43,408 nt of DNA from Microcaldota archaeon (GTDB lineage Archaea; Micrarchaeota; Micrarchaeia; Micrarchaeales; Micrarchaeaceae). The translations under genes were made by a program, and so were the position numbers. The DNA lies in assembly GCA_021827525.1 (NCBI GenBank), contig JAKAVJ010000030.1, forward strand, positions 1-43,408, read 5' to 3'. Numbering within the stretch: position 1 is the first letter of the stretch; each line of letters begins with the position of its first letter. Of this stretch, positions 1 to 43,408 are shown in pieces. The notes beneath the pieces were generated by a model. It worked only from the letters and a program-made list of their open reading frames with translations, did not search any database and was not told the origin of the DNA.

Positions 1-96
1 GTGCTGTGCCGCTTTCCGTAGCAATACTTATATATCTTTCTTTATAGAAATTATAGAGTGCATTTCTAGACCGCTTTTTCGGTTCTGATATTCCTG

Positions 97-411
97 ATGG
101 TTTTTATGGCTGACATAACCAACGACATACGTCTAGCTGTCGAAAGCGGCAACACCGCGCTAGGCATTCGCAGCGTAGCGAAGACCATACGCAGCAGCAA
201 GTCAAAGCTTGTGGTCATGGCCTCCGTCAACAACAAGGACAATAAGCTCGATATAGAGCATATAGCCTCGCTTGCTGGCGTAAAGGTTGTAAAGTTCGAG
301 GGCAACGCCGTAGAGCTAGGTGCAGTGTGCGGAAAGCCATTCCCGGTCGCTTTCCTTTCAGTCATTGAGCCGGGCAACTCAAAAATACTTGAATCTATTA
401 ATAAAGAGTGA
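97..411 (+). CDS. rpl30e: 50S ribosomal protein L30e (start may be ATG at 106)
   Basis: Protein reads as L30e (DIRLAVESGNTALGIRSVAKTIRSSKSKLVVMA...), located directly upstream of S12 as in archaeal str-type clusters. Confidence 0.9.
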   Translation: MVFMADITNDIRLAVESGNTALGIRSVAKTIRSSKSKLVVMASVNNKDNKLDIEHIASLAGVKVVKFEGNAVELGAVCGKPFPVAFLSVIEPGNSKILESINKE

Positions 412-417
412 TATTTT

Positions 418-846
418 ATGCCAAATGGAGAATTCGCCGCGAGAAAGCTGCTCAGGCAGAGGAAGAAGCAGAGGCTTCTGAAGAAGTGGGAGAAGAGGAA
501 GATGTTCAAGCTCAAGGACAAGTACGACCCTATGGGCACTGTTCCGAGGGCAACCGGCCTTGTGCTCCAGAAGTTCATAGTAGAGCAGAAGCAGCCGCAC
601 TCTGGTCACATAAAGTGCGTGCGCGTGCAGCTCATAAAGAACAACAAGGTAGTGGGCGCGTTCGTTCCCGGGGACGGATCGATAAACTTCATAGATGAGC
701 ACGATGAGGTCACTATAGAAGGCTTGGGCGGATCGCAGAGGGGGCAGATGGGATGCATACCCGGCATGAAGTACAAGGTATCTGAGATAAACGGCGCGGA
801 CCTTGACCTGGTCAGAAGGGGAGTGGTTGACAAGCCCAAGAGATGA
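418..846 (+). CDS. rps12: 30S ribosomal protein S12
   Basis: MPNGEFAARKLLRQRKK...KYDPMGTVPRATGLVLQKFIVEQKQPHSGHIKCVRVQL; archaeal/eukaryal S12 signature. Confidence 0.95.
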   Translation: MPNGEFAARKLLRQRKKQRLLKKWEKRKMFKLKDKYDPMGTVPRATGLVLQKFIVEQKQPHSGHIKCVRVQLIKNNKVVGAFVPGDGSINFIDEHDEVTIEGLGGSQRGQMGCIPGMKYKVSEINGADLDLVRRGVVDKPKR

Positions 847-1632
847 TTGATTATGGCAGCTGAAACGAACGAAACGCAGGACGTCACAAAAGACAAAGCA
901 GATGCAGCTGCCGATAAAGCGGCGGCAGTGCAAGAGCCGGTGAAGAAACCGCGCAGGCGCACAGCCAAAGCCGCAGCAAAACCTGCCAAGGCTTCTACGC
1001 TAAAGGGCAATATACCGATGATAGACAGCCACGAGAGGCTGCTGTTCGGCAAATACAGCTATGACGTTAAGATAGAGGACATGAGCCTGCAGAACTACAT
1101 AAACCTGAAGCCGTTGGAGTACCCTACGAGCTTCAGGAGGGACAGCCAGAAGATGTTCTCCAAAACCAATATAAACATCGTAGAGAGGCTGGAAAACTCC
1201 CTGATGAGGGGAGGGACAGGAGGCAAGGTCGGAGGCAAGACCATAAGGACAGAGGGAAGGCTGCAGGGCAAGAAGATAAAGGTAATGCACATACTTGAGG
1301 ACGCGTTCGCGCAGGTGAACAAGCGCACAGGGCAGAACCCTCTGCAGGTGCTTGTGGAGGCGCTGGAAAACAGCGCTCCGATAGACGACACTACAAGGGT
1401 TCGTTATGGAGGCATAGTGTCGAATGTTGCGGTTGACGTGAGCGCAAGCCGCAGGCTCGACATATCGCTCAGGAACATAGCCATGGCTTCGATACTCGAC
1501 GCATTCAAGAAGAAGAGGACAATAGTTGATGCCCTCGCTAACGAGCTGGTTCTCGCTTCTAAGAACGACCCGAACAGCTATTCTATAAAGCGCAAGAACG
1601 AAATAGAGCGCATGGCAAGGAGCGCGAAGTAA
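847..1632 (+). CDS. rps7: 30S ribosomal protein S7 with Ala/Lys-rich N-terminal extension (start probably ATG at 853)
   Basis: GGRTGGKVGGKTIRTEGRLQGKK-type S7 core and C-terminal ...KRKNEIERMARSAK; follows S12. Confidence 0.92.
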   Translation: MIMAAETNETQDVTKDKADAAADKAAAVQEPVKKPRRRTAKAAAKPAKASTLKGNIPMIDSHERLLFGKYSYDVKIEDMSLQNYINLKPLEYPTSFRRDSQKMFSKTNINIVERLENSLMRGGTGGKVGGKTIRTEGRLQGKKIKVMHILEDAFAQVNKRTGQNPLQVLVEALENSAPIDDTTRVRYGGIVSNVAVDVSASRRLDISLRNIAMASILDAFKKKRTIVDALANELVLASKNDPNSYSIKRKNEIERMARSAK

Positions 1633-1656
1633 GGCTGAAATCAAAGGCGTGTTATA

Positions 1657-3849
1657 ATGGTAAGGAAAGAGTACGTTGTAGAGGAAATTACGAAGATAAT
1701 GAATAATATATCTATGATAAGGAACATAGCTATAATTGCTCATGTGCACCACGGCAAGACCACTCTGACGGATTCGCTTCTTGCCAAGGCAGGCCTCATA
1801 CCGAGGTCATCGGCTGGCGATCTCCTGTACACAAACTATGAGGAGGTCGAGAAGGAGAGGAGGATGACGGTAAAATCCGCCTACATATCGTTGGGCTTCA
1901 ACTTTGAGGATAAGGATTACATAATAAACTTGATCGACACGCCTGGGCACGTCGACTTCGGAGGCGACGTAACAAGGGCCATGAGGGCAGTGGACGGGGT
2001 AGTGCTGGTGGTGGACCCAGTAGAAGGGGTAATGCCACAGACCGAGACGGTGCTGAGGCAGGCGATGAAGGAGAAGGCGAGGCCCGTTCTATTCGTCAAC
2101 AAGGTTGACAGGCTGCTCAACGAGCTCAGGCTCACGCCGGAGCAGACGCAGGAGCGGCTCCTAGAGCTCATAAACAGCATAAACAGGCTCATAGAGAACT
2201 ATGCACCAGTCGAATACGCAGAGAAGTGGAAGGTCAGCGTCGAGAACGGGAGCGTATGCTTCGGCTCTGCTATGAAGAGGTGGGCGGTATCTGTAGACGT
2301 GATGAAGCAGAAGAAGGTTTCGTTCAAGGACGTCTTCGAGTATACTGCGGCGGGCAACCAGGAGAAGCTCGAACAGATAGCACCCATAGAGGACGCCATT
2401 CTTCCGATGATAATAAAGCACCTGCCCAGCCCAGAGGAGGCGCAGAAGTACAGGCTGGCACAGATATGGCACGGCAACCTCGAGAGCGAGGACGGCAAGG
2501 CGATGCTGGCGACTGATGCGAAGGCGCGCGTCAACGCCGTGATAATAAAGATAATGTACGACCCGCACAGTGGCGAAGTCGCAATATGCAGGATCTTTTC
2601 GGGTACCGTTAGGAAAGGCATAGAGCTCAAGATGTCAGGCAAAATCGAGAAGCAGCGCGTGCAGCAGGTGGCGCTTTACATGGGGCCGGACAAGGTCATA
2701 GTAGATGACGTTCCAGCAGGAAACATAGCTGCATTGGTAGGGCTTAGCGACCCGACTGTTGGGGATACGCTAAGCGAGGGTGACCTCGAGCCGTTCGAGC
2801 AGATTGTGCACTACTCAAAGCCTGTAGTGACCAAGGCGATAGAGCCCAAGGATCCTAAGGACACGACAAAACTCATAGAGGCGCTCAGGATAATGCAGAA
2901 GGAAGATCCAACGATGGTTGTAGAGATAAACCAGGAAACAGGAGAGCACCTGATGAGCGGCATGGGAGAGCTGCACCTGGAGATAAAGGAGACAAGGCTC
3001 AAGGACGACTTCAAGATACCGATAATAACTAGCGAGCCCATAGTGGTCTATACTGAGACAATAGAGAATGGCGCAGGGCCAGTGATAGGGAAATCGCCGA
3101 ACAAGCATTCAAAGTTCTACATAACAGTAGGACCTGTGCCGCAGGCGGTGCAGGATGCACTCGAAGATGAAGGGATAAAGAACGGCAAGCCGAAGGGGCA
3201 GGCCGTGATAGACCTCATGATAAAGGCTGGACTGGACAGGCAGACTGCCAAGAACGTTGTGCAGATAAACAACCACAACCTTTTCGTCGACGCCACGCAC
3301 GGCGTGCAGTACCTCAACGAAGTGATGGAGCTCGCGATAGAGGCATTCAACAACGCCGCCAGGGACGGCCCGCTGGCAAGGGAGAAGGTCTCTGGAGTGA
3401 TGGTCAGCATCGTCGATGCAACTATACACGAGGACCCGGTGCACAGAGGGCCTGCGCAGATAATACCAGCAGTCAGGAACGCCATATACGCGGCAATGCT
3501 GACTGCAGGAGTTGTGCTCCTAGAGCCGAAGCAGAAATTCATGATAAACATACCGCAAGACACTCTCTCTGACGTGGTTTCGTTCCTGCAGGGCAAGCGC
3601 GGCCAGATACTGGACATAGAGCAGGACAGGGAGCTCGTCACTGTGCATGCGAAGATGCCTTTCGCAGAAGTGATAAAAGGGTTCTCGAACGACTTGAGAA
3701 GCCTGACGCAAGGAAGGGCCATATGGTACGAGGAGTTCGCAGGATACGAGAAGCTGCCGAAGGACCTCCAGCCGAAGGTCGTGAGGGACATAAGGACGAG
3801 GAAGGGGCTGCCGGTCGAGCCGCCCACTCCAGAGCAGTTCCTCGACTGA
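1657..3849 (+). CDS. fusA: Translation elongation factor 2 (aEF-2)
   Basis: GTPase motifs HVHHGKTT, DTPGHVDF, NKVD; diphthamide loop HEDPVHRGPAQIIPAVR; C-terminal RKGLPVEPPTPEQFLD. Confidence 0.96.
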   Translation: MVRKEYVVEEITKIMNNISMIRNIAIIAHVHHGKTTLTDSLLAKAGLIPRSSAGDLLYTNYEEVEKERRMTVKSAYISLGFNFEDKDYIINLIDTPGHVDFGGDVTRAMRAVDGVVLVVDPVEGVMPQTETVLRQAMKEKARPVLFVNKVDRLLNELRLTPEQTQERLLELINSINRLIENYAPVEYAEKWKVSVENGSVCFGSAMKRWAVSVDVMKQKKVSFKDVFEYTAAGNQEKLEQIAPIEDAILPMIIKHLPSPEEAQKYRLAQIWHGNLESEDGKAMLATDAKARVNAVIIKIMYDPHSGEVAICRIFSGTVRKGIELKMSGKIEKQRVQQVALYMGPDKVIVDDVPAGNIAALVGLSDPTVGDTLSEGDLEPFEQIVHYSKPVVTKAIEPKDPKDTTKLIEALRIMQKEDPTMVVEINQETGEHLMSGMGELHLEIKETRLKDDFKIPIITSEPIVVYTETIENGAGPVIGKSPNKHSKFYITVGPVPQAVQDALEDEGIKNGKPKGQAVIDLMIKAGLDRQTAKNVVQINNHNLFVDATHGVQYLNEVMELAIEAFNNAARDGPLAREKVSGVMVSIVDATIHEDPVHRGPAQIIPAVRNAIYAAMLTAGVVLLEPKQKFMINIPQDTLSDVVSFLQGKRGQILDIEQDRELVTVHAKMPFAEVIKGFSNDLRSLTQGRAIWYEEFAGYEKLPKDLQPKVVRDIRTRKGLPVEPPTPEQFLD

Positions 3850-3880
3850 GCTTGCTTCCGTTAATCGGGATTGCATTAGC

Positions 3881-3889
3881 TTTATATAT
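3881..3889 (+). promoter_or_regulatory. TATA box candidate for the L7Ae-S28e-L24e unit
   Basis: tttatatat in the EF-2/L7Ae intergenic region, about 80 nt upstream of the L7Ae ATG. Confidence 0.5.
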
Positions 3890-3962
3890 GTTTTTGATAG
3901 AACTATAATTACGGCTCGTTATTTGTATTTACTGGATGACGTAAAAACCGACGGTGAACATC

Positions 3963-4334
3963 ATGGCAAAATCATACGTGAAATTCGAAGTGGTAGAGGA
4001 AGCGGCTTCAAAGACCTACGAGGCATTGCAGCTAGCCAAGCAGTCAGGGACGGTAAAGAAGGGCGTTAACGAGGTAACGAAGAGCGTCGAGCGCGGACTC
4101 GCCACATTCGTTGTAATGGCTGAGGACATAGAGCCGGAGGAAGTGGTCATGCACCTTCCGGGCCTGTGCGAGCAAAAAGGCATAGCGTACAGCTATGTCC
4201 CAAAGAAGGCAGACCTTGGCAAGAGCATAGGGCTCAATACTCCATGCGCAGCGGTTGCCGTGGAAGGCAGGGGCAATGCCGACAGCGCGATAAAGGAGAT
4301 TATATCCCTAGTTACAGGGAAGCAGCAAAAGTAA
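3963..4334 (+). CDS. rpl7ae: 50S ribosomal protein L7Ae
   Basis: MAKSYVKFEVVEEAASKTYEALQLAKQSGTVKKGVNEVTKSVERGLATFVVMAEDIEPEEVVMHLPGLCEQKGIAYSYVPKKADLG; L7Ae signature; ATG at 3963 follows GGTGA. Confidence 0.95.
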   Translation: MAKSYVKFEVVEEAASKTYEALQLAKQSGTVKKGVNEVTKSVERGLATFVVMAEDIEPEEVVMHLPGLCEQKGIAYSYVPKKADLGKSIGLNTPCAAVAVEGRGNADSAIKEIISLVTGKQQK

Positions 4335-4347
4335 ACGATGATGCAAT

Positions 4348-4593
4348 ATGGCAGACCAGCAACAACCCCAACCATCGATGAGCTTCTCAGGCTACCTGGC
4401 TGAGATAGTGGACGTCGAGAGAAGGAGGAAGACAGGCATTTACGGCGAGATATACTCGGTGAGCTGCAAGATACTTGAAGGAAGGGACAAGGACAGGATA
4501 ATAAGGAGGAACATGCTCGGCCCTGTAAAGATAGGGGACAAGGTAAGGCTGCCTGATACGAACAGGGAGGCTAGGGAGATACGCGTGAAGTGA
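4348..4593 (+). CDS. rps28e: 30S ribosomal protein S28e
   Basis: AEIVDVERRRKTGIYGEIYSVSCKILEGRDKDRIIRRNMLGPVKIGDKVRLPDTNREAREI. Confidence 0.93.
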   Translation: MADQQQPQPSMSFSGYLAEIVDVERRRKTGIYGEIYSVSCKILEGRDKDRIIRRNMLGPVKIGDKVRLPDTNREAREIRVK

Positions 4594-4603
4594 CGGTGCT
4601 GAT

Positions 4604-4792
4604 ATGAAGTGTGCATACTGCTCTGCTGAGATAAAGAAAGGCACTGGCACCATGTTCGTCTACAATACTGGCCTGATAAAGTACTATTGCTCAAGCAGGT
4701 GCTTCAAGAACGACGTGCAGATGAAGAGGAAGTTCAACAGGAAGGAGGCAAGGGAAAAGAGGCACGAGGCCCAGAAGCAGAAGGCGCAGTGA
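4604..4792 (+). CDS. rpl24e: 50S ribosomal protein L24e
   Basis: CxxC...C...C zinc-binding L24e pattern (MKCAYCSAEIKKGTGTMFVYNTGLIKYYCSSRCFKN). Confidence 0.93.
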   Translation: MKCAYCSAEIKKGTGTMFVYNTGLIKYYCSSRCFKNDVQMKRKFNRKEAREKRHEAQKQKAQ

Positions 4793-4844
4793 ATCACTCA
4801 TACATATGCCTGATGCGCGTATGCATGCGCACCGTTCTACCTAA

Positions 4845-4854
4845 CATATTTATA
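4845..4854 (+). promoter_or_regulatory. TATA box candidate for nop5-like gene
   Basis: catatttata; a TSS ~25 nt downstream would lie after the ORF-track ATG at 4861, supporting the TTG start at 4900. Confidence 0.5.
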
Positions 4855-4899
4855 GGTTAGATGGCAATAGGTTTTGTTGCATTTCGATGCGGTGTTATA

Positions 4900-5913
4900 T
4901 TGGAAGGATCTGAAGCTGGCGCGAGCAATGATGAAGACAGGGGCAAGGACCTGCACAGCATGCTGCTGGACCAGGTTAAGGGGCAGATAAAGGAGAAGTA
5001 CTCCAATGAGGAATTCGCGCTGATGCAGGCGATAAACGCCTATCTTGACATGTCAAAGGGCTACAACCTCGTGTTCGAGAGGCTGAGCGAATGGTTCGGC
5101 CTGTATGTGCCTGAGATAAAGATAACTAATCCTTCGAGCCTGGTAGAGCTGGTGAAGATGCTTGCTGATCGCGACATGAGCGAGGACAGGCTGAGCAAGG
5201 CATTGGGAGACGAGGAGAGCGCCAGGGAGGCGTTCGAAAAGGTGAAGAACAGCTCCGGAAGAGAGCCGAGCAGCGAGGAGGCTAAGGCGATATCGTCGTT
5301 CTCCGAGTACCTTAGGCTTACGCAGGACACGCTGGACAGGCTGTCTGAATACATAAAGGCAACTGCTACATCGCTCATGCCTAATTCCGTATACTTGACA
5401 GACGACAAGATAATGGCGGAGATGCTGAGCAGGGCCGGCTCCATGGAAAAGATGGCGACAATGCCTGCAAGCACAATACAGCTTCTAGGCGCCGAGAAGG
5501 CACTGTTCAAGCACATAAAGTTCGGCAGCAAGCCGCCTAAATACGGGATACTGTTCAAGCTTCCTGCGGTGTCGGCAGCGCCGAGGGACACGAGAGGCAG
5601 GATTGCGAGGATATATGCGACCAAGCTTGCCATAGCCCTGAAGGCTGATTTCTATTCGAAGCGCTTCATAGCCGATAAGCTCAAGGAAGACTTGGAAAAG
5701 GCCGTAGAAAAGGTAAAGAACAGCCCTCCAAGGGAGAAGAAGCCGGAAAGGCAGCAGTCCACAGGAAGGAACACTGGAAACAGGGGTGCAGGATGGGGAG
5801 GCAGGAAAAAGGAGCACCAAGGCAACAGGAACGCGCAGTGGGGAGGCAGCAGAGGCGATAGGAGGAACAGAGGAAGGCACGAAAACACAGGAAAGCACCC
5901 AAATAGGGTTTAG
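4900..5913 (+). CDS. Nop5/Nop56-Nop58-like C/D RNP protein (probable TTG start at 4900; ORF-track ATG at 4861)
   Basis: Coiled coil then Nop domain MPASTIQLLGAEKALFKHIKFGSKPPKYGILFKLPAVSAAPRDTRGRIARIYATKLAIALKADFY; Gly/Arg/Asn-rich tail; GGTGT precedes TTG. Confidence 0.85.
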   Translation: MEGSEAGASNDEDRGKDLHSMLLDQVKGQIKEKYSNEEFALMQAINAYLDMSKGYNLVFERLSEWFGLYVPEIKITNPSSLVELVKMLADRDMSEDRLSKALGDEESAREAFEKVKNSSGREPSSEEAKAISSFSEYLRLTQDTLDRLSEYIKATATSLMPNSVYLTDDKIMAEMLSRAGSMEKMATMPASTIQLLGAEKALFKHIKFGSKPPKYGILFKLPAVSAAPRDTRGRIARIYATKLAIALKADFYSKRFIADKLKEDLEKAVEKVKNSPPREKKPERQQSTGRNTGNRGAGWGGRKKEHQGNRNAQWGGSRGDRRNRGRHENTGKHPNRV

Positions 5914-6094
5914 AGCCATTATGCACTTGAAAGCGAGGTTTAGGATTGCAGCATCTATCGAAAAAATAGGTGTGCGCCATGTCATTTATGTTTTTGTAGC
6001 AAGCAGCTGCACTATTATTGGACGGCCCTATAAACAATTAAGAATATATATTTGAAAATAGATAATTATTCTTACATTTAAATAGGGTGATATT

Positions 6095-6670
6095 ATCACT
6101 AGAGCAAATAAACAGACCTACCTCGTAGAATCAGATGCTGTTAAAGATATAATAAAGGCTGTTAAAGATATAAAGAAGATTGAAGGGGCGTTATCCAAGA
6201 TAAAGAAGATTGAAGGGGCGTTATCCAAGAGTGGCTTTAGCGACAATCTGAATGCAGATATCGCATACATGATTGGGGAAAACCTCTCAAATGGCTTTAT
6301 TGAGGATGCTGCAGAATTGCAGAAACTGCAGACTAAGTACTATAAAGTACACCCGCTTTCGAAAGAGGCTGAAGAGACGAAAAGGTGCGCAAGAGAGGGC
6401 ATAGCGAAATTAATACGCCGCGGGGACAGTATAAATATGATAGTGTGCGCAGCACAGGACCATGACATCCCGTTAGAAGATTTGCTCCCAGAAGCGAAAG
6501 AGGCTTTTGAAGAGGCCGCAACAGGGGAAGATTACGAGAGGGCAGGAGCCATAGCAAAGAGGTTTGGATTTGATAAAAAGGATGTGACGGAGCTAGTGCA
6601 TAGTGCGTTTTTGAAGCGCCATAAGAGGAATACCTCCAATTTAAAAACATTAGACGACTTCAAGGAATAA
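6095..6670 (+). CDS. Hypothetical helical protein; frame is open upstream of the called ATG (6269) to a probable non-standard ATC (6095) or ATT (6092) start
   Basis: Continuous frame TRANKQTYLVESDAVKDIIKAVKDIKKIEGALSKIKKIEGALSKSGFSDNLNADIAYMIGENL...; GGTGA at 6086-6090 with 4-nt spacer; in-frame TAG at 6083. Confidence 0.55.
   Translation: MTRANKQTYLVESDAVKDIIKAVKDIKKIEGALSKIKKIEGALSKSGFSDNLNADIAYMIGENLSNGFIEDAAELQKLQTKYYKVHPLSKEAEETKRCAREGIAKLIRRGDSINMIVCAAQDHDIPLEDLLPEAKEAFEEAATGEDYERAGAIAKRFGFDKKDVTELVHSAFLKRHKRNTSNLKTLDDFKE
6170..6229 (+). repeat. Exact tandem duplication, 2 x 30 nt (in coding frame)
   Basis: ataaagaagattgaaggggcgttatccaag at 6170-6199 and 6200-6229; a 21-nt near-repeat (gctgttaaagatata...) precedes it at 6137-6178. 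Confidence 0.97.
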
Positions 6671-6895
6671 CTATTCTGATCTTTCAGGTACTGCTAAGTA
6701 GGTTTTTTATAGTTTCAAGTCGCTTTCGGAGTAAGTTGGTGCTATCATCATGACGCCGTCCGGAGAGAATATGTCTACTCCCAAAGCACATTGCAGTGCT
6801 GGTTTGGCGGTGCATTTTTTGAAGAAATGTAAAATTCTGCGCCGAAACACTTTAAATACTTTCTAAATCACTTTTCAACAAGGTATGGTGAATTT

Positions 6896-8731
6896 ATGAA
6901 TGGCAATAACGTAGAAGCTACCGGCAATGTAGACGCAACACACATAGATGTGGCTTCTAAGACCGGTCAGGTGCAGAGCCAGATAGTGACCAACAAGGAA
7001 GACCACTTGGCAGTGTACCACAGGACAATGGAAGAGATAGAGAAAATGCCAGTCATAGAGGAAACTATGACGGTTTGCCCTGAGTGCAAGCTGATAATAA
7101 AGGGCACAATATACAAGGACGGAGACAATGTTATGATAAGGAAGTACTGCCCGGAGCACAAGTGGACGATAGAGAAGTACTGGGAAGATTACGACATGTA
7201 CATGAAGATGAGGCGTTACAATTATTTCGGAAGGGGATTCGACAATCCGAATGTCATAACCCCAACAAAGGGCGCCAACTGCCCGTTCGACTGCGCAATG
7301 TGCGAAAGGCACAAGTCGCACACGGGCCTTGCAAACGTTGTGGTTACGAACAGGTGCCACCTGAGCTGCTGGTACTGCTTCTTCTATGCAAAGGAGGGTG
7401 AAGCGATATACGAGCCCAGCCTTGACGAACTCGATAAGCTTTTCAAGAACCTCAGGGGCCAGAAGCCCATACCGGCAAACGCGCTTCAGATAACTGGAGG
7501 GGAGCCTACACTGCACCCGAGGATAGTCGAGATAATAGAGAAGGCCAAGGAGGACGGCTTCGACCAGATCCAGCTCAATACAACAGGCATAAACATAGGC
7601 AACAACCCGGAGCTCGCGGTGAAGCTCAGGCATGCAGGAGTAAGCACGCTATACATGAGCTACGACGGAGTGAGCGCGAGGGCCAACCCGAAGAACCACT
7701 GGGAGATACCATCAACTCTTGATGCATGCAGGAAGTCTGGCATAAGCGTAGTGCTGGTGCCTACCGTAATAAGGACAATAAACGACCATGAGCTTGGGGC
7801 GATGATAAACTTCGCGCTCAACAATATAGATATAGTCCGGGCGGTGAACTTCCAGCCTGTTTCGCTGGTAGGGAGGATGCCCACAAGGATGAGGGAGAAG
7901 CAGCGCATATCAATACCAGGGGCAATAAAGCTGATAGAGGAGCAGACGAATGGCGTGATAGCGAAGGACGACTGGGCTTCGGTGCCTTATATAGGGGGAA
8001 TAAGCAAGTTCATAGAGGCACTGTCAGGAGAGTACAAGTACGACCTTTCCATACACTTCGCCTGCGGCGCAGGCACGTACCTGTTCCTCGACAGCGACAA
8101 CAAGATAATACCGATATCGAGGTTCGTAGACCTTGAGGGTCTGATGGAGCATATACAGAACACAGTAAACGAGATGGACGGCAAAAGCAAGATAGAGAAG
8201 AGGATCATGGCGCTGAAGTCGCTTGTCGGATTCAGGAAGTTCATAGACAAGAAGTACCAGCCTAAGTCGGTAAACTTCTCGAAGCTGCTGATGTCTGTGC
8301 TCATGAAGCACGACTTTGCATCAGTAGGGCAGTTCCAAATGAAATCTGTGTTCCTGGGCATGATGCACTTCCAGGACGAATATACATATGATATACACAG
8401 GGTCGAGAAGTGCGACATACATTATGCGCAGCCAGACGGTGAAGTGCTTCCGTTCTGCACGTTCAACGTGTTCCCCGAGATATACAGGGACAAGATACAG
8501 AGGCAGTACAGCATACCTGCTACCGAATGGGAGAAGAACCACCACAACTGGAACTACTCTTCAGACAAGTACGTGAGGGATGTCAAGAAGCTTTCCTCCA
8601 CAGAAGCCTACAAGAGGACCTATGGCAGGATGATAGACTATTTCGCACTGCCGGTCAACGGCGGAAAGCATGTCGCCAACTTCGCCAACGAGAAGCTCGC
8701 AGAGACCATAGAGCAGGCGGTCAAGGCGTAG
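6896..8731 (+). CDS. tes: Radical SAM protein, tetraether lipid synthase (Tes / MJ0619-like)
   Basis: N-terminal CPEC...C(P)EH, CPFDCAMCERHKSHTGLANVVVTNRCHLSCWYCFFYAKEG (CxxxWYC radical SAM cluster), ITGGEPTLHP; domain order as in the MJ0619 family. Confidence 0.85.
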   Translation: MNGNNVEATGNVDATHIDVASKTGQVQSQIVTNKEDHLAVYHRTMEEIEKMPVIEETMTVCPECKLIIKGTIYKDGDNVMIRKYCPEHKWTIEKYWEDYDMYMKMRRYNYFGRGFDNPNVITPTKGANCPFDCAMCERHKSHTGLANVVVTNRCHLSCWYCFFYAKEGEAIYEPSLDELDKLFKNLRGQKPIPANALQITGGEPTLHPRIVEIIEKAKEDGFDQIQLNTTGINIGNNPELAVKLRHAGVSTLYMSYDGVSARANPKNHWEIPSTLDACRKSGISVVLVPTVIRTINDHELGAMINFALNNIDIVRAVNFQPVSLVGRMPTRMREKQRISIPGAIKLIEEQTNGVIAKDDWASVPYIGGISKFIEALSGEYKYDLSIHFACGAGTYLFLDSDNKIIPISRFVDLEGLMEHIQNTVNEMDGKSKIEKRIMALKSLVGFRKFIDKKYQPKSVNFSKLLMSVLMKHDFASVGQFQMKSVFLGMMHFQDEYTYDIHRVEKCDIHYAQPDGEVLPFCTFNVFPEIYRDKIQRQYSIPATEWEKNHHNWNYSSDKYVRDVKKLSSTEAYKRTYGRMIDYFALPVNGGKHVANFANEKLAETIEQAVKA

Positions 8732-8746
8732 ATGCAGGTGTGATAT

Positions 8747-9361
8747 ATGGACACAAGAGATGAATCCACTTCAAACGCTCCGCGTTATAAGCAGGACCTG
8801 GAACAGCAGTCTAAGCAGAACATAGACGATTCTAAGAACTGGGTAATTGAGGACGGAAAGAAGTTCAGGCTGCCATACAAGATGATAAAGCAGGTGGTAT
8901 TCTCCAACGTCAGCAAATCAGACATGGTAGACCAGGAGCACGCAGCTAGGCTCCAGTACAGGCTGCTGCTTCTAGAGCCGGTGATAAAGGCCTATGTCGA
9001 GTTTCAGAAGGGCAGGATAACGGTCATATACAATCCAACCGGCGCGGACAACATAAGGGAGAAGATGAGCCTCGACGACATTATAGCGTTCCTATCTAAA
9101 GAAGGCATAAGCATTGACAAAGGCGCGATTGCGGAGAGGGATTACGACTACTACAAGGAGTTCTATTCTTATGCATTCCACCCGAAGGTCATACGCGAGC
9201 ACCCTCCATACGGCTACACATTGGAGCAGTGGAGGAAGATGAAGCCCAAGTGGGAGGAGAAGTCGAAGGAGTATGAGAAGAAGAAATGGCTGAACTTCAA
9301 GAAGTACCAGAAGAGCTACGAGGAGAAGCATCCGGAGGTTTATGCCAAACCTTCGCAATGA
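8747..9361 (+). CDS. Hypothetical protein with candidate ferredoxin-like (HMA-like) fold, in same unit as tes-like gene
   Basis: ORF 15 nt downstream of tes-like CDS; KQVVFSNV...EHAARLQYRLLLLEPVIKAYVEFQKGRITVIYNPTG...LDDIIAFLSKEGI resembles the beta-alpha-beta-beta-alpha-beta HMA pattern without CxxC. Confidence 0.75.
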   Translation: MDTRDESTSNAPRYKQDLEQQSKQNIDDSKNWVIEDGKKFRLPYKMIKQVVFSNVSKSDMVDQEHAARLQYRLLLLEPVIKAYVEFQKGRITVIYNPTGADNIREKMSLDDIIAFLSKEGISIDKGAIAERDYDYYKEFYSYAFHPKVIREHPPYGYTLEQWRKMKPKWEEKSKEYEKKKWLNFKKYQKSYEEKHPEVYAKPSQ

Positions 9362-9414
9362 TGCGCAGCTCTTTTTTCTTTTTATGCCGTCTTTTTGCTT
9401 ATTTTCTCACTTAA
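9362..9414 (+). terminator. T-rich archaeal-type terminator region between convergent genes
   Basis: cttttttctttttatgccgtctttttgcttattttctc immediately after the stop. Confidence 0.5.
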
Positions 9415-11067
9415 TTAGTATTTTATGCCTTTTATCAGGGTCAGCTCCAGCGCTGCCACTGGCTCTTCTATCTTGAAATTGTTGAGCACAGCGGGATGTA
9501 TTTCGCCGAAAAAGCCTACAGTCTCGCCGCCCACTTCTACGGCTGCACACCTTCCCTCTATGAAGCTCGGGTTCTTGCCTGCCTTTATTGCATACTCCAT
9601 GCCAAGCGAGCCCATGATGCTTTCCGCTACGCTCTTTATCTCTGCGAATGTTGCCTTCGAATGCTCGGTTGCCATGGCGAGCGATATGTTCTCAAACACT
9701 TTGCCGGAATTTATGGAGAAAGTTTCTCCAACCTCGAACACCTTCTGCGGCAGGGGCTCGCTTGTAGATATGCTCAATGACTTCAGCAGTGATGGCAGTA
9801 TGTCTGTGCGCAGCATCGTCGCATTTTCGGTCTTCGAATAGGCGATCCTTATTATCTTGTCCTTGTCTAGCTTGCTTATGCCCATATTTGTGAAGTTCGT
9901 CTCCTCGTTTGTCAGGACCTGGTTGATCTCCTCGGTAAAGCCATGGCCAAGCGCCACATTGGTTACAAAATCCCTTAGCTTTGTTATCTGGCTGGGATAG
10001 CTTGGAGCTATTGGATGGAATATGGGCTCGGGGATTATGTTGTTGTAGCCGTACGATATCGCTATGTCCTCTGTGATGTCCTGCTCGTTCAGCACGTCAA
10101 CCCTATAGGGAGGAACGTAGAACAGTACGGAATTGCCGTATTGCGCGCCCGGATATCCCATCATCTCCCCCAGCCCTATTGCCGAGGAGTTATCGATATT
10201 TATGCCTAGCGAAGCCTCTATCTTGTAGAGCCGCATCCTGATCTCCCTGTATTCCGGCGAGGGTGTCAGCGCCTGCTCATTGCCGTAATCTATCTCGCAC
10301 TGGTACACTTCAGCGCCCATGTCAATGAATGAACATGCGAATATATTGGCGGTATCGCTCACGGTTTTCATGTCGGTGCCCGTTATATCTACCAGGAGCG
10401 ACTTTGTCGATCCTGTGACCTTCGTGATCTCGGAATTAGTAATGGGTATCACAGAAAGCACATTCTTCGAATCCGACAGGAACGGGACCAGCCCTGCCCT
10501 GTTTGCAATCGTATTTTTGTACTGCACTCCTTTCTGGTTTTCCTTCATCACTTCGGAGAAGCTCATTTCTTTGGTGCCCCCCAGGGGCACTATCCTGCCT
10601 TCGGAAGACGCACCATATGCCAGGCCTTCGCTCGCATCTATCCTGTCTAGATCGTGTATGCCAAGAGCCAGCTTCCTCCTCTTCCTGCCATATGTATCCG
10701 ACAGCTTCTCGGAGAAATCTATCAGGTATTTGAGCCTGCTGCCCGACAGGTCTATGTTCTTCACGACCATCGCTGCTATATACGGGCGCACCTTCTTCAC
10801 GTCTGCCGAAACTTTTATGCGTAGAGCTGTGCCCTCTTTCAGCCTGTATGCATCCTTGTCGGGCCTTATCTCGCCAGACATATATGACAGGGCCCTGATC
10901 AGGCCGTTGAAATCCAATAGGTCGGGCCTGTTGGGGGTTATATCTATGCTTATATCCTTGTCTGTAATCTCCTCTATCTCCATGCCTATGCGCTCTGCTA
11001 GCTCCACGAACTTGTCCTTGCTTATGTGCTTCTCTATGTCGCCCAAGGCGAACGTCATTACTGCCAC
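9415..11067 (-). CDS. pheT: Phenylalanyl-tRNA synthetase beta subunit
   Basis: B5/tRNA-synthetase beta features: SIDITPNRPDLLDFNGLIRAL; PYRVDVLNEQDITEDIAISYGYNNI; FFGEIHPAVLNNFKIEEPVAALEL. Confidence 0.93.
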   Translation of the reverse strand: MAVMTFALGDIEKHISKDKFVELAERIGMEIEEITDKDISIDITPNRPDLLDFNGLIRALSYMSGEIRPDKDAYRLKEGTALRIKVSADVKKVRPYIAAMVVKNIDLSGSRLKYLIDFSEKLSDTYGRKRRKLALGIHDLDRIDASEGLAYGASSEGRIVPLGGTKEMSFSEVMKENQKGVQYKNTIANRAGLVPFLSDSKNVLSVIPITNSEITKVTGSTKSLLVDITGTDMKTVSDTANIFACSFIDMGAEVYQCEIDYGNEQALTPSPEYREIRMRLYKIEASLGINIDNSSAIGLGEMMGYPGAQYGNSVLFYVPPYRVDVLNEQDITEDIAISYGYNNIIPEPIFHPIAPSYPSQITKLRDFVTNVALGHGFTEEINQVLTNEETNFTNMGISKLDKDKIIRIAYSKTENATMLRTDILPSLLKSLSISTSEPLPQKVFEVGETFSINSGKVFENISLAMATEHSKATFAEIKSVAESIMGSLGMEYAIKAGKNPSFIEGRCAAVEVGGETVGFFGEIHPAVLNNFKIEEPVAALELTLIKGIKY

Positions 11068-11071
11068 AGTA

Positions 11072-12568
11072 TCACATGCTCTTCTTGTACCTGAAACTCC
11101 TCAGCCAGCCCACCTGGTTCCTGTATATTTCCGAAAGGGAGCTGGTTTCAACATAGTCGAACATCATCCTGTCCAGGCCCATGCCCCAGGCAAGCACGGT
11201 CTTGTTGGTGCCCATCGCCTTGGTTATCTCCTTCCTTATTATTCCGCCGCCGAAGAGCTCTATGTTGTCGTTGTGCTCCTTGTTGTAGTAATAGCCCTCC
11301 ATGCCTGGCTCTACGAACGGGAAGTAGGAAGGCTTGAACTTGACGTCGATGCCCAGGTATGAGTAGAACTCGCGCATGGTGAATATCAGGTTTGACAGGG
11401 TGAGAGAATTGCCTATTATTATCCCGTCCAGCTGGTTCAACTCATTCAGGTGCTTGTAGTCTATGCTCTCGTTGCGGAACACCTTGCCCAGCGAGAACAG
11501 CTTCACCGGATAGGCTGAGTTGTCAAGGCTCCCGTATTTGAGTATGTTCTTCACCGACACCACAGTATTGTGCGTGCGCAGTAGCGCCTGCTTGGCTAGG
11601 CTCTCCTTCCAAGCGCCCTTCCATCCCTTCTTGTGCATGCGCCTCACCCTGCCCAGCACCTCGAGGTCGTTTATGTCTATCTCCTTTGGGTTTGAAAGGA
11701 AGAATGTGTCCTGCATGTCGCGTGTAGGATGGTCCTGCGGCGAGAACAGTGCGTCGAAATTCCAGAACGCATTGTTTATTATGGGCCCTTCTACCTCTGA
11801 GAAGCCCATGCTTGAGAACACGCTGCGTATGTAGTTGAAGAACCTGTGCGACGGATGCATGCGCGCTGGATATGCACGCTCTGTCGGATCGGATACATCG
11901 TAGCTCTTGAACTTCTTGCTCTTCCATATATCTGACTTTATTATGTCCCTGCTGAGCGACGTAATCATTTCTTCGGGCTTGCTGCCAAGCAGTTTCCTGC
12001 CTTCATCCGTTATTGATATGGAGGATATCTGATTCCGCTCCTTTATTGTCACTAGGCCCCTCTTCGCAAGCTCGTCTATTTTATTCTTATTCTCTTTTAT
12101 GAGTTTTTCTATGAGCATGCTGCCTCTCCTGTTTTCCAGACTGCTGAGAAGCTCCCTGTATGGATAGGCCTTGCCAACAGCAGATTTACCGCTGTCGGTG
12201 AGTTTCAGGCTTCCGTTCTCCGCCACCACCCAGCCGTTCTTGCGGGCCCATCCGAGCGCTATGCTGTCTATGCTGCCTGATATCTTCAGCCCGCTGGATT
12301 TGGCAATGCTGCCAATTAGGCGCTCTTCAGGAAAACCTTCCCGTATGTCCCTCTTGCCCTCTTCAGTCAGCTGTATGTCGTACTGCTTTGAGCGTTGGAC
12401 CGATATTGCGCCAAGGTTCTCCATGCCTTCCACATAGCTTGCTGCGGCGCTCTGGTCTATGCCAAGAGCCCTGCATACATCTTCCATGCTGCGCTTGGCA
12501 CCGTCCTTGAGGTAGGACAGCAGCATTGATTCCTCTTTTGATATTCCTTCTGCAGCGCGTACCAACAA
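11072..12568 (-). CDS. pheS: Phenylalanyl-tRNA synthetase alpha subunit
   Basis: Class II motifs HPSHRFFNYIRSVFSSMGFSEVEGP, FSPQDHPTRDMQDTFF, GKVFRNESIDYKHLNELNQLDG, LAWGMGLDRMMF. Confidence 0.95.
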   Translation of the reverse strand: MLVRAAEGISKEESMLLSYLKDGAKRSMEDVCRALGIDQSAAASYVEGMENLGAISVQRSKQYDIQLTEEGKRDIREGFPEERLIGSIAKSSGLKISGSIDSIALGWARKNGWVVAENGSLKLTDSGKSAVGKAYPYRELLSSLENRRGSMLIEKLIKENKNKIDELAKRGLVTIKERNQISSISITDEGRKLLGSKPEEMITSLSRDIIKSDIWKSKKFKSYDVSDPTERAYPARMHPSHRFFNYIRSVFSSMGFSEVEGPIINNAFWNFDALFSPQDHPTRDMQDTFFLSNPKEIDINDLEVLGRVRRMHKKGWKGAWKESLAKQALLRTHNTVVSVKNILKYGSLDNSAYPVKLFSLGKVFRNESIDYKHLNELNQLDGIIIGNSLTLSNLIFTMREFYSYLGIDVKFKPSYFPFVEPGMEGYYYNKEHNDNIELFGGGIIRKEITKAMGTNKTVLAWGMGLDRMMFDYVETSSLSEIYRNQVGWLRSFRYKKSM

Positions 12569-12575
12569 AACACCG

Positions 12576-13376
12576 TCAATGCACTTTCATGTACGTGTAG
12601 AATATTATGAGCAGCACTATGGCAAGCACTATTATGTACGTGAATATTCCCAAAGCGGCGTAGATTGATCCGAAGAAGCCCTTTACCTCGGTCAGAAGGC
12701 TTTCCTTCACCTGGAACACGAGGTTGAAGTTGTACAGGGGCTCGCCGCCGAACCATGATACCTCTGATATGTTGGCCTGGCTTGCAGCGAAGTCGCTCGG
12801 ATAGTCGGGCAGCGGGTACACTGAAAGGATCCTTGAGTTTTTAGGCAGTATTATGTTGAAACGCGTGTCCTGTCCCAGGACCACGCCGCCAGAGCCGTGG
12901 GCGAAGTTAAGCACGTTATCGTTGAACTTGAATCCGAGTACTCTTGGACCTGTCTGGTTCACTGTTGTGACGTTATAAACGTAGTAATTCATGTATATGG
13001 TAGCTATGCCGCCGTAACTTGTCCTGTTTACAGGGCCGGGCAGAAGATGGAAGGCGTAAACGCCAGTCCTTGGGTTTATTATATGCTGCACGAGCTGCGG
13101 GCCCACTATTGCCTGCCAGTTGCTCAGAGTGAGATTAAGACCGGACCGGTCTATCGTGTATTGGGCTAGGGAGGAATTAGGCAGTATGGTGGTAATGGCT
13201 TCGCTTATGTACGCGCTGCCATTCAGGTTTATCGACACTGTAGTATTGATGCTGCTTATTCCATAGACTACGCCTGACGCCCCGGCAGCCGATACCATAA
13301 AATAGGCGAGCAGTACTGTAAACGCGGCATATGGCAGAAGCTTCAAGCAATGCACCGATTCTATTGCTGAGTTCAA
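12576..13376 (-). CDS. Secreted/anchored hypothetical protein: N-terminal hydrophobic segment, extracellular beta-rich region, C-terminal TM
   Basis: Signal-like LLPYAAFTVLLAYFMVSAAGASG, many N-x-S/T sites, C-terminal YIIVLAIVLLIIFYTYM. Confidence 0.8.
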   Translation of the reverse strand: MNSAIESVHCLKLLPYAAFTVLLAYFMVSAAGASGVVYGISSINTTVSINLNGSAYISEAITTILPNSSLAQYTIDRSGLNLTLSNWQAIVGPQLVQHIINPRTGVYAFHLLPGPVNRTSYGGIATIYMNYYVYNVTTVNQTGPRVLGFKFNDNVLNFAHGSGGVVLGQDTRFNIILPKNSRILSVYPLPDYPSDFAASQANISEVSWFGGEPLYNFNLVFQVKESLLTEVKGFFGSIYAALGIFTYIIVLAIVLLIIFYTYMKVH

Positions 13377-13478
13377 TAATAAATAACTTGTTATATCGTT
13401 GCAGGTACAGCACTGATGCAGCCTGCCTAACCTATTTATACTTATATCTTTCTAAACTTAATAAAGCAAAGTGATAAC

Positions 13479-13907
13479 ATGATAACGGGATTCACAGTAT
13501 CAAACGTAGAAGGCAAGATCGAGTCTATGGAAGCCCTTAGCAAGCAAAGGTTCCCAAAGATAAATGTTAATCTTGAGGAGGTCAAGTCGTCGAAGGACGG
13601 AGTCACTGTAAAATACAGCTTCCTGGCTGATTATTTCGATGGCGATTCCAAGGATGCAAAGAGCGTCGGGCAGCTCAAGCTGGCGGGCTCTGTGGACATC
13701 AAGGAATCCGCCGATGGCGTCAGCGCGATAATGAAGTCGTGGAACGAGAAGCACATACTCCCAACCTCGCTGGCTGAGGAGATAATGAACGGGCTCAACT
13801 TCAGGTGCAGCGCCACTGGAACTCTTGTAGCGTATTCGCTTGGTCTAATACCGCCGCTTGGCATAAGCACCATAAAGATACAGGAGCCCAACGAAGGCAA
13901 GAAGTAA
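13479..13907 (+). CDS. Hypothetical protein, possible SecB-like fold
   Basis: GTGA-TAAC-ATG start; beta-rich half then helices HILPTSLAEEIMNGLNFRCSATGTLVAYSLGLIPPLGISTIKI, order reminiscent of SecB-like chaperones. Confidence 0.75.
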   Translation: MITGFTVSNVEGKIESMEALSKQRFPKINVNLEEVKSSKDGVTVKYSFLADYFDGDSKDAKSVGQLKLAGSVDIKESADGVSAIMKSWNEKHILPTSLAEEIMNGLNFRCSATGTLVAYSLGLIPPLGISTIKIQEPNEGKK

Positions 13908-13962
13908 TTGCGCCAGGCTTTTCTGCTTTTATATTGCCATAGCGCCAGCTTTGAGTATTTTC

Positions 13963-14071
13963 TGGCGGACCTGGCGGGATTTGCATCGCGATAGCCTTTG
14001 CTAGGGCGATTTTGAACCCGCAACCGCGTGGTCCGAAGCCACGCGCGCTATCCAAGTTGCGCCACAGGTCC
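13963..14071 (-). tRNA. tRNA-Arg (anticodon TCG) with encoded CCA and ~31-nt insertion in the T-loop
   Basis: Exons read GGACCTG TG GCGCAACTTGGATAGCGC G CGTGG-CTTCGGA-CCACG CGGTT GCGGG-TTCAAAT-CCCGC CAGGTCC G CCA once the T-loop insert is removed. Confidence 0.88.
13980..14010 (-). other. tRNA intron in T-loop (boundaries ambiguous by up to 3 nt because of AAA at both junctions)
   Basis: TTCAAA[ATCGCCCTAGCAAAGGCTATCGCGATGCAAA]T between T-stem strands GCGGG and CCCGC; insert contains ATCGC/GCGAT stem. Confidence 0.82.
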
Positions 14072-14077
14072 GCACAG

Positions 14078-14788
14078 TTAAGCAGATGTTTCGCCAAAGT
14101 TAAAAAGCTTTGTCTGCCTTATGTTCCCCAGCGTCTTCCAGTACTCGCGTATGTGCATGCTGAGCTCCTTGTCCTTCATGTTCTTGCGCACCGCGTCTAT
14201 AGTGTGGTAATCCGAGGGATAGCCAGAGCCCAGTTCTATAGAAAGAGATGCGCTGAGCTGGTCCATCGCCCTGTCGCGCTCGACCTTTGCCATTATGCTT
14301 GCGGCTGAAACGACAGGATATCTGGAATCGGCCTTGTGTTCAGCCACAACCGTAGTGTATTTGACGCCCTTGAGCCCTTTGGCGCGTATGCCGTATACCT
14401 TGGTCGGCTTGTTGCTCAGCATGTTGACGCGTATGCCGAACTTCTCGGCTATCACGTCAGGGGAATCGAGATAGAGAAAGTTCACTTCTTGGTCAAATTT
14501 GTCGAAAAGCTTTGCGAAATGTATGGCTTCAAGCTCGTTCAATGATATTCCCGCCTTCATAGCAGAATTGATCTCTGCCGGGGCTATCCTGTCTATCTTC
14601 ACGTCCTCCGCTATGTCAAGTATCGAGCTGTAGAGTTCGTCGCGGCGCTTCCTGCTCAGCAGCTTAGAATCGCGCACACCTATCTCAGGCAGCTTGTGGA
14701 CCATCGCTTTCTTGACAGAGACTATCGAAATCACGAGCGGCCCTATCAGAGCACCCCTTCCTGCCTCATCCCCGCCGCAAAGGATTAT
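14078..14788 (-). CDS. rnhB: Ribonuclease HII; start extended to ATA at 14788 (ORF-track GTG start at 14734 would delete the DEAGRG active-site motif)
   Basis: Upstream in-frame translation ILCGGDEAGRGALIGPLVISIVSVKKAMV...; RDSKLLSRKRRDEL; YLDSPDV; VSAASIMAKVERD; GSGYPSD; GGTGA 4 nt before ATA. Confidence 0.9.
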   Translation of the reverse strand: MILCGGDEAGRGALIGPLVISIVSVKKAMVHKLPEIGVRDSKLLSRKRRDELYSSILDIAEDVKIDRIAPAEINSAMKAGISLNELEAIHFAKLFDKFDQEVNFLYLDSPDVIAEKFGIRVNMLSNKPTKVYGIRAKGLKGVKYTTVVAEHKADSRYPVVSAASIMAKVERDRAMDQLSASLSIELGSGYPSDYHTIDAVRKNMKDKELSMHIREYWKTLGNIRQTKLFNFGETSA

Positions 14789-14801
14789 GGAATCACCGCA
14801 C

Positions 14802-15062
14802 TCATAGCCCCTTAAGGTCGACCATTATGTAGTCGGCCACAGCGGTGACGGAATTATACGGTATCTTCACGTGGCCGTCCTGGGCATCGAGCTTGCTCGA
14901 TACGCTGCTATCCATATTCGGCTCAACAAGTATGTAGTTTATCTTGCCGGTTATTTCATTAACATCGGCATCTATAAACCTGCCAACATCAAATCCACTG
15001 ACACTTATCACTTTCTTGCCGACTAGCTGTTTCGCTATGATAAATTTTACCATGCACGTCAC
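14802..15062 (-). CDS. PRC-barrel domain protein
   Basis: VKFIIAKQLVGKKVISVSGFDVGRFIDADVNEITGKINYILVEP; start ATG at ~15053 follows GGTGA. Confidence 0.8.
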   Translation of the reverse strand: MTCMVKFIIAKQLVGKKVISVSGFDVGRFIDADVNEITGKINYILVEPNMDSSVSSKLDAQDGHVKIPYNSVTAVADYIMVDLKGL

Positions 15063-15186
15063 CTATACTAGTTTCTTACCGAAACTAATTAATATATTTA
15101 TGTATTGGGATATATACGTGCAGGTAAAGGGCATATTTGCATATTGCCCTGCAATACGGCCGTTTTATGCACACAAAGTAATTTAT

Positions 15187-15510
15187 ATGGAGAATATTTT
15201 ACTCAGGGAAAAGCAGACGAACATACTGGTCGCGCTTATGGATACGTCGCAGAGCTGGTACATATCAAGCCTGGCTAAGGCTGCCAATACGACCTATGTG
15301 CATGCGTGCAACTTCCTCGTTGAATGCGAAAAGCTTGGCCTTACATCAAGCGAGAAGCACGGCAAGATAAAGACAATAAAGCTCACCGAAAAGGGCAAGG
15401 GCGTCGCAGAGCGCCTAAGCGACATATACAAGGCCATAAGCCAGGAGGAGCAGGAAGCGCCGAAGCCTGCAAAGGAAGACGAATCTAAAGTCAAACAACC
15501 TGCACAGTAG
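15187..15510 (+). CDS. Small winged-helix (MarR/ArsR-like) DNA-binding protein
   Basis: MENILLREKQTNILVALMDTSQSWYISSLAKAANTTYVHACNFLVECEKLGLTSSEKHGKIKTIKLTEKGKGVAERL; ATG at 15187 in frame of the 14944 ORF. Confidence 0.75.
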   Translation: MENILLREKQTNILVALMDTSQSWYISSLAKAANTTYVHACNFLVECEKLGLTSSEKHGKIKTIKLTEKGKGVAERLSDIYKAISQEEQEAPKPAKEDESKVKQPAQ

Positions 15511-15904
15511 TGCGCTTCTTTATCGCGTTTATTATGTGGCCGTAATCGCGGTAGTGCGCTATAGCTGCGAGAGATACAGTGTACTCGCCAGGATCGGCAT
15601 CGGTGCCGTTATACACATTAAGGCCGATTTCTTTCTCCTCTTCTGGGGCCAATTCGCCCACGCGCACCTCCCTCTGCTTCGACATGCCTATCTCGTCGAA
15701 GCTCAGCTTGTTGGGCAGCTCTACGACGAGCGATGTGAGCAGCACCTCGTTGGTGAGGTTCTTCAGCTTGACCTTGAGCAAGACGCTGCTCTTCCTTCCG
15801 GAAAACATCTTGTACGGCATCCATTCCGTGACCAGACGGTAGGGTATGTTCTTCGTTATGTCCGCGCTTACATCCTTTTTCCCGAAAATGTTGAATATTG
15901 CCAT
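15491..15904 (-). CDS. Hypothetical beta-sandwich protein (CARDB/arrestin-like pattern)
   Basis: SSVLLKVKLKNLTNEVLLTSLVVELPNKLSFDEIG...VRVGELAPEEEKEIGLNVY...ADPGEYTVSLAAIAHYRDYGHIINAIKKRTTVQVV. Confidence 0.65.
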   Translation of the reverse strand: MAIFNIFGKKDVSADITKNIPYRLVTEWMPYKMFSGRKSSVLLKVKLKNLTNEVLLTSLVVELPNKLSFDEIGMSKQREVRVGELAPEEEKEIGLNVYNGTDADPGEYTVSLAAIAHYRDYGHIINAIKKRTTVQVV

Positions 15905-16011
15905 GTTAGTCGCCCTGATTCAATTCAATATTCATAACAAACATATATATTTTTATTCGGTGTAATTATTTATTATAAATACCGAGCATTCGGGATTTAT
16001 AGGGTTGTGTC

Positions 16012-16443
16012 ATGCCGATAAAACATAATTTGACCAAGTATGACATCTTGCAGGAGAAACTGCACAAGCTCTCGCAGAAACACGAGAGCGAATACACAGA
16101 TGAGGATTTGCAGTTGAAGGATATCGGGGTGCTCATAGCAGCATTTTCATCCGGGCTGTCATGGAAGACGCACAAGGCTCTCTCTGACAACCAGTATGAG
16201 TTCAACAGCGAGGACATACGAAACGAGTTCTCAACGGCGAAAGCCGCAAAATGGAAGAATGTTACCGCCATGGATATATATGAGGTATCGCAGAAGAGCA
16301 TACCCAAGTCAAAATTCGCCAGCTGGATGTATTACACAGTAAATACGCGGGAGCACAACACGTATAAAACGGCATGGGAGAGATTCAATTCCTACATCCT
16401 GTCAGAGGAAAACGACGGGGTAGAAACGGAAAAATTATATTAG
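16012..16443 (+). CDS. Hypothetical protein
   Basis: 143-aa ORF with plausible composition, flanked by intergenic AT-rich DNA. Confidence 0.55.
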   Translation: MPIKHNLTKYDILQEKLHKLSQKHESEYTDEDLQLKDIGVLIAAFSSGLSWKTHKALSDNQYEFNSEDIRNEFSTAKAAKWKNVTAMDIYEVSQKSIPKSKFASWMYYTVNTREHNTYKTAWERFNSYILSEENDGVETEKLY

Positions 16444-16607
16444 AAAAGCAACCTTTTTAAATGCGGCAAACCGCTAATCGGCCTTTACGACAACAATACT
16501 TTTTAGTAGTGGAAGTTTTCATACACGAACGGCTACGTGAATACCGCGTTTGATGCAATCTGCTATATAAATCTTATTTCTAAAATTGTAAGTGCCGAGG
16601 GGTTTAA

Positions 16608-19600
16608 ATGGCGACTAAATTTGTGATAAAGAGGAACGGGGAAAAGGTGGGTTTTGATGAGGGGAAGATTGAAAGCGCCATAGAACGTGCTTTCGCAAAC
16701 GTCTACCCGATGCAGGAGGCAGAGGAAAATAAGAAGAATGCGCAGATTGTAGCAGAAAGCGTTGTCAAGAATGTCGATGAGCTTGGCAAGGAAGAGATAG
16801 GGGTAGAGGACATACAGAACATAGTGGAAAAAGTGCTGATGGAGAATGACCCGAACGTCGCAAAAGCGTACATACTTTACAGGAACAAGCGCGCTGAGAT
16901 AAGGGCAGCAAAGAAGGCCCTCGGCATACCTGATGACGAACTCAAGATGCCAATCAACTCGCTCATAGTGCTTGCGGCGAGGTATCTGAGCAAGGATGAG
17001 GATAGGAAGGTAATAGAGACGCCGAAGATGCTGTTCACCAGGGTGTCTAAGGCGATAGCGGCAGCCGAGAAGAGCTATGGCAAGAGCGACGAACAGGTCA
17101 GGGATATAGAGAACCAGTTTTACGAAGCGATGGTATCTTTCAGGTTCATGCCGAACTCGCCCACGCTATTCAATGCAGGGAAGGAGCTTGGCCAGCTCAG
17201 CGCGTGCTTCGTGCTGCCAGTAGGTGATTCGATAGATGAGATATTCGATGCGGTTAAGTACACAGCCATAATACACAAGACCGGAGGAGGAACTGGCTTC
17301 TCGTTCTCAAGGCTCAGGCCCTCCAATGATGTTGTACACAAAACAGGAGGCGTAGCATCAGGCCCGCTGTCGTTCATGAAAATATTCGACGCTTCTACCG
17401 AGCAGATAAAGCAGGGGGGCAAGAGGAGGGGCGCAAACATGGGCATATTGCGCGTCGACCATCCGGACATATTGAACTTCATAGTGGCTAAGGAGAGCGA
17501 GGGCGTGCTCAGGAATTTCAACATATCCGTTGCCATAACGGACAAGTTCATGGACGCGCTCAAGAACGATGCCAACTATGACCTGATAAACCCCAGGAAC
17601 AAGAAGGTCGTTGGGATGCTGAACGCCAGGGCGGTGTGGAACCTGATAATAACAATGGCGTGGAAGACTGGCGACCCGGGAGTGGTGTTCATAGACAGGA
17701 TGAATTCGACATACTCAAACCCGGTGCCCAAGTACGGGCCGATAGAGTCGACAAATCCCTGTGTCACCGGCGATACATTAATTTACACTTCTGAGGGCGC
17801 TAGGCGCGCCGCCGACCTGTACAAGGAGGGCAAGGAGGTAGAAGTAAAGATAGATGGAAGATTCAGCGGCGGATTCAGCCGTGCCTCAAATGTGTTCAAG
17901 ACTGGTTTCAAGCACGTAGTCAAGATAAAAACCAAAGAGGGCTTCTCAATCAAAGTTACCAAGGATCATAAGATTTACAGCGATTCTAGAGGATGGGTTG
18001 AGGCGGGAATGCTTGAACAAGGAGAGGAGATAAGAGTATTGGATGAGAAGGGTGCCTTTGGAAGCTCTGGCAGCATAGCTGAGGGCAGAGTATTGGGCTG
18101 GTTAATCGGAGACGGGCACATAAACCACGGAGCCGGAAATGACAGGGCAGTATTGTCTTTCTATGGCAATGATAGGGGGATAGCAGGCATGTTCGAGGAT
18201 TACGTGAACGGGATTGTACGCGAATCCGTAAATCGCCACGAATATCATGTAGGCCTTGTGCATGTAGATTCCAGGAACATGGTCTCGCTGTCTTCTGAAA
18301 GGCTTAAGGAGTACGCGGTAAACAAAGGATTGGGGGCAGAAAAGTTGCAAGTGCCCGACGCGGTTTTCTCTGGAAGCAGGGAAATGCAGGCAGGATTCCT
18401 GCAGGGGCTGTTCGAAGCAGACGGTACAGTAAATATTGGAGGCAAATCGCGGCGCTCAGTACGCCTCTCATCCGTCAGCGAAAGGCTTCTCCAAGACGTT
18501 CAGATGCTGCTGCTGAATTTAGGCATATATTCAAGGATATATCTGAACCGCAAAGGAGCAGGCATTAAGGCGCTCCCAGGACCAGACAGGATGCCAAAGA
18601 TGTATGCGACAAAACCGTATCATGATCTTGTAATAACAGGAGGTGGATTGCTTGCGTTCGCCGAACAGGTGGGTTTCATCTCTGACAGGAAGAATTCTTC
18701 GCTTCTTTCTGCGTTGCGTGGTTATACAAAGGGCCCGTATGCTGAGAGGCATGTAGCTACGGTGTCATCAGTGGAGGATGCAGGCGAAGAGGACGTATAT
18801 GACATAATCGAGCCCAGGACGCATTCATTCATAGCAAACGGTATGGTGGTTCACAATTGCGGTGAACAGCCGCTTTACCCGTATGATTCGTGCAACCTTG
18901 GATCCATAAACCTGGCGAAGATGGTCAAGAGGACAGACCACCATTACGAAGTTGACTGGGACCTGCTGCGCGAGACGGTAAGGTTAGGCACAAGATTCCT
19001 AGACAACGTAATAGACATGAACAACTACCCGATACCGCAGATAGAGCAGGTGAGCAAGGCGATAAGGAGGATAGGCCTTGGGGTTATGGGGTGGGCCGAC
19101 ATGCTCATAAAGCTCAATATAAAGTATGACAGCAATGAGGCGCTAATGCTTGCCGAGAAAGTCATGTCCTTCATAACTGAAAACGCGAGGAAGATGAGCG
19201 AGGAGCTCGCCGTGGAGAGGGGCCCGTTCCCGGAGTTCGAGAACAGCATATGGTACAAGCTCGGCTACAAGCCACTTAGGAACTCCACGGTCACTACTAT
19301 AGCACCCACAGGCACGATAAGCATAATATCTGGTGGAGCTTCGCAGGGCATAGAGCCTATATTCTCAGTTGTGTACATGAGGAACGTCAAGGACAGCCTT
19401 GGCTCGAACCTGATAGAAGTAGACAACGAGTTCGAGAGGTATGCACTCGAGTACAACTTCTATTCTGACGAGTTGATGCATACGCTTGCAGGCAAGACAT
19501 CGATACAGGATGTTGAGGCGATACCGGAAGAGGTGAGGAAGCTATTCGTGACCGCGTATGACATTGCGCCGGAATGGCATGTGAAGATGCAGGCAGCGTT

Positions 19601-19988
19601 CCAGAAATACACGGACAATGCCGTGTCCAAGACGATAAACTTCCCGAGCTATGCCACTCCTCAGGACATAGAGACGGCTTACAACATGGCGTACCAGCTC
19701 GGCTGCAAGGGGATAACAGTATACAGGGACAGCAGCAAGAGCGTCCAGGTGCTTTCCGCAGTAAACAAGGATGCTACGCAATTGGGAGGCGCAAAGAAGA
19801 TAGTGCATATGAAGGAGGAAAAGGAGAGGAAAGGTCAGGAGATATCAATGGCAGCGATAAGGGAGGGCGCAACTACGTATGTGCTCTCGCCACATAGCGA
19901 GAAGAAATGCCCAACGTGCGGCACTGAGATGGTGGCGGCGGAAGGCTGCTTCACCTGCCCCAAGTGCGGATACAGCGAATGCAGCTGA
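16608..19988 (+). CDS. nrdJ: Adenosylcobalamin-dependent (class II) ribonucleoside-diphosphate reductase with in-frame intein
   Basis: ATP cone N-terminus, FMPNSPTLFNAGKELGQLSACFVLPVGDS, GGGTGFSFSRLRP, STNP|C...|CGEQPLYPYDSCNLGSINLAKMV, APTGTISIISG; C-terminal zinc ribbon CPTCGTEM...CPKCGY. Confidence 0.95.
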   Translation: MATKFVIKRNGEKVGFDEGKIESAIERAFANVYPMQEAEENKKNAQIVAESVVKNVDELGKEEIGVEDIQNIVEKVLMENDPNVAKAYILYRNKRAEIRAAKKALGIPDDELKMPINSLIVLAARYLSKDEDRKVIETPKMLFTRVSKAIAAAEKSYGKSDEQVRDIENQFYEAMVSFRFMPNSPTLFNAGKELGQLSACFVLPVGDSIDEIFDAVKYTAIIHKTGGGTGFSFSRLRPSNDVVHKTGGVASGPLSFMKIFDASTEQIKQGGKRRGANMGILRVDHPDILNFIVAKESEGVLRNFNISVAITDKFMDALKNDANYDLINPRNKKVVGMLNARAVWNLIITMAWKTGDPGVVFIDRMNSTYSNPVPKYGPIESTNPCVTGDTLIYTSEGARRAADLYKEGKEVEVKIDGRFSGGFSRASNVFKTGFKHVVKIKTKEGFSIKVTKDHKIYSDSRGWVEAGMLEQGEEIRVLDEKGAFGSSGSIAEGRVLGWLIGDGHINHGAGNDRAVLSFYGNDRGIAGMFEDYVNGIVRESVNRHEYHVGLVHVDSRNMVSLSSERLKEYAVNKGLGAEKLQVPDAVFSGSREMQAGFLQGLFEADGTVNIGGKSRRSVRLSSVSERLLQDVQMLLLNLGIYSRIYLNRKGAGIKALPGPDRMPKMYATKPYHDLVITGGGLLAFAEQVGFISDRKNSSLLSALRGYTKGPYAERHVATVSSVEDAGEEDVYDIIEPRTHSFIANGMVVHNCGEQPLYPYDSCNLGSINLAKMVKRTDHHYEVDWDLLRETVRLGTRFLDNVIDMNNYPIPQIEQVSKAIRRIGLGVMGWADMLIKLNIKYDSNEALMLAEKVMSFITENARKMSEELAVERGPFPEFENSIWYKLGYKPLRNSTVTTIAPTGTISIISGGASQGIEPIFSVVYMRNVKDSLGSNLIEVDNEFERYALEYNFYSDELMHTLAGKTSIQDVEAIPEEVRKLFVTAYDIAPEWHVKMQAAFQKYTDNAVSKTINFPSYATPQDIETAYNMAYQLGCKGITVYRDSSKSVQVLSAVNKDATQLGGAKKIVHMKEEKERKGQEISMAAIREGATTYVLSPHSEKKCPTCGTEMVAAEGCFTCPKCGYSECS
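17760..18857 (+). mobile_element. Intein (366 aa) with LAGLIDADG homing endonuclease, inserted immediately before the CGEQ active-site Cys
   Basis: Starts CVTGDTLIYTSEG, ends THSFIANGMVVHN followed by C; endonuclease motifs VLGWLIGDGHI and LQGLFEADGTV; block B VTKDHKIYS. Confidence 0.96.
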
Positions 19989-20021
19989 ACTGCATAATAG
20001 AATAGGAAGCGGCAGTGCCAA

Positions 20022-20546
20022 ATGGAGATAGAGGATTTCATAAGCAGCAAGCTCAGGGACGTTAAGGACTATCCGAAGAAAGGCGTGCTGTTCAAAGATA
20101 TAACGCCGCTGCTTGCCGATCCGCAGGCGTTTTCGCTCGCCATAGATTACTTGGCCAACAAGGTGTCAAGCCGCAAGATAGACAAGATAGTCGGGATAGA
20201 GGCAAGAGGCTTCATAATAGGCGCTGCACTGGCATATGCACTGAAATGCGCTTTCGTGCCAATAAGGAAAGCAGGAAAGCTGCCTTACGAAAAGATAAGC
20301 GCTGAATACGATCTCGAATATGGGCACCAGAAGATCGAGATGCACAAGGATTCAATAAACAGCGGCGACAATGTGCTAATAGTGGACGACCTGCTCGCTA
20401 CGGGTGGAACTTCTATCGCTGCGCTCGAGATGGTAGAAGAGCTAGGAGGCAACGCTGCTGGCTTCGCCTTCATAGTTGAACTGAAGGCCCTGAATGGGAG
20501 GGTGAAGCTGCTGCCCCATGACGTAATCTCCATAGTCAAATGCTGA
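20022..20546 (+). CDS. apt: Adenine phosphoribosyltransferase
   Basis: LRDVKDYPKKGVLFKDITPLLADP; GIEARGFIIGAALAYAL; VLIVDDLLATGGTSIAALEMVEELG. Confidence 0.95.
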   Translation: MEIEDFISSKLRDVKDYPKKGVLFKDITPLLADPQAFSLAIDYLANKVSSRKIDKIVGIEARGFIIGAALAYALKCAFVPIRKAGKLPYEKISAEYDLEYGHQKIEMHKDSINSGDNVLIVDDLLATGGTSIAALEMVEELGGNAAGFAFIVELKALNGRVKLLPHDVISIVKC

Positions 20547-21426
20547 ACAGGCTGAAATACAGAGCGCTTGAGAGCAGATACGCTATAAGTGCCAGCGCCA
20601 TCGCGCCCAAGCTTATGTTGCGCGCGGTGTCGAAAGCGCCTTCATTAGAAACCCTGTACCTTTTGATGTATATGGCGCTCACGTAGAGAAGCATGATGTC
20701 TGTTATCGCTATCGGCACCATGTAAATGAGATTGTACAGGAACGGCATCTTGAACAGGAACATGAATACGCTTATGGCTATTGCAGCGATGTAGAGCGCC
20801 AGTGCCGCATATGACGAATCCTTCAGGCCGATGTAATACGGCAGGTTCCTTATCCTCCTTGCTTTTGTATCGCCGTGGTAATCGCGTATCATGCCGTGTA
20901 TCTCGCGGGCCGTGCCGCTCAGCAGTATGACCAGCGTTATCAGCACTATGTTGATGTTAAGGCTAGTAGACATGACGTAGTCGCCGAATATGAAGGGTAT
21001 GGCCATTGAGAACGCTATATAGATGTTCCCTACAAGGAGCATCTCCTTCAGCTTGTAGCTATAGAGAGCGGCCAATGCTGCGAATATGAAGGCTATGGCG
21101 AATGCGTATGGGTTTATCAGTGCGCTTGCAGCTGCGCCTATCACAAACGATGATGCAGCGACGTACATGGCGCCTTTCCTGCTGATTGCCCCTGACACTA
21201 TTGGGCGGCTTGTCTTCTTGTTGAGCCTGTCCACCTCTATATCATAATAATCGTTTATCGCAAAGGAGCCCATGCTCACGAATATCGGCACTATGATGCT
21301 GAGCAGCAGTATATAGGCGTTGGGTAGATGGCCGGCAACTATCAGCTCTCCGGCTAGGACAGCGATGACCAGCATGGCGCTGTGCTCTATCCGTGTGAGC
21401 TTGAGCACGGCAACGAACTTGTTCAT
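20536..21426 (-). CDS. UbiA-family prenyltransferase (possible digeranylgeranylglyceryl phosphate synthase)
   Basis: NDYYDIEVDRLNKKTSRPIVSG and REIHGMIRDYHGDTKAR Asp-rich motifs; multi-TM. Confidence 0.88.
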   Translation of the reverse strand: MNKFVAVLKLTRIEHSAMLVIAVLAGELIVAGHLPNAYILLLSIIVPIFVSMGSFAINDYYDIEVDRLNKKTSRPIVSGAISRKGAMYVAASSFVIGAAASALINPYAFAIAFIFAALAALYSYKLKEMLLVGNIYIAFSMAIPFIFGDYVMSTSLNINIVLITLVILLSGTAREIHGMIRDYHGDTKARRIRNLPYYIGLKDSSYAALALYIAAIAISVFMFLFKMPFLYNLIYMVPIAITDIMLLYVSAIYIKRYRVSNEGAFDTARNISLGAMALALIAYLLSSALYFSLFSI

Positions 21427-21476
21427 GTATGATTACCCGAAGCATTTTTCATTATACATTTTGGCAGGATGTATTT

Positions 21477-22451
21477 TTATCCTCTCCTTTTGTACAGCGC
21501 CTTTTCCACTAGCGGTATTGATATGTCATACCTGTAGCTTGTGTTGATGTGAGAGTCCTTGAACTCGGAATATGTGTGCTTGACGTGGAGCTTGGAAAGC
21601 TTTTCGTGAAGTGCCCTCGAGCCCTCAAGGAGGTTGAACTGGTCGTACAGGCCCACGTCTATGCCGAGGAAGTCGAGCTTTTGCAGCGCTTTGTAGTGCG
21701 TATCTACCATCCTGATAGGGTCGTTCGACAGCCACATGCTCCATATATCTTCCCTGATCTTCCCTGTATGGAGGTCGAACGGGAGCTCTATCTTTCTGCC
21801 TTTTGAAGAGTAGAAAGCCGCCATTGATATGATGTTAAGCGTAGATAAATCATCATTGCCTTTCTTGTTCAGCTTCTTTGAGAAGTTTGCGAGCCAAGCC
21901 TCGGCGCTGCCAAAAGGCTCTATTGACCTTCTTGCTTTTGGAAAGTCAGGCATGTAGCAGTATTCGAAGTACGAATCACCTGAATGATCCATAGCCGCGT
22001 TTATTAATTCAGGATGCTTCATCGCCAGGATCATGGCTCCATAGCCTCCGGACGATTTGCCCAATATTGCAACCTTCTCTGATTTGTACACGCTTTTTAT
22101 GTATGGTATCATCTCGTTTATTATGAAGTCTTCGTAGTTGCCCGCTACTGTGGAGTTTGTATACTGGCAGCCGCCGAACTTCGTCATCAAGTCAGGAAAC
22201 ACGTAAATTGATCCCTTAATCCTGCCTGATGCATAAAGCCGTTCTATCCTCTGCTGCATATTCTCTGCAAAGAAGTCATCGTTGAACAGCATGGACTTGC
22301 CAGAGCCCATCATGCCTGCCAGGAATATCAGGATGGGCTTGCCTTTGGGGTTCGCAGGCTCCATCACGTATACGCTTTGCTCTCCCCTTCCTTCCAGGTT
22401 TTTCGTCATTGCGCTCTTGACCTTGAATTCCCTGATTTTGAATTTAGGCAT
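21477..22451 (-). CDS. Alpha/beta-hydrolase, esterase D-like
   Basis: ILIFLAGMMGSGKS...; GKSSGGYGAMILAMKHPELINAAMDHSGDSYFEYCY nucleophile elbow. Confidence 0.8.
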   Translation of the reverse strand: MPKFKIREFKVKSAMTKNLEGRGEQSVYVMEPANPKGKPILIFLAGMMGSGKSMLFNDDFFAENMQQRIERLYASGRIKGSIYVFPDLMTKFGGCQYTNSTVAGNYEDFIINEMIPYIKSVYKSEKVAILGKSSGGYGAMILAMKHPELINAAMDHSGDSYFEYCYMPDFPKARRSIEPFGSAEAWLANFSKKLNKKGNDDLSTLNIISMAAFYSSKGRKIELPFDLHTGKIREDIWSMWLSNDPIRMVDTHYKALQKLDFLGIDVGLYDQFNLLEGSRALHEKLSKLHVKHTYSEFKDSHINTSYRYDISIPLVEKALYKRRG

Positions 22452-22528
22452 ATCAACACCAACAGGTATATCAACATTCTGGCTTAAAATGATTCTGTAT
22501 AATTTTTAGTTTTTTGCTGAGAGGCCAA

Positions 22529-23143
22529 ATGGGTGATTGCATATCTTTCGCTGAAATATTTACAATAATAATCATTGCTGTAGATTTTGTCATATCCATA
22601 TGGGATGCATATGCAGGCGGCTTCAGCCTCGGCATGCTGAAAAAGACAAATGACAAGTCGAAATTCAAGAAGGCAAGCGCCATATCGGCCGTAGGCCTCG
22701 GTTTCGTCGGCTCTGTCTATGTGATAGCAACGGTGCTCGGGCTTGCATCGGCCTGGCTGGGCTACATATCGTTTGCCACATTGGAGTTCATACTCAGCTT
22801 CAACCTGGTGTTCCTGGGCATCCTCATAATAGGGTTCGGCTTGATAATAACAATACAGTCTATCATCATCGCGGCGCAGAGAAGAAACGTATGGAGCATA
22901 CTTATAGCCATATACAACTCTTTCGCGCTGGGTTTCGACATATGGATGTATGTATCGGCCTTCAAGGAATCGGCGAGCATAATAACGCGCAGCACCAGGA
23001 GGTCGCAGGGAAGCGGGCTTGTAGTGATAATCATCGCCGTGCTCATAGCTTTCATCATAGTGCATGCTGCATACAAGCACGGGTACAAGAAAGGCTTGGC
23101 AGGCCTGCAGGGAAAGGCAGGCGCCATGCGTTCTAAGGCTTGA
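22529..23143 (+). CDS. Multi-TM hypothetical membrane protein
   Basis: Several hydrophobic segments; ATG at 22529 in frame of the 22514 ORF. Confidence 0.7.
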   Translation: MGDCISFAEIFTIIIIAVDFVISIWDAYAGGFSLGMLKKTNDKSKFKKASAISAVGLGFVGSVYVIATVLGLASAWLGYISFATLEFILSFNLVFLGILIIGFGLIITIQSIIIAAQRRNVWSILIAIYNSFALGFDIWMYVSAFKESASIITRSTRRSQGSGLVVIIIAVLIAFIIVHAAYKHGYKKGLAGLQGKAGAMRSKA

Positions 23144-23207
23144 AGAAGGCTGAGGGAAGGGCAGGTTTTTAGATTTTTTATTGCATAGGATTGGTAAAAG
23201 GCTCCTG

Positions 23208-23312
23208 ATGATAAGAGCGAACAGCTTCAATGTGCCAAGGCTTATAGGCATTGCGAACAAATTGTATGATAAGCCAGGGGGCATTTTTCTGAACATGATC
23301 CAGTGTATTTGA
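23208..23312 (+). CDS. Candidate 34-aa leader/small protein MIRANSFNVPRLIGIANKLYDKPGGIFLNMIQCI
   Basis: ORF whose TGA (23310-23312) overlaps the ATG (23312) of the following gene. Confidence 0.35.
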   Translation: MIRANSFNVPRLIGIANKLYDKPGGIFLNMIQCI

Positions 23313-24400
23313 TGGCGGCAAAGAAGAAGAAAGAGACGCTGTGGCAGCTCATAGTAAAACAGAAGAATCCCTCCAGGGAGGCGTATTTCAAGCTGGTGCA
23401 CAGGGTTATTGGGTTCGTAGTCATACTGCTTGTGGCTAGCCTTATCGTCTTTGTAGGCATCGCCATATTCTCTAAGGGCGGCCTGCTCGGGGTTATGGGA
23501 ACGATAGAACACGTCAATGTGCTTATATACCTACTCGCGTTCGTATTCCAATTCCTCAGCTTCTTTGTGAGGTTCTTCAAATGGCGCTATTACCTGCGCA
23601 TCCTGAAGATAAAGATATCAGAGGTCAAGAATTTTGTAATCTATCTGTCGCTCTATGCGATGAACCTGACCCCGGGCAGGATAGGGAGGGTCGTATCGGC
23701 ATACACAGTAGACAGGGTATCCAATACGCATTTCATAGAGATACTGCCGATAGTGAGCGTAGACATATTTACCGATTTTCTTGGTTTCGTGGTGCTGAGC
23801 CTGATATTTGGCATGCTTTTCGTTACGTATCTGCCTTTCATACTGATTGTAGATTTTGTCATACTGCTGCCATTCATCTTTATACTCAACCCGTGGCTTT
23901 TTGATATACTTAAGAAAAGGATATTGAGGGGCAAGCTGTCGGAGGTGTTTGCACTGTATGGAGACGAGTACTTCGCTTCGCAGAGCAAGCTCAACACGCC
24001 CAAGGTGTACCTGCTTTCGCTACTTTTCACAGTCCCTGCATATCTTCTGACATCGCTTTCGCTCTACCTGTCGCTCCATGCGCTTGGCATCAACGTGCCC
24101 GTGCTAAAAAGCGTGCTAGTATACATAGTGTCGGTGCTAATAGGCATCGTGTCGTTCATACCAGGCACTATTGGTTCTGCTGATGTAGCCATGGTGGCTC
24201 TCATATCAAGCACTTTTGGGATCAGTTCATCGATAAGCGCAGCTGCGACAATAATGACCAGGCTGGCGACGCTGTGGTTCGGCGTTGCTCTGGGCAGCGG
24301 TTTCCTGTTTTTCAGCTTCCGCTATTGGTTCGGCAGCAAGAAGCCCATGAGAAGGCGCAAGCTTAGTAGAAAAGTAAACTCTGCCAAAAGGCACGTATAA
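23312..24400 (+). CDS. Lysylphosphatidylglycerol synthase TM-region / UPF0104-type (YbhN-like) flippase-like membrane protein
   Basis: NLTPGRIGRVVSAYTVDRVSNTHFIEILPIVSVDIFTDFLGFVVLS; VSFIPGTIGSADVAMVALIS. Confidence 0.85.
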   Translation: MAAKKKKETLWQLIVKQKNPSREAYFKLVHRVIGFVVILLVASLIVFVGIAIFSKGGLLGVMGTIEHVNVLIYLLAFVFQFLSFFVRFFKWRYYLRILKIKISEVKNFVIYLSLYAMNLTPGRIGRVVSAYTVDRVSNTHFIEILPIVSVDIFTDFLGFVVLSLIFGMLFVTYLPFILIVDFVILLPFIFILNPWLFDILKKRILRGKLSEVFALYGDEYFASQSKLNTPKVYLLSLLFTVPAYLLTSLSLYLSLHALGINVPVLKSVLVYIVSVLIGIVSFIPGTIGSADVAMVALISSTFGISSSISAAATIMTRLATLWFGVALGSGFLFFSFRYWFGSKKPMRRRKLSRKVNSAKRHV

Positions 24401-24442
24401 ATCATTCGGCATTAGAGTATATCAGAACTGCTTTGTGGTTTT

Positions 24443-25273
24443 ATGGATAATTATAACAAAGAGGCGGGCAGCAGCAATCCTGAAGGGGCTGGCCAAAAGC
24501 CGAACGAAGAGGTCATGCATCCTTCCTTCATAAACACGCTGAACACGCGCGACAGGATAAAGAAGAAGCTCTCAAGCATAAAGCACAAGATAGGCGTATA
24601 CAGCGCCAAGGGAGGAGTGGGCAAGACCACCATAGCGGTCAACATCGCCTACGAGCTTTCCAAGAAGGGCTTTTCCGTAGGCCTGCTTGATGCCGATATA
24701 GACTGCCCGAATGTAACAATGTTCCTCGGAATCAATGAAATGATGGACACCGCTTCATTTCCGTTAAAACCGCTTGTGAAGGAAGGCGTCAAGGTTGCTT
24801 CTACGGCGATGCTCGTGGACGACCTTAAGAAGCCAATAATATGGAGAGGGCCCATAATAGTCAAGATGCTGTACGATTTCTTCGAGAACACAGAGTGGGG
24901 CCCATTGGACTACCTGATAATAGACCTGCCGCCCGGCACATCGGATGCGCCACTGACTATAATGCAGGTGCTTGACATAGATGGCTTTGTCATAGTAACA
25001 ACGCCGCAGAAGATTGCAATGCTCAATTCAATACGTTCTGCTATGATGGCCAAGAGGCTTGGCAAAGCGGTGCTTGGCGTGGTCGAGAACATGTATGAGG
25101 GAAGCGAGGGAAGCGTAGATGACCTGCTAAAAATATCTGGCGCCAAGCTGGTAGGGAGAGTAGCAATGGATAAGAGATTCAGCGAGGCGAGCGACAACGG
25201 AGAGATTGCAGTATTGAAATATGAGGACATAGATAATGCATTCGGCGGCATTGTTGACGGCCTGTTAGGCTGA
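24443..25273 (+). CDS. Mrp/NBP35-family P-loop ATPase (Fe-S carrier type)
   Basis: IGVYSAKGGVGKTTIAVNIAYELSKKGFSVGLLDADIDCPNVTMFLG; DYLIIDLPPGTSDAPLTIMQ. Confidence 0.92.
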   Translation: MDNYNKEAGSSNPEGAGQKPNEEVMHPSFINTLNTRDRIKKKLSSIKHKIGVYSAKGGVGKTTIAVNIAYELSKKGFSVGLLDADIDCPNVTMFLGINEMMDTASFPLKPLVKEGVKVASTAMLVDDLKKPIIWRGPIIVKMLYDFFENTEWGPLDYLIIDLPPGTSDAPLTIMQVLDIDGFVIVTTPQKIAMLNSIRSAMMAKRLGKAVLGVVENMYEGSEGSVDDLLKISGAKLVGRVAMDKRFSEASDNGEIAVLKYEDIDNAFGGIVDGLLG

Positions 25274-25397
25274 GATAGGGCAAGCTATAAATATCTTATC
25301 TGCATATATAGGGCTGTGAAGTGTATTAATACATGTAAATGAAATATGCACTTTGCTGACGTTAATTACATGCATGTTATTTTCTTGTAGAACGATG

Positions 25398-25405
25398 CTA
25401 TAAAT
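25398..25405 (+). promoter_or_regulatory. TATA box candidate for thermosome gene
   Basis: ctataaat ~45 nt upstream of ATG 25449; GGTGA SD at ~25439. Confidence 0.5.
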
Positions 25406-25448
25406 CGATTTTTGAACTAAATCGTTGATGCTTAAAGGGTGAAATCAT

Positions 25449-27107
25449 ATGGCAGAAAATCAATTGAATGGACAACAGGTATTGTACCTTCCTGAAGGTG
25501 CGAATAGGATTCTTGGAAGAGATGCGCAGAGGACAAACATAGCGGTCGGAATTGCGGTTGCGACAGCGATAAAGAGCGCCCTTGGACCGAAAGGAATGGA
25601 CAAGATGCTGGTGAGCGACCTTGGTGACATAACCATAACAAACGACGGAGCCACGATATTGGAGGAGATGAATGTAGAGCATCCGGTTGCAAAGATTATG
25701 GTCGACATCGCCAAGACGCAGGACAAGGAAGTAGGCGATGGGACTACAAGCGTAGTGGTAATCGCGGGCGAGCTTCTGCGTGGGGCTGGAGACCTCCTAG
25801 AGCAGGGAGTGCATCCAACAACGGTCATAAAAGGCTACAAGATGGCGGCAGAGAAGGCGTCATCGATACTCAGGGAGAAGGCCAGAAAGGTAGACGCTGC
25901 GGACGAAGCCATACTGCAGAAGATAGCGATGGTTTCTATGGGTTCGAAGAACGTTGGCGACGACCAAGTCAAGGCGTACATAAGCAAGCTAATAATAAAG
26001 GCCGTAAAGCAGGTAATGGATAAGGATGCAAAGGGCAAGATCGTCATAGACCACGACCTTATAAAGATAGAGAAGAAGGCAGGAGGAACGGTAGGCGATA
26101 CGGCATTGATAAATGGTGTATTGATAGACAAGGAAGTGGCGCACCCCGGAATGCCGAAGTCGATAAAGAACGCCAAGATAGCGTTGCTGGACGTAGCGCT
26201 TGAGATAGAGAAGACCGAGACAGATGCAAAGATAGAGATAACATCACCGGAGCAGATGCAGTCGTTCCTGCAGCAGGAAGAGAAGATGCTCAAGAATATG
26301 GTTGACAAGATAGTCAAGAGCAAAGCGAACGTGGTAGTCACGCAGAAGGGCATAGACGACGTAGCGCAGCACTACCTGGCGAAGGCAGGCATATTGGCGG
26401 TAAGGAGAGTAAAGAAGAGCGACATGGAGAAGCTGACCAAGGCCGCAGGAGGCAAGATAGTGACAAGCCTAGACGACCTGAGCCAAGATGACCTAGGATT
26501 CGCAGGCCTTGTTGAGGAGAGGAAGGTATCCGGCGAGCAGATGGTGTTCGTGGAGGACTGCAAGAACCCGAAGAGCGTGACATTGTTCATACGCGGCGGT
26601 ACGCAGCAGGTCGTAGATGAAGGCGAGAGGATGGTCACCGACGTGATAGGCGCCATATCAAGCGTGATAGAGGATGGCGAATACGTGCTCGGAGGAGGCA
26701 GCATAGAGGTTGACCTCGCCACTGCGCTCAGGAACTACTCCAACAACGTTGGAGGGAGGGAGCAGCTAGCCATACAGAAGTTCGCCGACGCCCTGGAAGT
26801 CATACCGAAGACATTGTCAGAGAGCGCGGGAATGGACGCAATCGACACGCTTGTACAGCTGAGGAGCAGGCACAGGACAAAGGACGGAAGCAACACCGGA
26901 GTAGACATATTCAAGAACGCCATAGGCGACATGAACAAGCTCGGAGTATATGAGCCGCTCAGGATAAAGGAGCAGGCAATATACAGCGCAAGCGAAGCTG
27001 CAGAGATAATCCTGAGGATAGACGACATGATAAGCTCCAGGAGCAAGCCAAGCGGTGGCGCAGGTGCAGGAGGAATGCCAGGAGGCATGGGAGGAGAGAT
27101 GGACTGA
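25449..27107 (+). CDS. ths: Thermosome subunit (group II chaperonin)
   Basis: SALGPKGMDKMLVSDLGDITITNDGATILEEMNVEHPVAKIMVDIAKTQDKEVGDGTTSVVVIAGELL; GGM-rich C-terminus. Confidence 0.97.
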   Translation: MAENQLNGQQVLYLPEGANRILGRDAQRTNIAVGIAVATAIKSALGPKGMDKMLVSDLGDITITNDGATILEEMNVEHPVAKIMVDIAKTQDKEVGDGTTSVVVIAGELLRGAGDLLEQGVHPTTVIKGYKMAAEKASSILREKARKVDAADEAILQKIAMVSMGSKNVGDDQVKAYISKLIIKAVKQVMDKDAKGKIVIDHDLIKIEKKAGGTVGDTALINGVLIDKEVAHPGMPKSIKNAKIALLDVALEIEKTETDAKIEITSPEQMQSFLQQEEKMLKNMVDKIVKSKANVVVTQKGIDDVAQHYLAKAGILAVRRVKKSDMEKLTKAAGGKIVTSLDDLSQDDLGFAGLVEERKVSGEQMVFVEDCKNPKSVTLFIRGGTQQVVDEGERMVTDVIGAISSVIEDGEYVLGGGSIEVDLATALRNYSNNVGGREQLAIQKFADALEVIPKTLSESAGMDAIDTLVQLRSRHRTKDGSNTGVDIFKNAIGDMNKLGVYEPLRIKEQAIYSASEAAEIILRIDDMISSRSKPSGGAGAGGMPGGMGGEMD

Positions 27108-27109
27108 TT

Positions 27110-27165
27110 GCCGTCTTTCTTTTTCTCTTTTTTCTTTTCAATTTCTTTTCCTTTATGTTTAGCTT
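27110..27165 (+). terminator. Long T-rich terminator after thermosome
   Basis: gtctttctttttctcttttttcttttcaatttcttttccttta just after the stop codon. Confidence 0.6.
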
Positions 27166-27172
27166 TTATGAA

Positions 27173-27685
27173 TCAATGGCTGGTGCGCAGAGGTATTGGC
27201 AGCGGTTGCCTGGCCTTTTCATCCAATATCTGCCTTCCCGACAGTTCGATCATGGAATTTGGATAGTTGCTGATTAATGTGAATGGATAGTCCTTCATGC
27301 CCATATTGCGCTGCTGCAAGTGCCTTGGAGCTGGATTCTTCCTGAGCATCACATTTATGTCTATCTTTACTTCGTTACCTGAATCGAGGAGCCTGATCAT
27401 CTCTTGTGTCGCCTTGTTGATTGCATTGACATGGTTGACAAACAGCTTGATATTACCGTACCTGCTATCTATTTCAAGCCCATCAACTTCGCGCCTGAGC
27501 AGGTTGGATTTGTTTGGCTTGATGTAGTTCAAGTGTGTTTCAAGCACCATCACTATGCCATAGTGGTCATTGTAATGAAGCTTGTATCCGTATACCCATA
27601 GGCCTTTCAGCCGTGCATATGAACGCAAGTTTGAATCAACATTTAAATACATGTTCCATACATCGCGGCTTTTTACAGCTGCCAT
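27173..27685 (-). CDS. Hypothetical protein
   Basis: 170-aa ORF, coding-like composition, convergent to thermosome. Confidence 0.65.
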   Translation of the reverse strand: MAAVKSRDVWNMYLNVDSNLRSYARLKGLWVYGYKLHYNDHYGIVMVLETHLNYIKPNKSNLLRREVDGLEIDSRYGNIKLFVNHVNAINKATQEMIRLLDSGNEVKIDINVMLRKNPAPRHLQQRNMGMKDYPFTLISNYPNSMIELSGRQILDEKARQPLPIPLRTSH

Positions 27686-27763
27686 CTTTCCACCAAAGAT
27701 AACTTAGTGGTTATTTGAAATGCACCTATAAAATACTATTGTTCAATATTAGTCTGTGGTTGC

Positions 27764-28450
27764 ATGAAATATGAAGTTATAGGGGGAAGCATGCAGGCTG
27801 TGAGGATAAGCCTTGACGCAGGCGAAAAGGTATACTCTGATTCTGGAAAGCTGGTCAGCAAGAGCAAATCTGTGGTGATGGAGCCGAGGATGGTGGGCGG
27901 CATAGTAGGCGCGATAGAGAGGAAGGTTACCGGTGCTACGGGCTTCCTAACAGAGTTCACCGCCAAGGATGAGCCGGGGCACATCACTGTTGCAGGGATA
28001 TTGCCCGGCAAGATATACCAGCTAACTCTTGACGAAGGGGAGGATTTTATCGCAGAGCATTACGCATTCATTGCTGCAGATGAAACTGTCAAGTTCACAA
28101 TGCAGACAGTGGGCATAGGAGGTGCGTTCTTCGGGGGCGCGGGACTTATACTACAAAAATTCGTCGGCCCGGGAAATGTATTTCTGCATATAACAGGGGA
28201 TATCGTCGAGTACAATGTAACTGACGACAATCCGCTCGAGATTGATCCGGGGCACATAGCAGGTTTTGATTCCAGCCTCAAGTACAAGATAACGTTCGTA
28301 GACAACATAAGGACGGCAATGTTCGGGGGTGTAGGGCTCTTCCTTGCGAAGTTCGAGGGCAATGGAAAGGTCGTAGCGCACTCTGTATCGAGGCTGAAGA
28401 TGGCTAGCGAGCTCTATCTCCAGGGAAAGGAGTCAACGAACAGCAAATGA
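27764..28450 (+). CDS. AIM24 / TIGR00266-type (DUF124) protein
   Basis: EVIGGSMQAVRISLDAGEKVYSDSGKLVSKSKSVVMEPRMVGG...GLILQKFVGPGNVFLHITGDIVEYNV. Confidence 0.85.
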   Translation: MKYEVIGGSMQAVRISLDAGEKVYSDSGKLVSKSKSVVMEPRMVGGIVGAIERKVTGATGFLTEFTAKDEPGHITVAGILPGKIYQLTLDEGEDFIAEHYAFIAADETVKFTMQTVGIGGAFFGGAGLILQKFVGPGNVFLHITGDIVEYNVTDDNPLEIDPGHIAGFDSSLKYKITFVDNIRTAMFGGVGLFLAKFEGNGKVVAHSVSRLKMASELYLQGKESTNSK

Positions 28451-28456
28451 GAGAGC

Positions 28457-29623
28457 CTAGGGCTGCATCCAGTCTATCTCGTAGTACTCGTAGGGGCTCT
28501 TTTCGAGCTCTATCTTCCTTACCCTATAATATGTGACCGCGGTTTCCCTGTCAGCTATGGCTATCACAAGCTCGCAGTCGCGCGACTTCGCTTCGCCTAT
28601 TATCGCGGATAGCTCTGCGCCGCCTATGTATTCGTCCTCACTAAGCGAAAGCATTGCATACTTCGGCTTGCTGCTCTCTGGCATGTCTGTGTTGCCGTTC
28701 GACCTGTGGTATAGGAAAAAATCTATGCCAAGCTTCTTCTTCCTGCTCCTTCCAGGTATGGCCAGTATGAAAGTCTTGCGCACCGAATGGGCTACGCGTA
28801 TGGCTCTCGCCCATTCTGCTATTAGCAGCTTGACATCCCTAGGGAAAACCTGTATCACATGCTTCGAATGCACCCACGAGTCCTGCGACATTATTGGCTT
28901 CGCGCCAGGAAAGTATATCCTGAAGTGCGTGCCGAACTTGAACCCAGTCTTGACGACATAGCCCCTGCTCCTCCATTCAGAATACACCGAATAGAGCTTC
29001 GGAAAGTCTGAGCGCCTCTTAGATGCGGCTTCAAAAACTTCCCTTGGCCGGAAGTTGCGCAGCTTCAGTGCGCCGCCCTCTGCCAGGAACATCGTTTCGT
29101 ATATGTCGAGCTTGTTGAGTATGCCGTGGTCGCTTGACTTGTATGTGCCGTATTGGCCGAACCAATGGTCGTTGTATATCTTTTCGCCCGAAGCTGGATC
29201 GTCTATTATTGTCACCATGTCGTCCGGGAAGAATGTTCCTTCCAAGTCGTAGTGCTGCAGGTTGAGCTTCTTGGCTGGGTACTTTTTTGATGTAGTCCCC
29301 TGGCCATTTACCTTCATCCCTTCAGGGCGCTTTACTATGAGCCCCTTGTCCCTCCAGTCCTTGTATGTGAAGTACCTCGCCATGAACTTCCTGCTTTTGC
29401 TGAATGTTGCGGCTATGTCGTTGAATTTTAGGGCTTCGCCTGTCTCCTGGTCGCGGCATTCCGCCTTCCTAACGTCCATCAGGTAGAGGGCCTCCTCTAT
29501 ATCGAGATGCAGTATCTGGCCGTCCCTCCTCCCGAAGTGGCCGTTGCGCAGTATGTCTATGGTTGACTGATCCTTCACCAGAGCCGCTCTATTCTTATGG
29601 TCGAACAGTATGTTCATGGGCAT
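28457..29623 (-). CDS. endA: tRNA-splicing endonuclease, long three-unit (epsilon2-like) form
   Basis: Central catalytic unit YSVYSEWRSRGYVVKTGFKFGTHFRIYFPG...HSKHVIQVF...WARAIRVAHSVRKTFILAI (Tyr/His/Lys motifs), preceded by FTYKDWRDKGLIVKRP unit and followed by a C-terminal unit. Confidence 0.88.
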   Translation of the reverse strand: MPMNILFDHKNRAALVKDQSTIDILRNGHFGRRDGQILHLDIEEALYLMDVRKAECRDQETGEALKFNDIAATFSKSRKFMARYFTYKDWRDKGLIVKRPEGMKVNGQGTTSKKYPAKKLNLQHYDLEGTFFPDDMVTIIDDPASGEKIYNDHWFGQYGTYKSSDHGILNKLDIYETMFLAEGGALKLRNFRPREVFEAASKRRSDFPKLYSVYSEWRSRGYVVKTGFKFGTHFRIYFPGAKPIMSQDSWVHSKHVIQVFPRDVKLLIAEWARAIRVAHSVRKTFILAIPGRSRKKKLGIDFFLYHRSNGNTDMPESSKPKYAMLSLSEDEYIGGAELSAIIGEAKSRDCELVIAIADRETAVTYYRVRKIELEKSPYEYYEIDWMQP

Positions 29624-29657
29624 TGGACCACTTCATCTCTTTTATCGTACTGCATAT

Positions 29658-30419
29658 TCAATAAAATATGCTGCCTACTACCTCCTCCTCTATGTCGCTG
29701 AGCTTAGCCGGTAGTATGATGCATGCGGGCCCTTTTTCGATGATGGACTTCTCCAGCTCGGATATGCTGGCATAGAGCTTTTGCTGCTTTTCTGCGCCTA
29801 GGTTGACCATGACGAACATTTTCGTGCCTGGGTGGATGATGCCTTTGCCGTAATGGTTCTCTGCCTCAACGAGTATGCGCAGCGCCTCGGCGAGCTGCAT
29901 TGAGCTGCCTGATTCCGGCATATAATCCAATAGCAGAAGCGTGTGCAGGTTGTTCGACTGGTTTGCTACTATGGACTCGTAGAACGAGACTGGCCTGTAG
30001 CTGTCCGTCCACCTGGATATGGTAGCGACCTTGCCGAACCTGTAGAAGTCCAGACCCGATTCGCCCATCGCTGCAGTAAGGATCGAGCTAGAATGCCATA
30101 TCTTTACATTAACGCCCTCCTTCTTCGCACTTATGAAAAGTATCTTGTGCGTGGTCGCTATCATCGGGTCCCCTGAGAGTATTACTGCTATGTCTGCATC
30201 CTTGGCCTCCTTTATTATCTTGGAAGATTCCTCTTCAAGCATGCTGCGCTGCAGCTCTACAAGTTCCTTGCCTATCATGTCCGATATAAGGCGCACCTTG
30301 GATTCGCCTATAAGGCTGGTATATTTCTCGTAATAAACCTTGGAGGCGCTGCGGCAGGCCTCTATCGAGCCCATCGATATGTCGCTTTCGCCTATGCCTG
30401 CACCTATGAGATAGAGCAT
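29658..30419 (-). CDS. dph5: Diphthine synthase
   Basis: MLYLIGAGIGESDISMGSIEACRSASKVYYEKYTS; SGDPMIATTH; YRPVSFYESIVANQSNNLHTLLLLD. Confidence 0.93.
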   Translation of the reverse strand: MLYLIGAGIGESDISMGSIEACRSASKVYYEKYTSLIGESKVRLISDMIGKELVELQRSMLEEESSKIIKEAKDADIAVILSGDPMIATTHKILFISAKKEGVNVKIWHSSSILTAAMGESGLDFYRFGKVATISRWTDSYRPVSFYESIVANQSNNLHTLLLLDYMPESGSSMQLAEALRILVEAENHYGKGIIHPGTKMFVMVNLGAEKQQKLYASISELEKSIIEKGPACIILPAKLSDIEEEVVGSIFY

Positions 30420-30432
30420 ATCATCCTTCCTT

Positions 30433-31392
30433 TTAGTCTTTTATGCCTTCTGGGGTTACCTTGATTATGCATTCGCCGTCCGGCATATTAGGAGAATCAG
30501 TGAGCCTGACGATCCTCTTGTCCTCCTTGCTTTTCCTCATGTAAAGCCTTGTCGTGGCTGCATGGGCCATTATGTTGCCTCCTATCGGTGTCGTAGGATC
30601 GCCGAACAGTATGCCAGGGTTGTCCATCACCTGGTTTGTAACGTAGACGGCAAGGTTGTACTTGTCTGCTAGGATCTGGAGCCTGTGTATGTGCTGGTTG
30701 AGCTTCTGCTGGCGCTCTCCCAGCGCTCCCCTCCCTATGTATTCGGCGCGGAAAAGCGCGGTCAGCGAGTCTATTATTATGAGCTTTATGTTCTTCTCTG
30801 TTATAAGCTTGTCTGCGCGCTCTATGGTGAGTATCTGCTGGTCGGTGGTCTGCGCGCGCACGTACATGACGTTGCCAAGAACCGCATCTGGATCCATGCC
30901 TTTCGCCTTCGCTATCTCTTTCAGGCGCTCCGGCCTAAATGTGCCCTCCGTATCGACGAAAAGGACAGCGCCCTCGAGCCCTCCCTTCCCTTTTGGCAGC
31001 TGCACATTCACGCATAGCTGGAAGCTCAGCTGTGTCTTGCCGCTTGCAAACTTGCCGTAAACTTCGGTTATGGCGTTGGTTTCTATCCCCCCGCCTATGA
31101 GGTCATCCAGGTCCTTGGAGCCCGTTGAGATCTTGCCTATGCTTACCCGCTTATCATAAAATTCTGTGCCGGTCTCGTAGTTGACCGTTGTTGATTCCTG
31201 CGCAGCTGCTATGGCCTTCTTGGCGCTCTCCACGCTTATGCCAACGAGTTCGGAGAGTTCGTGAGGTATGGCAGTGGCAACTTTATCAAGCGTGTCTATG
31301 CCAGCCGCTTTGAGCTTTGCCGCAGTGGCTTCGCCTATGCCCGGAAGGTCCTCTATGTCCTTTATTGCTTTCTCTTTTGGCATAATTAGCAC
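30433..31392 (-). CDS. radA: DNA repair and recombination protein RadA
   Basis: HhH domain IEDLPGIGEATAAKLKAAGIDTLDKVA; Walker A GKFASGKTQLSFQLCVNVQLP; QQKLNQHIHRLQILAD; NQVMDNPG. Confidence 0.97.
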   Translation of the reverse strand: MLIMPKEKAIKDIEDLPGIGEATAAKLKAAGIDTLDKVATAIPHELSELVGISVESAKKAIAAAQESTTVNYETGTEFYDKRVSIGKISTGSKDLDDLIGGGIETNAITEVYGKFASGKTQLSFQLCVNVQLPKGKGGLEGAVLFVDTEGTFRPERLKEIAKAKGMDPDAVLGNVMYVRAQTTDQQILTIERADKLITEKNIKLIIIDSLTALFRAEYIGRGALGERQQKLNQHIHRLQILADKYNLAVYVTNQVMDNPGILFGDPTTPIGGNIMAHAATTRLYMRKSKEDKRIVRLTDSPNMPDGECIIKVTPEGIKD

Positions 31393-31450
31393 GCTCTTTT
31401 TATTATAGGCAGGAATAAATTAATATACCCTTGCAATCAATATCTACTAA

Positions 31451-31607
31451 CGCAATTAGCGCCATGCGCAATGCTATTTACGTCGTATGCGAATGGCGCA
31501 TTATAGACTGTAGTGCAATGGTTATAGAGAAAGAGGCCAGCGTGTTTCCACGCTGGCAAGGCGACCAGTTCTTTTCACGACCTTCCTTAGTTAGAGAACC
31601 TAAGATT
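31451..31607 (+). ncRNA. Candidate structured RNA (three consecutive hairpins), strand uncertain
   Basis: GCGCCAT(31459-31465)/ATGGCGC(31493-31499); GCCAGCGTG(31536-31544)-TTTC-CACGCTGGC(31549-31557); CTTAG(31586-31590)/CTAAG(31600-31604); TATA-like ttaatata at 31421-31428. Confidence 0.4.
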
Positions 31608-31673
31608 ATATAAAAGATAAAACTTAAAAGACTTTCCAAATAGCGGAATATTTCAATTTTATGAAATGATTTT

Positions 31674-32375
31674 ATGGAATTTTTCACGTTAGACATGAAA
31701 GCGACTGCTTCTGCAGTGGCCATGGGCGTACTGATAATATACCTTGGCGGCGGATTCGGCCTATATTTCTTCCTAGCAATGCTTATGTTTCTTGTGCTTT
31801 CAGGCGTAGTTAGCTATGTAGGGAGAGCATACAAGCAGAAGAAGAGGCTTTTCGAGAGGGTAAGGACCACCAGGAACGTTATTGCCAACGGGCTTTGCCC
31901 TACTGCCATAGCACTTCTTTTCTATATATCCACCAATTGGTTCTCGGGTGCATACGGGATTCTGATATTTGCCGCATTCGTAGGGTCGGTGGCGGCAATA
32001 ACATCGGACAAGTTCAGCAGCGAGCTCGGCGTGCTTGACGGCATGCCCACGCAGCTCATATCATTCAAGAAGGTAAAGAAAGGTGTTTCAGGAGGCGTTA
32101 CAGCGATAGGATTGATGTCAGGGCTTTTGGGCTCTGCGCTGATTTCAATAACCCCATTGCTTGTATATGGGCAGCTTTCGCGGGCTTTCGGACCGGGCAT
32201 CTGGTATGTCGTGCTGGCTGCGCTGGCCGGCGGGTTCTTCGGCACGTTGTTCGATTCGATATTGGGCTATTATGAGGAGAAGGGAGTAGGAAATAAGTAC
32301 ACCTCGAACTTTTTTGCAAGCGTCGCCGGCAGCGTTGTTGCTCTGTTGATTGCTGTCTGGCTGATCCCGCTTTAG
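31674..32375 (+). CDS. DUF92 family membrane protein (VTE6-like)
   Basis: KKRLFERVRTTRNVIANGLCPTAIALL; AFVGSVAAITSDKFSSELGVLDG; multi-TM. Confidence 0.82.
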   Translation: MEFFTLDMKATASAVAMGVLIIYLGGGFGLYFFLAMLMFLVLSGVVSYVGRAYKQKKRLFERVRTTRNVIANGLCPTAIALLFYISTNWFSGAYGILIFAAFVGSVAAITSDKFSSELGVLDGMPTQLISFKKVKKGVSGGVTAIGLMSGLLGSALISITPLLVYGQLSRAFGPGIWYVVLAALAGGFFGTLFDSILGYYEEKGVGNKYTSNFFASVAGSVVALLIAVWLIPL

Positions 32376-32409
32376 ATGTGCATAAATCTAAATTCTTAGG
32401 ATACGATGC

Positions 32410-32808
32410 TTGTATATGCAGCCTAAAAATGCATACAGGAACGCGTTGTCGGGCAAATGCGAGCTGTGCAGCCGCGAAGCCAAGCACACGTGCAGGTTTT
32501 GCCATAGGAGGGTGTGCGACCTGCATTATGACTCTATGCGCGACATGTGCGTGATATGCGCTAGCAAGGGTAAGGCACCAGTGCAAGCTGGAAGCAAGGG
32601 CACGCCCAAGAGGTTGATGCAGCTTATACCCGGCAGCATATGCGCAGTATGCAGCAAAGAAGCAAAACACGTGTGCAAGAACTGCGGAAGAAGCGTATGT
32701 GACGACCATTATGTAGCAAATGAGGGCCTGTGCATAATGTGCCACATAAAAAACGAGCGCGAAAAGATGAAGGAAGATGCCAGGCAAAACGCCGATGACG
32801 AAAAATAG
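32410..32808 (+). CDS. Small protein with two tandem Cys/His zinc-finger (B-box-like) modules
   Basis: CELCSREAKHTCRFCHRRVCDLHYDSMRDMCVIC and CAVCSKEAKHVCKNCGRSVCDDHYVANEGLCIMC are an internal duplication. Confidence 0.8.
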   Translation: MYMQPKNAYRNALSGKCELCSREAKHTCRFCHRRVCDLHYDSMRDMCVICASKGKAPVQAGSKGTPKRLMQLIPGSICAVCSKEAKHVCKNCGRSVCDDHYVANEGLCIMCHIKNEREKMKEDARQNADDEK

Positions 32809-32818
32809 TAACATATGT

Positions 32819-34138
32819 TTACGACCTTGATATTGCGGCCGTCATACAATGCACGCCACCGTAGCCTCCGGTGAGGTTTTCGACATCGATGACTTCAAAG
32901 TCTATGCCAAAATCCCTTCCTATGGCCCTATTAGGGAATATGTCCCTTGGACTCATTTTTGAATATTCCCTCTTCATTTCGTTGAACAGGCTTCCATATG
33001 TACTCGGATCTGCATCGGCTTTGCCCTTCAGGTCCTTGAGCACCAGGGGCATGTTGCGCGAAGCGTCTGCGGCAAGTATCATATTGTCATTAATGCAAAG
33101 GAAATTGGTTGCATATGACATCTGCTCTGCCAGTGAGATGTCAATAATGTTGAAGCCCTTGCCTTTCAGATAATTGTACAGGTTCTGCCTAGTTCTCTCT
33201 TTTGAGTATATGCCTTTGGACGATCTGAAGTATACATCTACGCTGGCGCTCTTAAGCAGAGTTGATGGGCCTACAGCAGTAGAACTGCCGGCAATGTTGA
33301 GATAGGTATCAAGGTGCATGTCTATCATCGGTTCTATGCTGGCTGACGGGATCAAAGGATGCCTTGGCCTGTGCACAACAGCAATCTCGCTGTAGCCTGA
33401 ACCTGAAGAGAGAAACTGCTCGATGCCTAAAGCATTGGTCCTGCTGCCGCGCCCTATGAGTGCGAAATCTCCCATAGGCATGAAATCGCCGCCTTCTATG
33501 GTCGCAGGGCGCTTTGCTGCCCCTGCAATAGGGGCTCTGATGGCCTTCCATAGCAACGACGTCAGCTCTGTTTCGTGCGCCCTTTGCTGCGCAGACATGC
33601 TGCCAATGAATATGCCAGCATCGGAGACCATCTGCTGGTCCCTCATAAAGTACAGGTTGCTCAGGGGTGCCACCCCTATGTGGCTCGATATTGCACTCCT
33701 CGCGGCACCCAATCTTGTGTCTATGATGGGGCGCATGATGAGCATGTCGAGGAAATGGTTGGAATCATAATATTGTACTTGCGATGCCAATGCGGATTTT
33801 GCCGCCTCTACCTGCTTGCTGCTGCCCACATAACCGATTGAATTGAGGGCCATGCGCTGCAACTCGGCCCTAATTTCCGCATGTGCGTCTGCAGCGCCTA
33901 ATATTTCGTTATCCAGCCTTATGACTTTGACTTTGAATTTCTCCTTCAATGTCTCTACTAGCAAGTCGTGCTCGTTGCGCGCCTTGTATCGGTTGAACGG
34001 CCGCTCGTAGAGCGAGGCCTTAGGATTAAGCAGGCCGAAGAACATTTCCATTCCGGGTTTGTGTACTGCGACTTCCTTGAGATGATCCCATTCAGCGCGT
34101 ATCTTACCGATCACACAGACCACAGCAAGTATATGCAA
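32819..34138 (-). CDS. arcA: Arginine deiminase
   Basis: EWDHLKEVAVHKPGMEMFFGLLNP; YFMRDQQ; ATIEGGDFMPMGDFALIGRGSRTN; MIDMHLDTYLNI; GGYGGVHCMTAAI catalytic Cys. Confidence 0.92.
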   Translation of the reverse strand: MHILAVVCVIGKIRAEWDHLKEVAVHKPGMEMFFGLLNPKASLYERPFNRYKARNEHDLLVETLKEKFKVKVIRLDNEILGAADAHAEIRAELQRMALNSIGYVGSSKQVEAAKSALASQVQYYDSNHFLDMLIMRPIIDTRLGAARSAISSHIGVAPLSNLYFMRDQQMVSDAGIFIGSMSAQQRAHETELTSLLWKAIRAPIAGAAKRPATIEGGDFMPMGDFALIGRGSRTNALGIEQFLSSGSGYSEIAVVHRPRHPLIPSASIEPMIDMHLDTYLNIAGSSTAVGPSTLLKSASVDVYFRSSKGIYSKERTRQNLYNYLKGKGFNIIDISLAEQMSYATNFLCINDNMILAADASRNMPLVLKDLKGKADADPSTYGSLFNEMKREYSKMSPRDIFPNRAIGRDFGIDFEVIDVENLTGGYGGVHCMTAAISRS

Positions 34139-34215
34139 TGACGTGTATAAAAATGTTGGTCTGAAGACATGCGCAAGGGTTAAAAAGCGTGCGTTGAATA
34201 TAACGTTGTGCTGGC

Positions 34216-34863
34216 ATGCCCGGAAATAATAGTGTAGTTGTATCCCTCGGTGGGTCGTTCATTTTTGCAAACATTGACAAGGTGAAGCATCTCAAAGCCA
34301 TGCTGCAGCGCAGGCACTTGAGCGCGGCGCTTGTCACTGGCGGGGGAACGCTGGCAAGGGAATATATAGGCTTCGCCAGGGGGATTGGTATCAAGGGGGA
34401 CAGACTGCACGAAATAGGCATAAGATCCACCATGCTCAATGCATTCATAATATCGGAATACTTCAAGTGCAGCTATTATGCTGGAGACCCGAGGAGTATC
34501 GGCAGAATAACCAGAACTGTTGCTATGGGGGGCTACAAGCCAGGGTGGACCACTGACGTATGCGCTGCATATGCGTGCGTCTCTTCAGGATCGAGGCTTC
34601 TGTTCAATATTTCGAAGGAAAGGGGCGTTTTTGACAAGGATCCGGGCAGGTTCAAGGACGCAGAGCTGCTGCACAGAATGCGATTCGAGGACCTTTATGG
34701 GCTTACAGGGAGCAGAAGAAGGCCAGGCATGAACTACATATTCGACCCCATGGCAGCGAGGATATGCGAGAGGCATGGGATAGAGGTTATAGTGACGAGT
34801 TCGATAAGTGACATATCAAAGCGCATCGATGGCCTGCGGATCCGCGGCACTATAATACAATAA
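34216..34863 (+). CDS. pyrH: Archaeal-type uridylate kinase
   Basis: VVVSLGGSFIFANIDKVKHLKAML; ALVTGGGTLAREYIGFARGIGI; GGYKPGWTTDVCAAYAC; GVFDKDP; IFDPMAARICERHGIEVIV. Confidence 0.88.
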   Translation: MPGNNSVVVSLGGSFIFANIDKVKHLKAMLQRRHLSAALVTGGGTLAREYIGFARGIGIKGDRLHEIGIRSTMLNAFIISEYFKCSYYAGDPRSIGRITRTVAMGGYKPGWTTDVCAAYACVSSGSRLLFNISKERGVFDKDPGRFKDAELLHRMRFEDLYGLTGSRRRPGMNYIFDPMAARICERHGIEVIVTSSISDISKRIDGLRIRGTIIQ

Positions 34864-34998
34864 TTGATAAGAAAACAGCAATAGGGGGCGCATAATTAGG
34901 TACGAAAAAATGGCAGAAACATATTTAAAGGTTACCAGAGATGCTGAAACAGGTGAATTACATGGAAGGACAAAACAGCGGTTAAATACTTAAATACT

Positions 34999-35048
34999 AA
35001 CTGGTGACATCCTACCACCCGTAAACGGCGTGGGATTTCCCGCTCACT
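34999..35048. mobile_element. IS200/IS605-like terminal hairpin (solo end or non-autonomous remnant; no transposase found)
   Basis: ctggtgacatcctaCCACCCGtaaaCGGcGTGGgatttcccgctcac, imperfect palindrome with one bulged nt in the style of IS605 ends. Confidence 0.45.
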
Positions 35049-35096
35049 TTGTTAATTGTCTAATTATTAGCATGAGCGGTTTCCTCTATTTTGTTA

Positions 35097-36512
35097 TTAG
35101 GAGTAGCCTATGCGCTCCTTGGGTTCGATTACCTTGTTCTTGACCAGGTTCTCATACTGCATGCTGTACGCATTGTCGAATTTCCTGTAGTTTATGCTGC
35201 CTATAAGCACTTGCCTCACTACTATATACCTGGCCTTTATCCCGCCGAGTATGCTTATGAGGGAATTGCCCGTATCCTCCATCGCCCCCTCTTGGTATAC
35301 TGGCATGACATACATTATGCCATCAGGTGTCTCGAAGTCGCATATGTATGAGAACCTGTTTGTGAACGCCTCCTGCTCCTCGATTATGTATCTCCTGTGC
35401 GTATCCCTTGTCTGCATGAACATTTTCTTGTTTATTATGTCGAGCAGTATTATGCCTACATATTTAAGGTAGGGGTTTGAGAGTGATATCGTAGGGCGCA
35501 ATATGGCTGGAACATCTCCTGTTGTTAGCTTGCTATAGGCATTTTTGGCACTGCCAAGGGGCAGCACGTACTTCTTGTCTATCTCTGAGAAGCTAGCTGT
35601 GCTGTCGGCGTTGAGCTCTCGGAGGATGGCGTATTCCCTATACAACAGGTCGTGCACGGATGGCCTTGGATTGCGCTTAGATCTTGTCCACACCTTATCC
35701 TTGAGCACATCGAAGAACCGGTCCCTGAACGGCACAAAGCCGTAGCTCTGGTCTACCGGCGTTACCGTCCATATCGCTGATACGCCCACGAATGCCTCGT
35801 GCCTGCGTATCCTGTCCAGCAATATGTTCAATGTATAGTTGTTCTCGGCTACGCAGTACATCATGAGGTCGTAATCCCCTTTTGTGAGCATAGCAAGCTG
35901 AACCAGCCCTTCGCTATCGAGCGCGGCCTTGATGGTCTCTGGGCTAGGCTCTGAATCAATGAACTTCACGAATATGAAATAAGTCGAAAAGCCTATCGCG
36001 GTAGGGTTGATTTCTATTGTGTAATGTATGCCCAGCGAAGCTTCCAGCTTCTTCAGCCTGTAGGGCACGCTTTGGCTCTTCATGCCCGCTATCCTGCCTA
36101 TTGAACTGTAAGAAAGCCTCGAGTTCATGCTCAACGCCATGAGCACCTTTGCGTCCTCCAGGTTCAGGCGTAGCTGAGTCTCTGCTGTGGGTGCTTGTGC
36201 GCTGCTCTTCTTTATTTCTGCCTCTAGTGCCTCTATGCGCTTGAGATACGTATGCTCAAGCTCTCCTTTGCTCTCTGCCCTATGCCTCGCAGGCACTATG
36301 ATGCCATCGCTAGTTATCCAGCCAAGGTAGTTGGTTTTCTTCCTTGACCTGCCTATGTTGGGATCGTACCTGCTCGTAGCCTCGAAGATGCAGAACCGCT
36401 TGTTGAGGTACTTGAGCTCCACATGAGCCCCATATGCAAGTTTCAATGATTCGAAGGCAATTTTTATTTTTTCTGGGGGCTGCATTGGCATCACATCAAG
36501 GGCATCAGGCAT
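35097..36512 (-). CDS. Large Lrp/AsnC-like regulator with extra N-terminal domain
   Basis: HTH LNLEDAKVLMALSMNSRLSYSSIGRIAGMKSQSVPYRLKKLEASLGI followed by RAM-like segments; N-terminal KYLNKRFCIFEATSRYDPNIGRSRKKTNYLGWITSDGIIVP. Confidence 0.75.
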   Translation of the reverse strand: MPDALDVMPMQPPEKIKIAFESLKLAYGAHVELKYLNKRFCIFEATSRYDPNIGRSRKKTNYLGWITSDGIIVPARHRAESKGELEHTYLKRIEALEAEIKKSSAQAPTAETQLRLNLEDAKVLMALSMNSRLSYSSIGRIAGMKSQSVPYRLKKLEASLGIHYTIEINPTAIGFSTYFIFVKFIDSEPSPETIKAALDSEGLVQLAMLTKGDYDLMMYCVAENNYTLNILLDRIRRHEAFVGVSAIWTVTPVDQSYGFVPFRDRFFDVLKDKVWTRSKRNPRPSVHDLLYREYAILRELNADSTASFSEIDKKYVLPLGSAKNAYSKLTTGDVPAILRPTISLSNPYLKYVGIILLDIINKKMFMQTRDTHRRYIIEEQEAFTNRFSYICDFETPDGIMYVMPVYQEGAMEDTGNSLISILGGIKARYIVVRQVLIGSINYRKFDNAYSMQYENLVKNKVIEPKERIGYS

Positions 36513-36720
36513 AGAATACCATATATTTAAACATGCCTGTTGATTTTGCCCTTAATTACTAATATATACACATGAGTATTCTATTATTATAAAACGATGG
36601 GTATATAAATCAGTATGTTGATAATAATATGGTATTTATATTAATGAATTGTGAATACTATTAATAATTTTATTCAATATGTATGATTGCATTTATATAA
36701 AAGGTTATTCATAATAATTA

Positions 36721-36906
36721 ATGGCTTTCGGGCGATTGTGGATGGACGCTGATGTAAAAACAGAAAAATATGCTCATGCCTATCCGTACGGATTTGACAT
36801 GCCTACTTTTTCTTTCCCACCCAAATTTGCATTTATGCGTTTCCTCGTAAACCCGAAATATATGGTGCGTGCTGGCTTAACGGCACGCACCGCCACCACC
36901 CTTTGA
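36721..36906 (+). CDS. Small hypothetical ORF (61 aa), possibly leaderless
   Basis: TATA-like tttatataaaa at ~36692-36702, ~26 nt upstream of ATG; no other support. Confidence 0.3.
   Translation: MAFGRLWMDADVKTEKYAHAYPYGFDMPTFSFPPKFAFMRFLVNPKYMVRAGLTARTATTL
36864..36891. repeat. Perfect inverted repeat, 9-bp arms
   Basis: GGTGCGTGC (36864-36872) tggcttaacg GCACGCACC (36883-36891). Confidence 0.9.
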
Positions 36907-36921
36907 ATTTAGGTGATACTT

Positions 36922-37125
36922 GTGAGTATATTTAAAAGAAAACAAAGCTCTGTAGTGGCTGAAAACAGGGAAGGCGAAGCACTAAGCATGGTAGTGACGG
37001 GCGAGAATTCATGGAGGATCGTGTATGCGGACAAGAATGCAGGCCCGCGTCGCGCAAGAACTGAGGCAAGGAAAGCTATTGCTGAAAATAGGATGGGTCC
37101 GTATAGGATATATTTCAACAGATGA
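36922..37125 (+). CDS. Small basic hypothetical protein
   Basis: GGTGA-TACTT-GTG start; SIFKRKQSSVVAENREGEALSMVVTGENSWRIVYADKNAGPRRARTEARKAIAENRMGPYRIYFNR. Confidence 0.6.
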   Translation: MSIFKRKQSSVVAENREGEALSMVVTGENSWRIVYADKNAGPRRARTEARKAIAENRMGPYRIYFNR

Positions 37126-37130
37126 TTGCC

Positions 37131-37424
37131 ATGGCAAGCCAGAAAGATGCCCGAAGATACTACAGATATGCCAACGGCGGCAACAGGATGTACAGGTTTG
37201 TCATAAATAACCCGAAGGAATACGCAGATCCAGAAACCCTAGCTGAATACTTGATACGCATGGATGCTGTAGCTGAAGTGGATGTTTCTGATTCAGACGA
37301 TTATAGAGGCCTGCTCATAAAGGCCAGATTCCTTCCCGGAAAGGTGCCTTCGGATGTATACGGGTTTATAAGCAGCAGGATAAGCAGGAAGTACGGAAGG
37401 ATAGAAAACGCAAGCACAGGATAA
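37131..37424 (+). CDS. Small hypothetical protein, same unit as preceding gene
   Basis: MASQKDARRYYRYANGGNRMYRFVINNPKEYADPETLAEYLIRMDAVAEVDVSDSDDYRG; followed by T8 tract. Confidence 0.65.
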   Translation: MASQKDARRYYRYANGGNRMYRFVINNPKEYADPETLAEYLIRMDAVAEVDVSDSDDYRGLLIKARFLPGKVPSDVYGFISSRISRKYGRIENASTG

Positions 37425-37426
37425 CG

Positions 37427-37434
37427 CTTTTTTT
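37427..37434 (+). terminator. T-tract terminator candidate
   Basis: cgcttttttttgaaaa a few nt after the stop at 37424. Confidence 0.45.
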
Positions 37435-37456
37435 TGAAAAAGGTTTCCCACCCTTA

Positions 37457-37477
37457 TGCATGGCCTTTGGCCATGCA
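37457..37477. repeat. Perfect hairpin, 9-bp arms and TTT loop
   Basis: TGCATGGCC TTT GGCCATGCA. Confidence 0.9.
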
Positions 37478-37568
37478 GTTACCCAACACATAGCGCAAGA
37501 TATGCCAATATTATTATTAGCCATCTGCGAGTATTAGTGTAGCGGTGCACTATTGAACGGCGAAAGGC

Positions 37569-38342
37569 ATGCGGATCGTTGATTTTCTGTCTGGGATGAA
37601 ACGGAAAGCCATTGATTCCCAGGAAGCTAAGTTTTATGATGGTATTGACAGTGCAAAAAGGATTTTCAAGGTTTTTTCTAGGAAATTCTCCTTTGAGTAC
37701 GATGCAGGCTATGCACACTATTTCTCGGCTTTGGGATTGAAGCCTACAGCGGATTTGGCTGTCATAAGGAATGCGTATAGGGCGATAATCAAAAAATACC
37801 ACCCGGATGTGAACAAGAGCCTCCTCTCTGAGGAGATAACTAGGGAGGCGAACGAAGCATATAGGTTCTTGAGCAATTACAGCATGCATTCTGAGGGGGA
37901 ATCCCTTCAAAAAGGGAGCAAAAGTGCATTGATGGATGCGCTTTCCGAAGAGTATGAAAGGCTTTTGGAGAGAGACTACAATAATCTGAAGAGGTCGCTA
38001 GGCGGCGGATCTGTAGAGAGGTGGTATTATGATCAAGAGGTCGGACGGTTCCTTGACTGGAATAAGCGGAGCTCCCTCGCAGTGGAAAATGCAATAGGGA
38101 ACTTTATGGACTTAGGAAAGAAACTCAGGGCTTTGATAGGCATGGGCAGAAGGCTCATGAAGCACGAGAAGGATGAGCGCAAGATGAAGATGCTCCGAAG
38201 CAGCATTGCAGAGGCCGAATACCTTTATGATAGGCATGTGCGCATAAAAAGGCTTGTTGAAAGGGATGTATTGAAGGAGTTCTATTCCTCGGCAAGGAGG
38301 AACAGCGAAGAGTTCAGCAAACGCATGAAGGCAGGCGCATAG
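37569..38342 (+). CDS. J-domain (DnaJ-like) protein
   Basis: YFSALGLKPTADLAVIRNAYRAIIKKYHPDVNKSLLSEEITREANEAYRFLSNY with HPD motif. Confidence 0.88.
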   Translation: MRIVDFLSGMKRKAIDSQEAKFYDGIDSAKRIFKVFSRKFSFEYDAGYAHYFSALGLKPTADLAVIRNAYRAIIKKYHPDVNKSLLSEEITREANEAYRFLSNYSMHSEGESLQKGSKSALMDALSEEYERLLERDYNNLKRSLGGGSVERWYYDQEVGRFLDWNKRSSLAVENAIGNFMDLGKKLRALIGMGRRLMKHEKDERKMKMLRSSIAEAEYLYDRHVRIKRLVERDVLKEFYSSARRNSEEFSKRMKAGA

Positions 38343-38396
38343 TAAACATTTGTGCGTTGAGCATATAACTTGGTAAATGCGTTTTTGGCGTGGCAA

Positions 38397-39464
38397 TCAC
38401 ACGTTCCTTTTTGCAGTATAGCCTATCGACTCAATGGCTATCTCTTTCAGCTTCGATTCGGGCAAGTCCGATGAGAGACGCTTGAACGATTCTACTGCCT
38501 GCGACACCAAGGCGTCGGCATCTTTCTGAGCAAGTTGCAGGGCATGGAGCTCGTTGAAAAGGTTTAGCACCCACGATACCTCCTCTTCTGTTTTCGCTGA
38601 CCTGTCTTTCATGTATATTGCTTTGAGCTTATCCAGCTGCGCTTGGCTTGCATTCTGCACTGCGTGCCACAGTATTATTGTCTTTACGCCGTCGCGCACG
38701 TCGTTGCCTATGCTCTTTCCAAGTGTCGCCTGGTCAGATGCGCAGTCTAATATATCGTCCTTTATTTGGAAGGCGTTCCCTGCAGGCACTCCGTATTCCT
38801 TTATAGATGACACAGTATCGGCATCTGCGCCTGCTATTATTGCACCGCACTGCATTGGACCGTACACCGAATAGTATGCGCTCTTGGCGTGTATCGATTT
38901 GAAATAGTCTTCCTTGGTGAATTTTGTTATGTCATTTACTTCGCGCGTAAGCCTAATGTCGAGGTATTGCCCTTGATGGGTCACTATCATAGTATCGTAG
39001 AATTTGCTAAAATAGGCATTGCCGCGCTCTTCGCCGAGCTTCCTTGCGGCGTCATGTGCAATTCTCCAAGTTATTACATGCACCATGCTCCCTGCAGTTA
39101 TGGCGTGCCTTTCGCCGAATAGAATATGGGCTGCCGGTCCGTTACGCCTTACTGTGTTGCCATCCATCCAATCGTCGTGCATTAGAAAGTAGTCTTCTGA
39201 GGCCTGCTGCGCTACGGCAGGCAACACTGCGTCTTCATCGACACCACCGTATAGCCTGTTCCAGAGCATTATGTAGCTAGGTCTCCTATACTGGCCCTTC
39301 CTTTCCGTGTATGTCATTGCCATCTTATTAAATTCTGCTGGGCCAGACGTTGGGAAGTATGATACAAGGCGGTTGTATATATCATCCTTATAAAGGGCGA
39401 TGAATTCCCTGAAACTGCCTACATTGTCAATATTGCGGTTAACTGCCATTATAATCACCACCAT
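38397..39464 (-). CDS. Polyprenyl (geranylgeranyl-type) diphosphate synthase
   Basis: First Asp-rich motif LMHDDWMDGNTVRR, second motif QIKDDILDCASD, GKSIGNDVRDGVKT. Confidence 0.92.
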   Translation of the reverse strand: MVVIIMAVNRNIDNVGSFREFIALYKDDIYNRLVSYFPTSGPAEFNKMAMTYTERKGQYRRPSYIMLWNRLYGGVDEDAVLPAVAQQASEDYFLMHDDWMDGNTVRRNGPAAHILFGERHAITAGSMVHVITWRIAHDAARKLGEERGNAYFSKFYDTMIVTHQGQYLDIRLTREVNDITKFTKEDYFKSIHAKSAYYSVYGPMQCGAIIAGADADTVSSIKEYGVPAGNAFQIKDDILDCASDQATLGKSIGNDVRDGVKTIILWHAVQNASQAQLDKLKAIYMKDRSAKTEEEVSWVLNLFNELHALQLAQKDADALVSQAVESFKRLSSDLPESKLKEIAIESIGYTAKRNV

Positions 39465-39756
39465 TTTGTATGCAAATGAATTAATAGATGAACACGAATT
39501 CGACTAATGACGTTTTAATTGCCTGTTGCGGCTAATCGGCCATTGCCTTGCTGCCCCTGCCTGAGCGCTTCAGCTTTGAAAGCCGGTATAGGGCCTTTTC
39601 ATACAGGTAGAAGGCGATAGCGTCGGAAATCAGTGTAGATGATAGCAACATTAGGGGTTCAGGTATGGCGCTGCGTTGACCGGATTGTGCAAATCGTGCT
39701 TTTCAGATATATACCAGTGAGGGCAACAGGCTTGCAGATTAAAATGCTTTTTGCCG

Positions 39757-41172
39757 CTATATCGTGCAGCAGCTCATCTTGCTGACGTCGCTGTAGAATG
39801 ATATCGAGGCCAGCTTGAGCGCCTCGTTGAGTGTTGGAAATGGGTGTACTGTGTCTATTATGTCGTCTATCGTAAGTCCAAACTTCACCGCCAATGTCGC
39901 TTCGGATATCATATCTGAGGCGTTCCTTGCAAGCACACTTACGCCTAATATCTTATGCGTTTTGTAATCAATTACAATTTTCACCAGGCCCCTTTCGTCG
40001 CCCAGAATACTGGCTTTAGGCACGCTGGACATCGGAAGCACACCGCAGCTGCACTTTATGCCTGACCCGTTGGCTTCTTCGTCGGTCAGCCCAACCATAG
40101 CTGCTTCTGGCATCGTGAATACGACGCTAGGCACTTCGTGGAGGTTTATTGCAAGATTGGCATTTGTGAAAGCATTCTGAGTTGCTAGGTTGCCCTCTTT
40201 TGCAGCGAGCGTCTCCAGCATTGGATTCCCGGTCACGTCGCCAGCAGCATAGATGCCGGCCTTGTTCGTCATCATGTATCTGTCTATTTTTATGAAGCCG
40301 GATTTATCTGTTTTTATGCCTTGGGACTGCAGATTCAGGCGTTCTGTGTTTGGGGTTCTTCCAGTGGCGAATAGTATTTGGTCAGAATATACGCGTGACA
40401 TTTTGCCGTTTACTGAGAATTCTATGTATTTTCTGCCGTCCTTCTCCCCTATTTTCGTAGTGTTTGCCCCTGTGACGACTTTTACTCCTGAATCCTGCAA
40501 GTAGTATGAGAGCGACGCTGAGATCTCTGGCTCCCATCCTGGCAGTATAGTACTGCTGCGCTGCAGGATGGTAACCTTTGAGCCTAATGAAGAGAATATC
40601 TGAGCGAATTCGAGGCCCATGGCCCTACCGCCAACTATTATGATTGATTCGGGCAGCTCAGAAAGCGAAAGGGCTTCTTCGTTGGTTAAATATGTAGTTG
40701 TATCGACGCCTTCTATTTTAGGTATGCTCGCCCTTGCGCCCGTTGCTATAAGCATTTTTTCTGCGGCAATCTCCTTTTTGCCAGTCGATATGGTACCATT
40801 TTCATTTAATGACGCAAAGCCTTCTACGAAGCTGACATTCTCGAGCCCCTTGAGCACTTCTTCGTATTTGCTGTTTCTCATGTTAGATATTAGCCGGTCC
40901 TTATCATGCATCAGCTCTTTGAAGTTTATTTTTGTTTTCCCTATCTCTATGCCGCCGAATTTACGTGCACTGCTATCTATTGCATATTCGCCTGCTGATA
41001 TTAGCCTTTTGCTCGGGACGCAACCGACATTCACACATGTGCCGCCGATTAGAGCCCCAGGAGTCGCGTTCTGGCCTATCATAACGGTTTCTATCCCTAA
41101 TTCGTTGGCTTTTATTGCGGCAGCAAATGCTGCTGCACCTTGCCCTAGTATTGCGTATTTGAATTCTTCCAT
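39757..41172 (-). CDS. merA: Mercuric reductase-like flavoprotein disulfide reductase
   Basis: GGTCVNVGCVPSKRLI redox motif; VHPFPTLNEALKLASISFYSDVSKMSCCTI with C-terminal vicinal Cys pair typical of MerA. Confidence 0.88.
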   Translation of the reverse strand: MEEFKYAILGQGAAAFAAAIKANELGIETVMIGQNATPGALIGGTCVNVGCVPSKRLISAGEYAIDSSARKFGGIEIGKTKINFKELMHDKDRLISNMRNSKYEEVLKGLENVSFVEGFASLNENGTISTGKKEIAAEKMLIATGARASIPKIEGVDTTTYLTNEEALSLSELPESIIIVGGRAMGLEFAQIFSSLGSKVTILQRSSTILPGWEPEISASLSYYLQDSGVKVVTGANTTKIGEKDGRKYIEFSVNGKMSRVYSDQILFATGRTPNTERLNLQSQGIKTDKSGFIKIDRYMMTNKAGIYAAGDVTGNPMLETLAAKEGNLATQNAFTNANLAINLHEVPSVVFTMPEAAMVGLTDEEANGSGIKCSCGVLPMSSVPKASILGDERGLVKIVIDYKTHKILGVSVLARNASDMISEATLAVKFGLTIDDIIDTVHPFPTLNEALKLASISFYSDVSKMSCCTI

Positions 41173-41185
41173 TCTCCCACTTATA

Positions 41186-41515
41186 TTATCTTTTCCCGCT
41201 ATCTTTCGCTATTATGCCGCATGCTTGCAGATGTGTTTCATATCTGTCCATATGTAGAGCTACACTTTTCACTATATGGGCTGCAGCGGGTTCTATAGTA
41301 TATATGCGCTCTTTGCCTACTCGCTCGACATTGACAAAGCCGCAATTGGTCAGGCATTTCATATGGTGCGATACATTGCTTTGCTCTAGAGCAGTGAGTT
41401 TGGCTATGGAACCCACATTGAGTGGCTTTTTAAGCAATAGCAATAGGATATTGAATCTATTTATGTCGCCAAATGCATCAAAGAAAAGCTGCACTGTTTC
41501 TTTCTCCATATTCAT
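41186..41515 (-). CDS. ArsR-family HTH regulator
   Basis: LFFDAFGDINRFNILLLLLKKPLNVGSIAKLTALEQSNVSHHMKCLTNCGFVNVERVGKERIYTIEP. Confidence 0.9.
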   Translation of the reverse strand: MNMEKETVQLFFDAFGDINRFNILLLLLKKPLNVGSIAKLTALEQSNVSHHMKCLTNCGFVNVERVGKERIYTIEPAAAHIVKSVALHMDRYETHLQACGIIAKDSGKR

Positions 41516-42078
41516 GCCTCATTTATTGCAGCCTCGAGCTGGTTGAGCGTTGCTGACGGTTCGCCGTTTACATATAGTATCTTGCCTGAAGGTGATATCA
41601 AGTAGTAGATGTCCAGGTATCCCTTCGGGTCGTACGTTTTGGTAAGGTTATACCCGGAATAGCCTTGGGTTATATATCTGGAGCTCTGGCCTGCGTACGT
41701 ATTCACAAATTGATTTATTGTTGGGCCTGCATAGCCAAAATCCCTGTATGCTTCCACTTCCAGCACACTGACATTCCTTGAGTTGAAAAAGGCAATGTTT
41801 TTGCCCAAAGTCTGAGTGCCTTCTGCACACGTCGAGCACCACGTAGTTACTATGTATAGAAGGACTTCTTTGCCAGAGTATGCACTTAAGTCTGTATGGG
41901 TGCCATTGAGCAAATAGAACCCAATGTCAGGTGCACCGCTGCCTATAGATATGGATGATGCGTTAGACGGCCTGCCGAAAAACTGTATAAGAATGAATAT
42001 AGCCGCTAGAATTGCCAATGTTATCCAGATATAATGCATTTTTTTCATATTACCACAGTTTAGTATCAATCCGATCAT
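41512..42078 (-). CDS. Membrane-anchored thioredoxin/TlpA-like protein
   Basis: N-terminal TM, GAPDIGFYLLNGTHTDLSAYSGKEVLLYIVTTWCSTCAEGTQTL (WCxxC). Confidence 0.85.
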   Translation of the reverse strand: MIGLILNCGNMKKMHYIWITLAILAAIFILIQFFGRPSNASSISIGSGAPDIGFYLLNGTHTDLSAYSGKEVLLYIVTTWCSTCAEGTQTLGKNIAFFNSRNVSVLEVEAYRDFGYAGPTINQFVNTYAGQSSRYITQGYSGYNLTKTYDPKGYLDIYYLISPSGKILYVNGEPSATLNQLEAAINEA

Positions 42079-42587
42079 TTAACATTGCAGGAACAATACA
42101 GCTTTACTGAAGATTTGTATATTGCTACGAATAGGAGCACACCGGATAGCAGCAACAGCAGAGGCTCGTACGTGGCCAGAGGGCCTTGTATTATGCCCGT
42201 GGTGCCTACGACTGTAGATATGGATGCGCCAGACAGCGCAAGCAGTGATGGCACCAATGCGGTGCAGCACATGCTGCTCGGCAATACTGCTGCCAAGAAT
42301 GACCCTATAGACAGTTTCGTCGATGTGTTAACACCCCGTTTAACCCCGTATATATTCATCACAATAACGATTGAAAACAAGGCAGATAACAAGAATGATA
42401 CTATAATGACTGCAACGCTTAAACCAAAGAGAGCAGGAACTGGTAGGAGCGCTATGCTTGAATATGAGAGCAAATAAGCGTAAAGTATAAACATCAGCAA
42501 GGTTATTACTGCAAAAATCGCGACGTTGCGCTTTTCACTGAATACTATTCTCAATGAGTTAGCTATATCGCCGAAGCGCGCATACAT
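42075..42587 (-). CDS. Multi-TM membrane protein, candidate Hg(II) transporter/accessory protein
   Basis: First gene of the merA unit; hydrophobic helices with LPSSMCCTALVPSLLALSGAS vicinal Cys and C-terminal KLYCSCNVK; ATGA overlap with next gene. Confidence 0.7.
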   Translation of the reverse strand: MYARFGDIANSLRIVFSEKRNVAIFAVITLLMFILYAYLLSYSSIALLPVPALFGLSVAVIIVSFLLSALFSIVIVMNIYGVKRGVNTSTKLSIGSFLAAVLPSSMCCTALVPSLLALSGASISTVVGTTGIIQGPLATYEPLLLLLSGVLLFVAIYKSSVKLYCSCNVK

Positions 42588-42608
42588 ATGAATCTATATT
42601 CATATGTA
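42583..42608. promoter_or_regulatory. Operator candidate: perfect inverted repeat, 11-bp arms, 4-nt spacer
   Basis: TACATATGAAT ctat ATTCATATGTA overlapping the start codon of the mer-like operon's first gene. Confidence 0.75.
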
Positions 42609-42737
42609 CATCAAGTTTATTAAATGTTTTGCTGTATGCGAGCGGTACGCTATGGACCGTATTTAACTATTGTGTTGCATGTAATGGCTTTGTATACTTT
42701 TTAAAATATTCGCCTACCAATACATTTGGGTTTTACT

Positions 42738-43408
42738 TTGAGCACCAGATCTAGGCATATCGTGTATTTTATAATATTAAGCACATTAGCGTACGGCATT
42801 GGCGGTGTGCTGTCGTATATTGGCGTAATAAGCATGCCGCTTTATTCATTCATACTGTTGTATGCCATAGGCATGCTCATTGGAGTATTTGCAATGGTGA
42901 TTCCGCTAAAGATGCATTTTGGATGGAACAGAAAACGTTATGCATTTGCAGTGGCTGCTGGATTGGTAATCACTACGTATCTGTATGTCCTATTTTTCTC
43001 GTATAAGTTCTACAAGCTGGCAGCAATATATCCATTGCTATCTACATCGGTGCTGGTTTTCTTCGGATTCGATGTAATTCTGTATAACAAGCGTATACCG
43101 CGTGCAATGGGGTATTTCATACTTATTGGAGTGCTACTGGTGTCCTTTGGCTCTTTTGTTACTGGAAGCGCTGGTTTTTCGTTCAACATCACCTTGCTGC
43201 CCTTCATTGCAGTTTTCGCTGTAGGCGGCGGTGCAGTGAGCTACCTTTACTTTTACAAGATAGATAGATACAGCATAGGGTCAAAAATGCTCACTTTCGC
43301 AATTATTTTCTTGATGCTAGGCATTTTGTATAGTGCTGCAAGTGGGTTCAGGCTTGATGTATCACTTGATGCTTCACTCATTGTGCTGATAGCTGGCTTC
43401 ATTAATGT
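42738..43408 (+). CDS. Partial EamA/DMT-like multi-TM transporter (runs off the window; TTG start inferred)
   Basis: Frame open to end: LSTRSRHIVYFIILSTLAYGIGGVLSYIGVISMPLYSFILLYAIGMLIGVFAMVIPLKM...KLAAIYPLLSTSVLVFFGFDVILYNKRIP. Confidence 0.65.
   Translation, partial: MSTRSRHIVYFIILSTLAYGIGGVLSYIGVISMPLYSFILLYAIGMLIGVFAMVIPLKMHFGWNRKRYAFAVAAGLVITTYLYVLFFSYKFYKLAAIYPLLSTSVLVFFGFDVILYNKRIPRAMGYFILIGVLLVSFGSFVTGSAGFSFNITLLPFIAVFAVGGGAVSYLYFYKIDRYSIGSKMLTFAIIFLMLGILYSAASGFRLDVSLDASLIVLIAGFIN

Follow-up and report, generated by a model that had tools for sequence, protein, structure and literature searches.

The rnhB locus

The window, by which we mean the whole analysed stretch of 43,408 nucleotides from a Microcaldota archaeon of the order Micrarchaeales, carries a gene for RNase HII (rnhB) on its minus strand and, on its plus strand, a second gene with a similar start region. 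Its relatives place the organism in Candidatus Micrarchaeota. The features considered here are as follows.

14078..14788, minus strand: rnhB (RNase HII), 236 aa counted from the ATA, with its stop codon TAA at 14080-14078; assigned by PF01351 and structure alignment
14786..14788, minus strand: putative start codon ATA, placed by the ATG/AUH column in relatives and by synonymous-only change from there onward
14792..14797, minus strand: Shine-Dalgarno-like GGTGAT, its GGTG at -9 from the ATA
14732..14734, minus strand: GTG, the first standard in-frame start, downstream of the catalytic motif
14825..14827, minus strand: TAA, the last upstream in-frame stop, read from the sequence
14802..15062, minus strand: PRC-barrel gene upstream of rnhB (PF05239, 31.2 bits)
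6095..6670, plus strand: the window's second gene with a putative AUH start (AUH being AUA, AUC or AUU), ATC at 6095 and GGTGAT at 6086

In frame, the leader of rnhB reads TAA (14827-14825) TGG TCG ACC TTA AGG GGC TAT GAG TGC GGT GAT TCC ATA (14788-14786) and continues ATC CTT TGC GGC GGG GAT GAG GCA GGA AGG GGT. The first-pass annotation had observed that the called GTG start at 14734 falls behind the DEAGRG motif, that no ATG, GTG or TTG occurs between the in-frame TAA and this motif, and that a GGTGA stands four bases before the ATA. Re-reading of the minus strand of the window bore out all three observations, with the GTG located 12 codons past the catalytic Asp codon and the GGTGA at 14797-14793. 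Thirteen bases separate the end of the PRC-barrel gene from the ATA.

Counted from the ATA, the protein matches PF01351 with 132.5 bits over positions 1-198 of the 199 in the profile (residues 4-219), and a solved archaeal RNase HII aligns with it in register, the numbers of Asp7 and Glu8 being identical. The catalytic acids Asp7, Glu8, Asp105 and Asp135 of the Thermococcus enzyme align with D7, E8, D108 and D154 of the window protein, all of which are invariant among 18 relatives; the DEAGRG motif is invariant throughout the order. The open reading frame is thus that of a complete RNase HII, including the N-terminal catalytic DEAGRG.

Comparison with congeneric genomes

Two congeners, G001 and G002, the latter with an RNase HII 96% identical to the window protein, contain the identical ATA ATC CTT TGC GGC GGG and have no standard start either. 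Over the 18 codons from the ATA to the codon before GTG 14734, the window differs from each congener by four synonymous and no non-synonymous changes, whereas the 12 codons upstream of the ATA show two to three non-synonymous changes, among which G002 has an in-frame TGA stop nine codons upstream of the ATA. Therefore, coding constraint in this frame starts at or about the ATA. GTG 14734 is an internal Val codon, kept in both congeners.

The start column across the order and beyond

We compared rnhB in 75 genomes from two families of the order, mostly draft or metagenome assemblies, using the codon six before the catalytic Asp (column -6) as reference. This column contained ATA in 29 genomes, ATT in 16, ATC in 12, ATG in 12, GTT in four and other codons in two, so that 69 of the 75 had ATN (57 AUH and 12 AUG). 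Columns -5 and -4 are likewise rich in Ile codons, as expected of a first beta strand, but held ATG in none and about one of the genomes, respectively, in comparison with 12 at column -6, which argues for column -6 as the start. Initiation at the ATA or at the adjacent ATC, as proposed at first pass, is therefore supported and can be narrowed to ATA 14788 over ATC 14785. When orthologues were compared for an ATG at this position, as was also suggested there, members of the genus had ATA and the closest sister genera had ATG, and each showed a start context of its own. Beyond what had been noted earlier, the alignments indicate that such a start typifies the whole order, that its codon can be any AUH, and that other genes, one of them in the window, are likewise arranged.

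No standard start was present in the rnhB frame of 36 of the 75 genomes, and some in-frame standard start in the other 39. In about 21 genomes, an in-frame GTG overlaps the Shine-Dalgarno element and could serve as the start, and we therefore regard the 36 as the safe count. In L003, L007 and L008, a stop codon immediately precedes ATA ATA AT(A/C), and in L241 the stop lies one codon farther upstream; by their sequences, these four loci seem to leave hardly any choice of another start. GTT occupies column -6 in L029 and L320, both without any standard start. On the tree of the order, a minimum of six changes between AUG and AUH and 28 changes among the four codons were counted.

The pattern is largely confined to this order. 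AUH was found at column -6 in 47 of 61 genomes of the order versus two of 48 from other orders of the class (p = 1e-15), and an in-frame standard start was lacking in only two of 48 sampled genomes of the other orders and in two of 59 usable loci outside Micrarchaeota. The other orders have a mixture of codons at column -6, so the fold does not demand Ile in that place. A genus from a different order of the class (L231, L302-L305), in which all five genomes have ATA CTC preceded by GAGGTGAT or GAGGTGGT (GAGGTGATACC or close variants), is on this sequence evidence a second occurrence of the AUH start in rnhB; other genera of the same family have rnhB with ATG. Nearly all archaeal rnhB genes examined outside Micrarchaeota have a standard start near the motif. 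In L126 (Sulfolobales) and L100 (Njordarchaeota), rnhB was observed with neither a standard start near the motif nor a GGTG element.

The Shine-Dalgarno element

A GGTG located 8-10 nt before the start was found in 49 of the 57 genomes with AUH versus two of the 12 with AUG (p = 7e-6, ignoring kinship). Among independent pairs on the tree, none of the six ran in the opposite direction (median p 0.125), the element accompanying AUH wherever the two members differed in it. The weaker start codon of rnhB thus appears to be accompanied by a stronger Shine-Dalgarno element, an association that reaches significance in the count over genomes and not in the independent tree pairs alone. Among the sampled relatives, genes with ATG likewise have their GGTG most often at -9. 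The 3' end of 16S rRNA was looked for in the sampled stretches and was not found; the assumed partner of GGUGAU is the general archaeal anti-Shine-Dalgarno sequence. In P. abyssi, the element GGAGGUGAU pairs with nine 16S rRNA bases (PMC6237735).

A model for initiation of rnhB

Based on these comparisons, rnhB is very probably translated from AUA 14788 by means of the GGUGAU Shine-Dalgarno element and the ordinary initiator tRNA. The GGUGAU, 9 bases upstream of the AUA, would position the 30S subunit, and bases 1 and 2 of the AUA would pair with the CAU anticodon of the ordinary initiator tRNA, the third base being tolerated, giving a predicted N-terminus of Met-Ile-Leu-Cys-Gly-Gly-Asp-Glu. 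For rnhB throughout the order, base 3 of the start codon would be nearly free (AUA, AUU, AUC, AUG and rarely GUU), given a strong Shine-Dalgarno element; rnhB genes with AUG would mostly have lost this element, and other genes of the lineage would occasionally be initiated in the AUH manner. The position of the start, its conservation, the absence of standard starts and the link with the Shine-Dalgarno element are documented by the alignments, and from these we infer decoding as Met by the initiator tRNA, presumably with a low yield, and any regulatory role through aIF1.

Several causes for such a start were considered and rejected. The G009 genome contains a canonical initiator tRNA (A1-U72, GGG/CCC anticodon stem), and 57 of 60 relatives have an aIF1 gene, which makes it unnecessary to invoke a special initiator or the loss of a fidelity factor. 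Loss of aIF1 is ruled out as the cause by the same count. A special initiator tRNA with anticodon UAU was likewise discarded: the tRNA-Ile(UAU) of G009 is elongator-like and stands beside the canonical CAU initiator, and the AUU, AUC and GUU starts speak against the idea as well. Strict stop-start coupling to the PRC-barrel gene was rejected because the distances are too variable: nearly every genome of the order has this gene in front of rnhB, with conserved C-termini and gaps of 5 to about 130 bases.

Alternative explanations

Three other readings would dispense with an AUA start by the ordinary route. Entry from an upstream frame, by a -1 frameshift (from the small frame at 14805 or from the GTG within GGTGAT) or by reinitiation at ATAA, draws on a six-codon frame of the genus, ATG AGT GCG GTG ATT CCA TAA, which overlaps the PRC-barrel stop in an ATGA and whose own stop overlaps the ATA in an ATAA, and on out-of-frame mini-ORFs ending at the start in 35 of 57 cases versus 0-18 of 57 at control sites. 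This excess, however, follows automatically from GGTG at -9 plus ATAA; moreover, a slippery heptamer was not observed, the small frame is missing from L007, the distance to the PRC-barrel gene varies too widely, as described above, and reinitiation would itself start on AUA, leaving this reading highly unlikely. The same small frame also bears on a sequencing or assembly error, in which position 14788 would really begin an ATG or an extra base would join the frame to ATG 14805: this out-of-frame ATG, 17 bases upstream, overlaps the PRC-barrel stop, and ATG does occupy the start column in 12 relatives. Yet G001 and G002 share both the ATA and the spacing, the frame of the out-of-frame ATG ends in them at the same TAA, and the 36 genomes without a standard start include several in long contigs. 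A base error, which the first-pass annotation had wished to see checked, is in our opinion scarcely credible and, by the sequences of the congeners, already refuted. That only a truncated protein from GTG 14734 is produced, or that the gene is dead, has in its favour that this GTG is the sole start permitted by the standard rules, but the product would have neither Asp7 nor Glu8, and the purely synonymous change in the preceding 18 codons among congeners, together with the invariance of DEAGRG across the order, makes the chance of it practically negligible.

Initiation at AUA 14788 through the Shine-Dalgarno element may be supplemented by a regulatory function, in which AUH would be a device for weak initiation sensitive to aIF1 or stress. 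Such a role would accord with the retention of AUH (six AUG/AUH changes against 28 among the four codons on the tree), with the contrast to NMD3, which has a standard start in 27 of 30 genomes, and with the bacterial precedents infC and sigR, which are IF3-sensitive (PMC5472188). On the other hand, AUG in 12 genomes implies that AUH can be dispensed with, the data fit relaxed selection in a gene of weak expression equally well, and rnhB is not known to be a target of aIF1. We consider this addition possible but rather doubtful. The same tentative standing applies to its broadest form, an order-wide AUN (rarely GUN) rule under a strong Shine-Dalgarno element, with the AUH of rnhB held throughout as aIF1-mediated translational control; if true, this would be an archaeal counterpart of the infC case.

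Other genes with putative AUH starts

The second AUH-start gene of the window has the start region GGTGAT ATT ATC ACT AGA, and its called ATG at 6269, the first standard start, lies 58 codons on and would cost the protein 58 residues. Relatives of this gene were found only in G009 and G039 among 60 genomes; the orthologue in G009 reads GGTGAT AGT ATT ACT AGA, with no standard start nearby. In G010, the AUH layout was also observed in NMD3, PheT and an NTP-transferase; in G009, an EamA transporter gene probably has it too, to judge from its sequence. The standard starts of NMD3 are mostly ATG in a fixed column, and exactly this column holds ATA, with a GGTG element before it, in G010, G033 and G018 (three of 30 genomes).

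The genes with this layout came from sampled sequence of the window's genome, G009 and G010, about 930 kb in all. A scan for ORF extensions was swamped by antisense frames until these were filtered out, and counting the codons that follow GGTGA in every frame was uninformative, internal codons being dominant. An unbiased scan for AUH after GGTG revealed a weak enrichment of ATA (7 of 608, p = 0.055), so AUH starts would be rare genome-wide. As far as these sequences indicate, AUH starts are tolerated now and then across the lineage and are the rule in rnhB.

Relation to known systems

The start of infC, encoding IF3, is AUU in E. coli and AUC in Streptomyces (PMC5472188). Like infC, rnhB is one particular gene with an AUH-type start kept across related species. 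In contrast, bacterial infC encodes the very factor that rejects such codons, which creates a feedback, whereas rnhB belongs to an archaeal order and its product is RNase HII and not an initiation fidelity factor. In Streptomyces, sigR starts with GUC, which was shown experimentally to set the ratio of SigR to RsrA (PMC5472188). Both sigR and rnhB have a conserved non-standard start overlooked by annotation, and the two rnhB genes with GUU and no standard start add to the likeness; the ratio-setting role, however, is established by experiment for sigR. Compensation of weak start codons by stronger Shine-Dalgarno elements was described for GUG and UUG by Belinky et al. 2017 (PMC5622118), who found a change from AUG to AUU once in 61,358 ancestral AUG starts. 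The rnhB genes resemble that pattern in pairing a weaker codon with a stronger element, but differ from the GUG/UUG cases in that AUH would outnumber every other start of this one gene within the order. The RNase HII of Thermococcus (PDB 1io2, 2dff) is of the same family, with Asp7 and Glu8 at the same positions counted from the AUA; the window protein differs in its start, which would not be AUG, GUG or UUG, and, relative to the solved RNase HII, in an insertion of about 16 residues around residues 127-142. In the literature searched, we found no conserved AUA/AUU/AUC start of one gene across an archaeal order and no paper on start codons or Shine-Dalgarno sequences of Micrarchaeota, most subscription journals lying outside the search.

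Gene finders restricted to AUG, GUG and UUG cut the catalytic residues off the RNase HII of this lineage; databases therefore probably contain "inactive" fragments as well as missing genes, of rnhB and of others. In addition, the repeated interchange of AUA, AUU, AUC and AUG in a fixed column amounts to a natural experiment on archaeal start stringency, and the strengthening of the Shine-Dalgarno element as the rnhB codon weakens would make the roles of aIF1 and of pairing testable with a defined leader.

tRNA genes and AUA decoding

No match to TiaS, the agmatidine synthase for tRNA-Ile2, turned up in 117 genomes of the class. Since G009 also carries a tRNA-Ile(UAU) gene (L131:10558-10634), AUA decoding in the class seems, from these gene contents, to dispense with agmatidine. 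In the window, rnhB is followed directly by a likely tRNA-Arg(UCG) gene (13963-14071, minus strand), which was not called by ARAGORN and carries in its T-loop an insert of about 31 bases resembling a non-canonically placed tRNA intron.
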